Assembly: GCA_029555025.1 (NCBI GenBank)
Contig: JAKPTZ010000102.1
Coordinates: 1-64,000, forward strand
Reading direction: 5' to 3'
Length of the DNA: 64,000 nucleotides
Source of the DNA: Deltaproteobacteria bacterium
Lineage (GTDB): Bacteria > Myxococcota_A > UBA9042 > DTJE01
Shown: piece after piece, positions 1-64,000 of the stretch
Layout of the letters: each line of letters begins with the position of its first letter
How positions within the stretch are numbered: position 1 is the stretch's first letter
Notes under the pieces: generated by a model
What the model saw: the letters and a program-made list of their open reading frames with translations, nothing else
Databases searched by the model: none
Told to the model about the DNA's origin: nothing
Made by a program: the position numbers and the translations under genes

Positions 1-2
1 GG

Positions 3-611
3 CATTACTTCGAGACGGCCGATCATCAGGTCTTGAAAGCGGTCATCAGGCGTCTTGTGAAGGATCCCGGTGTTCTGTGGCTGACCGATCAGTTCATCGA
101 CAAGGGCGCGCCGGGATCCATTCCCGGAAAGGGGATGCCGATCGGAAACCTGACCAGCCAGAACTTTGCCAACCTGTATCTTGGTCCGTTTGATCATTTC
201 ATGAAGGAAGCGGTTCGCATCCCCGGTTATGTGCGTTACATGGACGACATCCTTCTGTTTGACGACGATGCGGTTCGCCTGAAGCAAGCGGTTGTGCTTG
301 CGACAACATTTCTGGAAGGCATGCTGCTTGAAACCAAGGACGAAGCGTTCAGAACCGGCCGGACTTCGGATGGGGTGCCATTTCTGGGATTCAACATCTT
401 TCCGGCGGTGATCAGGTTTGACCGCATCCGACGACGTCGGTTTGCCAGGAAACTTGCGGCGGCTGCCGCCGAAATCCAATCAGGAACGGAAATCCCCGCG
501 AATGTGATGGCAAGTCTGCAAAGCATATACGGCTGGGCCCGAATCGGTGATACCGCGTCATTTGCGCGAACGGTCACCGCAGGCGTTTTGCCTTGGGAAT
601 CCTTTGGTTGA
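3..611 (+). CDS. DGR-type reverse transcriptase, 5'-truncated by window edge
   Basis: Frame is open from position 3 (HYFETADHQVLKAVIRRLVKD...). Motifs GMPIGNLTSQNFANLYL and YVRYMDDILLF; the SQ after GxxT is typical of DGR RTs rather than group II intron RTs. An AAC-rich template repeat follows directly. Confidence 0.9.
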   Translation, partial: HYFETADHQVLKAVIRRLVKDPGVLWLTDQFIDKGAPGSIPGKGMPIGNLTSQNFANLYLGPFDHFMKEAVRIPGYVRYMDDILLFDDDAVRLKQAVVLATTFLEGMLLETKDEAFRTGRTSDGVPFLGFNIFPAVIRFDRIRRRRFARKLAAAAAEIQSGTEIPANVMASLQSIYGWARIGDTASFARTVTAGVLPWESFG

Positions 612-659
612 TTGAAAGTCGCTGTGCAGCGGGGCCGCGACATGTTTGGATTTGTTCAG

Positions 660-805
660 CGGTCGATGGCGACAAGGGCTCCAACCGGGTTAATCGCGGC
701 GGCTCGTGGAACAACAACGCCAGGAACGTTCGCGCTGCCAATCGCAACAACAACGACCCCGGCAACCGCAACAACAACCTCGGCCTGCGCCCCGCCAGCT
801 CGGGA
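660..805 (+). other. DGR template repeat (TR), non-coding, adenine-rich
   Basis: ccAACcgggttAATcgcggcggctcgtggAACAACAACgccaggAACgttcgcgctgccAATcgcAACAACAACgaccccggcAACcgcAACAACAACctcggcctgcgc. If read as a variable repeat it gives SNRVNRGGSWNNNARNVRAANRNNNDPGNRNNNLGLR, with 14 Asn codons (12 AAC, 2 AAT). It sits right after the RT stop on the same strand. Exact boundaries are uncertain. Confidence 0.88.
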
Positions 806-1039
806 CGGCTTCGGCGTTACTGCCGACCGGCCAGAAAATCGGCGCCTGCCGGTGAAAATCCGGCGCCGCCGGTTCCGTGCCATTGTCCTGACCAGTGGCC
901 ATCGACCCGCGCCACGCCGGCAGGTTATCCTGAAGTCGTGGACGAACATTATCCCGGCCGCCCCGGCTGGTAGCTTCGGAAAACCGCTGTCGAACGTCGG
1001 GGCGGCCATGCACCATTCTGTGACTTTTCTGATCCAAAA

Positions 1040-1087
1040 GCAGTGACAAAGACTGTGACAAAGACTGTGACAGAGCTTGTGACAAGA
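1040..1087. repeat. ~12-bp tandem repeat (ctgtgacaaaga), about 4 units
   Basis: cagtgacaaag actgtgacaaag actgtgacagag cttgtgacaaga. Confidence 0.85.
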
Positions 1088-1166
1088 TGCTTGACATACC
1101 AGCCTGCTTTGATGTCCAATTATCCTTGGTTATCGGTTTGTTATATTAGACGGGCGGTTTGACAAA

Positions 1167-2339
1167 ATGCGTGAGTATGAACGGACACATCCCTGGATTT
1201 CCTTTGATCTTGACTTGGGCCGGGCCAGTCCGAAGTTCTGGATGATGCTGGGGGAAATCCAGTCCAAGTGTGAACATATCGCCGGCGTTCCCCTGATGGG
1301 CGATGTGGCGAAGCGGCTTCACCAGGTCTTCCTGGCAAAAGGCGTGCTGGCCACCACAGCCATCGAGGGCAATACCCTGACCGAGGAAGAGGTTGCACGT
1401 CGCATTCAGGGACTGCTGGATCTGCCGCCCTCAAAAGACTACCTTGGTCGGGAAATCGACAATGTGGTGGATGGATGCAACGAGATTCGGCGGCGCATTA
1501 TCGGGGGTGAGGCTGGAATCCTTACGACGGCCCAGATTATGGATTTCAACCGCCGAATAATGTCGGGCCTGCCGGACTCGGTGGAAAAGCTGCCGGGGGA
1601 AATACGGACGGTGAGCGTTGGCGTTGGCCGGTATCGTGGGGCGCCGGCGGAGGATTGCGAGTATCTGGTGGATCGCCTGTGCGAATGGATGAACCAGGAA
1701 AGGCAGCAGGCCCCGGCCGACATGAAAATTGCGATGGGGGTCGTTCGGGCAATCCTTGCGCATCTGTACCTGGTGTGGATCCATCCTTTCAATGACGGCA
1801 ACGGGCGCACGGCAAGGATGATGGAACTGCAGATTCTGCTGGACGTCGCGGTTCCGACGCCTGCGGCGCATCTTTTGAGCAATCATTACAATCAGACGCG
1901 CAGCGAGTATTACAGGATGCTCGATCGATCCAGCAGCGATAATGGAAACGCCATGCACTTCGTCATGTACGCCTTGCAGGGGATGCTGGACGGCCTTCGT
2001 TCGCAGATAGATTTGATCAGGGATTTTCAGTGGGACGTTGCCTGGCGCGAACACGTCTATGCCGCTTTCAAGACGATCCCGGGGACGGGGGAGTCCGTGC
2101 GCGTCAGGCGACGCGATTTAATCCTGGCGCTGTCGAATGTTCGGGATCCTGTTGCCGTGCCAGATCTGCGCAAGATTTCCCCGGAAGTCGCCGAGGCCTA
2201 TGCAGGCCGATCGATCCGCATGCTGTCCCGGGATGTTGAAGCCCTTGTCGAAATGGGACTGGTCGAAGTATCTCCGTCAGGCGCCAGGGCCGCCCGGGAA
2301 AGCATTTTGCGCTTTCTGCCCGGAAGGGCGGAGCGTTGA
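1167..2339 (+). CDS. Fic/DOC family protein (predicted AMPylase)
   Basis: Fic motif HPFNDGNGRTAR; N-terminal inhibitory-type motif TTAIEGN; 390 aa. Confidence 0.93.
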   Translation: MREYERTHPWISFDLDLGRASPKFWMMLGEIQSKCEHIAGVPLMGDVAKRLHQVFLAKGVLATTAIEGNTLTEEEVARRIQGLLDLPPSKDYLGREIDNVVDGCNEIRRRIIGGEAGILTTAQIMDFNRRIMSGLPDSVEKLPGEIRTVSVGVGRYRGAPAEDCEYLVDRLCEWMNQERQQAPADMKIAMGVVRAILAHLYLVWIHPFNDGNGRTARMMELQILLDVAVPTPAAHLLSNHYNQTRSEYYRMLDRSSSDNGNAMHFVMYALQGMLDGLRSQIDLIRDFQWDVAWREHVYAAFKTIPGTGESVRVRRRDLILALSNVRDPVAVPDLRKISPEVAEAYAGRSIRMLSRDVEALVEMGLVEVSPSGARAARESILRFLPGRAER

Positions 2340-2383
2340 CGCCAGGTCCGTAAAGAACCGCAAATGTGAATCCGAAATGAGGC

Positions 2384-2403
2384 GGGCGAATTTTCATTCG
2401 CCC
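2384..2403. repeat. Palindromic intergenic element gggcgaa-ttttca-ttcgccc (copy 1)
   Basis: 7-bp perfect stem; the same 20-mer recurs at 12918 and, inverted, at 16674 and 16820. Confidence 0.85.
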
Positions 2404-2499
2404 TTACGATGTGTTGTGCCTTGACCCAATCCAGAACCAAGGAAAGTCCGATCCCGAAGGCCGAGGACAGTGCGGCAGGTTGACAAGGGCGGCGGGATG

Positions 2500-2534
2500 G
2501 CGTAAACGTTTACGCAACGTAATCGTTTACGTTG
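2500..2534. promoter_or_regulatory. Tandem LacI-type operators
   Basis: Perfect 16-bp palindrome gcgtaaacgtttacgc (2500-2515), then near-palindrome caacgtaatcgtttacgttg (2515-2534), just upstream of a LacI-family regulator. Confidence 0.8.
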
Positions 2535-2561
2535 GGTTTTGGGCGGTTCGGCGGTGGCGGG

Positions 2562-3605
2562 ATGGCGGCGACGATAAAGCAGATTGCCGGGCGGTTGAAC
2601 GTGTCGGTGGCGACCGTTTCGCGGGCATTGAACGACCTGCCGGGCGTTGGCGAAAAAATGCGCCGCAAGGTGCGCCGGACGGCCGCGGAACTCGGCTATG
2701 TCCCGGATTTTCATGCCCGCGCCCTGGTTTCCGGCAAGGTCCCGTTCCTGGGACTGGTCGTTCCCGACATCACGAATTCGTTCTTCCCGGCGCTTGCCCT
2801 GGCCGTCGAGGAGGCCGCCGCGGCCAGCGGACAAAGCCTGATCCTGTTAAACACCAACTGGCGGCGCGATCGGCTTGCCCAGGCCCTGGAACTTCTGTCT
2901 TCCCGGCGCGTTTCCGGCCTGATCGTGGCCGAGCCGCTTGATGCGGCGATCCTTGATTCGGTCGATCTTGAAACCGTTTCGAACGGGCTGGTGCTTGCGG
3001 GCGTCGAAGCGCCAGGTGGAACCGGCCTTTGTTCGGTGATGGTCGATGACCGTGACGGCGGGATGCAGGTCGGTCGCCACCTGGTCGAGTGCGGCGCCCA
3101 TCGGATTGCCTTTGTCGGCGGCCCGTCCGAAAGCCCGAATTCCAGGGACCGCCTGGAAGGTTTGACCATCGGCCTGGGAATTTCCGGGGGCGCGGCCGCG
3201 ATTGTAAGTGTGACCGATGGCGCCTGGACCGAGGAATCCGGATACCGGCAGGCCGACCGTCTTCTTCGGGACATGGTCCCGGACGCCATCTTCGCGGCGA
3301 ACGACCTGCTGGCAATCGGGGTGATGCGCCGCCTGGTCGAAAGCGGGATCGCGGTCGGCCGCGGCGTCGCCCTGGCCGGTTACGACGACACCCACGTCGT
3401 TTCGTTGACGTCGGTGCCGATTACGTCGGTTGCCCAGCCGACCGCCCAGGTGGGTTCGCTGGCGGTCAAATTGCTTGGGCAGATGCTGTCCGGCGACTCC
3501 GGATGCGGCGATGCGGTCCTTAAGCCTTCACTGGTCGCAAGGTCAAGCACGCTTGAATTTTCGAACCTTCACGTTCTGGCGCCACGCGACGCCCAGGGAG
3601 CCTGA
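2562..3605 (+). CDS. LacI-family transcriptional regulator (probable inositol locus regulator)
   Basis: N-terminal HTH IKQIAGRLNVSVATVSRALND and periplasmic-binding-like sensor domain. The start at 2562 (MAATIK...) is preferred because the called start at 2532 overlaps the operator. Confidence 0.93.
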   Translation: MAATIKQIAGRLNVSVATVSRALNDLPGVGEKMRRKVRRTAAELGYVPDFHARALVSGKVPFLGLVVPDITNSFFPALALAVEEAAAASGQSLILLNTNWRRDRLAQALELLSSRRVSGLIVAEPLDAAILDSVDLETVSNGLVLAGVEAPGGTGLCSVMVDDRDGGMQVGRHLVECGAHRIAFVGGPSESPNSRDRLEGLTIGLGISGGAAAIVSVTDGAWTEESGYRQADRLLRDMVPDAIFAANDLLAIGVMRRLVESGIAVGRGVALAGYDDTHVVSLTSVPITSVAQPTAQVGSLAVKLLGQMLSGDSGCGDAVLKPSLVARSSTLEFSNLHVLAPRDAQGA

Positions 3606-3606
3606 C

Positions 3607-5088
3607 ATGGAAAAAAAGGTCCTTTTCAATTACATCGACGGACGTTTCGTCGCAGCCGAGGCCGCCAGTGTCGAAGATGTCTGCAATCCGAGCACCGGCG
3701 AAGTCATTTCCCGCGTCCCGTATTCGGTGCCGGCCGAAATCGATTGCGCCGTGGCCGCCGCCCGTGCCGCGTTCCCATCGTGGTCCAGGACCCCGGTTTC
3801 GCGGCGCGTGAAACCGTTGTTCGACCTGGCCCACGAGATGCACCGGCGCGAGGAGGAACTCTGCCGCGTCCTGGTGCGCGAGATGGGCAAATCCCTGCCG
3901 GACGCCCGCGCCGAAATGAAGCGCGCCGTCGAGAACGTCGAGGCCGCATGCGCGATGCCGCTGCTTCAGCAGGGGGAAAAGCTGGTTGATTGTTCGGCCG
4001 ACATGGACGGCGAGGTGCTGCGCATGCCGGTCGGCGTTTTCGGGATCATCGCCCCGTTCAACTTCCCGGCAATGGTGCCGTTCTGGTTCATCCCGTACGC
4101 GGTCGCGACCGGGAACACCATCGTCGTCAAGGCGTCGGAACTGGTTCCGAACACGATGCAGATGCTTTTTGAGATGATGCACGCTGCCGGCATCCCGAAA
4201 GGCGTCGTGAACCTGGTCAATGGCGACCGGGTCGCCGCGGAAGCGTTGATCGACCACCCGGACGTGGCCGGCATTTCGTTCGTCGGATCGACCCGCGTGG
4301 CCGCCCTGGTTGCCGAAAAGTGCGCAAAAACCCACAAGCGGTTCCAGGCTCTCGGGTCTGCCAAGAACCACCTGGTCGTGATGCCGGATGCCAAGCTGGA
4401 CGACGTGGTGCGCAACATGGTCACGTCGTGTTACGGATGCGCGGGCCAGCGCTGCATGGCGTCTTCGGCCATCGTGACGGTCGGCCGCGAGATTCATGAA
4501 CAGGTCGTTTCGCGTTTCGTGGCCGCGTCCAGGGAAGTCCTGGCCGCAGATCCGCTGGATCCGAAGCATGAAAACGAAGGAATGCTGATGGGGCCGGTCA
4601 TTTCCGCGAAGAACAAGGCCTTTATCGAATCGATGATCCAGCGCGGCGTCGAACAGGGCGCGACCCTTGCCCTGGACGGACGCGGCCTGCAGGTTCCCGG
4701 ATGCGCGTGCGGGCACTTCGTCGGACCGACCGTGTTCACCGATGTAAAGCCGGGCATGGACATCCACACCACCGAAATTTTCGGGCCGGTCGTCGTGATC
4801 CTGAACGTCGATACGCTTGACGAGGCACTGAAGATCATCGCCGACCACCAGTACGGGAACGGGGCCTCGATTTACACCCAGAACGGGTACTGGGCCAGGA
4901 AGTTCGAACTGGAGGCCCGTGCCGGCATGATCGGCATCAACGTCGGCATCCCGGCACCGGTCGCGTTCCTGCCGTTCGGCGGAACCAAGCATTCGGCGTA
5001 CGCCGATATCAAGGCCCAGGGTCGCGACGTCGTCCGCTTCTTCACCGAAGCGAAAGTCATCACGCGCCGTTTCTGGAAAGAGGATTGA
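3607..5088 (+). CDS. mmsA/iolA: CoA-acylating (methyl)malonate-semialdehyde dehydrogenase
   Basis: Aldehyde dehydrogenase superfamily: IIAPFNFPAMVPFWFIPYAVATGNT, SFVGSTRVA, CYGCAGQRCMA; in an iol cluster. Confidence 0.92.
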   Translation: MEKKVLFNYIDGRFVAAEAASVEDVCNPSTGEVISRVPYSVPAEIDCAVAAARAAFPSWSRTPVSRRVKPLFDLAHEMHRREEELCRVLVREMGKSLPDARAEMKRAVENVEAACAMPLLQQGEKLVDCSADMDGEVLRMPVGVFGIIAPFNFPAMVPFWFIPYAVATGNTIVVKASELVPNTMQMLFEMMHAAGIPKGVVNLVNGDRVAAEALIDHPDVAGISFVGSTRVAALVAEKCAKTHKRFQALGSAKNHLVVMPDAKLDDVVRNMVTSCYGCAGQRCMASSAIVTVGREIHEQVVSRFVAASREVLAADPLDPKHENEGMLMGPVISAKNKAFIESMIQRGVEQGATLALDGRGLQVPGCACGHFVGPTVFTDVKPGMDIHTTEIFGPVVVILNVDTLDEALKIIADHQYGNGASIYTQNGYWARKFELEARAGMIGINVGIPAPVAFLPFGGTKHSAYADIKAQGRDVVRFFTEAKVITRRFWKED

Positions 5089-5090
5089 AT

Positions 5091-6191
5091 ATGGATACCG
5101 CAAGCCCCCTGAAGCTGACAACGCAGATTGGAAAGACCGACTTCTGGAACGACTCGTGTTCGATTTCCGAGCTTGAGTACGCGATTTCGCACGGGGCGGT
5201 CGGCGCGACCACCAATCCGACGATTGTTCTTGGCGTGCTGAAAAAGGAAATGCACCTGTGGAGTGACCGGATTGTCGAGCTTATCCGCGACAACCCGACC
5301 TGGGGCGAGGCGGAAGTCGCGTGGCGCCTGATCGAGCTGATGGCCGTTCGTGGCGCCGAGCTGTTGCGGCCGACGTTTTACGCGACGGCCGGCAAGAAGG
5401 GGCGGCTGTCGATCCAGACGAATCCGCAGTACTGGCGCGACCCGGCGGCACTTGCGGCCCAGGCCATCCATTTCAACGGCCTGGCGGAAAACATGCAGGT
5501 GAAGATTCCGGCGACCGAGGCCGGCATCCAGGCGATCGAGGAAGCGACGGCGCACGGCGTCAGCGTCAACGCGACGGTGTGCTTCACGGTGCCGCAGGCG
5601 ATTGCGGTGGCCGAAGCGGTTGAACGCGGTCTTGCGCGCAGGGAGGCCGACGATTGCTCGACGGTTTCGATGAGCCCGGTGTGCACGATAATGGTCGGCC
5701 GGCTTGACGACTGGATGAAGGTCGTGGCCGCCCGCGACGGGATAAAAGCGCCGGAAGGGTTCCTGGACTGGGCGGGCATCGCCGCGATAAAGCGTGCCGC
5801 GGTCGAATACGCCGCGCGCGGGTTCCGGACACGGCTGCTTGCGGCAGCATACAGGCACGACGGCCACTGGTCCGAACTGGTGGGCGGCGACATCGTCCTG
5901 ACGATTCCGCACAGTTGGCAGGTAAGGTTCAACGCGTCATCCATCCCGGTCGTTGCCCGTTTCGACAATCCAGTCGATCCGGCCGTCATCGACTTCATGG
6001 CGGCCAACTTCCCGGATTTTGTTCGGGCATACCGGCCGGATGGCATGGCGCCGGCCGAATTCGACGCTTACGGCGCGACGGCAAGGACGCTTCGGGCGTT
6101 CCTTGTGTCGTACCAGGAACTTCTGGCGGTTGTGCGCGATTTCATGATCCCGGATCCCGACGTGGCCCGTGGCGAAGGTGGAGGAAAGTGA
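5091..6191 (+). CDS. Transaldolase-family protein
   Basis: TTNPTIVLGVLKKE and VKIPATEAGIQAIEEA (Schiff-base Lys motif of transaldolases/F6P aldolases); inside the iol operon. Confidence 0.83.
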   Translation: MDTASPLKLTTQIGKTDFWNDSCSISELEYAISHGAVGATTNPTIVLGVLKKEMHLWSDRIVELIRDNPTWGEAEVAWRLIELMAVRGAELLRPTFYATAGKKGRLSIQTNPQYWRDPAALAAQAIHFNGLAENMQVKIPATEAGIQAIEEATAHGVSVNATVCFTVPQAIAVAEAVERGLARREADDCSTVSMSPVCTIMVGRLDDWMKVVAARDGIKAPEGFLDWAGIAAIKRAAVEYAARGFRTRLLAAAYRHDGHWSELVGGDIVLTIPHSWQVRFNASSIPVVARFDNPVDPAVIDFMAANFPDFVRAYRPDGMAPAEFDAYGATARTLRAFLVSYQELLAVVRDFMIPDPDVARGEGGGK

Positions 6192-6997
6192 TGAAGGATC
6201 CAAGGCTTGACAGGTTCTTACAGGGTTTTGGGCCGGGCCGCACGGCCGTCTGCAGGCAGGATGACACGGAAGTCCCGATGGGGATGGACTTTTTCATCCT
6301 GCGCGCATGTGCGGGCGAAACGATTTTTGACCCTTCGGACGCCGGTTTCGAGTGCGCGTGGCTTCTGATGGACGGAACGGTGCTTTTCCAGCAGGGCGAC
6401 AAATCCCACACGGCGACAAGGACGTCTCTGTTTTCCCAGGATCCTTACTGCATGCACGTGCCGGCCGGGTGCCCGGTGACCATAAGGGCGCTTGCCGACT
6501 GCGAACTGGCGCTTTTCAGGGTTACGAACGACCGATCGTTTTCGCCCAGGTTTTACGACCCGAAGACGATGCTTGAGTGCGAACTGCGCGACCGGGGACG
6601 ATGGAACGACACGGCGTATCGGGTCGTGCGCACCATTTTCGACAACCGGAACAACCCGGACGCGCAGCTTGTCCTTGGTGAAGTCGTCAATTTCGGCGGG
6701 CGCTGGTCCAGTTACCCGCCGCATCATCATCCGCAGCCGGAAATTTACCATTACCGGTTCAGCATGCCGCAGGGATACGGCCATGGCGAACTTGGCGACG
6801 ACGTCCTGAAGATCCGCCAGTACGACACGCTGCGGATTTCGGGCGGTAACGACCACAGCCAGGTCGCCGCGCCCGGTTACGAAATGTATTACATCTGGGC
6901 AATCCGGCATCTGCCGGGGAACCGCTATACAACGCCGGAATTTACGGCCGAGCACGTCTGGCTGAAGGATCTGCCCTTCACCGGCACCCAGTTTTGA
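6191..6997 (+). CDS. iolB: 5-deoxy-glucuronate isomerase
   Basis: YPPHHHPQPEIYHYRF cupin metal motif and GGNDHSQVAAPGYEMYYIWAIRHLPGNRY; flanked by iolA and iolD. Confidence 0.93.
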   Translation: MKDPRLDRFLQGFGPGRTAVCRQDDTEVPMGMDFFILRACAGETIFDPSDAGFECAWLLMDGTVLFQQGDKSHTATRTSLFSQDPYCMHVPAGCPVTIRALADCELALFRVTNDRSFSPRFYDPKTMLECELRDRGRWNDTAYRVVRTIFDNRNNPDAQLVLGEVVNFGGRWSSYPPHHHPQPEIYHYRFSMPQGYGHGELGDDVLKIRQYDTLRISGGNDHSQVAAPGYEMYYIWAIRHLPGNRYTTPEFTAEHVWLKDLPFTGTQF

Positions 6998-7011
6998 CAG
7001 GGGGTTGGCGC

Positions 7012-8877
<1,866 letters not shown>

Positions 8878-8882
8878 ACAAG

Positions 8883-9806
8883 ATGTCGAACCCGATCAAG
8901 GTGGCCAACGCGCCATGTTCATGGGGTGCCCTGGAATTTGATCTCGACGGGCAGGCGGCCGGCGCGGACCGCGTGCTGTCGGAAATGAGCCGTGCCGGAT
9001 TTGTCGGCACCGAGTTTGGCGACTGGGGTTTTCTGCCGACCGACAAGGATGGCCTGAAGGCGATTCTTGACAAGTACGGCCTGCAGATGATCGGCGCGTT
9101 CGTGCCGGTGGCTCTGTGGAAAAGGGAAGCGTGGGAAAAGGGAATCGAGACGGCGGTCAGGACGGCGAACCTTCTGGCTTCCGTGGCCGAACGTCCGTTC
9201 ATCGTGCTTGCCGATGAAAACGGCAGCGTGCCGGAACGCACGAAGAACGCCGGACGCATCCGCCCGGAACAGGGACTGACCGACGAGCAGTTCAAGACGT
9301 TTGGCGAGGGCGCGAACGCCCTGGCGCGGGCAGTCCTGGAAATGACCGGCGTCAAGACGGTGTTTCACCACCATTGCGCCGGGTATATCGAGACGCCGGC
9401 CGAGGTCGAAAAACTGCTTTCCGTCACTTGTCCGGATCTGCTGGGGCTTTGCCTGGACATGGGACATTACCGCTTCGGCGGCGGCGATCCCGTCGAGGCA
9501 CTGAAGAAGCATGCCGACCGCATCTGGCACATCCATTACAAGGATTGCAGCGTCGAAGTGGCCGAGCGCGCGCGCAGGGAAGGACTGGATTACTTCCAGG
9601 CGGTCGCGGCCGGCGTGTTCTGCGAGCTCGGCAAGGGCGACGTGGATTTCGCGGCGATTACGAAAATCCTGAACGAACGCAACGCGGCCGGACGCCTGCC
9701 GGCGATTGACTGGATCGTGGTCGAGCAGGACGTGCTGCCCGGGATGGGCTCGCCGTTTGAGAGCGCGGTCAGGAACAGGCAATACCTGAAGACCCTTGGT
9801 CTTTGA
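8883..9806 (+). CDS. iolE: Myo-inosose-2 dehydratase
   Basis: NAPCSWGALEFD, VFHHHCAGYIETPAEV, DMGHYRFGGGDPVEALKKHADRIWHIHYKD. Confidence 0.93.
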   Translation: MSNPIKVANAPCSWGALEFDLDGQAAGADRVLSEMSRAGFVGTEFGDWGFLPTDKDGLKAILDKYGLQMIGAFVPVALWKREAWEKGIETAVRTANLLASVAERPFIVLADENGSVPERTKNAGRIRPEQGLTDEQFKTFGEGANALARAVLEMTGVKTVFHHHCAGYIETPAEVEKLLSVTCPDLLGLCLDMGHYRFGGGDPVEALKKHADRIWHIHYKDCSVEVAERARREGLDYFQAVAAGVFCELGKGDVDFAAITKILNERNAAGRLPAIDWIVVEQDVLPGMGSPFESAVRNRQYLKTLGL

Positions 9807-9823
9807 TGAAGGAAGGACGAAAA

Positions 9824-10849
9824 ATGAAGAAGCTGACAATCGGTGTCATCGGTGCCGGACGTATCGGAAAGGTTCATGCGAAGACGATTTCCAAGCTGGT
9901 CATCCCCGGTGTTGACGTAAGGATCAAGTGGGTCGTGGATCCCGTGGTGAAGATGGCCGAGGAACTGGCCGCGGCCCTTGCCATCCCGAAGTCGGGCGCC
10001 GACTACCGTGAAGTGCTGGCCGACCCGGAAGTGGATGCCGTGCTGGTGTGCAGCAGCACCAACACCCACAGCGAAATTTCGATTGCCGCGGCGAAGGCGG
10101 GCAAGCACGTGTTCTGCGAAAAGCCGGTCGATCTGACCATCGCCAGGGTTGACGCGGCCATCGCGGCGGCGAAGGAAGCCGGCGTGATCCTTCAGGTCGG
10201 TTTCAACCGCCGCTTCGACCCGGACTTCCGCAAGATTCGAACCATCGTGGCGTCGGGCGCCATCGGCGTGCCCCACATCCTGAAGATTACCAGCCGCGAC
10301 CCGAATCCGCCGTCGCCGCAGTACGCGGCCGTTTCCGGCGGAATGTTCCTGGACATGACGATTCACGATTTCGACATGGCCAGGTACCTGATTGGAAGCG
10401 AAGTGGCGGAAGTGTTCGCGGCCGGTGCGGTGCTGGTCGATCCTGAAATCGGTCGCGCCGGCGACATCGATACCGCGCTGATCACGCTGCGCTTTGAAAA
10501 CGGGACGATCGGCGTCATCGACAACAGCCGCAAGGCGGTTTTCGGTTACGATCAGCGCGCCGAGGTCCTTTGCAGCAACGGCATGGCGGCCAATTCCAAC
10601 CATTATCACGACACCGTGGTCGTGTCGGGTGCCGAAAGGATCGAAAACGACCTGCCGCAGAATTTCTTCATGGATCGTTATACGCTGTCCTTTGAAGTTG
10701 AGATCGGCGAGTTCGTTGAGGCTATACTTGGCGGCAAGGCGCCGTCCTGCGACGGCAGGGATGGAAGGCAGGCGCTGGTCATCGCGCTGGCGGCAAAGAA
10801 GTCGCTGGTTACGGGCCGGCCTGTGAAGACGGCTGAAGTCGAGGCCTGA
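9824..10849 (+). CDS. iolG: Inositol 2-dehydrogenase (Gfo/Idh/MocA family)
   Basis: GVIGAGRIGKVHAKTI Rossmann motif, EKPVDLTIARVD, VGFNRRFDPDFRKI. Confidence 0.92.
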   Translation: MKKLTIGVIGAGRIGKVHAKTISKLVIPGVDVRIKWVVDPVVKMAEELAAALAIPKSGADYREVLADPEVDAVLVCSSTNTHSEISIAAAKAGKHVFCEKPVDLTIARVDAAIAAAKEAGVILQVGFNRRFDPDFRKIRTIVASGAIGVPHILKITSRDPNPPSPQYAAVSGGMFLDMTIHDFDMARYLIGSEVAEVFAAGAVLVDPEIGRAGDIDTALITLRFENGTIGVIDNSRKAVFGYDQRAEVLCSNGMAANSNHYHDTVVVSGAERIENDLPQNFFMDRYTLSFEVEIGEFVEAILGGKAPSCDGRDGRQALVIALAAKKSLVTGRPVKTAEVEA

Positions 10850-10891
10850 TCGGGCGCGCGGCGCGTCGATCCCGGCCGTGGAAGGGGAAAG

Positions 10892-11731
10892 ATGCGCATT
10901 CATTTCATCGGCGACATTTCAAAGGATTTCAACGTAATACGTGGCCAGACCCGGGAAGAGCCGGGCGGCGGTGTGTTCCACAACTCGATGACGGCGGCCG
11001 CCATTGGCGCGGACGTGGTCGCGGTGATTACGTGCGCCCCGGAGGATCGCGGGATAACGGCCCCGATCGCGGCGAAGAACGTGCCGATTGTGTTCTGCGG
11101 GTCCGGTCGATCGACGACGACCATCGAAAACGTGTATCCGGATGAAAATCCGGATTCCAGGCGGTCAAGGCTGATTGCGGGGGCCACGCCTTTTGAGCCC
11201 GGCGACTTCGACGCAGTTTCGGGCGGCGTCATTCACGTCAATCCGCTGTGGTATCCGCTGTTTTCGATGGACATCCTGGCCGGGCTGCGGCAGAAGGCCG
11301 AGCTGCTGGCGGCGGATGCCCAGGGCTTTTTGCGCAACATCGCGGCGGACGGCAGCATGTACCTGAAGGTTCCGCCCGATGTCGAGCGTGGGCTTGCCCT
11401 GCTTGACGTTCTGAAGGTCGATATCAAGGAGGCAGCGGCGTTGACCGGCATCGATGATGTCGAGCCGGCGGCGCGGGCCGTGCGGGCGATGGGGCCGCGG
11501 ATTGTCGTGCTTACGCATGCCGATGGCGTCTGTGTTTTTGACGGAAGCCGGATTTACGAAGCGCCTTTCGGCAAGTACCCGATGGAAGGGCGGACAGGGC
11601 GCGGGGACACGTGCTCGGCGGCGTTCCTGTGCGCGCTGGCGCGTGGCGGGGACACGGCGGCGGCCACCGAATTCGCGGGCCGCATCACGTCGAGTAAGCT
11701 TCAGTATCCCGGCCCGTACCGGGGCGATTGA
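10892..11731 (+). CDS. PfkB-family carbohydrate kinase
   Basis: GGGVFHNSMTAAAIGADV and C-terminal GRTGRGDTCSAAFLCAL (PfkB signature 2). 279 aa, last gene of the iol cluster; may act as the IolC step. Confidence 0.82.
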   Translation: MRIHFIGDISKDFNVIRGQTREEPGGGVFHNSMTAAAIGADVVAVITCAPEDRGITAPIAAKNVPIVFCGSGRSTTTIENVYPDENPDSRRSRLIAGATPFEPGDFDAVSGGVIHVNPLWYPLFSMDILAGLRQKAELLAADAQGFLRNIAADGSMYLKVPPDVERGLALLDVLKVDIKEAAALTGIDDVEPAARAVRAMGPRIVVLTHADGVCVFDGSRIYEAPFGKYPMEGRTGRGDTCSAAFLCALARGGDTAAATEFAGRITSSKLQYPGPYRGD

Positions 11732-11771
11732 TGGGGGCACGCGGCCGATGGTCGTGCAAGGGACAAATGTG

Positions 11772-12905
11772 ATGAAAAGGTTTCTGATTCTTGCTGTTAT
11801 CGGCGTGGCCGGTTTTGCCGGGTGCGCCGAAAAGTCTTTCGACGAGCTTTGTCCAAACCAGCAGATGTGCGTGTTGAAGTGCCCGTCGGGGACGAAGCAG
11901 AGGGTCGAAGGATTGCAGATTCTGTGCACCAATTCGGCCGGCGTGCACCACGGTCCCTTTGTGGTCTGGAACGCCGATGGCGGGAAGGACATGGTCGGCA
12001 GCAATGTGGATGGCAAGATGGACGGCCCGGTCATGTCGTGGCATCCGAACGGGGTTTTGAAGCTGCAGGCCGGGTTCGCGGCCGGAAAGAAGGACGGGTT
12101 GTGGACGACGTGGGACGAGCTGGGGAACAAGGTTCTTGAAGGCACGTTTGCTGCGGACGAACGGGATGGGGTATGGACCGCCTGGCACGCCGACGGCACG
12201 CGAAAGGGGCAGTCGGTCTATAAGGACGGGTTGAAGGACGGGATCTGGGAATCGTGGCACGAGAACGGACGCAAGGCGTCCGAAGGCCGGTTCGAGCGCG
12301 ACCTGAAGGTCGGGATGTGGACGTATTATTACGACAGCGGCCAGAAGAAGTCCGAATCGAATTATGTCGATAACCGTGAAAACGGGACGGTAACATCCTG
12401 GTATGAAAACGGGAACGTCCAGGTTTCGGGCCAGGCGGCGATGGGTCTGCGCGAGGGGGTCTGGAAGGGCTTCTTCGAGGACGGGCGGCCGAAGTACGAA
12501 AAGACTTTCGTCAAGGGCAGCGAAAACGGCGCGTACCGCGAATTTCACCCGGGCGGTGGAATCGCGGTCGAGGGAACGCACAAGGACGGCAAGCTGGAAG
12601 GGCTGTTGAAGTTTTTCGCGCCGGACGGACGCAACCTGCTGGTCATGAATTACCGCCAGGGCAAGCTGCAGGGCCGATCGATCGGGTATTCGATCGACGG
12701 AAAGGTAAGGATCGAGGTCTTTTACGAGGGTGGCGTGCTTGCGGGTGCCCCGAAGGCCTGGGCCGGTTCGGGCAACGGCCGCTGGTCCAGCATTCCGGCC
12801 GATCCCGAAACGATGAAGGTGCTTATCGACGCCATGGCCGACCTGCGGGCGCTGGGCCCGATCGCGGGCATGGAACTGGTCGGGTCGAGCGAACCGGATA
12901 TGTGA
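11772..12905 (+). CDS. Lipoprotein with MORN_2/YwqK-type repeats
   Basis: Lipobox VAGFAGC; many repeats of the type DGVWTAWHADGTRKGQSVYKDGLKDGIWESWHENGRKASEG. Confidence 0.9.
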   Translation: MKRFLILAVIGVAGFAGCAEKSFDELCPNQQMCVLKCPSGTKQRVEGLQILCTNSAGVHHGPFVVWNADGGKDMVGSNVDGKMDGPVMSWHPNGVLKLQAGFAAGKKDGLWTTWDELGNKVLEGTFAADERDGVWTAWHADGTRKGQSVYKDGLKDGIWESWHENGRKASEGRFERDLKVGMWTYYYDSGQKKSESNYVDNRENGTVTSWYENGNVQVSGQAAMGLREGVWKGFFEDGRPKYEKTFVKGSENGAYREFHPGGGIAVEGTHKDGKLEGLLKFFAPDGRNLLVMNYRQGKLQGRSIGYSIDGKVRIEVFYEGGVLAGAPKAWAGSGNGRWSSIPADPETMKVLIDAMADLRALGPIAGMELVGSSEPDM

Positions 12906-12917
12906 CGGGTCCGCGGC

Positions 12918-12937
12918 GGGCGAATTTTCATTCGCCC
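12918..12937. repeat. Palindromic intergenic element (copy 2), between convergent genes
   Basis: gggcgaattttcattcgccc, identical to 2384-2403; possible bidirectional terminator. Confidence 0.85.
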
Positions 12938-15900
12938 TTACTTCATCGTTTCGATCGTTGAGGGGTCTTCTTCAAGGGTGCATTCGGAAATCCACGGGTG
13001 CAGTTCGCCGTTTACCATCGACCAGGCCAGTGCGTAACCGTCGCCCGGTGCGCACATGAATCCGTGGCCCTTCTTGGCGATGTTGTGCCAGAAACCGGTC
13101 GGGCCCGGCAGGCGCCGCCCGTCGAACTCGCCGCACGGCCCAATCAGCGGAATGCCCGAAACGCGGCCGACGTAGTGATGCGCGGCGTGCCTGACCAGGC
13201 CGACTTCGGCCAGCCCGGGCTGGACTTCCAGCATCGAACGCGCCATCCGGGACATGAATTCGACGTGTGACTTCGTGTTGTATCCGTGCCACGGCCTGTC
13301 CGGCGAATAGCACGCGACGATCTCGCCCTCGATCGCGTCCTTTTCCATCCGTTTCTGCTGCCAGTATCCGGAAAGCGTCGGGTGGTACGAAACCACCAGG
13401 GCGTCCATCCAGAAAGGCAGCTTCTCGGTAATCATCGAGCCGTGGCGTTCAATCCAGAAGCGGTCGGTCAGGTCAAGGCCGATCATCCCCGACACGCGGA
13501 ACGCGAACGCCCCGGCGCAGTTGACCACGTGTTCGCATTCGATCAGGGTGCCGTCGTTAAGAACGACGCCGCGGACCCGATTGTCCTGGACCCTGATGTC
13601 GGCGACCTCCCGTCCGACGATGAATTCGGCGCCCATCTTCCTGGCGTCGTCGGCGAACCGGTACGTTGCCAGGAACGGATTGGCCCCGCCGGCCTCTTCG
13701 AAGAATACGCCAAGCTTCACCTTCGACGCGTCGATTCCCGGGACGTAGTGCGCAAGATCGGATTCCGTCGTCAGGTACCGGTACGGAACCCGGCCTTCGT
13801 CCCACACCGCCGCGGCCTTCCTGAAACTGTCGGCCTGGCCGTCGTCATACGCCAGATAGACGTAGCCGCCCTGAAACCACCCGATCGAATCGCCAAGCAG
13901 CTTTTCGGCGTCGCGCATGATTTCCAGGCCCATCCGGGCGCGCGCGACCTTGTTCGCCGATGCGAAACCGGTCCGCAGGCCGCCCAGGCACGCGCCGGTC
14001 TTGCCGGCCGCCAGGAATTCCTTTTCGACGACCGCGATATCGGTCCATCCCATCCTGGCCAGGTGCCATGCGGTCAGGACGCCGCTGATGCCGCCGCCGA
14101 TGATGACGGCCTTCTTCTTCATGCGTCGCGAAATCTCGATGTCGGTCCAGGCCAGCTTGTCCAGTTCCGGCAGGAGAACCGTGTTGCGCCGGTTCAGTTC
14201 ATCAAGTTCCCGCAGGTCGGCCTGGGAAAAGCTCATGCGGGCTGCCTCGCCGATCGTCACGCGCTTGACCGGCGGCCTGGAAACGGTCTTCCTGGCCGAC
14301 TTGGCCGCGACCAGGGCCGCCTTGTCAACGCTTTCGACCTGGGCAAGCCTGCCCTCGAGCACCGAACGGCAGCCGGAACCGCGGCAGGGACCCATGCCGG
14401 TCCGCAGCAGGCGCTTCAGGTCGTTGATCGACGTATATCCGGCGGCAATGCAGTTTTCCAGGGACCGCCGCGACACTTCCTCGCAGCGGCAGATCAGTTC
14501 GTCAACGGGCTGCGCGGCATCGGTCACGTCGGATTCCGGCAGGGCCTGGACCGGCGGGGGAACCGTGCGAACCTTCATCGCGATTTCGCGTGCCACCTTC
14601 AGCCCAAGGATGGTGCAGTCCTGCTTTGACCTTGTTCCCAGGATCCTTGTAACGACGCCCGTGCCGATCGGGGCACCGTCCGCATCCAGCACGGTCACGG
14701 TCGAGCCGATGTCCGGTGTCGGCTGGAATTCCCAGGGCACGCGGACTTCCGAAACCGGCCCTTCCGGGCCTTCTCCGGCGTCGAGCTTGACCAGCCTGAT
14801 GGCACGTCCCGGGCACTTGCCGACGCACGCCCCGCAACCGGTGCATTTTTCCAGATCGACGTCGGGCGGCTGATTTATTTCCGAACCGACGATGATGGCG
14901 CCGAAGCCGCAGCTTACCTCGCAGGGATTGCACGGGATGTCCTGGGGACAGTCGAGGATGACCTTGAATCTGGTGATTTCCGTGACGCCCGACAGGTCGG
15001 AGGCCTGCCTGAAAGGCCTGATCTTCAGGGGCTCGGGGATTGGCTCGCCACAGGCCTTCGCCTTGCCGACGCCAAGTTTTTCGCCGAATTTTCCGGACTG
15101 GATCGACCCAAGCAGGCGGAAAGCTTCCTCAAGCGCGGCGACGAATCGCGGGTGTTCATGGCCCAGGTCCCTGGCCGCGACCAGGCCGGCGATCCTGCCT
15201 TCCAGCCTGGCGATGCTTGCCTCGCCGATTGCGGCGCAGTCGCCGGCGCAGAAGATGTCCCGGTGTGAAGTCCGGCGGTAACGATCCATCTTCGGGATTT
15301 CGCCGAGTTCCGGAACCCACTGGAATTCGCAACCGGCCTGCCACAGCAGTTCATTAAGCGGTGAAAGGCCGACCGCCAGGCAGATCGTGTCGCATTCGAC
15401 ACGTCGGACGCTGTCCGGGATTTCGCGCCAGTTTTCGTCAAGACGCACGATATCGGCGGCCTCGACATGGTCGGTTCCGTAGGCCGCCTTGATGGTGTGG
15501 CGGGTGTTGATCGGGACGCCAAGGGCGCGCAGCTTGCTGGCGTGAACGCCGTAAGCGCCGATGTGGCCTGCCGCCTCGACGACTTCGACGACCTCGATGC
15601 CGGCCTGAAGAAGCTGGTATGCCAGGATGACGCCGATGTTGCCGGCCCCGATGATCAGCACGCGCCGTCCCGGGCGCACGCCGTGGATGTTCATGAACGT
15701 CTGGGCGCCGCCCGCCCCGATGACGCCGGGCAGGTAGTTTCCCGGGAACGGGATCATCTTTTCGGAAGCGCCGGTAGCGACGACGATCTTTTTTGAGTGT
15801 GCATGATTGATGCGGTCGCCGTCACGGAAAATCAGCCAGTTTTCCGGGAACATGCCGACCACGGTCGAGTTCAGGCGCAGGTCGATGCAAGATTCCCGCA

Positions 15901-16543
15901 CGCGCTTTTCAAGCTGGTTTCCGATCTCGAAGCCGCGAACCGACGCGCCAAGCGCCTGGGTTCCGAAGAAATCGTGTGTCTGGAGTTTCAACTGTCCGCC
16001 GGCGTATTCCTTGTCGTCGAACAGGGCGATCTTTTCGACGCCCGCCTCGTGGGCCATCAGGGCAGCTTCAAGGCCGGCCGGCCCGGCGCCGATCACGGCC
16101 AGGTCCAGCTTCAGGCCGGGGCGATTGTCGCCTTCCGGGGCCACCGTGGAGTCCGGCTTGCGTCCGGGCATGCGCTTGAAATAGCCGGCGTCGCGTTCAC
16201 GGTCCGGCGATTCGACAATCATGCCCGCCTTCAACGGCGTCACGCAGGTCATCACGTTCGGGCTGCCGTCAACGGTCATCATGCAACTGCAGCAGCGGCC
16301 CTGCATGCAGAAGGGGCCGGACGGCAGGTGCTTTTTCGGGCTTTCCCGGACTTTCAGGACACCGGCCGCCCGCAGGGAAACCAGCACTGGCTGTCCTTCA
16401 AAGCCCTCGATCGGCCGGCCGTTGAATGTGAACCGGACGACAGGTCCGCGTTCAAAGTCCAGGACCGGATGTCCTTGAATCAGCAGGGACTGGTCTGGGT
16501 GGGTGATGTCGTCGCTTTCGCAGTTTTCATCGCGGGTGCACAT
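12938..16543 (-). CDS. Multidomain FAD/Fe-S oxidoreductase: Fer2_4 + FAD/NAD oxidoreductase + 4Fe-4S ferredoxin + BFD-like [2Fe-2S] + DAO-type FAD oxidase
   Basis: One uninterrupted ORF: GPFCMQGRCCSCMMTV; DLAVIGAGPAGLEAALMA; VLIIGAGNIGVILA; CTGCGACVGKCP; CRCEEVSRRSLENC...GPCRGSGC; AVIIGGGISGVLTAWHLARMG. Start MCTRDENCES at 16543; the upstream extension to 17308 is not credible. Confidence 0.9.
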   Translation of the reverse strand: MCTRDENCESDDITHPDQSLLIQGHPVLDFERGPVVRFTFNGRPIEGFEGQPVLVSLRAAGVLKVRESPKKHLPSGPFCMQGRCCSCMMTVDGSPNVMTCVTPLKAGMIVESPDRERDAGYFKRMPGRKPDSTVAPEGDNRPGLKLDLAVIGAGPAGLEAALMAHEAGVEKIALFDDKEYAGGQLKLQTHDFFGTQALGASVRGFEIGNQLEKRVRESCIDLRLNSTVVGMFPENWLIFRDGDRINHAHSKKIVVATGASEKMIPFPGNYLPGVIGAGGAQTFMNIHGVRPGRRVLIIGAGNIGVILAYQLLQAGIEVVEVVEAAGHIGAYGVHASKLRALGVPINTRHTIKAAYGTDHVEAADIVRLDENWREIPDSVRRVECDTICLAVGLSPLNELLWQAGCEFQWVPELGEIPKMDRYRRTSHRDIFCAGDCAAIGEASIARLEGRIAGLVAARDLGHEHPRFVAALEEAFRLLGSIQSGKFGEKLGVGKAKACGEPIPEPLKIRPFRQASDLSGVTEITRFKVILDCPQDIPCNPCEVSCGFGAIIVGSEINQPPDVDLEKCTGCGACVGKCPGRAIRLVKLDAGEGPEGPVSEVRVPWEFQPTPDIGSTVTVLDADGAPIGTGVVTRILGTRSKQDCTILGLKVAREIAMKVRTVPPPVQALPESDVTDAAQPVDELICRCEEVSRRSLENCIAAGYTSINDLKRLLRTGMGPCRGSGCRSVLEGRLAQVESVDKAALVAAKSARKTVSRPPVKRVTIGEAARMSFSQADLRELDELNRRNTVLLPELDKLAWTDIEISRRMKKKAVIIGGGISGVLTAWHLARMGWTDIAVVEKEFLAAGKTGACLGGLRTGFASANKVARARMGLEIMRDAEKLLGDSIGWFQGGYVYLAYDDGQADSFRKAAAVWDEGRVPYRYLTTESDLAHYVPGIDASKVKLGVFFEEAGGANPFLATYRFADDARKMGAEFIVGREVADIRVQDNRVRGVVLNDGTLIECEHVVNCAGAFAFRVSGMIGLDLTDRFWIERHGSMITEKLPFWMDALVVSYHPTLSGYWQQKRMEKDAIEGEIVACYSPDRPWHGYNTKSHVEFMSRMARSMLEVQPGLAEVGLVRHAAHHYVGRVSGIPLIGPCGEFDGRRLPGPTGFWHNIAKKGHGFMCAPGDGYALAWSMVNGELHPWISECTLEEDPSTIETMK

Positions 16544-16673
16544 GATTTTCGAATACCTCGATTTCCAGTGGTGCAACAACCGGGTGACACGAAACCACAA
16601 CGGCCCGAAGACGTCAAGCCGCGCGAACGTCAAGCTGTTGGATTTTTCACTGCATCCACTCCACGATTCGTAC

Positions 16674-16693
16674 GGGCGAATGAAAATTCGCCC
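16674..16693. repeat. Palindromic element (copy 3)
   Basis: gggcgaatgaaaattcgccc. Confidence 0.85.
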
Positions 16694-16751
16694 GCCCCGG
16701 GAGCAGCCGTACGCTCGACGAGTGACGCAGTCGTGCCTGTGGCCGGCCATG

Positions 16752-16786
16752 AAGTGTCCGGTTCGAGGGGCCAAACCGGAGCACTT
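16752..16786. repeat. Long imperfect inverted repeat between palindromic elements
   Basis: aagtgtccggtt-cgaggggcc-aaaccggagcactt. Confidence 0.65.
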
Positions 16787-16819
16787 ATGGTCCGGCCCGA
16801 TCCGCCCCATGATCGGTAG

Positions 16820-16839
16820 GGGCGAATGAAAATTCGCCC
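16820..16839. repeat. Palindromic element (copy 4)
   Basis: gggcgaatgaaaattcgccc within gtaggggcgaatgaaaattcgcccgcc. Confidence 0.85.
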
Positions 16840-16876
16840 GCCGGAACAGTGCAAGGGTAATGTGCTGGACCGCAGC

Positions 16877-16895
16877 GGGCGGATGTAATCCGCCC
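16877..16895. repeat. Variant palindromic element
   Basis: gggcgga-tgtaa-tccgccc. Confidence 0.75.
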
Positions 16896-16899
16896 GTAC

Positions 16900-16961
16900 A
16901 AGGCGGGGGGCAGGGCAAGGGGCAAGGCGGGGGGCAGGGCATGGGGCGAAGGCGGGGGGAT
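16900..16961. repeat. G-rich direct repeats (aaggcggggggcagggca), potential G-quadruplex
   Basis: aaggcggggggcagggcaaggggcaaggcggggggcagggcatggggcgaaggcgggggga. Confidence 0.75.
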
Positions 16962-16980
16962 GAATGATTATCCGGTGTTG

Positions 16981-19107
16981 TTACAACGTTTCCGGGGTGA
17001 ATACCTTGATTTCGGGGACGCCGTTCTTCAGGCCGGTTTCCAGGTAATGCCACGCCTGGCTTCGCTCGGTCTTCGCGACCGGGTCGCTTTCGTCGTTCGG
17101 GAACTGGTGGTGGTCGGTTCCGGTGAACTGGAACAGGCCGGACGTCAGGTTTTCGGGGTCGTCCGATTCGAGCCCCTCGACCGGCACCGCGACCGGGGTC
17201 ACCAGCTTCAGGCCGGCATTGCGGGCAAGGACTTCGGTGCACGCGTTCGCGATGACCGCGTCGCCGATGACTTCCTGGGCCAGCACATACTTCGGGCCGG
17301 ATGCCCATTCGACCGGTTCGAGCAGGATCTTTTCGGCATTCGATACGCCGTCGCCGGGGGCCACGATGTGATCCGCAAGGTTCGTCACCGCGCTGCCGAC
17401 ATAAATCCCGCCGAAGTATTCATCGACGAACTGTTTGACCAGGTGCGACATCCCAAGTCCGCCGACGTTCGAGACCAGGATGTTGATTCGGTCGGAAAAC
17501 GGCAGGTACAGCAGGCCGATGATCGATCCGAGCGACGTGCCGACGTATCCGATCCGTCCGGTGTCCAGTGGCGGCAGGCCGTCGCCTTCCGGACGCAGGC
17601 CGGCCATGTCCTGGTTCAGCTTGTCCAGCAGGATTACGGCGGACGCGATTTCGGTCGCCGACTGCATGAAGTTGTACGCGATCCTTGCCGGGTTCAGCAC
17701 GTCCAGGAAGTCGGTCGTCCCGTTGCCGCGTTCGTTGTCGCCGCCATGTCCGGGCCACAGGAAACGCATGACGGCGACGTCGCGCCGCACAAGCTCGCGC
17801 CCGAAGTTGCACATGGCGCTTTCGGTCGATGAAACGCCGTGCTGCGCGATCACCACCGGGAACGGGCCGTCGCCTTCGGGAACCATCAGCGTGAACCGGA
17901 TCTTTTCGCCGGGGAATGTCCGGAATTTTCCATTTTCGTCACGCTCGAAGTGCCCGTCAGCGTTACGAAATTCTGGTGCCGTGAAGTATCCGTGCAGTCC
18001 CCATTCCATGTCCGCGTCCGGCATGCCGCAGCCGGGAAGCGTGGACCCGGTAAAGATCCTCGGGTTGCCTTCGCCATCTTCGTCCAGTTCGTACTCGACC
18101 GTCGGCATCGGCGCATCCTGCCTGAAGTTCTTCATCACGTCTTCCATATCGACGTTCGGATGCCCGGTCGAAAAGACCGTTGCGGCCACGATGTCATCGG
18201 CCGGGGCGTCCGCCGGAAGCCCGGACATCGCCAGTTCAACCTGCCGCCCGGTGTGACGCATCAGTTCAAGGCGTTCTGCGGTGGCCGGCACCTCGACGCG
18301 TGCCAGTCCAAGGGCCTGCATGAACCCGCGTGACCGGGCGAATGCATTGCCTTCGATGTCCTTCAGGTTGTCGCTGACCACGAACAGGTAGGTGGCGTCC
18401 GCTTTAAGCCTGTAAAGCGGGAAGCATTGCGTCAGGTTGAACGTCTTTGATTCCTCGAACCGCTTGAATGTACAGTGAATCGCCACCTGTACCGGCGTTT
18501 CCCCGTCAATCCTGAAAAGTTTCACCGATGAATCCGGCTGCAGGGATGCCTGGCCGGTCGCGGGAATCGATTCGGGATCGACGGCCGTCGAAGTCAGGAA
18601 GGCAAGCGCCGAGTAAAGCGCGAACCCTTCCGCCCGGGCCGCGTCCTGCGCATAGGTCGGAAAGTCCATCTCGATCAGGTAAAGCAGCGAGTTGTTGTAT
18701 CCGTTCGAAGCGATCCTGATGGTTCCCGTTTCGGGATCGATGTAGTGGTTCGACGGGAAGGGGGATTCCACCTGGGCGCCAAGCAGGTCGAAAAGGACCC
18801 TGACCGGCGGCTCGTCGTACGGAGGAAGTTCCTTAACGTCGCCGGCATCATCCGCATCACCCGCATCCGGCGTGGCCTCAACGTCGCCATCCGTGTCGTC
18901 GTCGCCCAGGTCGCCCGCCCCGTCCGGAACATCGGCCACCGCATCCGCGGGGTCGGCGTCCGGATTCGCGATGGCATCAGCGGCCACATCGCCGTTTGAG
19001 TCGGTCGTTTCAACGGCGTCCAGGCCGGCATCGGTAACGGTGTTTTCGCCCGTGCCGCATTGCGTCAGGGCAACCGCCACGAACAGGATGGTCAACGTTC
19101 TTTTCAT
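16981..19107 (-). CDS. Lipoprotein with Asp-rich tether and alpha/beta-hydrolase-like domain
   Basis: Signal and lipobox VAVALTQC; tether DADPADAVADVPDGAGDLGDDDTDGDVEATPDAGDADDAGD; nucleophile elbow IGYVGTSLGSIIG. Confidence 0.85.
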   Translation of the reverse strand: MKRTLTILFVAVALTQCGTGENTVTDAGLDAVETTDSNGDVAADAIANPDADPADAVADVPDGAGDLGDDDTDGDVEATPDAGDADDAGDVKELPPYDEPPVRVLFDLLGAQVESPFPSNHYIDPETGTIRIASNGYNNSLLYLIEMDFPTYAQDAARAEGFALYSALAFLTSTAVDPESIPATGQASLQPDSSVKLFRIDGETPVQVAIHCTFKRFEESKTFNLTQCFPLYRLKADATYLFVVSDNLKDIEGNAFARSRGFMQALGLARVEVPATAERLELMRHTGRQVELAMSGLPADAPADDIVAATVFSTGHPNVDMEDVMKNFRQDAPMPTVEYELDEDGEGNPRIFTGSTLPGCGMPDADMEWGLHGYFTAPEFRNADGHFERDENGKFRTFPGEKIRFTLMVPEGDGPFPVVIAQHGVSSTESAMCNFGRELVRRDVAVMRFLWPGHGGDNERGNGTTDFLDVLNPARIAYNFMQSATEIASAVILLDKLNQDMAGLRPEGDGLPPLDTGRIGYVGTSLGSIIGLLYLPFSDRINILVSNVGGLGMSHLVKQFVDEYFGGIYVGSAVTNLADHIVAPGDGVSNAEKILLEPVEWASGPKYVLAQEVIGDAVIANACTEVLARNAGLKLVTPVAVPVEGLESDDPENLTSGLFQFTGTDHHQFPNDESDPVAKTERSQAWHYLETGLKNGVPEIKVFTPETL

Positions 19108-19326
19108 AATGGTTCCGGCATTTCAGATAAGTCTTGGATAAAGAAGGCACCAGCCTTCGCCGCGCGTATTATGCCGCGTGGCCGCCACAAAGTGAACGTC
19201 GAATGTTTCGTGCGTCTTCGCGTCATAAGTCCTGAAAAACCGGACAAAAATTGTCGCATAAGCATTGCCATTTCCGGATTAATGCAGACTTTCCTTGTCA
19301 GGGCCTTTCGAAATGGGGGCATCGTG

Positions 19327-20310
19327 ATGAAATCATGGATTTTCCGGCCTTTGCCGGCGGTCGGGGCGCTGATGCTGGCCACCGTGGTGTTCGCATCGTG
19401 TCCGGCCAGTCCTGAAAGCGGGGATAAGACAATGCAATACAGGCAGCTTACACCGGAAGAAGAAAGGGTGATAATCCACAAGGGCACCGAACGTCCGTTC
19501 ACGGGCAGGTACTGGAACCACCACGAAGACGGCACGTATTCGTGCAGGCGGTGCAACGCGCCGCTTTTCCTGTCTTCGTCGAAATTCGATTCCGGATGCG
19601 GATGGCCCAGCTTCGATTCGGCGATTAAGGGCGCGGTGCGTGAAATCCCGGACGCGGACGGTTTAAGAACCGAAATCGTATGCGCGGCGTGTGGCGCCCA
19701 CCTTGGGCACGTGTTTCGCGGCGAGGGTTTCACCGAAAGGGACACGCGTCATTGCGTGAATTCGGTTTCAATCGATTTCGCCGGCAGTTCGAAACAGCCG
19801 GCGGCGGAGGCTGTCATGTCGGCGGGGCAGACAAGGGACGCGTATTTCGCGGGTGGGTGCTTCTGGGGCGTCGAATACTGGTTCGATCGTGAACCGGGCG
19901 TCATCAGGGCGGAATCGGGATACATGGGCGGCGCGCTTTCGAACCCTTCGTACGAGCAGGTAAGGACCGGCGCGACCGGCCACGCGGAAACGGTGCACAT
20001 CGTCTTCGATCCGGCCGTGACTTCGTATGAAAAGCTGGCCCGCCTGTTCATGGAAATCCACGACCCGACACAGGTGAACCGCCAGGGGCCGGACGTCGGC
20101 CACCAGTACAGGTCGGCCATTTACGTGACCGATGAATCGCAGAAGCAGGTTGTCGAAGGCCTGATTGAACAGTTGAAGGCCAGGGGGCTGAAGGTCCAGA
20201 CCGAGGTCGAGCCAGCCGGAACCTTCTGGCCGGCAGAGGAATATCATCAGGACTACTACCAGCGAAAGGGATCCGAACCTTACTGCCACTCCCGCGTGAA
20301 ACGGTTCTGA
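19327..20310 (+). CDS. msrBA: Bifunctional methionine sulfoxide reductase MsrB-MsrA, predicted lipoprotein
   Basis: MsrB: CGWPSFDSAI, CAACGAHLGHVF, RHCVNSVSI; MsrA: FAGGCFWGVEYWF, GATGHAETVHIVFDP; lipobox VVFASC. Confidence 0.93.
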   Translation: MKSWIFRPLPAVGALMLATVVFASCPASPESGDKTMQYRQLTPEEERVIIHKGTERPFTGRYWNHHEDGTYSCRRCNAPLFLSSSKFDSGCGWPSFDSAIKGAVREIPDADGLRTEIVCAACGAHLGHVFRGEGFTERDTRHCVNSVSIDFAGSSKQPAAEAVMSAGQTRDAYFAGGCFWGVEYWFDREPGVIRAESGYMGGALSNPSYEQVRTGATGHAETVHIVFDPAVTSYEKLARLFMEIHDPTQVNRQGPDVGHQYRSAIYVTDESQKQVVEGLIEQLKARGLKVQTEVEPAGTFWPAEEYHQDYYQRKGSEPYCHSRVKRF

Positions 20311-20372
20311 CCCAAGCGCCAGTTGGTCACCGCGGCCGACTCGCGCCACTCCCGCGTGAAACGGTTCTGACC
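20285..20372 (+). repeat. Exact 28-bp direct repeat, copies at 20285-20312 and 20345-20372
   Basis: gccactcccgcgtgaaacggttctgacc in both; the first copy encodes the MsrA C-terminus and stop, the second lies downstream. Confidence 0.95.
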
Positions 20373-20477
20373 GCTTAATTTGTCGCGGTTTTTTCCAAAG
20401 ACGATTGCGGCCCGGCCGGTTGCAACCTATCATCATCCGGATGGCATTTTGCACTTGGTTTCTGGCGGGGTTTCTTC

Positions 20478-21812
20478 ATGGAAAAGCTGGAAGGTTCGCA
20501 GGCCGCTGGGGGCTTTGCTTCAAACGAAGTGGTCTTTTACGTCCCGGTTCCCGAGGATGTTGTCGGTCTTGACGCCTTCGACGCCGGCGAGCAGGAGATC
20601 CTGGACGTCCTGAACCGCAAGGTCGCAAGCGGCGATTCGCTGGATTCGGTCATGGATTTCCTTTACGAGACTTCCCACGGGGTCTGGCCCTGCGACCGCA
20701 TCGGGCTTGCCTTTGTCGAGGACGACGGCCGTCGCGTTACTTCGCGGTGGGTGCGCGCCGAATACGAGCCGGTGATCATGGGATCCGGCTATACCGAGGA
20801 TCTGGAAGGCAGCACGTTAAAGCCTTTGATTGACGGCAAGGTGCTGCGCGTCATCACCGACATGGAGGAATACGGCCGCCGCAATCCCGCGTCGCGATCG
20901 ACGAAGGTGCTGCTGCGCGAGGGCGTCATGTCGAGCATGACGTGCCCGCTTGTCGTCGATGGCCGGTGTGTGGGTCTTCTGTTCCGAAGTTCCCGGAAAA
21001 AGGGCGTTTATGGCCCAAGGGAAGTCTGGATGCATCTGGCCGTTTCCGAAAGGATTGCGCAGGCGGTCGAAAAGGCCTGGCGCATCCGGCAACTTGAACA
21101 GATCAACCAGGCGTACATGGAGATGCTGGGCTTCGTGGCCCACGAACTGAAAAGCCCGGTCGCATCGATGGTGCTTGATGCAACGATGATGCTTGAAGGC
21201 TATGTCGGCGACCTGGACGACGCCCAGAAGACCAGCCTGCGAAAAATCACGGCGAAGGGCGAATACCTTCTGAACCTGGTCAGGGACTACATGGATCTGG
21301 CGAGGATCGAGGGCGGCGACCTGTCGGCCACGATCAGGCCCGACGTCGATATCACGAAGATCATCCAGGAGTCGGCCGATATCGTCGAAGCCCAGTTCAA
21401 AGAGCGCGGGATGACCTTCGAGCCGGTCTATCCGGACGACCAGGCGGCGCGCATGATCGAGTGCGACCCCGACCTGATGAAGATCGTCACGGTCAATCTG
21501 ATCGGAAACGGCGTCAAATATGGTTCGGAAGGCGGAAAGGTCCGGGTCACGGTCACGGTCGATAACGGCAGGATGCGCGTCGCGGTGCGAAACGACGGCC
21601 CCGGATTTTCACCGGCCGACCGCCGCAGCCTTTTCAAGAAGTTTTCACGCCTGAAGAGCCCCGAGCTGATGAAGCGCAAGGGTACCGGTGTCGGCCTTTA
21701 CACGGTCTGGCGGGTGATTTCCCTTCATGGCGGTCGTGTCGATGCCGTTTCCCAAGAGGGAAGCTGGGCCGAGTTCAGTTTCGAGATCCCGGTCGCCGGA
21801 AAGGCGACCTGA
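20478..21812 (+). CDS. GAF-domain sensor histidine kinase
   Basis: HisKA H-box EMLGFVAHELKSPVASM; HATPase N/G boxes NLIGNGVKYG, VRNDGPGF, GTGVGLYTV; no TM segments evident. Confidence 0.9.
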   Translation: MEKLEGSQAAGGFASNEVVFYVPVPEDVVGLDAFDAGEQEILDVLNRKVASGDSLDSVMDFLYETSHGVWPCDRIGLAFVEDDGRRVTSRWVRAEYEPVIMGSGYTEDLEGSTLKPLIDGKVLRVITDMEEYGRRNPASRSTKVLLREGVMSSMTCPLVVDGRCVGLLFRSSRKKGVYGPREVWMHLAVSERIAQAVEKAWRIRQLEQINQAYMEMLGFVAHELKSPVASMVLDATMMLEGYVGDLDDAQKTSLRKITAKGEYLLNLVRDYMDLARIEGGDLSATIRPDVDITKIIQESADIVEAQFKERGMTFEPVYPDDQAARMIECDPDLMKIVTVNLIGNGVKYGSEGGKVRVTVTVDNGRMRVAVRNDGPGFSPADRRSLFKKFSRLKSPELMKRKGTGVGLYTVWRVISLHGGRVDAVSQEGSWAEFSFEIPVAGKAT

Positions 21813-21850
21813 CATTATTTAAGCGGGCTGATGCCCCGAAGGAGTCTGAC

Positions 21851-22120
21851 ATGCACGAACATTACATCCTTGGCGTTCATGTGACGAACCGTACGGTCAA
21901 CTCGGTCGAGGTTCAGAAGGTCTTTTCCGAATACGGCTGCTATATCAAGACGCGTGTCGGGTTGCATGACGTCGATGAAACCGGCGGAATGTGCAGTTCG
22001 ACCGGCATTGTCGTCCTGGAAATCATCGGCGGGCGCGCGATCGTCGATCAGATCATCGCGAAGCTGAAGCCGATTGCCGGGATCCAGACCGAACTTATGG
22101 TCTTTTCACATCCGCAGTAG
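21851..22120 (+). CDS. TM1266-family iron-only hydrogenase system regulator-like protein
   Basis: 89 aa; HYILGVHVTNRTVNSVEVQKVFSEYGCYIKTRVGLHDV; directly upstream of the aspA-like, hydF and hydE genes. Confidence 0.75.
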   Translation: MHEHYILGVHVTNRTVNSVEVQKVFSEYGCYIKTRVGLHDVDETGGMCSSTGIVVLEIIGGRAIVDQIIAKLKPIAGIQTELMVFSHPQ

Positions 22121-22129
22121 GCCAGGCTG

Positions 22130-23539
22130 ATGGCAGATGACGATGATGGATACCGGGTCGAGTCCGACCCGCTTGGACAGGTGCGCATTCCACTGGATTG
22201 TCTGTGGGGCGTTCATACCGTCCGCGCGATCGACAATTTTCCCTTGTCTGGCCGTCCGGTGAACCCGGCGCTGATCCGGGCCTTCGGTGAAGTGAAGCTG
22301 GCCGCGGCCCAGGTCAACCGGGAACTCGGCTCATGGAATTCCGACACCAGAAAGGCGGAAGCAATCGAGATTGCCTGTCGTGAAATGGCCGACGGCCAGC
22401 TTGATGAGCATGTCGTGGTCGATGCCATGCAGGGCGGCGCCGGAACCAGCACGAACATGAACGTCAACGAGGTCATCGCGAACCGCTCGATGCGGATACT
22501 GGGATTGCGGCCCGGCGAAGGGTCGCGTGTCTCGCCGCTTGACGACGTCAATCTTCACCAGTCAACGAACGATACCTACCCGACTGCGCTGCGGATTGCC
22601 GCCATTCGCGGGGTTCGCAGGCTGGATGGGGCCCTGGTTTCCCTGCAGGAGGCATTTCAGGATGCCGAGCGCAGGTTCGGCGATGTCGTGAAGCTTGGTC
22701 GAACCCAGCTTCAGGATGCCGTCCTTACGACGCTCGGGCGGGAGATGGGCGCGTACGCCGAGGCGTTCGGACGTGATCGCTGGCGTGTCTATAAATGCGA
22801 GGAAAGACTGCGTGTCGTCAATCTTGGCGGCACCGCCATCGGCACCGGGCTTGGCGCCCCGCGCAAGTACATCTTCCGCGTGGTCGATGTGTTGCGGCAG
22901 AACACCGGCATCGGTCTGGCACGCGCCGAAAACCTGGTCGAATCGACACAGAATGCCGACGTGTTCGTCGAGGTATCCGGCATCCTGAAGGCGTGCGCGG
23001 TTTCGCTGGTCAAGGTTTCGTCCGACTTGCGACTGATGGCATCGGGGCCCGATGGCGGCCTTCGTGAAATCAGGCTTCCGGCACGCCAGGCCGGCTCGTC
23101 GATCATGCCGGGCAAGGTCAACCCGGTGATACCCGAGGCGGTCACCCAGGCCGCTATGAAGGTCATGGGTAACGACACGGTCATCGCGCACGCCTGTTCG
23201 ATGGGAGTTCTTGAATTGAATCCTTTCCTGCCGATCGTTGCCGATGCCCTGCTTGAAAGCATCGATCTGCTGGTCAACGCCTGCGAAATCTTTCGTCGCA
23301 ACTGCATTTCCGGGATCGAGGCCGACGTCGATGCATGCCGCGCCCACGTTGATTCTTCAACGGCCGTTGCCACCGCCCTGATTCCAGTCCTTGGATATGG
23401 GCGGGTTTCCGAACTGGTTTCGCGATCCCGCGCAACAGGCCGACAAATCAAGGAAATTGCGATTGAAGAAGGTTTTGTGACCGCGCAGGAATACGATATG
23501 CTGCTGACGCCCGAGGCGGTCAAGCGCCTGGGCTGGTGA
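22130..23539 (+). CDS. aspA: Aspartate ammonia-lyase/fumarase family
   Basis: GSSIMPGKVNPVIPEAVTQA signature; HQSTNDTYPTALRIA. Confidence 0.9.
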   Translation: MADDDDGYRVESDPLGQVRIPLDCLWGVHTVRAIDNFPLSGRPVNPALIRAFGEVKLAAAQVNRELGSWNSDTRKAEAIEIACREMADGQLDEHVVVDAMQGGAGTSTNMNVNEVIANRSMRILGLRPGEGSRVSPLDDVNLHQSTNDTYPTALRIAAIRGVRRLDGALVSLQEAFQDAERRFGDVVKLGRTQLQDAVLTTLGREMGAYAEAFGRDRWRVYKCEERLRVVNLGGTAIGTGLGAPRKYIFRVVDVLRQNTGIGLARAENLVESTQNADVFVEVSGILKACAVSLVKVSSDLRLMASGPDGGLREIRLPARQAGSSIMPGKVNPVIPEAVTQAAMKVMGNDTVIAHACSMGVLELNPFLPIVADALLESIDLLVNACEIFRRNCISGIEADVDACRAHVDSSTAVATALIPVLGYGRVSELVSRSRATGRQIKEIAIEEGFVTAQEYDMLLTPEAVKRLGW

Positions 23540-23554
23540 GTTGAAGGTGCAGCC

Positions 23555-24829
23555 ATGTCGATGAACACTCCGCGCGGATTCCGTCTTCACATAGGCTTGT
23601 TCGGCCGCCGAAACGTGGGCAAGTCCAGCGTCCTGAACATGATTACCAGGCAGCAGGTTTCAATCGTTTCCGAGTTTGCCGGCACGACGACCGATCCGGT
23701 CGAGAAGCCGATGGAGCTTCTGCCGCTTGGTCCGGTTCTGTTCATCGACACGGCCGGGCTGGACGATGTCGGGGCGCTTGGCGAACTGCGCGTGAAAAAG
23801 ACCATCCAGGTATTCGATCGGACCGACCTGGGCGTCATTGTCGTCGCGGCCGGCGACTGGGGCGATTTCGAACAGCACATCCTTGATGAACTGAAGGGGC
23901 GGAACATCCCGGTCGTCGTGATCTTCAACAAGTCCGACATCGCGCTTCCATCCGCGGATCTTCAGGACAGGCTGGCCGCCGCAAAGGCCCGAATCGTCAA
24001 GGTAATCGCGGCATCTTCGGATCCGGCCGTCAACGGGCTTGCCGATGTTCGGCAGGCGCTGCTGGATGCGGCGCCGTCGGAGTTCGTCGATAATCCGTCC
24101 ATCCTGGGCGATCTTGTGCCTTCCGGACAGATGGCCGTCCTGGTCGTCCCGATTGACAAAGAGGCGCCGAAGGGACGCCTGATTCTGCCCCAGGTACAGT
24201 CGATTCGCGACCTGCTGGACAACGACGCGTACTGCGTGGTCGTGAAGGAACGCGAACTCAGGGCGGCCCTTGAGATGCTGAAGCGCCCGCCGGCGCTTGT
24301 CGTGACCGATTCCCAGGCATTTCTTCGAGTCGCCGCCGACACGCCGCCGGAAATTCCCATGACCGGCTTTTCGATCCTTTTCGCCAGGTTCAAGGGTGAT
24401 CTGGCCGAGATGGTGCGTGGCGCGGTCGCCATTGAACGCCTGAAGTCCGGTTCGCGCATCCTGATTGCCGAGTCGTGTTCCCACCACCCGATTTCCGACG
24501 ACATCGGCCGTGTAAAGATTCCAAGATGGCTTACGCAGTACGTCGGCGGCAAGCTGGATATCGTACACGTCCAGGGCCACGATTTTCCGACCACGGACGA
24601 AGGGCTTGCCGGATATGAACTGGTCATCCACTGCGGCGGCTGCATGTGGAACAGGCGCGAGATGCTTTCAAGGATACTGCGCTGTCGAAGGGCCGGCGTG
24701 CCGATAACCAACTACGGGCTGACCATCGCGTACAGCCTGGGGATATTCGAAAGGGCGCTCTCGCCGTTTCCGGGGGCACTTGAAGCATACAGGCTGGCGC
24801 TTGCGGGCGACACGCCAAAGGAATCGTGA
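23555..24829 (+). CDS. hydF: [FeFe]-hydrogenase H-cluster maturation GTPase HydF
   Basis: G1 GRRNVGKSS, G3 DTAGLDD, NKSD; C-terminal cluster motif SCSHHP...HCGGCMWNRREM. Confidence 0.93.
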   Translation: MSMNTPRGFRLHIGLFGRRNVGKSSVLNMITRQQVSIVSEFAGTTTDPVEKPMELLPLGPVLFIDTAGLDDVGALGELRVKKTIQVFDRTDLGVIVVAAGDWGDFEQHILDELKGRNIPVVVIFNKSDIALPSADLQDRLAAAKARIVKVIAASSDPAVNGLADVRQALLDAAPSEFVDNPSILGDLVPSGQMAVLVVPIDKEAPKGRLILPQVQSIRDLLDNDAYCVVVKERELRAALEMLKRPPALVVTDSQAFLRVAADTPPEIPMTGFSILFARFKGDLAEMVRGAVAIERLKSGSRILIAESCSHHPISDDIGRVKIPRWLTQYVGGKLDIVHVQGHDFPTTDEGLAGYELVIHCGGCMWNRREMLSRILRCRRAGVPITNYGLTIAYSLGIFERALSPFPGALEAYRLALAGDTPKES

Positions 24830-25890
24830 TGCTTGACCGTGATGCCGTCATCGCCTGGCTTCGCGAAAGCGACCAGTCCAGGCTTTTCGAACTTTTCGCG
24901 TGGGCCGACCGCGTCCGCCATGAAAGCGTCGGCGATGCGATCCACTTGCGCGGCCTGCTGGAGGTGTCCAGCTTCTGTGTCCGCCAGTGCGCGTATTGCG
25001 GAATCAATGCGACAAACCGCACCGCCCGGCGTTTCCGCATGGATCGCGATGAAATCCTGGCGGCCGCGCGCGAGGCCAAGGGTTACGGGTACGGCACAAT
25101 CGTGATGCAGGGCGGCGAGGACTACGGCATCAAGGCCGAATGGATGGCCGACATCATCCGGGCAATGAAGCAGGACGTGGGCCTTGCAATAACCCTGTCG
25201 CTTGGCGAGCGGCGTCCCGACGAACTGAAGTTGTGGAAGGAAGCCGGCGCCGACAGGTACCTGCTCCGGTTCGAAACTTCCGATCCGGCGCTGTACAGGC
25301 TCATCCACCCGGCCCTTCCCGGCGGGTTCGAAGACCGCATCCAGCAGATACGCATGTTGCAGGAAATCGGTTACGAGGCCGGCAGCGGCGTCATGGTCGG
25401 GATTCCGGGCCAGTCGTGGGATTCGCTTGCCGACGACATCATGCTGTTTTCGACCCTTGACCTGGACATGATCGGCGTCGGTCCTTACATCCCGCATCCC
25501 GACACGCCGATGGGTGCCTGGATGCTTGAGGGCCGGGGCGAAGTCGCCTTCCCGAAACTGCCGGAAGGCGAACAGGTTCCAGGCAATGCCGAAACGGCAT
25601 TCAAGGTAATCGCGCTGACTCGGCTTCTGTGCCCGGATTCGAACATACCGAGCACGACCGCGATCGCGACGCTTAATCGCGAGGGCGGCAGGCGCCAGGG
25701 CCTGATGTGCGGCGCCAACGTCGTGATGCCGAACCTGACGCCGGCGAAGTACCGCGAATGCTATGAGATTTATCCGAACAAGGCGACGCTGGTCGAGACG
25801 GCGGGCGTCTGTGCCAGAAATCTGAAGGATTCGTTCGAACAGATGGGGCGTTTCATCGGCTCCGGCGCCGGGGGCCGCGTCCGCCACTGA
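24829..25890 (+). CDS. hydE: [FeFe]-hydrogenase maturase HydE, radical SAM
   Basis: SSFCVRQCAYCGINATN (CxxxCxxC), MQGGEDYGIKAEWM, PHPDTPMG; overlaps the hydF stop. Confidence 0.92.
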   Translation: MLDRDAVIAWLRESDQSRLFELFAWADRVRHESVGDAIHLRGLLEVSSFCVRQCAYCGINATNRTARRFRMDRDEILAAAREAKGYGYGTIVMQGGEDYGIKAEWMADIIRAMKQDVGLAITLSLGERRPDELKLWKEAGADRYLLRFETSDPALYRLIHPALPGGFEDRIQQIRMLQEIGYEAGSGVMVGIPGQSWDSLADDIMLFSTLDLDMIGVGPYIPHPDTPMGAWMLEGRGEVAFPKLPEGEQVPGNAETAFKVIALTRLLCPDSNIPSTTAIATLNREGGRRQGLMCGANVVMPNLTPAKYRECYEIYPNKATLVETAGVCARNLKDSFEQMGRFIGSGAGGRVRH

Positions 25891-25957
25891 CATTTGCCTA
25901 CCGGTTCGGTCGATTGCGGCCTACAATACCCGCGTCTTGCTTTTCGCAGGGTGATGC

Positions 25958-27391
25958 TTGCGCGGTCCCCTTCACAGACTGCCGTTTTCGTGGGCACTCG
26001 GGCTGTCACTGTTTTCCGGGCGAAGGAAGTCCAGGGTGTCTGCCGCCACGGTCGTGTCAATCGCCGGAATCGCGGTCGGGGTTGCCACGCTGACCGCGGT
26101 GATGTCCGTCACCGGCGGGTTCGAGGACGTGTTCCGGGATCGTATCCTGGGCGTGTATCCGCACATGGTCGTCATGAACCGCGGCGACAGCTTTCCCGAA
26201 TACCAGTCCGTTTCGGAAACGTTGAAGCGCGTCCCCGGCGTCATTGGCGTCGCCGCATCGACATACGACGAAATGATGGTTTCGTCCGATACCGGCACGT
26301 CCCAGGCGATTGTCAAAGGCGTTGATCTTGAAGGAATCGACCGCGTGTCCGGCCTTTCGTCGCTGCTGCGCGGGCACGACCTTTCCCTTCTGAAGTGGGA
26401 CGGCAGCGGTCCGGTTCCGGTCGCCATCGGATGCGAACTGATGTCTTCGCTGGAGGTCGCCCCGGGCGGCATCATCGGACTGACGACCCCGATCCGTGGC
26501 ATGGGCCAGGGCATTTCGGGCGGCCTCGTGATGACTCCGCGTGAAGCAAAGTTCGTCGTTGTGGACTGCGTTGACTCCGGTTTCTACGATTACGACTCCA
26601 AACTGGTCGTGATGGAACTGGGCGCGGCCCAGCATTTTCTGGATCGTGGGCAGATTGTCCGCTGGGTCGAGGTCAAGCTGAATGATCTTTTCCAGACCGA
26701 AAGCATGAAGTCAGAGATCCTGAGGGCGCTGCAACCTTACACAATCGCCGGGGTGGCCCGCGACGTGATTGAACTGCAGAAGTCCGTTGCCGGCACATTC
26801 CAGGCTTTCGGTATCGGTGACGGTACGCTTGATCCCGCTTCGGCGTCGGTCATGATTCAGCGTGCCAGAAGGTCACTTCTTTACAGCGATATCGGATTCG
26901 GGCCGGTGCAGAATTACCGGGTGCTGGACTGGAAGGACATGAACCGCAACCTTTTTTCCGCCCTGCGCATCCAGAAGGTCGTGATCGGGCTGTTCTTCTT
27001 AATCATCGTCGTCGTCGCCGCATTCAATATCGTCGGGACCCAGCTCATCGTCGCCCGTGAACGCATGAAGGACATATCAACCCTGGTCGCGCTTGGTGCT
27101 TCCAGGATGCAGTTGTGGAAGGTATTCGTGGCCCACGGCTTCGTGATGGGCTGCATCGGTGTGCTTTTCGGCGTCGGACTCGGTCGGGCGGTCGTGGCGG
27201 TAATCAATTCAATCGATTTCAGGCTGGACGCGCGGGTCTATATGATCAGCCAGCTTCCGGCCACCTTGAACTGGGCCGACATCGCGCTCGTCGCGTTCGG
27301 GTCGGCCGCCGTGGTTCTTCTTTCCTGCGTCTTTTCTTCCCTGCGCGCCATCAGGATCAATCCGGTCGATGGGCTGCGCAGGATCGTCTGA
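25958..27391 (+). CDS. ABC transporter permease, LolC/LolE-type lipoprotein release
   Basis: VVSIAGIAVGVATLTAVMSVTGGFEDVFRDRILGVYPH; C-terminal FtsX-like TMs. Confidence 0.88.
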   Translation: MRGPLHRLPFSWALGLSLFSGRRKSRVSAATVVSIAGIAVGVATLTAVMSVTGGFEDVFRDRILGVYPHMVVMNRGDSFPEYQSVSETLKRVPGVIGVAASTYDEMMVSSDTGTSQAIVKGVDLEGIDRVSGLSSLLRGHDLSLLKWDGSGPVPVAIGCELMSSLEVAPGGIIGLTTPIRGMGQGISGGLVMTPREAKFVVVDCVDSGFYDYDSKLVVMELGAAQHFLDRGQIVRWVEVKLNDLFQTESMKSEILRALQPYTIAGVARDVIELQKSVAGTFQAFGIGDGTLDPASASVMIQRARRSLLYSDIGFGPVQNYRVLDWKDMNRNLFSALRIQKVVIGLFFLIIVVVAAFNIVGTQLIVARERMKDISTLVALGASRMQLWKVFVAHGFVMGCIGVLFGVGLGRAVVAVINSIDFRLDARVYMISQLPATLNWADIALVAFGSAAVVLLSCVFSSLRAIRINPVDGLRRIV

Positions 27392-27400
27392 CGGCGGATC

Positions 27401-27913
27401 TTGCGGGGTGTGATGCCTGCGGTCGTTTCAACCAGCCTTGGAATGGTGCTTATCGACTGGACCAGTGCGGGCATCTGCCGGGTCGTTCCCGGTGTCGCCG
27501 GGCCGCTTTGCCCAGTCGGTCCGGAAGCCCCGTCCTTCGTGCACCAGGCCGTTTCGGACATCGTGGATCACCTGGCTGGCAACGTGCGGAATTTACGTGA
27601 TATTCCTGTGGATTTCGGGGATGCCCCGCCATTTTTCAAAAAGATCTGGACGGTGCTGCGGAATAATTCGAATCCCGGCGACATTATGACCTATGGACAG
27701 CTTGCCCGCGCCGCCGGGTCGCCTGGGGCGGCCCGCGCGGCCGGGTCTTCAATGCGCGCGAATCCGGTCCCGGTCATCGTTCCATGCCACAGGGTTGTCG
27801 GCGCTTCAGGCCCGGGCGGATACTCCGCACCTGGCGGCCTTGATACCAAGAGGCATCTTCTTGCCATCGAGGGGGTGGCCCTTCGCCTTTCCGGCAGAAC
27901 GGGGGTTAAGTAA
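27401..27913 (+). CDS. ogt: Methylated-DNA--[protein]-cysteine S-methyltransferase
   Basis: [42 protein letters not shown]. Confidence 0.92.
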
Positions 27914-29148
27914 TGGTTGTAAGGCACAGGCCGGCGGCAGCATCGAAGGCAGTCCAGCCGGTCGAAAAGTCCCCTTTTACGCGCATCGTTACCGGCCATG
28001 ACGGTGGAATGGACGATCACGTCTTTTTCGCCACGGCGGCAAGCGGCACGGAACCTTGCCTTCGGGACGAGCTTCGGGCAATGCGTCTTCGCGGCGTCCG
28101 TTGCGACCGTGGCGGCGTGCACTTTTCCGGCTCGTGGGAGGCCGCGTGGCGTGCGTGCATGCACTCCCGGGTCGCGTTGCGGGTACTGGTCGAACTGGGC
28201 GGCTTCGAGGTGACCGACGGCCAGTCGCTTTACGATGCGGCGCGAACCATCGACTGGCGCGCGTATCTTAGGCCGGAACTTACCCTGGCAGTTTCCGCCG
28301 TGTGCCGCGACAGCGAACTGACCCACACGAACTTCATCGCGCAGAAGATCAAGGACGCGATCGTTGACAGGATTCGCGACGAGGTCGGAACCAGGCCGAA
28401 CGTGGATCGTCATGATCCGGACGTGGCGATTTTTGCCCACCTGGTGCGCAACGTCCTGACGCTTTACCTGGACATGTCCGGCGAGTCGCTTCACAAGCGC
28501 GGCTGGCGCGCGGATCACCTGGAAGCGCCTTTGAAGGAAAACCTTGCGGCCGCGATGCTGATGCTTTCGGGCTGGGACCGCAGGACGCCGTTGCACGACC
28601 CGATGTGCGGATCCGGGACCATCCCGATCGAGGCGGCGCTGTGGGCGTCAAACATTGCGCCGGGGCTGTCGCGGGAACGGCTGGGTTTCGAGCGCTGGGC
28701 AAACTTCGACGGCCAGATGGCCGCGCGGATGGCCGAAATCAGGCAGGAAGCCCGCGACATGATTGTTACGAAGGCGCTGCCGTTCATAACGGGATCCGAT
28801 ATCGATCAGCGGGCCGTCGAAATGGCCGCGGCCAACGCGATGAAGGCCGGCGTCAAGGTCGAGTTCGCGCGTTGCGACGTGCGCGACATGATGCCGCTTG
28901 TCAGTCCCGGGTTCGTGATGGTCAATCCGCCGTATGACGTCCGCCTGGAGTCAAACCGGGAGTTCTATCAGGCGATGTGGCGCCGCTTCGAGGCGCTGTC
29001 GGGACACGTCGTCTGCGTGCTGGCGGGAGACCCGGAAGTCGATTATCCTTCCAGGATCAAGCCGTCACGGTACCAGTACCTTTATAACGGCGATATCAAG
29101 TGCCGGTTCGGCGTGTTCGAGATCCCGGCGCGCCCGCGTGGTCGATAA
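27913..29148 (+). CDS. THUMP-domain class I SAM-dependent RNA methyltransferase (RlmL N-terminal domain-like)
   Basis: HKRGWRADHLEAPLKENLAAAMLMLSGW, DPMCGSGTIPIEAAL, VMVNPPYDVRL. Start may be internal (MDDHVFFATA). Confidence 0.9.
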   Translation: MVVRHRPAAASKAVQPVEKSPFTRIVTGHDGGMDDHVFFATAASGTEPCLRDELRAMRLRGVRCDRGGVHFSGSWEAAWRACMHSRVALRVLVELGGFEVTDGQSLYDAARTIDWRAYLRPELTLAVSAVCRDSELTHTNFIAQKIKDAIVDRIRDEVGTRPNVDRHDPDVAIFAHLVRNVLTLYLDMSGESLHKRGWRADHLEAPLKENLAAAMLMLSGWDRRTPLHDPMCGSGTIPIEAALWASNIAPGLSRERLGFERWANFDGQMAARMAEIRQEARDMIVTKALPFITGSDIDQRAVEMAAANAMKAGVKVEFARCDVRDMMPLVSPGFVMVNPPYDVRLESNREFYQAMWRRFEALSGHVVCVLAGDPEVDYPSRIKPSRYQYLYNGDIKCRFGVFEIPARPRGR

Positions 29149-29166
29149 GCCGGTCTGGAGGATTCG

Positions 29167-30792
29167 ATGAAGAATGTACTTTCGGTTCTTGCCCTGGTGG
29201 CCCTGGTCGCTTTTGCGGGCTGTCATAACAAGCGTGCCGACCAGGTGAAGACGCCCGATGGCGCCGCCGTGGCCGCCCAGGCCGATGTCGTCCAGCCGGC
29301 CGTCCGCAAATTATCGGTGGACCTGCACGTGATGAGCCAGTGTCCATACGGAGTCCAGGCGGAAAATATCCTGATTCCGATTGCCGAGGAACTTCGGGAC
29401 AACATCGACCTGAAGATCCATTTCGTTGGCGACGAGGTCGAGGCCGGCGTTCCGGAATCGCTTCACGGCGAGACCGAGGTCAAGGCGGATCTCCTTCAGA
29501 TTTGCACCGGCAAGCACCAGCCCGAATTCATGTTCGGGATGATCATCTGCATGAACCAGAATCCGGACGAGATACCGGCCAATTTCGATTCGTGCGCGGT
29601 CGAGCTGAAGATGCCGGTCGAGACCGTCAGGGCTTGCGCGGACGGCCCGGAAGGAAAGATCCTGCTGCTTGAGTCGTTCAAGTATTCGGACGAGAAGGGC
29701 GTCAAGGGATCGCCGACGATATTTATCGATGGCACGGAGTACGAGGGACTGCCGACCGTTCTCGGACTGCTTCGCGGACTGTGCGAAAAGATCGGCGATC
29801 CGGCCCCGGAGACGTGTGCGAGCCTTCCCCCGCCGGTCAGCATCCAGTTGACGGTCATCACGGACAGTCGCTGCCCCGACTGCGCGAAGTTCGTTGAAGT
29901 GGCGCCGGCGCAGATCCGCAAGATGTTTCCAGGGGTCGAGACGGTCGTCCTGGACTACATGACCGACGAGGGAAAAGAGGCGTACAAGGTTCTTGCCAAG
30001 ACGCCTTTCCGATTCCTGCCCGCCTTCCTTTTTGAAAAGAAGGTCCAGGAAGACCCGGCTTTCGCGCAGATCGCGGCGTACATGATGGAAGTGGGCGAAC
30101 AACTCCTGCTGAATTTTGACGCCTCGTTCGATCCGGAAGCGGAGATTTGCGACAACGGCACCGATGACGATGGAAACGGCAAGGCCGACTGTAAGGACGA
30201 CAGCTGCAAGGGAACCCTTTTCTGCGCGGTGGAAAAGCCGAAGAAGCTGGAAGTCTTCGTGATGAGTCAGTGTCCTTACGGCGCCGAGGCCATTCTTTCG
30301 ATGCGCGAGGTGCTTGAGGCTTTCGGCAGGGACATCGATTTCAGTATCAGGTTCCTGGCGTCCGAACCGTTCGCGGGCCAGTTCCAGTCGTTGCACGGGC
30401 CGGCCGAGGTCGCCGAGGACATGCGGCAGCTCTGCGCGATGAAGTATTACGCGAAGGGTCGTAAGTACCTGGATTATCTGTACTGTCGCGCGGCCGACTT
30501 CCAGAGCGAGGAATGGGAAAAGTGCGCGACCGGCGGCATCAGGGCCGAGGTGATCCGCAAGTGCGCGGAAGGCGACATGGGCCGGAAACTGCTTTCCGCG
30601 GATGTGGCATACGGCGAAAAGCTGCGCATAAATGGAAGTCCGACATGGATCGTCAACAACCGTGAAGTGTTCAACGGCGTAAGTCCGGCCGACATCCAGA
30701 AAGGGTTCTGCAAGAAGAACGGCACCTTGAAGGCGTGTGAGACGCCGCTTTCCGACAAGGCCGGCGTGCCGGCCGGGGCTTGTGGCAACTGA
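29167..30792 (+). CDS. Lipoprotein with three thioredoxin-fold-like segments (GILT-like, CPDC, GILT-like)
   Basis: Lipobox ALVAFAGC; LHVMSQCPYGVQAE + SLHGETEV; TVITDSRCPDCAKFVEVAP; FVMSQCPYGAEA + SLHGPAEV; Ca-binding-like EICDNGTDDDGNGKADCKDDSC. Confidence 0.82.
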   Translation: MKNVLSVLALVALVAFAGCHNKRADQVKTPDGAAVAAQADVVQPAVRKLSVDLHVMSQCPYGVQAENILIPIAEELRDNIDLKIHFVGDEVEAGVPESLHGETEVKADLLQICTGKHQPEFMFGMIICMNQNPDEIPANFDSCAVELKMPVETVRACADGPEGKILLLESFKYSDEKGVKGSPTIFIDGTEYEGLPTVLGLLRGLCEKIGDPAPETCASLPPPVSIQLTVITDSRCPDCAKFVEVAPAQIRKMFPGVETVVLDYMTDEGKEAYKVLAKTPFRFLPAFLFEKKVQEDPAFAQIAAYMMEVGEQLLLNFDASFDPEAEICDNGTDDDGNGKADCKDDSCKGTLFCAVEKPKKLEVFVMSQCPYGAEAILSMREVLEAFGRDIDFSIRFLASEPFAGQFQSLHGPAEVAEDMRQLCAMKYYAKGRKYLDYLYCRAADFQSEEWEKCATGGIRAEVIRKCAEGDMGRKLLSADVAYGEKLRINGSPTWIVNNREVFNGVSPADIQKGFCKKNGTLKACETPLSDKAGVPAGACGN

Positions 30793-30856
30793 GCCGGTAA
30801 ATGCCGGCCATAACGGTGCCGGCCGTTCCCCCGCCAATCATGCCGCGCTTTTCAAG

Positions 30857-31507
30857 TCACCGCTGCCTTGATTTCCTGGAAGCGAAACCGAGGATCAGAC
30901 CGAGCGCGATGCCCAGAAGCGCCGCCGCGGCAATCCTGTACTCGGGCGGCAGCATGAACGTGACGGTATGGGCCGGAATCCAGAACCAGAAAAGCGCCCC
31001 GCCAACAATCCGGAACATGCTGGTCCAGTCGATTGAACGGTACGTCTGCACGAGCTGCCACGGTCCGAAAAGCCTGCCCTCGGCAATCAGCGTGTCGGTG
31101 AAGCGATGGAAGACCATCATTTCAAAGCCGAAAAGGACGTTCATCAGCGCGGATTTCCAGAACGCGTGAAGAAGCGGGAACCCGAGTCCCGGGAGCAGTC
31201 CCTTCGCAAGCAGATCCTCGACGCCGGCCGAAAACAGCGGGAAGACCAGGGCCAGCATCGCCCCGATGAAACCCCACACCAGAGCGCGCTGCCACAGTCT
31301 TATGCCGCGGAGTCTGAAGCGGCCCGTTGCGATGCGTCCGCCCAGCAGTTCGCCCATTGTCCCCAGAAGGACGAATTTCGCAAAACCCATCAGGTACGGG
31401 TGTGCCTTTGTCAGGCCCACCAGGACGCCCGCGGCAGGCTCGACCATCAGGGCCGCGATGATTGCGGCAAGCAGCGCCAGCCATGAAACCGATATCAGTA
31501 TCTGCAT
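30857..31507 (-). CDS. Conserved polytopic membrane protein
   Basis: MQILISVSWLALLAAIIAALMVEP...; several hydrophobic segments; the called start at 31810 is probably too long. Confidence 0.7.
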   Translation of the reverse strand: MQILISVSWLALLAAIIAALMVEPAAGVLVGLTKAHPYLMGFAKFVLLGTMGELLGGRIATGRFRLRGIRLWQRALVWGFIGAMLALVFPLFSAGVEDLLAKGLLPGLGFPLLHAFWKSALMNVLFGFEMMVFHRFTDTLIAEGRLFGPWQLVQTYRSIDWTSMFRIVGGALFWFWIPAHTVTFMLPPEYRIAAAALLGIALGLILGFASRKSRQR

Positions 31508-31595
31508 GAAAGTCCCTCTGGACGTGCCTCGAGTTAGAGGGGAACATACCCTGTTCGGATGAATCATTTCAAGCTGGGAAAGAAAGGGGTGGAAG

Positions 31596-34175
31596 ATGGC
31601 TTCAAAGAAATTTCCGGCGGCGCTTGCCGGGTTGATCCTTCTGGTTGGAGTCGGTTGTGGTGGTGGCGAGAGCGGCACCGACGTGGTTGACGACGCTGGC
31701 GCCGACATCGCTGGCGATATCCAGGCCGACGTTGCCGGCGATATCCCGTCCGACATCCCGTCCGATGGAACGGCCGACGTTGCCGGCGACGATGGCGTGG
31801 CGCCGGACATTCATTACTGGCAGGGGCCGCAGCCGCTTTCGCTTGCCGGTGGAATATACGACCAGGTTCCGTCGGTCTTTTCACGGATAAGCCGGTTCGT
31901 CACCGAGGTCGATGGGCCCGAGCCGGTCGATCCGTCGTTCCTGGGCGGAGCGGGGGTCGGGAATGGTCTTGTCTTCGCGATGTTCGGCTATGGGAATCCC
32001 CTGAATTCGATGCATTCGTTTGCCGGCCCGGGTTATGACCTGGGCGATGAATTCTTCGGCGATTATTCCGTCGGCCTGGCTGTCGGCGGCGCCACCGAGA
32101 CCGCCGCCTTCGACCGGCAGGTCGTCGCAATCACGGCGGACGCGCCGGTGGTCGTGGCCAGGGGGACCGTCGGGCAGATCGAACTTCACGTTGTTTCGTT
32201 CGCCCCGTGGTTTGACGGTGCCGTCACCCCCGGAAGCGATTCGGACGTTCTTCGTCACTGCATCATGCGCGTGGTCGAAGTGCGAAATCCCGGCCCGGCT
32301 GCCCCGGTTGTCGTGCGGGTCCTGGCCCACGGCGACGTCGAATCGCCGCAGGCCGGCCGGATGCTTGAAGAGGATGACGGCCGGGTGCTTGTGACCGCCG
32401 CGGCTGGCGCGACCGCGCAGGTCGAAGGCCGGGTCATGGCGGTTGACCTTGGGGAAATGGGTGAAGGCGCAAGCCGGTCGTTCGTGGTCACGCACTGTGC
32501 GTTTGCCGCCGGCCAGATTGTTGAGCTTCCGGAATTCGACGCGGCCGCACTGCTTGCCAGGACGGCCGATGCGTACAGGAAGTGGGAATCGGAACTGGTT
32601 GACGTGGAAACGCCGGATCCGATGGTCAACGACTTCATCGACGGGATGAAGCTGACCCTGAAGCTCCAGACTTCGGATGGCGGCGCGACATGCCCGATGT
32701 CCGAATACACGCGGACATGGGCGCGGGACAACATGGGCCCGGTGCTGGCGATGCTGTCGCTGGGCGGGTTTGCCGATGTCGAGGCTTACCTGGACTACGT
32801 TTATTACGCGATCCTGAAGGAAGGCGACCTGAAGAACAGCTACCCGGCGAACCTGGAAATCGACTGGGACGGCGTGGTCGCGCCCGACTGGGATTCGATG
32901 CCGCCGCTTGGTGAAGGATCGGTCGGAAAGAAGCGGGTGTCTGCGGAAACGCCGTCGTACATGGTCCTGATGTACGGACTTCACAACCGTTTCACCGGGA
33001 AGACCGATCGCATCGTCGAAAGGCTTGGACTTCTGCGCCGTTGCCTGTTTGCCCAGGGCTTCAGTGACGGCGACATGCTGCCGTTTACCGGGGATGAGAC
33101 GTTCAGGGCCGCCATGAACGCCGCACTTGGCCTTGGCCTGGAAGAACCGCACGAAGACACGAACTGGTCCGGAAACTCGTCGGCGCTGTGGCTTGGCGCG
33201 GCCAGGGAATACGCGCGCTTCATGGAACAGGCCGGGCAGGATGCCGAATCCGCGATGGCCCAGGAAAGGTTCGAGGACGTCGAGGCGGCCACGCTGGCCG
33301 CCTACACCAGGCCCGACAAGTGCTTCGCCGCGCTTGTTTCGATGTCGGACATGGCCATGTCGAAACCGTTCGAGGACGCGTCGCTGCAGGTGACGTGGTC
33401 GGGCTGGAAGGACGGGGACGACCCCTATGCACGCGATGCGTTTTCGTGCCTTTATGAAACGGCCAGGACGGTTCCGGGCGAGATATGCTCGAAGCTGGAC
33501 ACCATGTACGGCGGGGTGTTCCGCGACGCGTGGGACGGCGTATATACCGGGATGATGCCGGGATATGCGCTGCATTCCATGACGGTCCTTGGACACCCGG
33601 ATGCCTTCGCGGCGTTCAACATGGTCAGGAAGTCGCTCGATACGCTTGGAAATGTTCAGGAATACTTGATTCTTGACGACCATTCCGGCCTGACCCTGAT
33701 GTACAACGACGACGGCGTGACGACGCCTTCGGACTACACGGCGAAGTATCGTCCCTGGGAAGGCGGCATTGTTCTTGACGCGGTCCTGCAGTTCCTGTTC
33801 GGCTTCGAACCGGATGCAAACACGCAACGTCTGGAACTGCGTCCGCACGTGCCGAACGGGTGGCCGCAAATGAGCGCGAAAGGCCTGCGGGCGGCTTCGT
33901 CCCGGTTCGACGTTTCCGTTTCTTCATCGGGGACGGTCAGTCGCGTGACCGTTACTTCGCGGGCCGATGCGGACTGGATCGTTTCGCTGCGGTGGGACGA
34001 CCCGGTTCCGGGCGTTCGCGGCCCGACGTTCACGCTTGACGGCGGGGTCGAGCCGTTGCAGGGGGTTACCAGGATCGACACGCCATGGATGCCGACCTAT
34101 CTTCTTCCCGACCTGGTTCTGAAGGCCGGCGAATCGCTTCAGATTGTCGTCACAGGATGCGGCTGCGGCGGCTGA
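31596..34175 (+). CDS. Lipoprotein with Asp-rich repeat tether and six-hairpin glycosidase-like domain
   Basis: Lipobox GLILLVGVGC; tether DVVDDAGADIAGDIQADVAGDIPSDIPSDGTADVAGDD; catalytic region resembling (alpha/alpha)6 glycosidases (SEYTRTWARDNMGPVLAMLSLGGF). Confidence 0.72.
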   Translation: MASKKFPAALAGLILLVGVGCGGGESGTDVVDDAGADIAGDIQADVAGDIPSDIPSDGTADVAGDDGVAPDIHYWQGPQPLSLAGGIYDQVPSVFSRISRFVTEVDGPEPVDPSFLGGAGVGNGLVFAMFGYGNPLNSMHSFAGPGYDLGDEFFGDYSVGLAVGGATETAAFDRQVVAITADAPVVVARGTVGQIELHVVSFAPWFDGAVTPGSDSDVLRHCIMRVVEVRNPGPAAPVVVRVLAHGDVESPQAGRMLEEDDGRVLVTAAAGATAQVEGRVMAVDLGEMGEGASRSFVVTHCAFAAGQIVELPEFDAAALLARTADAYRKWESELVDVETPDPMVNDFIDGMKLTLKLQTSDGGATCPMSEYTRTWARDNMGPVLAMLSLGGFADVEAYLDYVYYAILKEGDLKNSYPANLEIDWDGVVAPDWDSMPPLGEGSVGKKRVSAETPSYMVLMYGLHNRFTGKTDRIVERLGLLRRCLFAQGFSDGDMLPFTGDETFRAAMNAALGLGLEEPHEDTNWSGNSSALWLGAAREYARFMEQAGQDAESAMAQERFEDVEAATLAAYTRPDKCFAALVSMSDMAMSKPFEDASLQVTWSGWKDGDDPYARDAFSCLYETARTVPGEICSKLDTMYGGVFRDAWDGVYTGMMPGYALHSMTVLGHPDAFAAFNMVRKSLDTLGNVQEYLILDDHSGLTLMYNDDGVTTPSDYTAKYRPWEGGIVLDAVLQFLFGFEPDANTQRLELRPHVPNGWPQMSAKGLRAASSRFDVSVSSSGTVSRVTVTSRADADWIVSLRWDDPVPGVRGPTFTLDGGVEPLQGVTRIDTPWMPTYLLPDLVLKAGESLQIVVTGCGCGG

Positions 34176-34302
34176 TGAACGTCCGCGCCGCCACAGGTGG
34201 TCGCCCGGCGCCGATAGGATAAAAAAAACGGTGACATAGCGATCTTGAACCGCCAGTGTGATAGTCGTATGATTACATAATCTGTCGGTGCGCGGTGTTG
34301 AT

Positions 34303-35637
34303 ATGAAGGGTTATCTTCTGGCGGCTGCTGCTTTGGTTCCGATCGTGCTGTCCGGTTGCGCCGGCGAATCGGGCGTTCAGGACGTCGTTGACGCCGTTGA
34401 TAACGTTGATGTCATGGCGGATGCCGGCGACGTCCCTGGCGACGAAAATGCGGTCGGGCCGGACATCGACGAGCGCGTGGATTCGTCGTCCGACGTGTGC
34501 GTTCCCTTCTGTCCGGCCTGGGCCGAATGCGGCGACGACGGCTGCGGCGGTTCGTGCGGCACGTGCTGGTGGGAGGAGTGGTGCGAGGAAATGCACTGCG
34601 TCCACGTCGATCCTCCGCCCGATTGCGACGGAATCGAATGCGGATACAACGAAGACGGGTATTTGTGCGGGGAATGCGACGAAGGCATGGAATGCATCGA
34701 CGGGCATTGCGGCTTCGTCGATTATCCCGATTGCACCAACCGCGAGTGCGGCGACGACGGGGTTGGCGGTTCGTGCGGACAGTGCGACAAGGGGTTTATC
34801 TGTAATCTGTGGGGGGAATGCGAGCCGACCTGCGAGTACCCGCAGGATCTTCCGGCGGGATGGGGAATCGTCAGCGTGGTCGATTTCCTGACGATTCCCG
34901 ACACGACCGAAGAGAAGGCCGGCTGTTTCGATTACACCGATGATGGGGTGCCAGACAACCACCTTTCCGGGTTGGCATCCCAGTTCCAGACGGTTCTTGA
35001 CGATATGGGAACCTGGACCACAAACATGGCAATGGAGTTCAGGCCGGTTAAGGCAATCATCGCCGATCCCGGCATCACAATCGACGGAATGCGCGTCCGG
35101 CATGACGACGCCGGGCAGCCGGGAACTTTCCTGGCCGATCCAGTTTCATGGAATCCCGACAACTGTCGTCCGTTCATCAGGTTCGATGACGTCGATGTCG
35201 AAGAAGGCGACATGTCGGCCGGCACGCAGGAAATTACGGTTCATATCAATGTGTCCCCGTCCTTCATGCTTCCGATAAGGCTGATTGATGTCCACATGTC
35301 GGGGATTTTGCAGCCCATGGGTGAAGGCATCGAGGTCACGGAAGGCGTCATATCGGCCGTGGCCATGGGTTCGGACCTGAACCAGGCGGTTAACCTGCTT
35401 TGGGTCGAGTGCGACAAGGAACCGCCCCCTGAAGACCTGGTCGAGACCTGCCAGGCCCTTCAGATGGCCATGGCCCCGCAGCCCAGGATTGTCGGCCCGG
35501 GATTCCTGCTGCAGCTTCACCGGACCGCCGATGGTACCTATCTGGACAGGGATTCCGAACATCCGGGGAACGCGATGGCGATGTGCATGAAGTTTTCCGC
35601 GAAGCCCGGAACGATTACCGGATATTTCACCCCATAG
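34303..35637 (+). CDS. Cys-rich lipoprotein (CGGSCGxC repeats)
   Basis: Lipobox ALVPIVLSGC; ECGDDGCGGSCGTC, ECGDDGVGGSCGQC; unknown C-terminal domain. Confidence 0.75.
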   Translation: MKGYLLAAAALVPIVLSGCAGESGVQDVVDAVDNVDVMADAGDVPGDENAVGPDIDERVDSSSDVCVPFCPAWAECGDDGCGGSCGTCWWEEWCEEMHCVHVDPPPDCDGIECGYNEDGYLCGECDEGMECIDGHCGFVDYPDCTNRECGDDGVGGSCGQCDKGFICNLWGECEPTCEYPQDLPAGWGIVSVVDFLTIPDTTEEKAGCFDYTDDGVPDNHLSGLASQFQTVLDDMGTWTTNMAMEFRPVKAIIADPGITIDGMRVRHDDAGQPGTFLADPVSWNPDNCRPFIRFDDVDVEEGDMSAGTQEITVHINVSPSFMLPIRLIDVHMSGILQPMGEGIEVTEGVISAVAMGSDLNQAVNLLWVECDKEPPPEDLVETCQALQMAMAPQPRIVGPGFLLQLHRTADGTYLDRDSEHPGNAMAMCMKFSAKPGTITGYFTP

Positions 35638-35712
35638 TTGTCACACCGTCCCGGTTTCGTTCGATGTAAAATCAAGCGCCCTTCATCCAGTTCAAAAGGA
35701 CCCGGGGGAAAG

Positions 35713-37038
35713 ATGGATCTTGAAGAATTTGTCGGCTCGGCCGGTTCCGGCGAGACGGACGCGGTCATGTCGGTCATCGTTGTTTCCAGTCGGATCAAGA
35801 CCTTGCTGGAAGGCACTTTCCGTCGCGTGTCCGTTGAAGGTGAAGTGAGCGGGTTCAAGCCGGCGATGTCCGGGCACGTCTATTTTTCGCTGGCCGAACG
35901 GGATGCGAAGGGTTCGACCCAGAAGCTGGACTGCGTCATCTACCGGTTCGCCGGGGCCGGGCGGGCGCCGATATTGAAGGATGGCGACCGCGTCGTCGCG
36001 ACCGGCCGGATAACCGCGTGGGCCGGTGCGTCCAGATACCAGATGTCGGTCGATTCGGTTCGACTGTCCGGTTCCGGAAACCTGTTGAGGCAACTCGAGG
36101 AACTGCGATCCCGCCTGATGTCGGAGGGGCTCTTCGACCCGGCGCGCCGCAGGCCGATACCGTCGTTCCCGCGCCGCATCGGAGTGGTCACGTCGATTCG
36201 CGGTGCGGCCGTCCGGGATATCGCGCGGACCATTCTCTCCCGCTGGCCGGCCGACATACTTGTGGTCGATTCGCTTGTCCAGGGCGACGGCGCGGCGGAA
36301 GGCATTGCCCGCGGCATCGAAATGCTGAACCGGGTGCCCGAAGTCGATGTGATCATCGTCGGTCGCGGCGGCGGATCGATGGAAGACCTGTGGGCCTTCA
36401 ATCTCGAAAAAACGGTCAGGGCGGTCGCCGGCTCGCGCAAGCCGGTGATTTCGGCGGTCGGCCATGAAATCGATCACGTGCTGACCGATGACGTCGCCGA
36501 TGCCCGCGCCGCGACGCCGACCGCGGCCGGCCAGATGGTCGTTCCTTCAAGGGATGAAATCCAGGTTTCAATCGACGACGCGGCGTCCAGGATGGGGCGT
36601 GCCGTGGCGCGGCGAATCGACGAGTCGGCCCAGTCGATGGACGACGCCGCCGAAATGCTGGCCGCCGCCGGGCGCCGGATGCTTGATGCCCGTGAAAGGC
36701 TTCTGGAGTCGCGCAGGGCCCGCCTTGCCGCCGGTCATCCGGCCCGACGCCTGATGGACAAGTCCAGGCATCTGGAAACGGCCGGCGTGCGCCTTTCATC
36801 GGCCGGGAAAAGGCTGCTTGAACGGCCCGCGGCAAACCTGGAAAGGCTTCGGCTGCGGATCGAGTCGTTCAATCCGGCGCTGCCGCTTGATCGCGGATTC
36901 GCGATTGTGACGACTTCGGGCGGCGCTCTGGTTCGCGGGCCTTCCCAGTTGAAGCGGGGTGATGTCGTGACGGTAAGGTTGAAGAAGGGCGCGGTCGATG
37001 CACAGGTTACATCGGTCAGGCCGGAAAACGGGGGATGA
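35713..37038 (+). CDS. xseA: Exodeoxyribonuclease VII large subunit
   Basis: OB-fold N-terminus, RIGVVTSIRGAAVRDI, IIVGRGGGSMEDLWAFN, ISAVGHEIDHVLTDDVADARAATPTAA. Confidence 0.95.
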   Translation: MDLEEFVGSAGSGETDAVMSVIVVSSRIKTLLEGTFRRVSVEGEVSGFKPAMSGHVYFSLAERDAKGSTQKLDCVIYRFAGAGRAPILKDGDRVVATGRITAWAGASRYQMSVDSVRLSGSGNLLRQLEELRSRLMSEGLFDPARRRPIPSFPRRIGVVTSIRGAAVRDIARTILSRWPADILVVDSLVQGDGAAEGIARGIEMLNRVPEVDVIIVGRGGGSMEDLWAFNLEKTVRAVAGSRKPVISAVGHEIDHVLTDDVADARAATPTAAGQMVVPSRDEIQVSIDDAASRMGRAVARRIDESAQSMDDAAEMLAAAGRRMLDARERLLESRRARLAAGHPARRLMDKSRHLETAGVRLSSAGKRLLERPAANLERLRLRIESFNPALPLDRGFAIVTTSGGALVRGPSQLKRGDVVTVRLKKGAVDAQVTSVRPENGG

Positions 37039-37042
37039 CTCG

Positions 37043-38315
37043 ATGGAAGCGACGGCCGGGTGGGCGATTGATTTCATTCGAAAAATTGTTGCCAGGGCGC
37101 CGCTGCGTCCGCCGGCCAGCCCGGGCGAACTTGTCGCCCAGCAGATGGTCGAGGATGAACTGAAGGCCATCGGGCTTCAGACAAGCTGGCACAGGTTCCG
37201 TTTTCACCGCAGCATTTATGGCAATTTCGCGCTTCATTTCGGGCTTGCGGTCGCGGCCACCGCGGTCTCGCCGTGGTGTCCGATCGGGGCCGCCGTGGTG
37301 CACGCGCTGGTAGCCTTCTCGTACGCGATGCAGTCAACCAGGCGCCATTCGGTGCTTTCCAGGCTTTACTTCAGGCGGCCTTCACAGAACCTGCTTGCCG
37401 TGATGCCCGCGGAAGGCGGTCGGCCAGCCATCGCTGCGCCTGGTCTTCATGGGGCACGCCGACGCCGCTTTCAACGGGCTTGTCTTCAATCCGGCATTCG
37501 TTCGCTCGACCATGAATTCAAAGGGTCCGTTCAGGCGCTCGATTGCCCTTGCGACGTGGGCGACCGCGGCGATGGTGGCGTTTGATCTTCTGCGGGTGTT
37601 CGCGGATCCGCTTCCCTATGTCCGGTTCGTGGAGTGGGCGGTCACGGCGCCCGCGATTATCGCCTTCCTGCTGAATTTCGACGTGTATGTGCGCAACCGT
37701 CATGTCCAGGGCGCCAACGACAACCTGACCGCCGCGGCGGCAATGCCGGTTCTGGCGGCGCGGCTCGGCCCGGAACGGCCGCCGGACGTGGAGCTTGTGT
37801 TCGCGTTGACCGGGTGCGAGGAAGCCGGACTTGGCGGCGCGATGGCCCTTCAGCGCGAAGTTCGAAGCAGGTGGGACCGGAAGAACACCGTTTTCATCAA
37901 CATGGACGGCCTTTCAAACGGCCAGTTGCGTTACATCGACCCGGAAGGCGAGCTTTTCCTGCTGCGCCCCGACCGGTGGCTGGTCGATCTGGTTGACGAG
38001 GTTCGCGGGTCGCGCCCGGGCTTTGCGCCGTTTGCCGACGTCGCCCCATTCGACATCACGATTGGCGGCACCGACATGGCCGCATTCCAGACGGCCGGAT
38101 GGCAGGGCATCTCGTTCGTGGCGATTGATCCGGCGACCGGCAGCCCGCGTCATTACCACACGACAAGGGACACGGTCGATAACCTTGACCTTGAAGAATA
38201 CGAGGTGTCGCTGGACTTCATATCCGAACTTGCCCGCCGCGTCATGAAGCGGGGTTCGTCGGCCGTCAAAAATGAAGAAACAGCAGCCGACCCTCGTCCG
38301 AGTCCCATATCGTGA
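37043..38315 (+). pseudogene. M28-family metallopeptidase with membrane segments, split by an apparent +1 frameshift near 37410-37445
   Basis: Frame 1 gives MEATAGWAIDFIRKIV...SQNLLAVMPAEGG; frame 2 continues QPSLRLVFMGHADAAFNGLVFNP...GANDNLTAAAAMPVLA...ALTGCEEAGLGG...GGTDMAAFQTAGWQGISFVA. Confidence 0.8.
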
Positions 38316-39030
38316 CTGTTCTGCTGTCGATTCCCGCCACGCAAACGAATTCGGTATCATGGACGCGCCTGAGGATGTCAGTGTGGAAGTGGCCGAAGAT
38401 CCACGCTTTTGGACGGGTCTCAAGTCCATTCCACAGTCGGGTCAGTTCCGAATCCCCACAATCGCCTTCAACGCCGGCGTCGAACCCGGCCGAGGAAATG
38501 AACGCGAGCACCCCGGGAAGGAAGATCGGGCTGCCGTGGATTCCAATTCCGATGCCGGTCGGGCACGAGTGCGTGACGATCACGTCCGGCCTCTCGTTCC
38601 GGAATCGTTCAAGCGCGCTCGCAACGTCGTCCTGTTGAATGTAGTTGGAAGATCCGCTTGCGGAGTCGAACTCCTGCGGTCTGTCAACGTGCAGGGCCCC
38701 GCCAAGGAAGCCGAACCTGGTGCCGCCGATGACGGTCACCGACCCTCGTTCCATGTAATGCAGGTCAAGCCGTCGCTTCCATTCTTCGACGGTTCTGTTC
38801 TCGCGGCAGGCGGCAAGCCAGGCGTGGTCTTCATGGTTGCCGTCGATTGCGTACAGCGGAACCGGAAAGCGTGGAAAATCGTCCGGCAGGTTGCCAAGGA
38901 TTTCGGGGAAGAATCCGAAGTCGCCGACCTGCACGGCCGCACCGATTCGAAGTTCCCGCCGCGCGGCGTCCAGCATCTCCCAGGTCGATCGGATGTCACC
39001 GTGGATGTCGCCGATAAAAAGGATTCTCAT
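38266..39030 (-). CDS. Calcineurin-like metallophosphoesterase
   Basis: MRILFIGDIHGD, VQVGDFGFFPE, AIDGNHED, GHFHTD. Confidence 0.93.
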   Translation of the reverse strand: MRILFIGDIHGDIRSTWEMLDAARRELRIGAAVQVGDFGFFPEILGNLPDDFPRFPVPLYAIDGNHEDHAWLAACRENRTVEEWKRRLDLHYMERGSVTVIGGTRFGFLGGALHVDRPQEFDSASGSSNYIQQDDVASALERFRNERPDVIVTHSCPTGIGIGIHGSPIFLPGVLAFISSAGFDAGVEGDCGDSELTRLWNGLETRPKAWIFGHFHTDILRRVHDTEFVCVAGIDSRTVTIWDSDEGRLLFLHF

Positions 39031-39036
39031 CGATTG

Positions 39037-41541
39037 TCAGGCAGTCCTTGCGAAATCGTTGCGCAGCCTGGCCTGCATCACCACGATATCGGCAAAAATC
39101 TTCTTGATCGTTGAAAGTTCAAGCTGGGTCAGGCTTTCAAGATCAATGAGATTGTCCGGTTCCTTTCCGCCCAGAAGCAGTCTGGCCTGGTGCACAAGGC
39201 GCAGGCGCATCAGGAAGGAATATCCCTGGACGTATTCCTCGCAACTGCTCTTGTGAAGAATTCCCGCCTCCCGCAGGCGTGTAAGGCGCGCCAGCGTGTT
39301 GCACTCGTCGATCCCGTTTTTCAGCGCGTAAATCCGCGCGAAGTTCACCATCGGGGTCAAAGCGTTCTTTATGTTGAAGGCGGCCGGGCTTTCCGGGGAC
39401 GATTCAAGCTGCAGGTTGCCGAAGAATCCGATGGGCGGCTTGAACTGCAGAGTGGATTCGGCAAGGTTGAAGAAGAAGGCGTGACGGTCGGCGACAATCC
39501 GGTGGATGTGGTCGCGAAGCAGAAAGACCAGCATCTCATCGCCGAAGACGTGCCTGAAGTCGAAGAACACGTTGAAGTCCAGAAGAGCCTGCGGCGTCTG
39601 GGACGATACGCATTCGAGAAAGTACCGCTGCCAGTCGTGAAGGGGCCTGCACCATTTGGGATTGCCGGCCATCACGTTCCCGCGGCACTTCAGGTAGCCG
39701 ATCTGATCCAGGTCTTCGTTGACGGCCGCGCCAAGTTTCAGGAAGTATGCCGAAACCTCTTCTTCGCGATCGTGAACCGGCGAATAGATTATTCCGTTGT
39801 CCTGATCGGTTCTGAAGGTCTGTTCGCGCCTTGCCTCGCTGCCAAGGACGATGAATGCGAACGGTGCCGGTGGCGGCCCCAGCCTTTCAAGCGCCAGCTC
39901 GATAATCCTGCGGATAGAGGCATCGGCGATTCCGGACATCATCCTTGTCGCCGCGTCAGGCGCCGTCCCGTTTTCAAGCATTGCCGAAACCAGGGCATTG
40001 ACCTTGCCGCGCACGCCGGTCAGTTCCCCGGCGGAAGAGGCGTTCTGGATGTTTTTTAAGATGATCGCCGCCGGGTGGCGCTGGGCCAGAACCACGTCGC
40101 CAAGCGAGAGTATTCCCGAAATCCTTCCGCGATCACCGCTTATGGCCAGGTGTCGTATGCCCTTTTCCTTCATCAGCAGGGCGGCCTCGAACATAAGGCT
40201 GCCTTCATTGATGACCGCGAGCGGTGCCGTCATCACCGAAGCGACGCTGTCGGCCGGCGAGCGATGTTGCACCAGGACGCGCTGGCGCAAGTCCGTGTCC
40301 GTCACGATTCCAACCGGCTCGTCCGCGTTCGTCCGCACCATGATGGCATCCACGCCGCGCGCCGTCATCATGGCGGCCGCCTGCTGAATCGACGTGTCGA
40401 GCGTGCATTCGAGCGTGTTGAGGCCGGTCGCGCCGATCGAGGAATTCGAAAGGAGCAGCGACGTCTGGAGATCGGACAGAAGTTTCGTGACGGCCGGCTG
40501 ATTCGCGCGGCCGCGGCCGATATCCTTGAAAGATATCAGGCTTCCGGCGCGTCCGCCCATGGTTACGGGAGTATTGGAGATGATTACGTCGATTGTTTTT
40601 CCATCCCTGGCAATCAGTTTCGAGTCTTTACCGATGATCTCGTCCATGGTCAGCGAGGTGAAGGCCGCCGCGGAGTGTCCGGTCATGTCCAGCAACGCCC
40701 TGTTGCAGAACACAGGCTTGCCGTCGATGGCAAGCATGATCCCTTCGGTATTCGATTCGACAAGCGTTCGATACTTTTCCTCGGAGTCACGCAGGGCCGC
40801 CTGGGTCAGCGACCTCTGGCGCTCGATGGCCAGAGAACCCCGGATCATGTAAAGAAGGAGAAGCGCGACAAGCAGCGATATGCCGAGCGAGATGTTGATT
40901 ACCTTGCGGGTGACCTTGTCGACTTCGGCCCTTACGTCCTCGATGTATATGCCGGTTCCGATGACCCAGTCCCAAGGCTCGAAACGTTTGACGAAGGAAA
41001 CCTTGGGAACGATCTTTTTCGAGTCGTCCTTCCACTGCCACAGGTAGTCGACGCGACCTTCCCCGGCATCAAGAACCACGCGGGCCATCTCGACGAAAAG
41101 CCGCTTGCCCCTGGGATCGGAGTAATCCGAGAGATCCTGGCCTTCCAGATCCGGACGGTATGGGTGAAGAATCATTCTGGGATGGCTGTCGGTGACCCAG
41201 AAATAGTCCTTGCCCTCGTCGCCGTACCTGACGGAGCGAAGGCGTGAGAGCGCCGTCTTCTGGGCCGTTTCCCTGTCGATTATCCCATCGGCCTGCTGTT
41301 GGTAAAGCGCCTCGATTTCGCTCAGCTCGGCCCTTGTAAGTTCCCGGATAAGCTCGTGTTTCCTTTCGATCAGGTTGTCTTTCATCTCGGGGATCACGAT
41401 GGCAAATATCAGCACGTTGAACAGGATGACGGCCAGGATGACCGGGGACAGTATGTTGATAAGGAAGCTCTTCCAGTGATAACGGACGTGGCCTGGCTTC
41501 CGTTTCAATTGGCGTCCCCCGGGGATGCGTTTGTCGCGCAC
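39037..41541 (-). CDS. Membrane Cache + PAS + CBS pair + DUF294 (GlnD-like nucleotidyltransferase) signalling protein
   Basis: Cache: DEGKDYFWVTDSHPRMILHPYRPDLEGQDLSDY; PAS; CBS: ARGVDAIMVRTNADEPVGIVTDTDLRQRV, KEKGIRHLAISGDRGRISGILSLGDV; DUF294: FIVLGSEARREQTFRTDQDNGIIY. Confidence 0.88.
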   Translation of the reverse strand: MRDKRIPGGRQLKRKPGHVRYHWKSFLINILSPVILAVILFNVLIFAIVIPEMKDNLIERKHELIRELTRAELSEIEALYQQQADGIIDRETAQKTALSRLRSVRYGDEGKDYFWVTDSHPRMILHPYRPDLEGQDLSDYSDPRGKRLFVEMARVVLDAGEGRVDYLWQWKDDSKKIVPKVSFVKRFEPWDWVIGTGIYIEDVRAEVDKVTRKVINISLGISLLVALLLLYMIRGSLAIERQRSLTQAALRDSEEKYRTLVESNTEGIMLAIDGKPVFCNRALLDMTGHSAAAFTSLTMDEIIGKDSKLIARDGKTIDVIISNTPVTMGGRAGSLISFKDIGRGRANQPAVTKLLSDLQTSLLLSNSSIGATGLNTLECTLDTSIQQAAAMMTARGVDAIMVRTNADEPVGIVTDTDLRQRVLVQHRSPADSVASVMTAPLAVINEGSLMFEAALLMKEKGIRHLAISGDRGRISGILSLGDVVLAQRHPAAIILKNIQNASSAGELTGVRGKVNALVSAMLENGTAPDAATRMMSGIADASIRRIIELALERLGPPPAPFAFIVLGSEARREQTFRTDQDNGIIYSPVHDREEEVSAYFLKLGAAVNEDLDQIGYLKCRGNVMAGNPKWCRPLHDWQRYFLECVSSQTPQALLDFNVFFDFRHVFGDEMLVFLLRDHIHRIVADRHAFFFNLAESTLQFKPPIGFFGNLQLESSPESPAAFNIKNALTPMVNFARIYALKNGIDECNTLARLTRLREAGILHKSSCEEYVQGYSFLMRLRLVHQARLLLGGKEPDNLIDLESLTQLELSTIKKIFADIVVMQARLRNDFARTA

Positions 41542-41588
41542 TCCCCTTTCAAATAGTTGGAATGTCCTTGAAAGTCAAGCGGTTGTCC

Positions 41589-42770
41589 CTAGAAATAGAT
41601 TTGGCCCTGCAGGGTGATCATCGTCATGAACGGCGAGTCCAGGACATCCCCCTGTCGCTTGACGGCCGCGTCCAGCTTGATGTTTGCGTTGTGCTTGACG
41701 GCCCACCACACCAGTCCGCCATGGATAACCAGCAGATCCTTGTCCGGCAGGTCGCTCTTGAACCAGTCGATTCCGAATATCGGCGAGAACGTCTTGTACC
41801 GATAACCGAATTCGCCGAACAGCCCGATGCCGGAGGCTGCGGATGCCTTGCCCTGCCAGTACCTGTAGAAGTCGGCCATCAGGATGAATTCGTGATCCTT
41901 TCCCGCAAACGGGACCTCCGCGTACAGGTCGGCCGATACGCCCATGTAGTCGCCAAGTTTTCCATCCTTCGCGATGATGGCTGTGTCCTTTCCGGCGGCA
42001 GTCTTTTCAAATTCGGCAAGCCTGTCGATGCCGGCATCCTGCTGATAGTCGAAGCTGACGCCCAGCGAAACGATCGGCTTGTCCGCGAAATGGATTCCTT
42101 TCGCGAACATGTCTGTTTCGGTTCCCAGGAAGTTGTAACGCAAGTGGGCGGTCACCCTTGGATAGTCCTTCGGGTTGGTAAGAACCACGGCCTTGTCGTT
42201 GATGTCCTTCTGAAGAACGTCATTTTTCGACCCGTTCATGACGCTGAAGCGGTACTGCAATTGTTCCTTGAAGATATACCCGCGTATCTGCGCGCCCGCG
42301 TCCCGCCAAACCTTGGTCGCTTCGGTCGGGTACTTGATCAGGTCCGAGTGGTATTCCAGGCCGAACAGGCTCACGGCGCTCTGGTATCCGTGCCGGCTGA
42401 AGGGGGCGATGATCAGGCCGGCATCCACCATGAACTGGTCAACCACCTTGAATGTCAGGAAGGCGTCCTGGATGAAGAAGGTCGGCTTGTTCCAGTCGTT
42501 TCCCTTTCCCCAGTTGGGCATGTCGGTATCGATGAAGAAGCTGATGTACTTGTTGACCTGGCCGCCAAGAAGCAGTCGAACCCGGCGAAGGAAGAATTCC
42601 TTGCCCCACGACTTCTGATCCGGGGCCCCTTCCTGGATGAGCTGGGCCTGGAACTGAAGAAGCAGGTTGATGTTGAGGAACATGTCCTTGGACTGTTCCA
42701 GCTTGATTGCCCTTGCCGGCATCGAAATGCATGCCAGCGCAAGGAAGATGACGAGGGATGCCTTTCTCAT
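41589..42770 (-). CDS. Predicted outer-membrane porin (phosphate-selective-porin-like)
   Basis: Signal peptide MRKASLVIFLALACISMPARA; beta-rich sequence with C-terminal aromatic (LQGQIYF). Confidence 0.75.
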   Translation of the reverse strand: MRKASLVIFLALACISMPARAIKLEQSKDMFLNINLLLQFQAQLIQEGAPDQKSWGKEFFLRRVRLLLGGQVNKYISFFIDTDMPNWGKGNDWNKPTFFIQDAFLTFKVVDQFMVDAGLIIAPFSRHGYQSAVSLFGLEYHSDLIKYPTEATKVWRDAGAQIRGYIFKEQLQYRFSVMNGSKNDVLQKDINDKAVVLTNPKDYPRVTAHLRYNFLGTETDMFAKGIHFADKPIVSLGVSFDYQQDAGIDRLAEFEKTAAGKDTAIIAKDGKLGDYMGVSADLYAEVPFAGKDHEFILMADFYRYWQGKASAASGIGLFGEFGYRYKTFSPIFGIDWFKSDLPDKDLLVIHGGLVWWAVKHNANIKLDAAVKRQGDVLDSPFMTMITLQGQIYF

Positions 42771-42787
42771 GTCGTTCCTCTCCTTAT

Positions 42788-44689
42788 TCAGGCCAAGTTC
42801 GTGGCTGGCTTCTTCTGCGTCAACAGAGATACCACGACAAGCGTCAGGAAACTTGCAGGAATCGATATAAGGCCCGGATTTGTAAACGGTATCGGCGCGG
42901 CGGATGCCTGAAGCCCGTACAAGGGATAGATTTCCGGGGAAAGCAGGATCAGGCCGACCGCTGTCGTGATGCCGACGATAATAGATGCCACGATTCCCTT
43001 CGCGGTAGTCTTCTTCCAGAACAGGAGCATGATGATTGCCGGAAGGTTTGCCGAGGCCGCGACCGCGAAAGCCAGGCCGACCAGGAACGAAACGTTGATG
43101 CCCTGGAAGATGATGCCCAGCACGATCGCGATTATCCCGACCACAACCGCCGCGATCTTTCCGGCGCGAACCTTGGACCTGTCGTCAAGCTTCATGCCCA
43201 GGAAGCGATCCATCAAGTCATGCGCGACCGCCCCCGAGGCCGCGACAATCAATCCCGAGACGGTTCCCAGGACGGTCGCGAAGGCGATTGCGGAAATTAT
43301 CGCGAAAAGGGCCGTGCCGAAGGATCTGGCAAGCAGCGGGCCAGACATGTTGTTGTCCGCCGGGTTGACCACGCTGTTGACCATGGCGCCAAGACCCATG
43401 TACATCGTCAGCACCTAGAACAGGCCGATGACCGCGATCGCGACGATGGTGCTTTTCCTGGCCGCCGCCGGTGTCCTGACCGTGTAGTACCTGATGAGGA
43501 TGTGCGGAAGAGACGCGGTGCCAAGGAAAAGGGCAAGCATCAGTGAAATGAAGTCGAATTTTTCCAGCGGAGAGCCTTCAATCTTGAATTTCTGGCCGGG
43601 CCGCATCACCTTGTTGCCCGAAGAGAGGGTCGGGTAATAGGCGGTGATTTTTTCGCCACCGTCTTCAAATTTCGTCGATTTCCAGGTTTTGACCACCGTT
43701 TTATCCGAACCGATCTTCGAAAGGAATTCGAACGGACCGACAGGGCCAGTCCGGGCTTCATCGCCCGTCTTTCCGTCGATTGCTTCCAGGTTTCCGACAA
43801 GTCGAAGCTGGTTCTGGCCCACGGCCGGCTCGCCGTTCACCGTCTTCGAGCCGTCGGGAAGAATCGACGTCCACTGGGTCTCGTGAAGCCTTATCCTGTC
43901 TTCGGCCTGTTCCTTCCTGAACCATCCGACTTTCTTTTGATGCGCCATCCTGACGAACGTGCCGGCGGGTGTTGTCGCGACCGAAACAATCCTGCTTTCG
44001 GCATCCGGCGGCTGAAGCACGCCGTCGATTTCGGTGGTTTCAACGGTGAGGTACTTGTGGAATGGAACCGATCCGCCCTGATCCGGTTCGGTGGAAAGGC
44101 CGCGGACAAGAAGCGCCACCGTGATCACCAGCGCGAAGATGACAAGAAGACCGCCCTTGAGGAACTGGACGTAAGTGGTCGAGGTCATCCCGGCGGTTGC
44201 GACGATGCCGATGACGATTGCCCCGACCATTATGACGCCGGCCGCGTGGGGCAGGCCCAGAAGCGGCGTGACCAGGACGCCGGCCCCGACCATCTGCGGG
44301 ATCAGATAGAACACCGAAACGATCAGCGTGCTGATGGCCGCGGCAAGCTGGATTCCCTTTGAGTTGAACTTCGAGTCCAGGGCATCGGTGAAGGTGTATT
44401 TTCCAAGTCGCTTCATCGGTTCGGCGACGACGAACAAGGCGACAATCCAGCCGGCCAGGTACCCGATCGAGTACAGGAATCCATCATAGCCGACGGTCGC
44501 AATCATGCCGCAGATGCCAAGGAAGGATGCCGCGGAAAGATAGTCCCCGGCAAACGCGACCCCGTTGACCCCCCAGTGGATGTTTCCACCGGCAGCGTAG
44601 TATCCGGAGGCGGATTTTGCCCTGCGCGCGAAGTAAAAGGACATCGAAAGCACAACGGCGACGAAGGCAACGAAAATCATTACTGCCAT
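42788..44689 (-). pseudogene. Sodium:solute symporter (ActP-like, with extracytoplasmic insertion), interrupted by one in-frame TAG at 43415-43417
   Basis: ORFs 43415-44689 and 42788-43414 share a frame and abut: ...KSTIVAIAVIGLF-TAG-VLTMYMGLGAMVNSVVNPADNN.... Could be a point mutation, an error or recoding. Confidence 0.85.
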
Positions 44690-44691
44690 GG

Positions 44692-44979
44692 TCAGTTACC
44701 TCCCTCGTTTGATTCCGCGGCCAGGCGCTCGCGTCGAAGGCACATCAGGTTGTAGATGACCGCGAGGATCAGCGCGAAGAGGATCAGCGCGACCCCATAG
44801 ACGACGGCCAGGTTCAATCCGAAAAAGATCCTGGATTCCATCATCGCGGGGTCAATCAGGTTGATCGCGACGAAGCCGGCATAGACCAGCGCGTACAAGA
44901 GAAACATCCAGACCCCCAGGCGTTGCTTGTAACTGGCCGCGAAATCCTTTTCGCATTGGACGGCAGGTTCGTGCAGCAT
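44692..44979 (-). CDS. DUF485 (YjcH-like) membrane protein
   Basis: CEKDFAASYKQRLGVWMFLLYALVYAGFVAINL; just upstream of the ActP-like symporter. Confidence 0.87.
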   Translation of the reverse strand: MLHEPAVQCEKDFAASYKQRLGVWMFLLYALVYAGFVAINLIDPAMMESRIFFGLNLAVVYGVALILFALILAVIYNLMCLRRERLAAESNEGGN

Positions 44980-45240
44980 GGTTTCCCCCGGAATAAGAGT
45001 AAAGGTACATGACAACAAACAGCCATCCCCCGGGGACGGCCTGAAATAATGCGGCCGTTCCGTCCGCTTCGGACTGGATATACGGGGAATGAACGTGAAC
45101 TTTCGATTCTATCCACGGAAGAAAAGCGGAGTCAATGGAAAGTTGTTACAACTGTTACAGCTTGCTTGTCGGCGATAATTGTTGCTGTGTCAGCTGTGAA
45201 ATTTTGTGTTGCGCGGACTGTCACAAGGCATGCCCCGACA

Positions 45241-47280
45241 TCAGAACATGGAGTAGTCGTCGTCCTTGATGCGGCGGGACATGGTCGAGCGCAGGGTGGT
45301 CACTTCGCGGCGGAAATTGCCTTTCATGCCGGCGACGAGCGGCACCACCTCGCGATCGACAAAATCAAGCAGTTCCTGAAGATCCTGCCTGCACATGAAC
45401 ATGCTCTCCCCCCCGAGCTTTCCAACCATGGGCAGAAGCTGGATGTCGGTTCCAAGACGCGCGGCCGTCCTGATATGGTCCGGAATTTCGCGGAAGTTGC
45501 ACTTCATGATCACGAAAGAAAGGACGACCCTTGGAAGGGGATTGAATTCGCGTCGCGCCCGCATCAGTTCGGTCACGTTGTTGATGACCCTGTCGTAGGC
45601 GTCAACAAGGGTCACGTGGCGGTAAGTCTCGCGGCTGGCCGCGTTGACCGAGATGATGATGGAAAGAAGACGGGACTTCTTCATGTCGGATATCAGGGAT
45701 TTGTCCAGCAGGATCCCGTTGGTCGTCAGCGCAATTCCCCCGTCCCTGAATCTGTCGGTCTTGAACGCCTTCAACAGGCGCCTTGTTCCGTCGGCAATCA
45801 GGGGCTCCCCGCCGGTGATGTTAAGCACCCGAAGGTACGGCATCATCTCGATGACCTCGTCGAACTGGCGTTCGGACATCATCGTCTTTGACGGATCAGG
45901 GGCGTCCCTTACTTCCCCGGGGAAGCGGCACATGATGCACGCGATGTTGCAGTGAAGCGACGGGGCGATTACCAGGTTCTGCGGCATGGACTCAAGGATC
46001 TCGGCGCCGTCGATGATTTCCTTCAGGTTGGTGACCAGGTTCCTGTGGAACACGTCCGTCAGCGGATCGGCGGTAAGCCACGAATCGCCCGGGCCGCCAC
46101 CGTGGAAGACGACGCAGTCGGGCCGGCAGTGCAGGTGCGGCTGGCCGATCTTCATCTGGTGCCGCAGCGACTGCATCACATCGCTGTTCCAGGCCTGGGC
46201 AAGGCTGACGTCGTGCCACGAGACGCACTGATCGACGGTGCCGTACTGGAAGCGGTGAGTGGCGCAGCTTATTGCGACCCCGCGGACGCTGTGCGTTTCA
46301 AGGTTGGTCCACGGATTCATGCAGATGGGGTGACGACGGGCAAGCTCCTGTCGCAAGGTGCGCAGTTCGTTGCGCCTGACCCAGATCGCCGCGGCGTCCA
46401 GCCACACCTGATCCTGGTCGCCGCCCTGTCCGCCCCGCAGCGGCCGCGGCGGTGTCGAAGGTTCAAGGTGACGTCCGGAAAAGGTGCAGATTTCCCGGGC
46501 GTCGCATGCGGCGCACGCTTCAAATGGAGCCTTTGACCTGGCGATATTGCCGTCCGACGGAATTCCGGCCAGATCCCCCCATGCGAGTGCCGGGACGTTT
46601 TTCAGCGGAAAGATGCACGGTGGCGGCGCCTCGTTGCGACCGATCTGGAAGATGACGCCGTTATCCTGGCAGAACTTGATTGTGCGGGTTGCCGATTCGA
46701 TGGCGATTGCCGGATCCCACTTATTCTGCGTGCCGTCCCGCCTGGATTCGGACACGAAGTCGAGCGTGACGCGGGCCGGCATGCAGAGCCTGGACGCCCT
46801 CGCGACCGTGTCGTCGATTGATTCCGCGTTGGCCTTCATGACGGGAATCTGAAGCGTCACTTCCAGGCCGAGTTCCCTTGCGCCCGAAAGTATCATCGCG
46901 GCCATCTTCAGGCTGCCGCGGCCTCCGGTCAGGCCTGCCAGCATTTCACGTTCGGCCGACGGAAGTACAAGCTGGATTCCGGTCAGTCCGGCCGCCGCAA
47001 GATCCTTCAGCGCCGCCGGATCGGCCGGCCCGCAGTGGACATAGGCCTCAATTTCGTCGGCGCCCGAGTCGGCAAGGCGCGAAACGGTCGGGGCGAACCT
47101 GCGGTCAAGAAGGTTGCCGGCAAGCAGGAGATATCGTGACGCCTCGGGGATTTCGAAGCGGCCGGCCACGGCGTCATCGGGGCAGACCCCTTCCCGTCCC
47201 TGACCGACGGTGCAGAAACTGCAACCCAGGCTGCATCCCGCGGCGATTCGTATCAGGCGGCTTTCCCCGGAAAGGTCCAT
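45241..47280 (-). CDS. Double radical SAM protein (rSAM - SPASM/twitch-like - rSAM), paralogue B
   Basis: N-terminal AAGCSLGCSFC; middle CMNPWTNLETHSVRGVAISC...CRPDC; C-terminal PSLHCNIACIMCRFPGE with NITGGEPLI. Confidence 0.85.
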   Translation of the reverse strand: MDLSGESRLIRIAAGCSLGCSFCTVGQGREGVCPDDAVAGRFEIPEASRYLLLAGNLLDRRFAPTVSRLADSGADEIEAYVHCGPADPAALKDLAAAGLTGIQLVLPSAEREMLAGLTGGRGSLKMAAMILSGARELGLEVTLQIPVMKANAESIDDTVARASRLCMPARVTLDFVSESRRDGTQNKWDPAIAIESATRTIKFCQDNGVIFQIGRNEAPPPCIFPLKNVPALAWGDLAGIPSDGNIARSKAPFEACAACDAREICTFSGRHLEPSTPPRPLRGGQGGDQDQVWLDAAAIWVRRNELRTLRQELARRHPICMNPWTNLETHSVRGVAISCATHRFQYGTVDQCVSWHDVSLAQAWNSDVMQSLRHQMKIGQPHLHCRPDCVVFHGGGPGDSWLTADPLTDVFHRNLVTNLKEIIDGAEILESMPQNLVIAPSLHCNIACIMCRFPGEVRDAPDPSKTMMSERQFDEVIEMMPYLRVLNITGGEPLIADGTRRLLKAFKTDRFRDGGIALTTNGILLDKSLISDMKKSRLLSIIISVNAASRETYRHVTLVDAYDRVINNVTELMRARREFNPLPRVVLSFVIMKCNFREIPDHIRTAARLGTDIQLLPMVGKLGGESMFMCRQDLQELLDFVDREVVPLVAGMKGNFRREVTTLRSTMSRRIKDDDYSMF

Positions 47281-47293
47281 ATCAATCCGATGT

Positions 47294-49336
47294 TCAAAGG
47301 GGATCCGTCATCCCCGACCGCATCCGCAGCACCGACAGCAGGCCCTTCAGTTGTCGCGCCGCATGCGGCCAGACAAGCATATACCTGTCAAGCAGGCTTC
47401 TGACAACGCATTCCGCGTGTTTCTTCGACGCTTCGTCCGTGAAGAAGCTTTCGCCCATCCGATCCCTTTCGATGGGCAGCAGTCGTACTTCGGTCTTCAG
47501 GCGGGCGGCAAGCTCGATGAAGGCGCCAAGCTCGCCCAGGTTGCTTTTCATGACCACGAAACTGGCCGTAACGGTCGGCTTGCGCGGCATCCCGCCGGCG
47601 GCCGCGACCATCGCCGCGACGTTGCCGATCACCTTGTCGAACGTGCCTTTAGTCCCGGTTACAAGTTCATGGGTCGCCGCGGTCGCGGCGTTGATCGAAA
47701 CGATGATTCGGGCCATCGATGTCGGCCGCAGCCTTTCAATCAGCGCCGGGGCAAGGAGGGTTCCGTTGGTCGTAAGCGTGTAACTGGTATCCGGAAGCCG
47801 ATCCGGGGTGATCGATTGCAGGATTTCGACCATTCGCCTTGATGTAAGCGGTTCCCCGCCCGTCAACGCCACCGTCGCGGTGGTCGGCAGCAGTTCGACA
47901 AGCTCGTCAAGCAGCGCCGGCGGGGTGTCGATGCCGGTCGCGCCGGCGTCTTCGTCGGTCAGGTCGCACATCCTGCAGCGCTGGTTGCACTTCAGGCTGG
48001 GCGATATCGTGATGTTGCGTGGCCGCGACTTGACCCTGGCCGAACCCTCGATGAATTCCGAAAGCCCCAGGGCAAGGTTGGAATCAAACACCTCGGTCCG
48101 GGGCAGCCTGACCGGAGGCAGATCCGACCAGCTTTCGGCAAACCTGGGGCAGTGCCGGTTGCACGTTGCCTGGCGTCCGCCGTCAACCATCAGTCGACGC
48201 ATCGAGGTCATCCTGTCGCCCTGAAACGATTTCAGGATTCCGTCGGTCAGCCAGCCGTCGCAGGTGCCGTCCGGCGTGCCCAGGATTTCGCGTCTTGGCC
48301 AGGAACCTTCGCACGGGGCAACCCGTCCGGTTCTGTCATGAACCTCGATCGAATCCCACGGCGCCATGCACCGGTCAATCGTGGCCGCCCGCGCAAGAAG
48401 TGAATCGAGCCTTTCCCTGCGGGAGAAAAGCGTCGTCGTCCTGCATCGGGACAAGCCGGAAGCGACGGGCACGCCTGGTTCGGGGGAGCGGTCGGGATCG
48501 ACCCACGCGATCGGATCCGGCGCCTTGCCCGCGAACGCGTGCATTCCCATGTTGCACGACTTCCGGATGCCGCACGAAGCGCATGAGGCGGCGACGGCAG
48601 CCCCGCGTTCACGCAGAAGGCCGGGAGATCCGTCAAGACCCGGGTAATGTTCGACTTTTGCGTCCTCGATATCGATGACGCACGGGGCCGGTCCCTCGAA
48701 GCCACCGATCGTCAGGGAAATCCCGGCGGCATGGGCCATGGCCGCGATTTCCCGTATCGGTTCGGACGCCAGCCTGAAGTCCCAGGCGCCAGCCGAAGCT
48801 GGTCCGTGAGTCGCCCTGAAGGGCAGGGCCACCTTTCGGATGGTCGGGCAAAGGCCCTTGACCCGCCTGAAGGTATCGGTGATTCCAGGCAGGCTTTCCT
48901 GCGTCACCGGCAGTTCCGCCGTGACGTCGAGGTGAAGCGATGCGGCCGCCTTCAGCAGCAGCGCGATTGATTCCAGCCTGGCGCGGGCGCCGCAGAGTTT
49001 TGCAAGCGTGGCCCTGTCGGATGCGGGAATCACGACGTGAAGGCCCGTCAGCCCGCTTTCGGCCATCGTCTTAAGCAGTGTCACATCGTTGCAGGCCGGG
49101 TGGACGTAAAGAAAAACCTCTTCGGATCCGAGTTCGCGCAGTGACTTGATTATCGGGACAACGTCTTCGTGAATCAGGTCGCCGGCCATGATCGTCGCGC
49201 GGTGGCAAACAGGCAGATCCCTGATTTCGAGCGACGCCGGCGCCGGGCCGATGCGTCCTTCCGACATGGTACACGACAGGCAGCCGCAACCGCATCCACG
49301 GCCGATAAAGACAATCCCGCTTTCTTCCCGGTTCAT
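47294..49336 (-). CDS. Double radical SAM protein (rSAM - SPASM/twitch-like - rSAM), paralogue A
   Basis: N-terminal GRGCGCGCLSC; middle CMAPWDSIEVHDRTGRVAPC...CNRHC; C-terminal PSLKCNQRCRMCDLTDED with ALTGGEPLT. Start MNREESG preferred over 49420. Confidence 0.85.
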   Translation of the reverse strand: MNREESGIVFIGRGCGCGCLSCTMSEGRIGPAPASLEIRDLPVCHRATIMAGDLIHEDVVPIIKSLRELGSEEVFLYVHPACNDVTLLKTMAESGLTGLHVVIPASDRATLAKLCGARARLESIALLLKAAASLHLDVTAELPVTQESLPGITDTFRRVKGLCPTIRKVALPFRATHGPASAGAWDFRLASEPIREIAAMAHAAGISLTIGGFEGPAPCVIDIEDAKVEHYPGLDGSPGLLRERGAAVAASCASCGIRKSCNMGMHAFAGKAPDPIAWVDPDRSPEPGVPVASGLSRCRTTTLFSRRERLDSLLARAATIDRCMAPWDSIEVHDRTGRVAPCEGSWPRREILGTPDGTCDGWLTDGILKSFQGDRMTSMRRLMVDGGRQATCNRHCPRFAESWSDLPPVRLPRTEVFDSNLALGLSEFIEGSARVKSRPRNITISPSLKCNQRCRMCDLTDEDAGATGIDTPPALLDELVELLPTTATVALTGGEPLTSRRMVEILQSITPDRLPDTSYTLTTNGTLLAPALIERLRPTSMARIIVSINAATAATHELVTGTKGTFDKVIGNVAAMVAAAGGMPRKPTVTASFVVMKSNLGELGAFIELAARLKTEVRLLPIERDRMGESFFTDEASKKHAECVVRSLLDRYMLVWPHAARQLKGLLSVLRMRSGMTDPL

Positions 49337-49440
49337 CGGAAAACGGCCCCGGCAGGTTCCAGCCAGCCGGAATTTTACCAGATAGCCGGTTCGTTGTTTG
49401 AAGGTATGTTTGCGAGCCATGGTTCCCGGGCGGCGCCGGC

Positions 49441-51108
49441 CTAGAACGAGATGGCGAGCAGGTAGTCCGTCCTGGCGTCGTCACGCTGGGCAGGCGAGAT
49501 TTTGACGAAGACGGTTCCCGAGTCGTCGAATCCACCGCTGCATACCGGATCGAATGATATGTGTTCGGCGATTCCCCAGCGCCGCCTGGATTCGAAGCAT
49601 CGGGCCCCTTCGATTGAAGAAACGGTTTCAAACACGTCGCCCGAAGGATCCAGATCCGGTTCCGTAAGTTTTCCCCTGTCGCACCTGTAACAGACCATCA
49701 GGTTCAGGTCGGCGTCCTCGGACATCCCGTCCAGCCTTACATCGACCGCAAGGTATTCGCCCCAGGTGTCCTCGACCGTGGCCTCGTACCAGTCGCGATC
49801 CTCCGGTTCCAGTATGTTCGCGATGACGTCCCAGTCAGTGGAGTTGTCGCCATCGGTGAATTCGCCCAGGTACGCGGCCTGTCCCGGGTAGTTGTCCGGT
49901 TCATACACGTCCTTGTCGAACGTGACGGTCGCGCAGCCGCCATCGTAGCAGACCTGGCTGGCGGGGCATCGCGCGCAGAGACAGTTTCCAATGGCGCCGC
50001 ACTCGATGTCGTCGCACACCTTCGGGCAGTCCGGCATGCACAGCCCGTTTTCGCACTTCATTCTGTCCATGCATCCGCCGTTCATCGACCCGCAGGTGCA
50101 TTCCCCGATATTGCCGCATTCCCGGCCGGCCGTGGAGCACACGCACTGGCAGTCGGTGACGACGCGTCCGGCGGCGCAGCGCTGGCAGACGCCGGCGGTG
50201 CCGCAGTCGCAGCCGTCAACCGTCCCGCATTCGATGCCCTGGCAGCTTGTTCTGCACGATACGCAGCGGCCGGCCGAAGTGCAGCCGTAACCTTTCTGGC
50301 ACGGGCAGTCTTCGGGGCAATCCAGGCAGTTTTCAAAATCCTTCAGGCATTCCCCGTCGCCGCAGTCGCCGGGAACCGCGCACTGCCCCCAGTTGCCGCA
50401 CACCAGTCCGTCGGTGCATCTTCCGCAATCACAACCTTCGAATTCGCCGCAGTTCCTGTGATCCTGCGCGCAGGCGACACTGCAATCCATGCAGCTTCCG
50501 TCGATGCAGGCCTGGGACGCGGGGCAGGCGCAATCGACGGGCGAAGTGGCGCAGTCTTCAAGTTTTTCGCAGACGCCGTCTTCGTCTTCCGGGATGGAAA
50601 GGCAATCGCCGTCGCGGCAGTACATGTTCGCCCCGCAACCGCAGTCGGCCGGGCAGGTCGTGCAGTTTTCAAAGGAATCCGTGCAGATATGGTCGCCGCA
50701 CAGGTACTGGGTTCCTGCACAGGTTCCGTCGGCGCGGCATGAATCCATGACGGTTGTCGCATTTGAATCGTCACACGGATGGCCCACCTGCCGGCGCCTT
50801 GCAGAGCAGTATCCAAGGTCGCAGATCGGAACGTCGCACATCCTGGAATGTAGCGCCTGATCACCGCAGTCATCGTTCGTGGTGCACGATTTCGGAGTCG
50901 GGATGTCCGGCCTTGCGGTGTTTGCCGCATCCGATACCGGGATGTCCCGGTCGGCGCCGAATTCTTCCCATTCGCCAACTGACGGCACGCCGCAGGCCAG
51001 GAGCAATGTCGCGATGATCGGTGTGGCGGATCCGGCGGATTTGATGGCGGCGACAACCCGCGGCCGATGTGCCCGGCCAGCGCTGCTTGAAAGAATCGTG
51101 GTTGACAT
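49441..51108 (-). CDS. Cys-rich secreted/lipoprotein with CGDGxCxxxENCxxCPxDC-type repeats
   Basis: ATLLLACG lipobox-like; repeats CGDHICTDSFENCTTCPADCGC and CGDGECLKDFENCLDCPEDCPC; C-terminal pre-peptidase-like YEPDNYPGQAAYLGEF. Confidence 0.8.
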   Translation of the reverse strand: MSTTILSSSAGRAHRPRVVAAIKSAGSATPIIATLLLACGVPSVGEWEEFGADRDIPVSDAANTARPDIPTPKSCTTNDDCGDQALHSRMCDVPICDLGYCSARRRQVGHPCDDSNATTVMDSCRADGTCAGTQYLCGDHICTDSFENCTTCPADCGCGANMYCRDGDCLSIPEDEDGVCEKLEDCATSPVDCACPASQACIDGSCMDCSVACAQDHRNCGEFEGCDCGRCTDGLVCGNWGQCAVPGDCGDGECLKDFENCLDCPEDCPCQKGYGCTSAGRCVSCRTSCQGIECGTVDGCDCGTAGVCQRCAAGRVVTDCQCVCSTAGRECGNIGECTCGSMNGGCMDRMKCENGLCMPDCPKVCDDIECGAIGNCLCARCPASQVCYDGGCATVTFDKDVYEPDNYPGQAAYLGEFTDGDNSTDWDVIANILEPEDRDWYEATVEDTWGEYLAVDVRLDGMSEDADLNLMVCYRCDRGKLTEPDLDPSGDVFETVSSIEGARCFESRRRWGIAEHISFDPVCSGGFDDSGTVFVKISPAQRDDARTDYLLAISF

Positions 51109-51192
51109 GTCGGAACCCCTGTCGTGTGAGGTGAGTCCGGGCCGATGATTCGGCTGGACAGGGGCTTTATCGATGGATGGTTCTTTATCGTT

Positions 51193-52038
51193 TCAATCGC
51201 AGGCGACGCGGGCGCCGCAGACTGTCACAAGGGGGCAGTCCGCGCAGTTCGGGCCGGCCGAGCCCCGGCAGGTGCCCGAAATTCCCAGGTGCGACAGGGC
51301 GAAGTCGTACCTGACCGGGTCTTCCTGATCGAGTTCGGCAAGCTGCCTGGTAAGGGCGATAGCGTCCTTCATGCGCGGTGCGTTGTTCTGGCCGGCAGGC
51401 CCAAGGCCGAGCAGGCCGGAAATCCTGAACACGTGAACGTCCAGTGGAAAAAGAAGATCCGAGGGGCGCAGCCCCTTCCAGATGCCCAGGTCGATCCCGT
51501 CGCGCCTGACCATCCAACGCAGGAGCATGCACAGCCGCTTCATCGGCGAGTCGGGGTTTCCGACCGGAACCAGGAATCCGGGGTCGCCGTCGCCGGATGA
51601 TCGCAGCGCGTCCGCAAGTGAAAGAAGGCCATTGACCGTTCCCCCGGCCGCAAAACCGGACATGACCGAAGGTTCAAGCGATCCGTCGCGCCGCAGAAGC
51701 GCGGCGGTGCCGGACAGCAACGCCTCGACGTTGGGTGGTGTCGCGAAGCGGTAAATCACGCCGTCGGCCACTTCGCGAAACAGGGCGCGGTTGCCTTCCG
51801 CCAGTGCCTGTCCGGGGCTTTCGCCAAGACGTGAAAGCACCTTGTCGATAACGGGCATGAAAGCGGCAACGCGCCCGAAGGCGAATGCGGACGCGATGAC
51901 GGCCGCGGCCTCGCGGTCGATCGGATCCCGGTATTGCCTTGGAAACGACAGTGGGTCGCACGCAAGCGATTCCTCGGTGTGGAACCTGTCGTAAACGGCA
52001 TCAAGGAAAGGCTTCAGTCGGGTTACATCCGGCCGCAT
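51193..52038 (-). CDS. TIGR02757/DUF2400 family protein
   Basis: YRDPIDREAAAVIASAFAFGRVAAFMPVIDKVL; LFPLDVHVFRISGLLGL; C-terminal CxxxxxxCxxCxxxxxC. Confidence 0.85.
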   Translation of the reverse strand: MRPDVTRLKPFLDAVYDRFHTEESLACDPLSFPRQYRDPIDREAAAVIASAFAFGRVAAFMPVIDKVLSRLGESPGQALAEGNRALFREVADGVIYRFATPPNVEALLSGTAALLRRDGSLEPSVMSGFAAGGTVNGLLSLADALRSSGDGDPGFLVPVGNPDSPMKRLCMLLRWMVRRDGIDLGIWKGLRPSDLLFPLDVHVFRISGLLGLGPAGQNNAPRMKDAIALTRQLAELDQEDPVRYDFALSHLGISGTCRGSAGPNCADCPLVTVCGARVACD

Positions 52039-53948
52039 TCGATGTTCTCCCTGGTCTTGAACAGGGTAATCGGGAAGTCCTTGAAGTGCTTCAGCTTCTT
52101 TTCGTTGAACGTCCTTGCCGGCTGGAACCGTGACTTGAACGGCTCCGCGGAAGTCATCTTGTCAAACGGGAAGTACGAACCTGAGGCCGACACGACGAAG
52201 GCGACCTTGTCCGCACAGACCTGGTCGATGAAGCCTGCGTCCGAGAGCATGCCCGAACTGAAACGTTTGCCGTTCGTGTCGGCCTCGTCCGCCGAAATCC
52301 GCCTGCCGGCGTGAAGCGCCACAAGAGGGGCCAGCGTGGAAGCCCCGGTCAGCGTCTGTTCGGGGGTGGTGTTCTGCCTGACGAAGTCGGCGATCTCATC
52401 GACGCTGTCAAACGCCAGCGACTTGTTCCAGATGTAGTGCCGGTAATACGGCGTGATGGCGCCACGTTCGCGGCTGTCGGCGAAGAATAGTGCCTTCGTC
52501 AGGCCGGCCGGTCCCTTCAGGATTGCAGGGTCACGCCATTCGTACGCGACCTTCTGTCCCTTCAACTTCGACTCCTCCGGCCACAGTGCAGCGTTCAGGT
52601 GGGCCGACCACGGAACGGCAAGCCACGCGGCCGCAAGAACGGCAAGGGGAAAGGCCAGGCTGGATGCGTCGGACGCCCGCTTCATGCGGGAAACGGCCTG
52701 ATCGACGGCATAGCCGACAGCCGGGCACATGAAGGACAGCATCGGAACCAGATAGAAGTCATAGACTTCGTTGACGGCTGCCCACTGTAAAAGGAAAAGG
52801 GCTGTGGCCGCAACGCTGGAAAGGGCGATGAAGTGCGGCTTGAAGGCATCGGTTCGAAAGCCGCGGATGGCTTCCCGCGCGGCCATCCATGTGGCCGGCA
52901 GCAGAAGCAGGAACATGGCACCGTGGTAATAGAGGGTCTTCAGGAAGGTCGGGCCCTTCAGGAAGGCCGCAAGGTTGGAAATCAGGATCACGGCCATCCT
53001 GAAGGGGTTGGGACTTGAAAAGAGCGACTGTCTTCCCTCGGCGCTGACAGCCTTCCTGGTGTGGTAAAGGAAGACCCCGTCGAAGAACGACTTGCCGCCG
53101 GAAATTCCGAAAATCAGCAGCATTAGTGCAAAAATGCCAATGAATCCGATAAGGTAGCGGACGGCGGCCTTGCGGTCGGCGACAAGGATTGCGATTCCCA
53201 CCGCCAGGACGCCCGCCAGCGCGTACATGCCGGTTCCGATCGCCAGTCCCGCCAGGACGCCCGCAACCACCGGAAAACGTCTGAAGCCGGCCCAGGCGGC
53301 CGCCCACAGGAACATCGTCATGATGTTTTCGCCGTTCATGTCGGTTGAGCCCATCAGAATCTGGTACGTGGAAAAGTGGGCAAACAGGGCAACCAGGGCC
53401 ATTGGCCGGGAAACCGGCCGTAGCGTCAGGTACATGAAAAGCCCGGCAATCGTCTGGGCCAGAACCGGAATCAGCTTTGCGGCGCCGATGGAGTATCCGG
53501 CAATCTTGAACACGGCGGCCGGGACAAGCAGGTGCACCGGGGGGTGGCTGAAGAAGAAGTCCCGGTAAGGCACCGCGCCTTCCGCAACGCGGTTTGCCAG
53601 GTAAAAATAGATGTTGTCATCGGTGCCGGAAGGATGCAGGCCGACCAGCTTCAAAAGGAACCACGTGCCAAGGATGACGGCAAGCCCGGCCGCCTCCAGG
53701 GCAAGCGCGGCTCGCCGTCCGTTGAATCGCGCCAGTCGCGGGATGCCCGACAGCATTGAAAGGGACAGGATGGCGGCAAGCGGTATTCGCGTCACCGCCG
53801 GAAGCACGTGAAAAGGGCCGTAGGGCAGCACGGAAAGTATCGGCATGACCGCTGCCAGAACCCCGACCATGGCTGCGGAAACCGGCGCCGGCTCCGTCCG
53901 GGTCGCGGTCGCCGAGCCTTGCCTGAGCCTTCTTGAAGCCTTGCCCAT
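52023..53948 (-). CDS. Polytopic glycosyltransferase-like membrane protein (GT-C/PMT superfamily)
   Basis: GLHPSGTDDNIYFYLANRVAEGAVPYRDFFFSHPPVHLLVPA followed by many TM segments. Confidence 0.8.
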   Translation of the reverse strand: MGKASRRLRQGSATATRTEPAPVSAAMVGVLAAVMPILSVLPYGPFHVLPAVTRIPLAAILSLSMLSGIPRLARFNGRRAALALEAAGLAVILGTWFLLKLVGLHPSGTDDNIYFYLANRVAEGAVPYRDFFFSHPPVHLLVPAAVFKIAGYSIGAAKLIPVLAQTIAGLFMYLTLRPVSRPMALVALFAHFSTYQILMGSTDMNGENIMTMFLWAAAWAGFRRFPVVAGVLAGLAIGTGMYALAGVLAVGIAILVADRKAAVRYLIGFIGIFALMLLIFGISGGKSFFDGVFLYHTRKAVSAEGRQSLFSSPNPFRMAVILISNLAAFLKGPTFLKTLYYHGAMFLLLLPATWMAAREAIRGFRTDAFKPHFIALSSVAATALFLLQWAAVNEVYDFYLVPMLSFMCPAVGYAVDQAVSRMKRASDASSLAFPLAVLAAAWLAVPWSAHLNAALWPEESKLKGQKVAYEWRDPAILKGPAGLTKALFFADSRERGAITPYYRHYIWNKSLAFDSVDEIADFVRQNTTPEQTLTGASTLAPLVALHAGRRISADEADTNGKRFSSGMLSDAGFIDQVCADKVAFVVSASGSYFPFDKMTSAEPFKSRFQPARTFNEKKLKHFKDFPITLFKTRENIECGRM

Positions 53949-54073
53949 CGTTTTCCCCTGAAAGAAGGTCGTTGCGCGACGACCTAGTGTAACGCAACAC
54001 GCCGCCGGTTCGACATGGAAGTCAACTATCGGGCAATTGCGCCCCGCATCGCGACCGGCGGAGGAACACTTCG

Positions 54074-54427
54074 ATGGATTCACGGAAGGCCGAAGGTCTG
54101 AGGATCGAGGAACTGGTGGCCGGCGAACTTGTCCGGCGCGGATATCGGATAATAGCCAGGAACTATCGCAAGCCCTGGGGTGAAATCGATATCGTGGCCA
54201 TAAGCGGGCGCCAGATCGTCGTGTGCGAGGTCAGGTCAAGAAGTCGTGGAGTTGCGGCGGATGCGGCCGAAAGCGTCGGAATCGAAAAGAGGAAGAAGAT
54301 ACGGATGACGACCGAGTCGTACCTTCAGGAGTGCCCATTCCTGTTCGATGAAGTCCGGTTCTTTGTCGCGGCCGTGGTGATGTCTGCGGGCCGACCTGAA
54401 ATCGAGATTATCGAGGATGCCTTCTGA
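54074..54427 (+). CDS. YraN/UPF0102 family protein
   Basis: AGELVRRGYRIIARNYRKPWGEIDIVAISGRQIVVCEVRSRS. Confidence 0.9.
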   Translation: MDSRKAEGLRIEELVAGELVRRGYRIIARNYRKPWGEIDIVAISGRQIVVCEVRSRSRGVAADAAESVGIEKRKKIRMTTESYLQECPFLFDEVRFFVAAVVMSAGRPEIEIIEDAF

Positions 54428-54442
54428 GCTTGGAGAAAGAGT

Positions 54443-55096
54443 TCAGCGGGAACGGAGCATCGCCGCAATCGGCTTGAACCCGCGTCGATGGATAGGGCAT
54501 GGCCCAAGGCGATCCAGCGCGGCGCGGTGCGCGGCGGTTCCGTAGCCCTTGTGGGAAGAAAAGGCGTAGCCTGGATAGACAAGATCCATTTCTTCCATCA
54601 GCCGATCCCTGGAAACCTTCGCCAGTATCGATGCGGCCGCGATGGCATAGGAGAGGTGATCCCCGCGAACCCAGGCCCTCTGGGGCATTGCGAGTCCCGG
54701 AATGATGTTCGTGCCGTCGACAACCACGATGGAGGGCATCACCCTGGCGCAGACCTGCTCGACCGCGGCCTTCATCGCCTTCAGCGTCGCGCCGAGGATG
54801 TTCAACGACTCGATGTCCTGGCACGAAGACTGGGCGACGGCCCAGGCCACAGCCTGTTCCTTTATCGGCGAATACAGCGCGTCGCGATCGGCGTGCGAAA
54901 GTGTCTTGGAATCGTCAAGATCGGGAAGATCAAATCGTTCGGGCAGGATTACGGCAGCCGCGAAAACCGGGCCGGCCCAGCAGCCCCGGCCGGCCTCATC
55001 GACGCCGGCAATTGACGGGAAACCGCCTTTTCGGGCCCAGTCTTCAATGAATCCCGGCCCGGACGGCAAATCATTCAGAAGCTGAGTCTGTATCAT
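54443..55096 (-). CDS. rnhB: Ribonuclease HII
   Basis: [56 protein letters not shown]. Confidence 0.95.
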
Positions 55097-55469
55097 CGGT
55101 CTTGCTGACCGCGCCGACCAGCCACGTCTTCCGCTCGCTGATCTTCGCCGCCTTGCCCTTCAGGGCGCGCAGGTAGTTCAGCTTGGCGCGGCGGACACGG
55201 CCGCGTGCGACGACTTCCAGCCTGGAAACCATCGGACTGTGAACCGGGAAAATCCTTTCGACGCCGATTCCGTAAGAGATCTTGCGGACGGTGAAGGTTT
55301 CGTGGATTCCGTTGCCCTTGCGACCGATGACATAGCCTTCGAACATCTGGAGGCGTTCCTTGTCGCCTTCACGGACGCGAACGAAAACCTTCACGGTGTC
55401 GCCGGGATGAAAATCGGGAAGATCCCCCCTGCGGTGGATCTGCTCGAGCATCTGGATTGTCTGATGCAT
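55071..55469 (-). CDS. rplS: 50S ribosomal protein L19
   Basis: [60 protein letters not shown]. Confidence 0.96.
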
Positions 55470-55565
55470 ATAAAGCCTCGTAATCGTGCACGATTTATCA
55501 AAAACAACCCTTCGGCCAAACCCGGGATCGCCTTGATCGCCGATGTTCAGAACCCCAAGGGCACA

Positions 55566-56147
55566 CTAGTATATGCTGACACCCATCAAGCGGTCAAGAG
55601 TGATTGCTGCGGCAGCCCTTACAGACAGGTGTCGGTATTCCGTCGGCCCGGAGATGGGCTCCAGCCTGATGTCCGACTTCTCGATGATGCTGTCGGCGAG
55701 TCCCCACCCGGTGCCGAAAACGATCAGCAGCCCGGGGATCTTCCCGGATTCGATCGTTTTGCGAAGATCGGCGAAGGACGTGGCATCGCGCATCGGGTTG
55801 GCGCTGGTCACCGCGACCTGGGGCCTGATCCCGAACGTCAACTGGAAGTCTTCAATGGCCGACTGGAGGTCATGAACCGTCCGGACAAGCTCAAGCGCCG
55901 GCCCACGAGGGTGCCCGGCCTTTCCGCCCGCCCCTTCCGACCAGTGGCCGGCGACTCGGTCAACCATTTCGCGTTGGGCCAGGATTGGTGTCACCAGATA
56001 GTACCGGTTCAGTCCATAGGTACGGCACGCTCGCGCGATGTCGTGGATATCGACCGATGTCACCGAGGTGGCGACAACCTCCCCGATCCTGTCATATACC
56101 GGGTGGTGCACCAGTGCAGCGGCAATCTGACAGACAGGTTTATTCAT
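55566..56147 (-). CDS. SPOUT-like RNA methyltransferase (COG4752-type)
   Basis: ALVHHPVYDRIGEVVATSVTSVDIHDIARACRTYGL; LIVFGTGWGLADS; between trmD and rplS. Confidence 0.85.
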   Translation of the reverse strand: MNKPVCQIAAALVHHPVYDRIGEVVATSVTSVDIHDIARACRTYGLNRYYLVTPILAQREMVDRVAGHWSEGAGGKAGHPRGPALELVRTVHDLQSAIEDFQLTFGIRPQVAVTSANPMRDATSFADLRKTIESGKIPGLLIVFGTGWGLADSIIEKSDIRLEPISGPTEYRHLSVRAAAAITLDRLMGVSIY

Positions 56148-56967
56148 CGACAGGTCTTCCCCAGCCGGTCGGGATCCCCGGATCATTGGTTGAAGGCTTC
56201 AGCCCGTTTTCATGCGCGGATTCCCGGGGGGCTTCCGGCGCTGTTTCCGGTTCCAGGCGATCGACCAGATCGGGCCGGTTCGCCCTGGTCTTCGCAAGCG
56301 CGCATTCGCGTCGGAATCTTGCGATTTTCGCGTGATTGCCGGAAAAGAGCACGTCCGGAACCAGATGTCCCTCGAAATCCCGGGGCCGCGTGTATTGAGG
56401 GCATTCGAGCATCGAGTCGTTGTGCGACTCGTCCTGCAGGCTTTCAACGTTTCCAAGCACGCCGGGGATCAGCCTGGCCGTCGCGTCCATGACGGTCAAT
56501 GCCGGAAGCTCGCCGCCGCTGAGCACGTAATCTCCGACGCAGACTTCCATGTCGCAGAAGTGCTCTGCGATTCGCTCATCGACGCCTTCGTAATGACCGC
56601 ACACAAGGATCAGGCCGCCGGAATGGCTTGCGAACCGTGTCGCCATCGCCTGGTCAAAAAGTCTTCCAGAAGCGGACATCAGCACGACCAGTGCATCGGG
56701 CATCAGTTCCTTTGCGGCGCGGATTGCCCCGGCAACAGGTTCCGGTTTCATGACCATGCCCGGTCCGCCGCCGAACGGGATGTCGTCGGCGGTGCGGTGC
56801 CTGTCGGTAGTGAAATCGCGGATGTCGATTGCATCGATGTCAATCAGGCCGGCCGTGGCAGCGCGGCCGATAATTGAATGGGCAGCCGCTTCACGAACCA
56901 TCTGTGGAAACAGTGAAAGGATCCTGAATCTGAACGGAACCGGCGATGAAGGCAGAAAATCTGTCAT
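56140..56967 (-). CDS. trmD: tRNA (guanine37-N1)-methyltransferase
   Basis: FRILSLFPQMV, DIRDFTTDRHRTADDIPFGGGPGMVMKPEP, CGHYEGVDERI, YVLSGGELPAL. Confidence 0.96.
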   Translation of the reverse strand: MTDFLPSSPVPFRFRILSLFPQMVREAAAHSIIGRAATAGLIDIDAIDIRDFTTDRHRTADDIPFGGGPGMVMKPEPVAGAIRAAKELMPDALVVLMSASGRLFDQAMATRFASHSGGLILVCGHYEGVDERIAEHFCDMEVCVGDYVLSGGELPALTVMDATARLIPGVLGNVESLQDESHNDSMLECPQYTRPRDFEGHLVPDVLFSGNHAKIARFRRECALAKTRANRPDLVDRLEPETAPEAPRESAHENGLKPSTNDPGIPTGWGRPVDE

Positions 56968-57473
56968 TCCATCTCCAGCGCGTCCGGTTCGATTATCACC
57001 GCGTCGCGATCCATCCGCCGCACGAAGCCTTCAACCACCGGAATCATCCATTCCTGGCCGGAATCGGATGTGATTTCGATAACGTCCGTCGCAAGGGAAA
57101 GAACCTGGGATACCTTTCCGACGACCTGTCCGTCCGGGAACATCACCGGCAGTCCGATTGCATCCCGATAGTAGAATTCATCGGGCGCCAGTTCGGGAAG
57201 GTCATCGCGGTCGCAGCACACGATGGCGCCGCGAAGCTTTTCGGCGGCATTCCGGTCGGTGCAGCCGGCCAGTCCGACGATAAGGAACTTTCCCTTGTCG
57301 CGTATGGATTCGACCGTCATGACCGTCGATTTTCCGTCGGGAAGGCGCAGCGTGATTTCCATCCCCTCGAACGGGAGTTCGGACGCCAGGTTGAACGGGA
57401 CGTAGTTTACCTCGCCCCCAAGTCCGTGCGCCGACGCGATTTTTCCCAGCTCGATTGGGGATTTCGTGTTCAT
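56964..57473 (-). CDS. rimM: Ribosome maturation factor RimM
   Basis: IELGKIASAHGLGGEVNY; overlaps trmD. Confidence 0.93.
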   Translation of the reverse strand: MNTKSPIELGKIASAHGLGGEVNYVPFNLASELPFEGMEITLRLPDGKSTVMTVESIRDKGKFLIVGLAGCTDRNAAEKLRGAIVCCDRDDLPELAPDEFYYRDAIGLPVMFPDGQVVGKVSQVLSLATDVIEITSDSGQEWMIPVVEGFVRRMDRDAVIIEPDALEME

Positions 57474-57540
57474 GAAGTCTTGGTTCTGCGAAGGGCATTC
57501 CCGTCATGCGGAAATGCCGGGAAAGTACCGGCAGGGCCCG

Positions 57541-57783
57541 TCACTCGATGATTTCAAGCACGGCGCGCTTGTTCATCTTCGTGGCGGCGGCGTTCACCAC
57601 CGTCCTGATGGCCTTGGCGGTGCGGCCCTGTTTACCGATAACCTTGCCCATGTCTTCCTTGGCAACCCTCAGTTCAATGACCGAGGTCTGTTCGCCTTCG
57701 ACTTCGGTAACCGAAACATCGTCGGGCAGGTCAACAAGAGCCTTCGCGATATAGGTAACGAGTTCCCGCATGGCTTCGGCCAT
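57541..57783 (-). CDS. khpA: KH-domain RNA-binding protein (KhpA/YlqC)
   Basis: [28 protein letters not shown]. Confidence 0.93.
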
Positions 57784-57805
57784 AGGTACCTCCCGAAAGG
57801 GCGCC

Positions 57806-58045
57806 CTAGGCGACCTTGTTAGCCTTCAGGATGCTGGCGACCGTGTCGGACAACTGGGCGCCGACAGACTTCCAGTAAAGGATCCGTTCGCTGTTGAGCC
57901 TGACTTCGGGCGGATCCTTGAGAGGATCGTATGTGCCCAGGAGTTCGATGTAGCGGCCGTCGCGCTTTCCGTGCGAGTCCGCGGCAACGATTCTGTAGAA
58001 AGGACGCTTCTTCGCCCCAAACCTTGCCAATCTGATCTTAACCAT
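57806..58045 (-). CDS. rpsP: 30S ribosomal protein S16
   Basis: [41 protein letters not shown]. Confidence 0.96.
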
Positions 58046-58255
58046 GAAACAGACGCCTCCGCGCTTGATAAATGGACAACCCAAAGCCGCGTTATTTTAC
58101 CACCGGTTTGGGCTTTGGCAAGTCCCTTAGTCCTGTTCGTATTCCACGATGAAATCGGCCATGGGGAAAATAATTGACGGCTTGACTTAATAGGGGTTTG
58201 CGCCTAGTATCGGTGGCCCCGTAAAACGGGGGCTCTATCCGGGGGCATTGCGGGA

Positions 58256-58810
58256 ATGGCGCATAAAAGGCCGAGACCTGGTTGCATTCCGGTCGGCGAG
58301 ATCACTGAAAACGGTCTTGACTGGACGATGCAGATACCGGACGACGTTGTCGCTGGGCTGCTGACCTTGCAGTTTCTGCCGTCGGGGCAGCCGCTGGCCA
58401 TTGATGTCAGGCTGCTCCTGGCCGGAAAGAACGTCATCGCCCAGGGAAGGGTTTACGGGAAGCTCCGGGCCGTTTGCGGGCGCTGTCTGGCGGAAAGGGA
58501 TTTCAACCTGGAACGCCGGTTCAGGCATGTGTTCATTGAAGGAAGGGATCCCGCGGGCGACAAGCCCGAAGAGGTTCTTGGCGAGACGGACGATTTGGAC
58601 TGCACGTTCTTTGACGACGAGCAGGTCGATATCCTTTCGCTGGCGTGCGACGAGATTGGTCTTGCGTTGCCGCTGAACCCGTTGTGCCGGCCGGACTGCA
58701 GGGGGCTTTGCCCGATGTGCGGCGCCGACAGGAACCTGGACCCGTGCGGCTGCGTGATTGACGATGTCGATCCGCGCTGGACCGCTTTGAAGGATTTGAA
58801 GCTGGACTGA
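58256..58810 (+). CDS. DUF177/YceD family protein
   Basis: CGRCLAERDF...LPLNPLCRPDCRGLCPMCGADRNLDPCGC; next to rpmF. Confidence 0.9.
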   Translation: MAHKRPRPGCIPVGEITENGLDWTMQIPDDVVAGLLTLQFLPSGQPLAIDVRLLLAGKNVIAQGRVYGKLRAVCGRCLAERDFNLERRFRHVFIEGRDPAGDKPEEVLGETDDLDCTFFDDEQVDILSLACDEIGLALPLNPLCRPDCRGLCPMCGADRNLDPCGCVIDDVDPRWTALKDLKLD

Positions 58811-58886
58811 TGCCAGCCGGGTGTTGCCCGGACAAGGCGCTTCCGGTTGGCTTGTTACTGTTTGAATCAGTTCACGGAGGCTGATC

Positions 58887-59078
58887 ATGGCTGTTCCGAA
58901 GAAAAAGAAGTCCCGTTCGAAGCGTGATTCGCGTCGCGCGAATCATGACCGCCTGACGTTGCGTTCGCTGGTCAAGTGTTCGCGTTGCGGCGCCGTAAGG
59001 CTGCCCCACAGGGCCTGCCGCGAGTGCGGTTTTTACCGTGATCGCATCGTGGTTGCCACTGAACCGACCGGAGCCTGA
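58887..59078 (+). CDS. rpmF: 50S ribosomal protein L32
   Basis: MAVPKKKKSRSKRDSRRANHDRL...CSRCGAVRLPHRACRECGFYRDR. Confidence 0.96.
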   Translation: MAVPKKKKSRSKRDSRRANHDRLTLRSLVKCSRCGAVRLPHRACRECGFYRDRIVVATEPTGA

Positions 59079-59082
59079 CCCG

Positions 59083-59526
59083 ATGAAAATCGGCATTGGC
59101 TCAGATCATGCCGGTTGCGGATTGAAGGCGCGCATCGTTCAACACCTTGCCGCCGCCGGGCATCAGGTAACGGACGTCGGAACCGATTCTCCCGACAGAT
59201 CCGTCGATTATCCCGTTTATGCCCGCAAGGTCGCCCAGTCGGTTGCTTCCGGCGATCTCGAACTGGGGATCCTGGTATGCGGAACCGGCATCGGGATGTC
59301 CATTGCCGCGAACAAGATTGACGGGATACGAGCCGCGCTGATTCATGATCACGTCACCGCCCGCATGGCCCGGATGCACAACAACGCCAATGTCATCTGC
59401 ATGGGCGCCAGGCTCCTGGCCGCCGAGTATGCGATCGATCTGGTTGACCAGTTCCTGTCCTGCCCGTTTGAGCAGCGCCACCAGCGCCGTCTTGACCTGA
59501 TTACCGATATCGAACGCGGGGGCTGA
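59083..59526 (+). CDS. rpiB: Ribose-5-phosphate isomerase B
   Basis: MKIGIGSDHAGCGLK...DYPVYARKVA...GILVCGTGIGMSIAANKIDGIRAAL...HNNANVICMGARL. Confidence 0.95.
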   Translation: MKIGIGSDHAGCGLKARIVQHLAAAGHQVTDVGTDSPDRSVDYPVYARKVAQSVASGDLELGILVCGTGIGMSIAANKIDGIRAALIHDHVTARMARMHNNANVICMGARLLAAEYAIDLVDQFLSCPFEQRHQRRLDLITDIERGG

Positions 59527-59530
59527 TGCC

Positions 59531-60016
59531 ATGAAGTGCCCGATCTGCGGCAATCCCGACAGCCGGGTAATCGATTCCCGCGAGGCCGGTACCGGCGACG
59601 CCATCCGTCGTCGTCGCGAATGCGAGTCCTGCCACCGCCGTTTCACGACTTATGAACGTGCCGAGGAATTCATTCCAAGGGTTATCAAGAAGGATGGCCG
59701 GCGTGAGGAATTCAGTCGTTTCAAGCTGATGGCCGGTCTATCCCGCGCGTGTCAGAAGACGCGTGTTTCGAGCGTCGAACTCGAGGCCTTCATCGACGGG
59801 CTGCTGGCCAGGATCCAGGACAGGATGGCGACCGAGGTCGAGAGTTGCTGGATTGGTGGGGAAGTCATGGATTTCCTGCGTGAAAAGGATCCGGTCGCAT
59901 ACGTCAGGTTCGCAAGCGTCTATCGGCGTTTCACCGATATTGAGGCGTTTGAGGATGAGATCCGCCTGTTGCTGAGGCAGCCCGAAAGGCGCGATTCCCC
60001 GGAGGCCGAACGTTGA
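59531..60016 (+). CDS. nrdR: Transcriptional repressor NrdR
   Basis: MKCPICGNPDSRVIDSREAGTGDAIRRRRECESCHRRFTTYERAE. Confidence 0.96.
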   Translation: MKCPICGNPDSRVIDSREAGTGDAIRRRRECESCHRRFTTYERAEEFIPRVIKKDGRREEFSRFKLMAGLSRACQKTRVSSVELEAFIDGLLARIQDRMATEVESCWIGGEVMDFLREKDPVAYVRFASVYRRFTDIEAFEDEIRLLLRQPERRDSPEAER

Positions 60017-61149
60017 TTCGCGAATCGACAGGAATCGAGGATCCCCGTTTTTCCGCTTTCGATCGGGCCATGATGCGCCGAGTCCTTGCGGTTGCCGGGC
60101 GCGGGCGCGGCCTGGTCAGTCCGAATCCCATGGTCGGTGCCGTCGTCGTCCGTGACGGCCAGGTGGTGGCGACCGGTTATCATCATCGTCACGGCTCGTC
60201 GCATGCCGAGGTTGATGCCCTTTCCCGCATCGGGTTCGACGCCCAAGGCTGCACGCTTTATGTGAATCTTGAGCCCTGCTGCCATCAGGGAATGACGCCG
60301 CCTTGCACCAGTTCGGTCATTTCGTCCGGTGTCAGCCGGGTGGTCATCGGCACCATGGATCCCAATCCCCTGGTGTCGGGGCGTGGCATTGCAAGTCTTC
60401 GACAGGCCGGGCTTCAAGTCGATGTGGGGCTGCTTGAATCAGCCTGTCGTGAGCTTAATCGTGGTTTCTTCAAGTGGATTACAACGGGTCTGCCGTTCGT
60501 AACCCTTAAAATGGCGTGCACGCTTGACGGAAGAACCGCCGACAGGCACGGTCGGTCGCGATGGATTACCGGGGAACCCGCCAGGCGGGACGTGCATCGT
60601 CTTCGCGCCGACAGCGACTGTGTAATGGTCGGCGGCAACACGGCCTCCCATGATGACCCGCTTCTTCTTCCGGTGATGGTTCGGGCCCGCAGGAATCCGG
60701 TTCGCGCCGTCGTAAGCGGATCCGGCGGGATCGAGCCCGGATCCAGGCTGGCCATGTCGGTCGGTGACGGTCCGGTGTTTCTTTTCACGTCGGATCGGGC
60801 CGCGCGCGAACGGGTGGATGCGCTTGCGGGATCGGGCATCCAGGTCATTTCCGTCCCTTCGACGGACGATGGCCTTGACCTGCCGGCTGTTCTGCGGGAA
60901 CTCGGGGCGCGCCGAATCACATCGGTTCTGGTCGAAGGCGGCTCCACGCTGGCCGCGTCCCTGCTTCGAGCTTCGCTGGTCGATCGGCTGGTCGTCTATT
61001 ACGCGCCGATCCTGGTGGGGGATCCGTCGGCCCCGGGCCTTTGCTCGGACATGGGAATCCACGATATCGGCAGGTCGCTTCGTTTCAAACTGATCGATTC
61101 GGTTCGCGTCGGCTGCGACGTCCGCATGCGTTTTGATCCTGAAGGTTGA
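60013..61149 (+). CDS. ribD: Bifunctional riboflavin deaminase-reductase RibD
   Basis: VSPNPMVGAVVV, HRHGSSHAEVDAL, LYVNLEPCCHQGMTPPC, SRWITGEPARRDVHRLRADSD, VEGGSTLAASLL. Confidence 0.95.
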   Translation: MIRESTGIEDPRFSAFDRAMMRRVLAVAGRGRGLVSPNPMVGAVVVRDGQVVATGYHHRHGSSHAEVDALSRIGFDAQGCTLYVNLEPCCHQGMTPPCTSSVISSGVSRVVIGTMDPNPLVSGRGIASLRQAGLQVDVGLLESACRELNRGFFKWITTGLPFVTLKMACTLDGRTADRHGRSRWITGEPARRDVHRLRADSDCVMVGGNTASHDDPLLLPVMVRARRNPVRAVVSGSGGIEPGSRLAMSVGDGPVFLFTSDRAARERVDALAGSGIQVISVPSTDDGLDLPAVLRELGARRITSVLVEGGSTLAASLLRASLVDRLVVYYAPILVGDPSAPGLCSDMGIHDIGRSLRFKLIDSVRVGCDVRMRFDPEG

Positions 61150-61206
61150 GGGCCTTTTTCAGGTACGGGGATATAATGTCCCGGTATGTGCCATCTGGAG
61201 GCCGCC

Positions 61207-61851
61207 TTGTTTACCGGAATCATCGAAAGTCAGGGCACCATCGCCCAGGTGCGTTCCCGCGGCCAGGGCCTTGAGCTTCACGTTCTGGCGCAGTTGCCGG
61301 GCGGGCCGCTCGTTCCCGGTGAAAGTATCGCGGTTTCAGGGCCTTGTCTTACCGTCGAAAAGGTTGTTGCGGGCGGATTCGTGGTTTTCGCGTCGGCCGA
61401 AACGACAGCCAGGACGACGATCGGGTCGCTGGCCCGTGGCGACAGGGTGAACCTTGAAAGGGCCATGGCCGCTTCAGGGCGGTTCGGCGGCCATATGGTC
61501 ACCGGTCACATCGACGGCATCGGCAGGCTTGTACAGTCGCAGGAGCGTGGCGAGGCGACCGGTCTTGAATTCCAGGTTGGCTCGGAAATCTCCAGGTTCA
61601 TCGTTGCCCGGGGATCCATATCGATTGACGGGATTTCCCTTACTGTCACGGAAGCCGATGCAGGTCGGTTCAAGGTGATGGTCATTCCGCATACGCTTTC
61701 GAACACCACGCTTGATGGCATCAAGCCTGGCGCTTCTGTAAACGTCGAGGTCGATATCGTGGCCCGGTACATCTTCGCCTTCACCAGGCCTTCCGACGGC
61801 GGGATCACCGCCGCCAGGCTTGCCGAACTGGGTTGGGATGTCGGGGACTGA
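61207..61851 (+). CDS. ribE: Riboflavin synthase alpha subunit
   Basis: LFTGIIESQGTI, GGHMVTGHIDGIG, SIDGISLTV; TTG start preceded by ggagg. Confidence 0.94.
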   Translation: MFTGIIESQGTIAQVRSRGQGLELHVLAQLPGGPLVPGESIAVSGPCLTVEKVVAGGFVVFASAETTARTTIGSLARGDRVNLERAMAASGRFGGHMVTGHIDGIGRLVQSQERGEATGLEFQVGSEISRFIVARGSISIDGISLTVTEADAGRFKVMVIPHTLSNTTLDGIKPGASVNVEVDIVARYIFAFTRPSDGGITAARLAELGWDVGD

Positions 61852-62817
61852 TCAGAATTCAGGGCACAGGGGCGCGTCGAAGTCCCCCCTGAAGTGGCCC
61901 GTCACTTCCTTGTGATGATCAAATCCTGTGCCGTCCGGAAAGTTTGCGGACAGGGTCTGCCGGTCAAGTCCCCAGAAAGTCACATCCACCGTTCCCGTCA
62001 CGCGGTTGCTTTCGCGATTGACCACGGCCGTCGCGACGTTCGCCCTGAACAGATCCGGCCCGTAATGGAAGCTCCAGCCGGTTTTCGGGTCAACCGGGGC
62101 CGCCTTGACCAGATCCCCGGTCAAGAAGCGATCCCGGCCTGGCGTTGTTGCAAATTCAATCAGGCCCTGCTTCGGCACCAGGCGGTAGTTTTCGCAGTTA
62201 AGGATCGCGGTGTCCTGGAAAAAGACCATCAGCCGATCCTCGGCGGCGAAGGCGATTGCCGCACCGGGACGGGTCGTCCACGTACCCTGCGGCGTGGTCA
62301 TTGAAATGTGAACGCTGGAACTGCCTTTCGTGGCCGCCAGTCCAGATTGCCCGCGCGCCGGACACAGTGCCGCCGAGAAGCATCCATGGATCGATGCGGT
62401 ATTGCCGGCGGAACGAAGGTCGATGTCGGCATCGATGCATCCGGTGACGCGGTCGTCATGTCGCCTGACGTCGGAAAAAGGCGGATCCTTTCCAGGGTTC
62501 AGGCTGGTCGCCCAGGACGGCCTGTCCTTCTGGTGGAACTTGACGCCCATCGGCTGGCCTGGTGAACCCGGGATGTAAAGCTCGGCGACCGCCGATTCGT
62601 CAAGGGTCGATGAGCAATCGAATCCCGGGCCGTCGAAGAGGTGAACCCTGATCCCCGTGTCCTGCGGCACGGCCAGGGCGAACCGTGCCCTGACGGAGAA
62701 GTCGGATTCGACCTGAACCGACTTCAGGCTGACTTTCACCATGGTCTTTTCGGGATCCCTGCCACGGCAGGACGTCGCCAGAGCGATTGCGCAAGTGGCA
62801 AGGATGGCCGCTTCCAT
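61852..62817 (-). CDS. Hypothetical lipoprotein
   Basis: MEAAILATCAIALATSC lipobox; no recognisable domain. Confidence 0.55.
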   Translation of the reverse strand: MEAAILATCAIALATSCRGRDPEKTMVKVSLKSVQVESDFSVRARFALAVPQDTGIRVHLFDGPGFDCSSTLDESAVAELYIPGSPGQPMGVKFHQKDRPSWATSLNPGKDPPFSDVRRHDDRVTGCIDADIDLRSAGNTASIHGCFSAALCPARGQSGLAATKGSSSVHISMTTPQGTWTTRPGAAIAFAAEDRLMVFFQDTAILNCENYRLVPKQGLIEFATTPGRDRFLTGDLVKAAPVDPKTGWSFHYGPDLFRANVATAVVNRESNRVTGTVDVTFWGLDRQTLSANFPDGTGFDHHKEVTGHFRGDFDAPLCPEF

Positions 62818-62936
62818 GCGGTGTCGGGAATTCCGGGCCTGGATTTGCTGGAAAATCGGCATTGGACGTCCACGTGGCGGCCCGCCGCCAAGGTTATCAC
62901 TTCCGGCCCTGGCCGGAAACCCGGGCCGGTCCGGGG

Positions 62937-63833
62937 TCAGGGATTCATCGCGACGTTTGAAAGTGTGCCAAGTCCCTCGATGCAGATGTTGACCACGTCC
63001 CCGGCCTTCAGGAAGCAGGGCGGATCCGAGTAAAGCCCGACCCCGCAGGGCGTGCCGGTCGAAATGACGTCACCTGGCATCAGGGTGATGAAGTTGCTTA
63101 TGGTCGAAACCAGGCGGGCCACGCCGAAGATCATGTCGGACGTCGAACAGTCCTGCCGGATCACGTCGTTCACGGTTGTCAGGATTCTCAGGTTGTCAGG
63201 GTCCGGAACCTCGTCAGGGGTCGTCAGGAACGGACCCATCGGACAGAAGGTGTCAAGGCCCTTTGCCCTTGTCCACTGCCCGTCGCCCTTCTGCAGATCG
63301 CGTGCGGAAACATCGTTGACGATGGTATAGCCGCCGATGCATGCAAGTGCCCCGGAAAGCGTAACCGCCCGCGTTTGCCGGCCGATCACGATGCCCAGCT
63401 CACCTTCGTAATCGATTCTGGAGCTGATTTCCCAGAGCCTTATCGGTTCAAGATGTCCGGTGAGTGAAGAAACCAGCTTAGCGAAGAATTTCGGCTCGGC
63501 CGGGATGGGAATGTTCTGTTCAATGCAGTGCGATCGGTAATTCAGGCCGACCGCGATGATCTGGCGCGTGTCGGGAACCGGCGGCAGCCACCTGATGCCC
63601 TCGGGATCGACGGTCATGCAGCCATCTTCCCTTGCCGCGGCGCTTCTTGCGGCCTGAAGCACGGTCATCGTGCGCGGCTCGTTATCCGACAGCGCCCGCA
63701 GAAGGGCGATCCCAACCGGAAAATTGAAACCGGGCAGAAGAATTTCGGCGAACCTGGACAGATCCTGCAGGCCGCAGGCGGTCGGCATCACCGGGATGAT
63801 CCTGCCGTCACGTGACACGAATCCAACCTTCAT
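62937..63833 (-). CDS. Fumarylacetoacetate hydrolase family protein
   Basis: IIAVGLNYRSHCIEQNIPIPAEPKFFAKLVSSLTG; IDYEGELGIVIG; VNDVSARDLQ; GDVISTGTPCGVG. Confidence 0.94.
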   Translation of the reverse strand: MKVGFVSRDGRIIPVMPTACGLQDLSRFAEILLPGFNFPVGIALLRALSDNEPRTMTVLQAARSAAAREDGCMTVDPEGIRWLPPVPDTRQIIAVGLNYRSHCIEQNIPIPAEPKFFAKLVSSLTGHLEPIRLWEISSRIDYEGELGIVIGRQTRAVTLSGALACIGGYTIVNDVSARDLQKGDGQWTRAKGLDTFCPMGPFLTTPDEVPDPDNLRILTTVNDVIRQDCSTSDMIFGVARLVSTISNFITLMPGDVISTGTPCGVGLYSDPPCFLKAGDVVNICIEGLGTLSNVAMNP

Positions 63834-63941
63834 GGCGCCTCCATGTCGGGCAATCGCTTCGATGATGGTATCAGAAGGCAGCTTCTTGAAATATAGTTGT
63901 CGTGTTCAGTCGCCCGGACTGTCGGGCCCAGGGGGCGTGGC

Positions 63942-64000
63942 TTGAATATCGCCGAGTTCTTCGTGTCCATTCAGGGGGAGGGCCCCGACAGCGGTCTTGC
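63942..64000 (+). CDS. queE: 7-carboxy-7-deazaguanine synthase QueE, N-terminus only
   Basis: TTG start; LNIAEFFVSIQGEGPDSGL matches the QueE N-terminal FxSIQGEG motif; not in the supplied ORF list because it runs off the window. Confidence 0.75.
   Translation, partial: MNIAEFFVSIQGEGPDSGL

Follow-up and report, generated by a model that had tools for sequence, protein, structure and literature searches.

Diversity-generating retroelements (DGRs) act as a "mutation machine", in which a short template is copied with errors at A bases into receptor-like genes, and cellular DGRs are known mainly from sequence. The kind of system described here is already known from Thiohalocapsa, cyanobacteria, Treponema, and Prosthecochloris. 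In the DGR of Bordetella phage BPP-1, five mismatches in the 21-bp IMH element set direction (PMC3240598), and the spacer folds and recruits bRT-Avd (PMC12875486). Among GTDB genomes, the 80 most closely related loci mostly share, across many phyla, the order FGE target, HRDC, Avd, reverse transcriptase (RT), and template repeat (TR). Because this order is widespread in related loci and is also present on an annotated Prosthecochloris plasmid, the system belongs to a known kind. Moreover, in the 65 loci with a pair of TR and variable repeat (VR), 980 of 1630 pooled adenines are changed versus 52 of 4220 other bases.

The window analyzed here covers the initial 64 kb of contig C114 (100,366 bp) from a genome of 3.49 Mb in 158 contigs, which is 97.6% complete. 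Positions 1 to 963 are almost certainly the 3′ half of a Myxococcota DGR, whose full cassette extends across contig overlaps and would diversify a target on contig C63 and, in trans, another on C99. The coding part and its joint with the neighboring contig are as follows.

1 to 141, no strand: stretch shared exactly with one end of contig C55, whose other end overlaps C63 by 141 nt likewise
3 to 611, plus strand: 3′ part (202 of 338 residues) of the DGR RT gene, an ORF open at its 5′ end

The RVT_1 match of this ORF starts at profile position 111, and the motifs IGNLTSQ and RYMDD are present, the first of them in agreement with the DGR-clade pattern [IVL]GxxxSQ; the GNLTSQ/YMDD enzyme that the earlier note had read from the letters is therefore real. 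Joined over C55 and C114, the RT reaches 338 residues, with its N terminus on C55. Four DGR RT genes were found genome-wide, each with its own TR. Against solved structures, the best match of the four is 8ub7 (E 2e-64), a chain labelled reverse transcriptase, which we take to be the BPP-1 DGR RT, followed by a group II intron RT (E 6e-30). In a tree of 48 rows, with no named retron among them, the window RT groups with those of a same-genus genome (L078) and of contig C157 in the group holding BPP-1 brt, and a 100/100 split separates this group from the branch of group II introns. The QGxxxSP motif is thus absent from the window RT, and the placement with group II introns, which the earlier note had named along with retrons as a contrary outcome, is not observed in this tree. 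The RT tree and the searches by solved structure and by fold all point to DGRs. PADLOC and general RT models did not tell the RT classes apart.

The remaining cassette was recovered by following exact overlaps to the left, where the earlier note had placed the Avd gene and the target. The end of C63 is identical to the first 141 nt of C55, and the end of C55 to window 1-141. C55 holds an Avd match and the RT N terminus, and C63 a PEGA-FGE target and an HRDC gene. The rebuilt cassette then reads PEGA-FGE target (VR at the C terminus), HRDC, Avd, RT, and TR, with its joints given by assembly-graph adjacency, and it has the HRDC gene inside, as in the DGR type of Treponema and Prosthecochloris. 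The same gene order is found in the sister cassettes on C157 and C11, whereas C108 carries HRDC-Avd-RT-TR and has its target on C133. For Avd, the Pfam model 23S_rRNA_IVP was insensitive, whereas the bAvd and PHROG models worked, and the Avds of two sister cassettes match both. Since C63, C55, C99, C33, and C133 are short, mis-binning or an origin from co-existing strains could in principle affect them.

An A-rich block begins about 65 nt past the RT stop, and its frame reads GSNRVNRGGSWNNNARNVRAANRNNNDPGNRNNNLGLR, with the 14 Asn codons that the earlier note had counted in a template downstream of the RT. The TR and the VRs discussed below are located as follows.

677 to 792, plus strand: TR core, with 30 adenines and 14 Asn-type codons, matched by VRs on C63 and C99
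C63 873 to 988, minus strand: VR matching the window TR with A replaced by N
C99 762 to 877, minus strand: VR matching the window TR with A replaced by N
C133 (L006) 220 to 334, minus strand: VR C133a, which carries the signature of the C33 TR

When the 116-nt core, with A replaced by N and up to three mismatches allowed, was searched in the whole genome, only the TR itself, C63 (0 mismatches), and C99 (1 mismatch) were recovered, and a backwards control pattern gave no match. Both copies lie outside the 64-kb window, where a scan found no other VR, in line with the earlier note, which had seen none there, had proposed a target to the left or in trans, and had made its reading depend on an A-restricted copy in the genome. 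The C63 VR differs from the window TR at 23 of 30 adenines and at none of the 86 other bases (Fisher p = 2e-18), and the C99 VR at 19 of 30 and 1 of 86 (p = 3e-13). The genome as a whole contains five TRs and seven VRs: C114 pairs with C63 and C99; C33 with a VR on C33 and with C133a; C157 and C11 each with a VR on the same contig; and C108 with C133b. In the seven pairs pooled, 131 of 210 adenines are changed versus 9 of 602 other bases (p = 8e-83), the adenines having become T 58 times, G 56 times, and C 17 times. These p values exclude chance as the source of the match. The interpretation given in the earlier note is supported, every prediction that could be tested having held.

An FGE-sulfatase domain is present in all the targets, in different architectures: with PEGA on C63, with subtilase and EGF-like domains on C11, with a protein kinase on C99, and alone in the others. 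The predicted structure of a same-genus target FGE domain (pLDDT 86) has the Treponema denticola variable protein 1 (TvpA) as its best match in both fold and sequence. This agrees, through an ortholog from the same genus, with the C-type-lectin/FGE-sulfatase fold anticipated from the Asn clusters, and the VR lies near the C terminus of such a C-type-lectin-fold target. The C63 target is proposed to be of a secreted or surface type, and the targets would act in ligand recognition. Also, about 35 full-length FGE-sulfatase domains are present in the 3.5-Mb genome, most of them without a TR match; among its many FGE-domain genes, TR matches occur only in DGR targets. A different explanation is that the RT is a retron or group II intron enzyme, the A-rich repeats being low-complexity Asn stretches that paralogous FGE genes share by coincidence. 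RVT_1 is common to all these enzymes, and FGE matches number 47 in the genome, a few fragments and TRs included. However, the IGNLTSQ motif in place of QGxxxSP, the full-support split from group II introns in a tree with no named retron, the confinement of TR-VR differences to adenines, and the lack of TR matches in ordinary FGE paralogues make this explanation exceedingly improbable.

The comparison between two species of the genus bears on the activity of the DGR. A same-genus genome (G001, GTDB Myxococcota record L078, JAGOFO010000130.1) carries a complete cassette, genome and record having equal RT coordinates and contigs with identical features, and the TRs of the two species share 28 of 30 adenines. 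Their VRs differ at 22 of the 28 shared TR-A sites versus 1 of 76 other shared sites. The near confinement of these differences to TR-A sites means that the system has been active; this indirect, comparative evidence suggests a DGR that was at least recently active, since such VR divergence is what continued mutagenic homing would leave. A dead DGR, that is, an old cassette with its VRs as frozen relics, would account for a TR and target on C33 with no RT on that contig, for C133a as a VR without a target gene body, and for the one to four non-A differences from the TR carried by some VRs of the genome. Nonetheless, we consider it unlikely, given that the RT, Avd, and HRDC genes of the window system are intact across the joints, that the C63 VR has no non-A difference, and that the same-genus divergence falls nearly exclusively at TR-A sites while the TR keeps 28 of its 30 adenines.

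Some parts of this set are found away from any RT. On C99 (2675 bp; L010), an orphan VR closes a kinase-FGE fusion, and 3′ of it another kinase gene begins, instead of HRDC-Avd-RT. The two ends of this contig share 126 nt exactly, within a kinase gene, which may reflect either kinase-FGE target genes in tandem or a loop in the assembly. On the 2.5-kb contig C33, target and TR are separated by only about 280 nt, and no RT is found before the contig end. In C133a, an in-frame stop precedes the VR and the target gene body is absent upstream, this being a fragment, a recombination product, or an assembly chimera. By analogy with Thiohalocapsa (PMC10907252), it is plausible that a remote RT would serve C99 and C33 in trans. 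On the other hand, the C99 VR and the C33 TR could be assembly fragments of cassettes whose RT was left unassembled, with no trans service at all. All these sequences lie on contigs of 1.3 to 2.7 kb, and the shared C99 ends point to a tandem or collapsed repeat in the assembly, which gives this possibility appreciable weight. Nevertheless, it is judged somewhat less likely than not because C33 has no RT between target and TR, which is its place in all complete cassettes, because the 97.6% complete genome has only four RT genes, each already provided with a TR, and because C99 runs into a second kinase gene.

At the 3′ end of the repeats, TR and VR differ in a recurrent manner.

793 to 800, plus strand: 3′ end of TR/VR identity (IMH*), where the C of the TR at base 799 is replaced by G in the VRs (AGC versus AGG)

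An IMH/IMH* difference is therefore present in this system. Of 73 pairs, at least 37 have AG[C/T] in the TR and AGG in the VR, and both VRs of the window TR are among them; the count of 37 is a lower bound because the boundary walk misplaces some boundaries. Moreover, at least three CTT at a spacing of 8 to 10 nt are found 3′ of the VR in 35 of 71 flanks (1.5 expected from shuffles) and in none of 81 TR flanks; since some pairs are related, both the AGG and the CTT counts overstate independence. The orphan VRs C99 and C133a also carry downstream CTT repeats. A G-quadruplex was considered as a general VR-side signal and rejected, as only 5 of 71 flanks fit. Compared with the five mismatches of BPP-1, one base difference may suffice for direction in these DGRs. 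As far as checked, the one-base difference and the CTT repeats, with a period of about 9 nt and present 3′ of half the VRs, are new.

The region 3′ of the TR shows a conserved RNA structure.

795 to 963, plus strand: 3′ domain of the TR RNA with a conserved fold, lying in the spacer region and detected with a covariance model whose training set excluded the window sequence (40 bits, E 5.6e-9)
837 to 874, plus strand: hairpin 1 of this domain, with arms 837-844 and 867-874, from sequence and alignment

The alignment comprises the 3′ flanks of 36 TRs, with that of the window left out, and its consensus consists of GCCAGA, a 10-bp hairpin with the tip UYYAMGGA, CCCGUGC, UGACCA, CC.GCGCC, a CCGG/CCGG hairpin, and ACAAAGA. 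Changes on both sides occur in 13 of 16 pairs, 94% of the cells form pairs versus 70% in shuffles, and double changes number 138 versus 40 in shuffles and 26 to 46 when the alignment is slid. In the window, an inner hairpin (848-852 with 860-864) replaces the usual tip of hairpin 1, which is followed by CCGUGC at 875-880. The evidence for the fold is this covariation; free-energy folding of the window 3′ flank alone gave modest stability (z -1.9) and no consensus hairpin. The covariance model, R1, finds the held-out window, C11, C33, and C157, and over the whole genome it recovers the five TR flanks, that of C108 having been in the training set. One additional marginal match, on C136, sits in what reads as a pdxA-like gene and was dismissed as chance.

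Among 40 relatives, R1 matches occur in genomes with RT-search matches, plus G020, where the RNA domain accompanies a solitary TR-like sequence (G020:C255:616-760; L215) and the RT search found no DGR RT. In cyanobacteria, R1 also matches close to a DGR RT of Anabaena and, less strongly, close to one of Acaryochloris; the BPP-1 spacer gave no match. Weak matches to hairpin 1 alone were obtained in two phage DGRs (L222 3375-3412 and L224 1446-1483; E 0.06 and 0.33), both falling in the TR-RT gap upstream of the RT, where TR and spacer lie. Rfam searches were negative for window 1-3000 at E <= 1, and in nine related loci they gave nothing beyond an unrelated riboswitch and one tRNA. Near the TR, neither promoter nor terminator patterns were found. 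In a literature search that covered few subscription journals and did not extend to the BPP-1 RNA structure papers, this fold and the VR repeats were not described. As far as checked, this covarying RNA fold downstream of the TR, which is common to several phyla and has no Rfam match, is new. Because the BPP-1 spacer recruits RT-Avd (PMC12875486), the same role is the natural inference for the window domain. The DGR feature should then be extended beyond the TR, with the RNA element to about 963 and the remaining cassette on C55 and C63.

Beyond the RNA domain, a Fic/DOC-domain gene (window 1167-2339) follows directly, and then, at 2532-8877, a LacI-like regulator and genes that, to judge from their ORFs, look like an inositol catabolism cluster. 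The window also contains four copies of a perfect 20-nt near-palindrome, GGGCGAATGAAAATTCGCCC (2384-2403, 12918-12937, 16674-16693, and 16820-16839; 0.02 expected), and its 18-nt core is present once on C63 and once on C99, which resembles a REP-type element close to DGR targets.

The following sequence of events would be consistent with these features. The TR would be transcribed together with the 3′ RNA domain, to which RT-Avd would bind, priming cDNA synthesis near the TR 3′ end as suggested by BPP-1, and the RT would misincorporate opposite TR adenines. Through retrohoming, this cDNA would take the place of the VR in the C63 target and, acting in trans, in the C99 kinase-FGE fusion. The TR itself would stay unchanged, perhaps because it has AG[C/T] where the VRs have AGG and lacks the VR-side repeats. 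For cellular FGE-HRDC-Avd DGRs in general, we tentatively suggest, with a confidence slightly short of even, a system of two addresses, in which the 3′ RNA marks the template for RT-Avd, and the AGG switch with the CTT repeats of about 9 nt marks the VR recipient. If so, TRs without an RT (C33) and orphan VRs (C99 and C133a) would be served in trans, the genome could therefore spread targets without copying the RT, and the fold would represent an undescribed RNA family. Such a compact network (four RTs, five TRs, and seven VRs) bears on how one RT serves distant targets, and the RNA fold, the one-base TR/VR difference, and the VR-side repeats are concrete elements for bench tests. Also, R1 can be used as a detector, as it recovered the five TRs of the 3.5-Mb genome and the lone TR-like sequence of G020.

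Finally, each of the described systems shares part of this organization. BPP-1 (AY029185) has in common the RT clade, Avd, TR, VR, IMH logic, and a structured spacer RNA 3′ of the TR; however, its TR lies upstream of the RT, HRDC is absent, a hairpin/cruciform follows the VR, and the spacer is unmatched by R1. In Treponema denticola (PMC4891356; PDB 2y3c), the FGE/CLec variable protein TvpA is the best fold match, an HRDC gene is present, and one TR serves several VRs, although HRDC is placed by that paper between TR and RT, compared with HRDC-Avd-RT-TR in the window system. The Prosthecochloris aestuarii plasmid pPAES01 (NC_011061.1) shows the order FGE target, HRDC, Avd, and RT, with a TR-like sequence after the RT, but it is plasmid-borne and its TR-VR pairs aligned uncleanly in our scan. 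The cyanobacterial remote variable proteins with Ser/Thr kinase-CLec fusions (PMC7517822) resemble C99 in being kinase-FGE fusions with a remote VR, and differ in phylum and in that the kinase and FGE parts of C99 are, in our reading, split by a hydrophobic stretch. Thiohalocapsa PB-PSB1 (PMC10907252) shares several DGR loci per genome, degenerate loci without an RT, VRs that depart from a remote TR only at adenines, and C-terminal CLec domains; it has nine loci and 15 targets with read-level evidence, whereas the five TRs and seven VRs of the Myxococcota genome come from the assembly alone.
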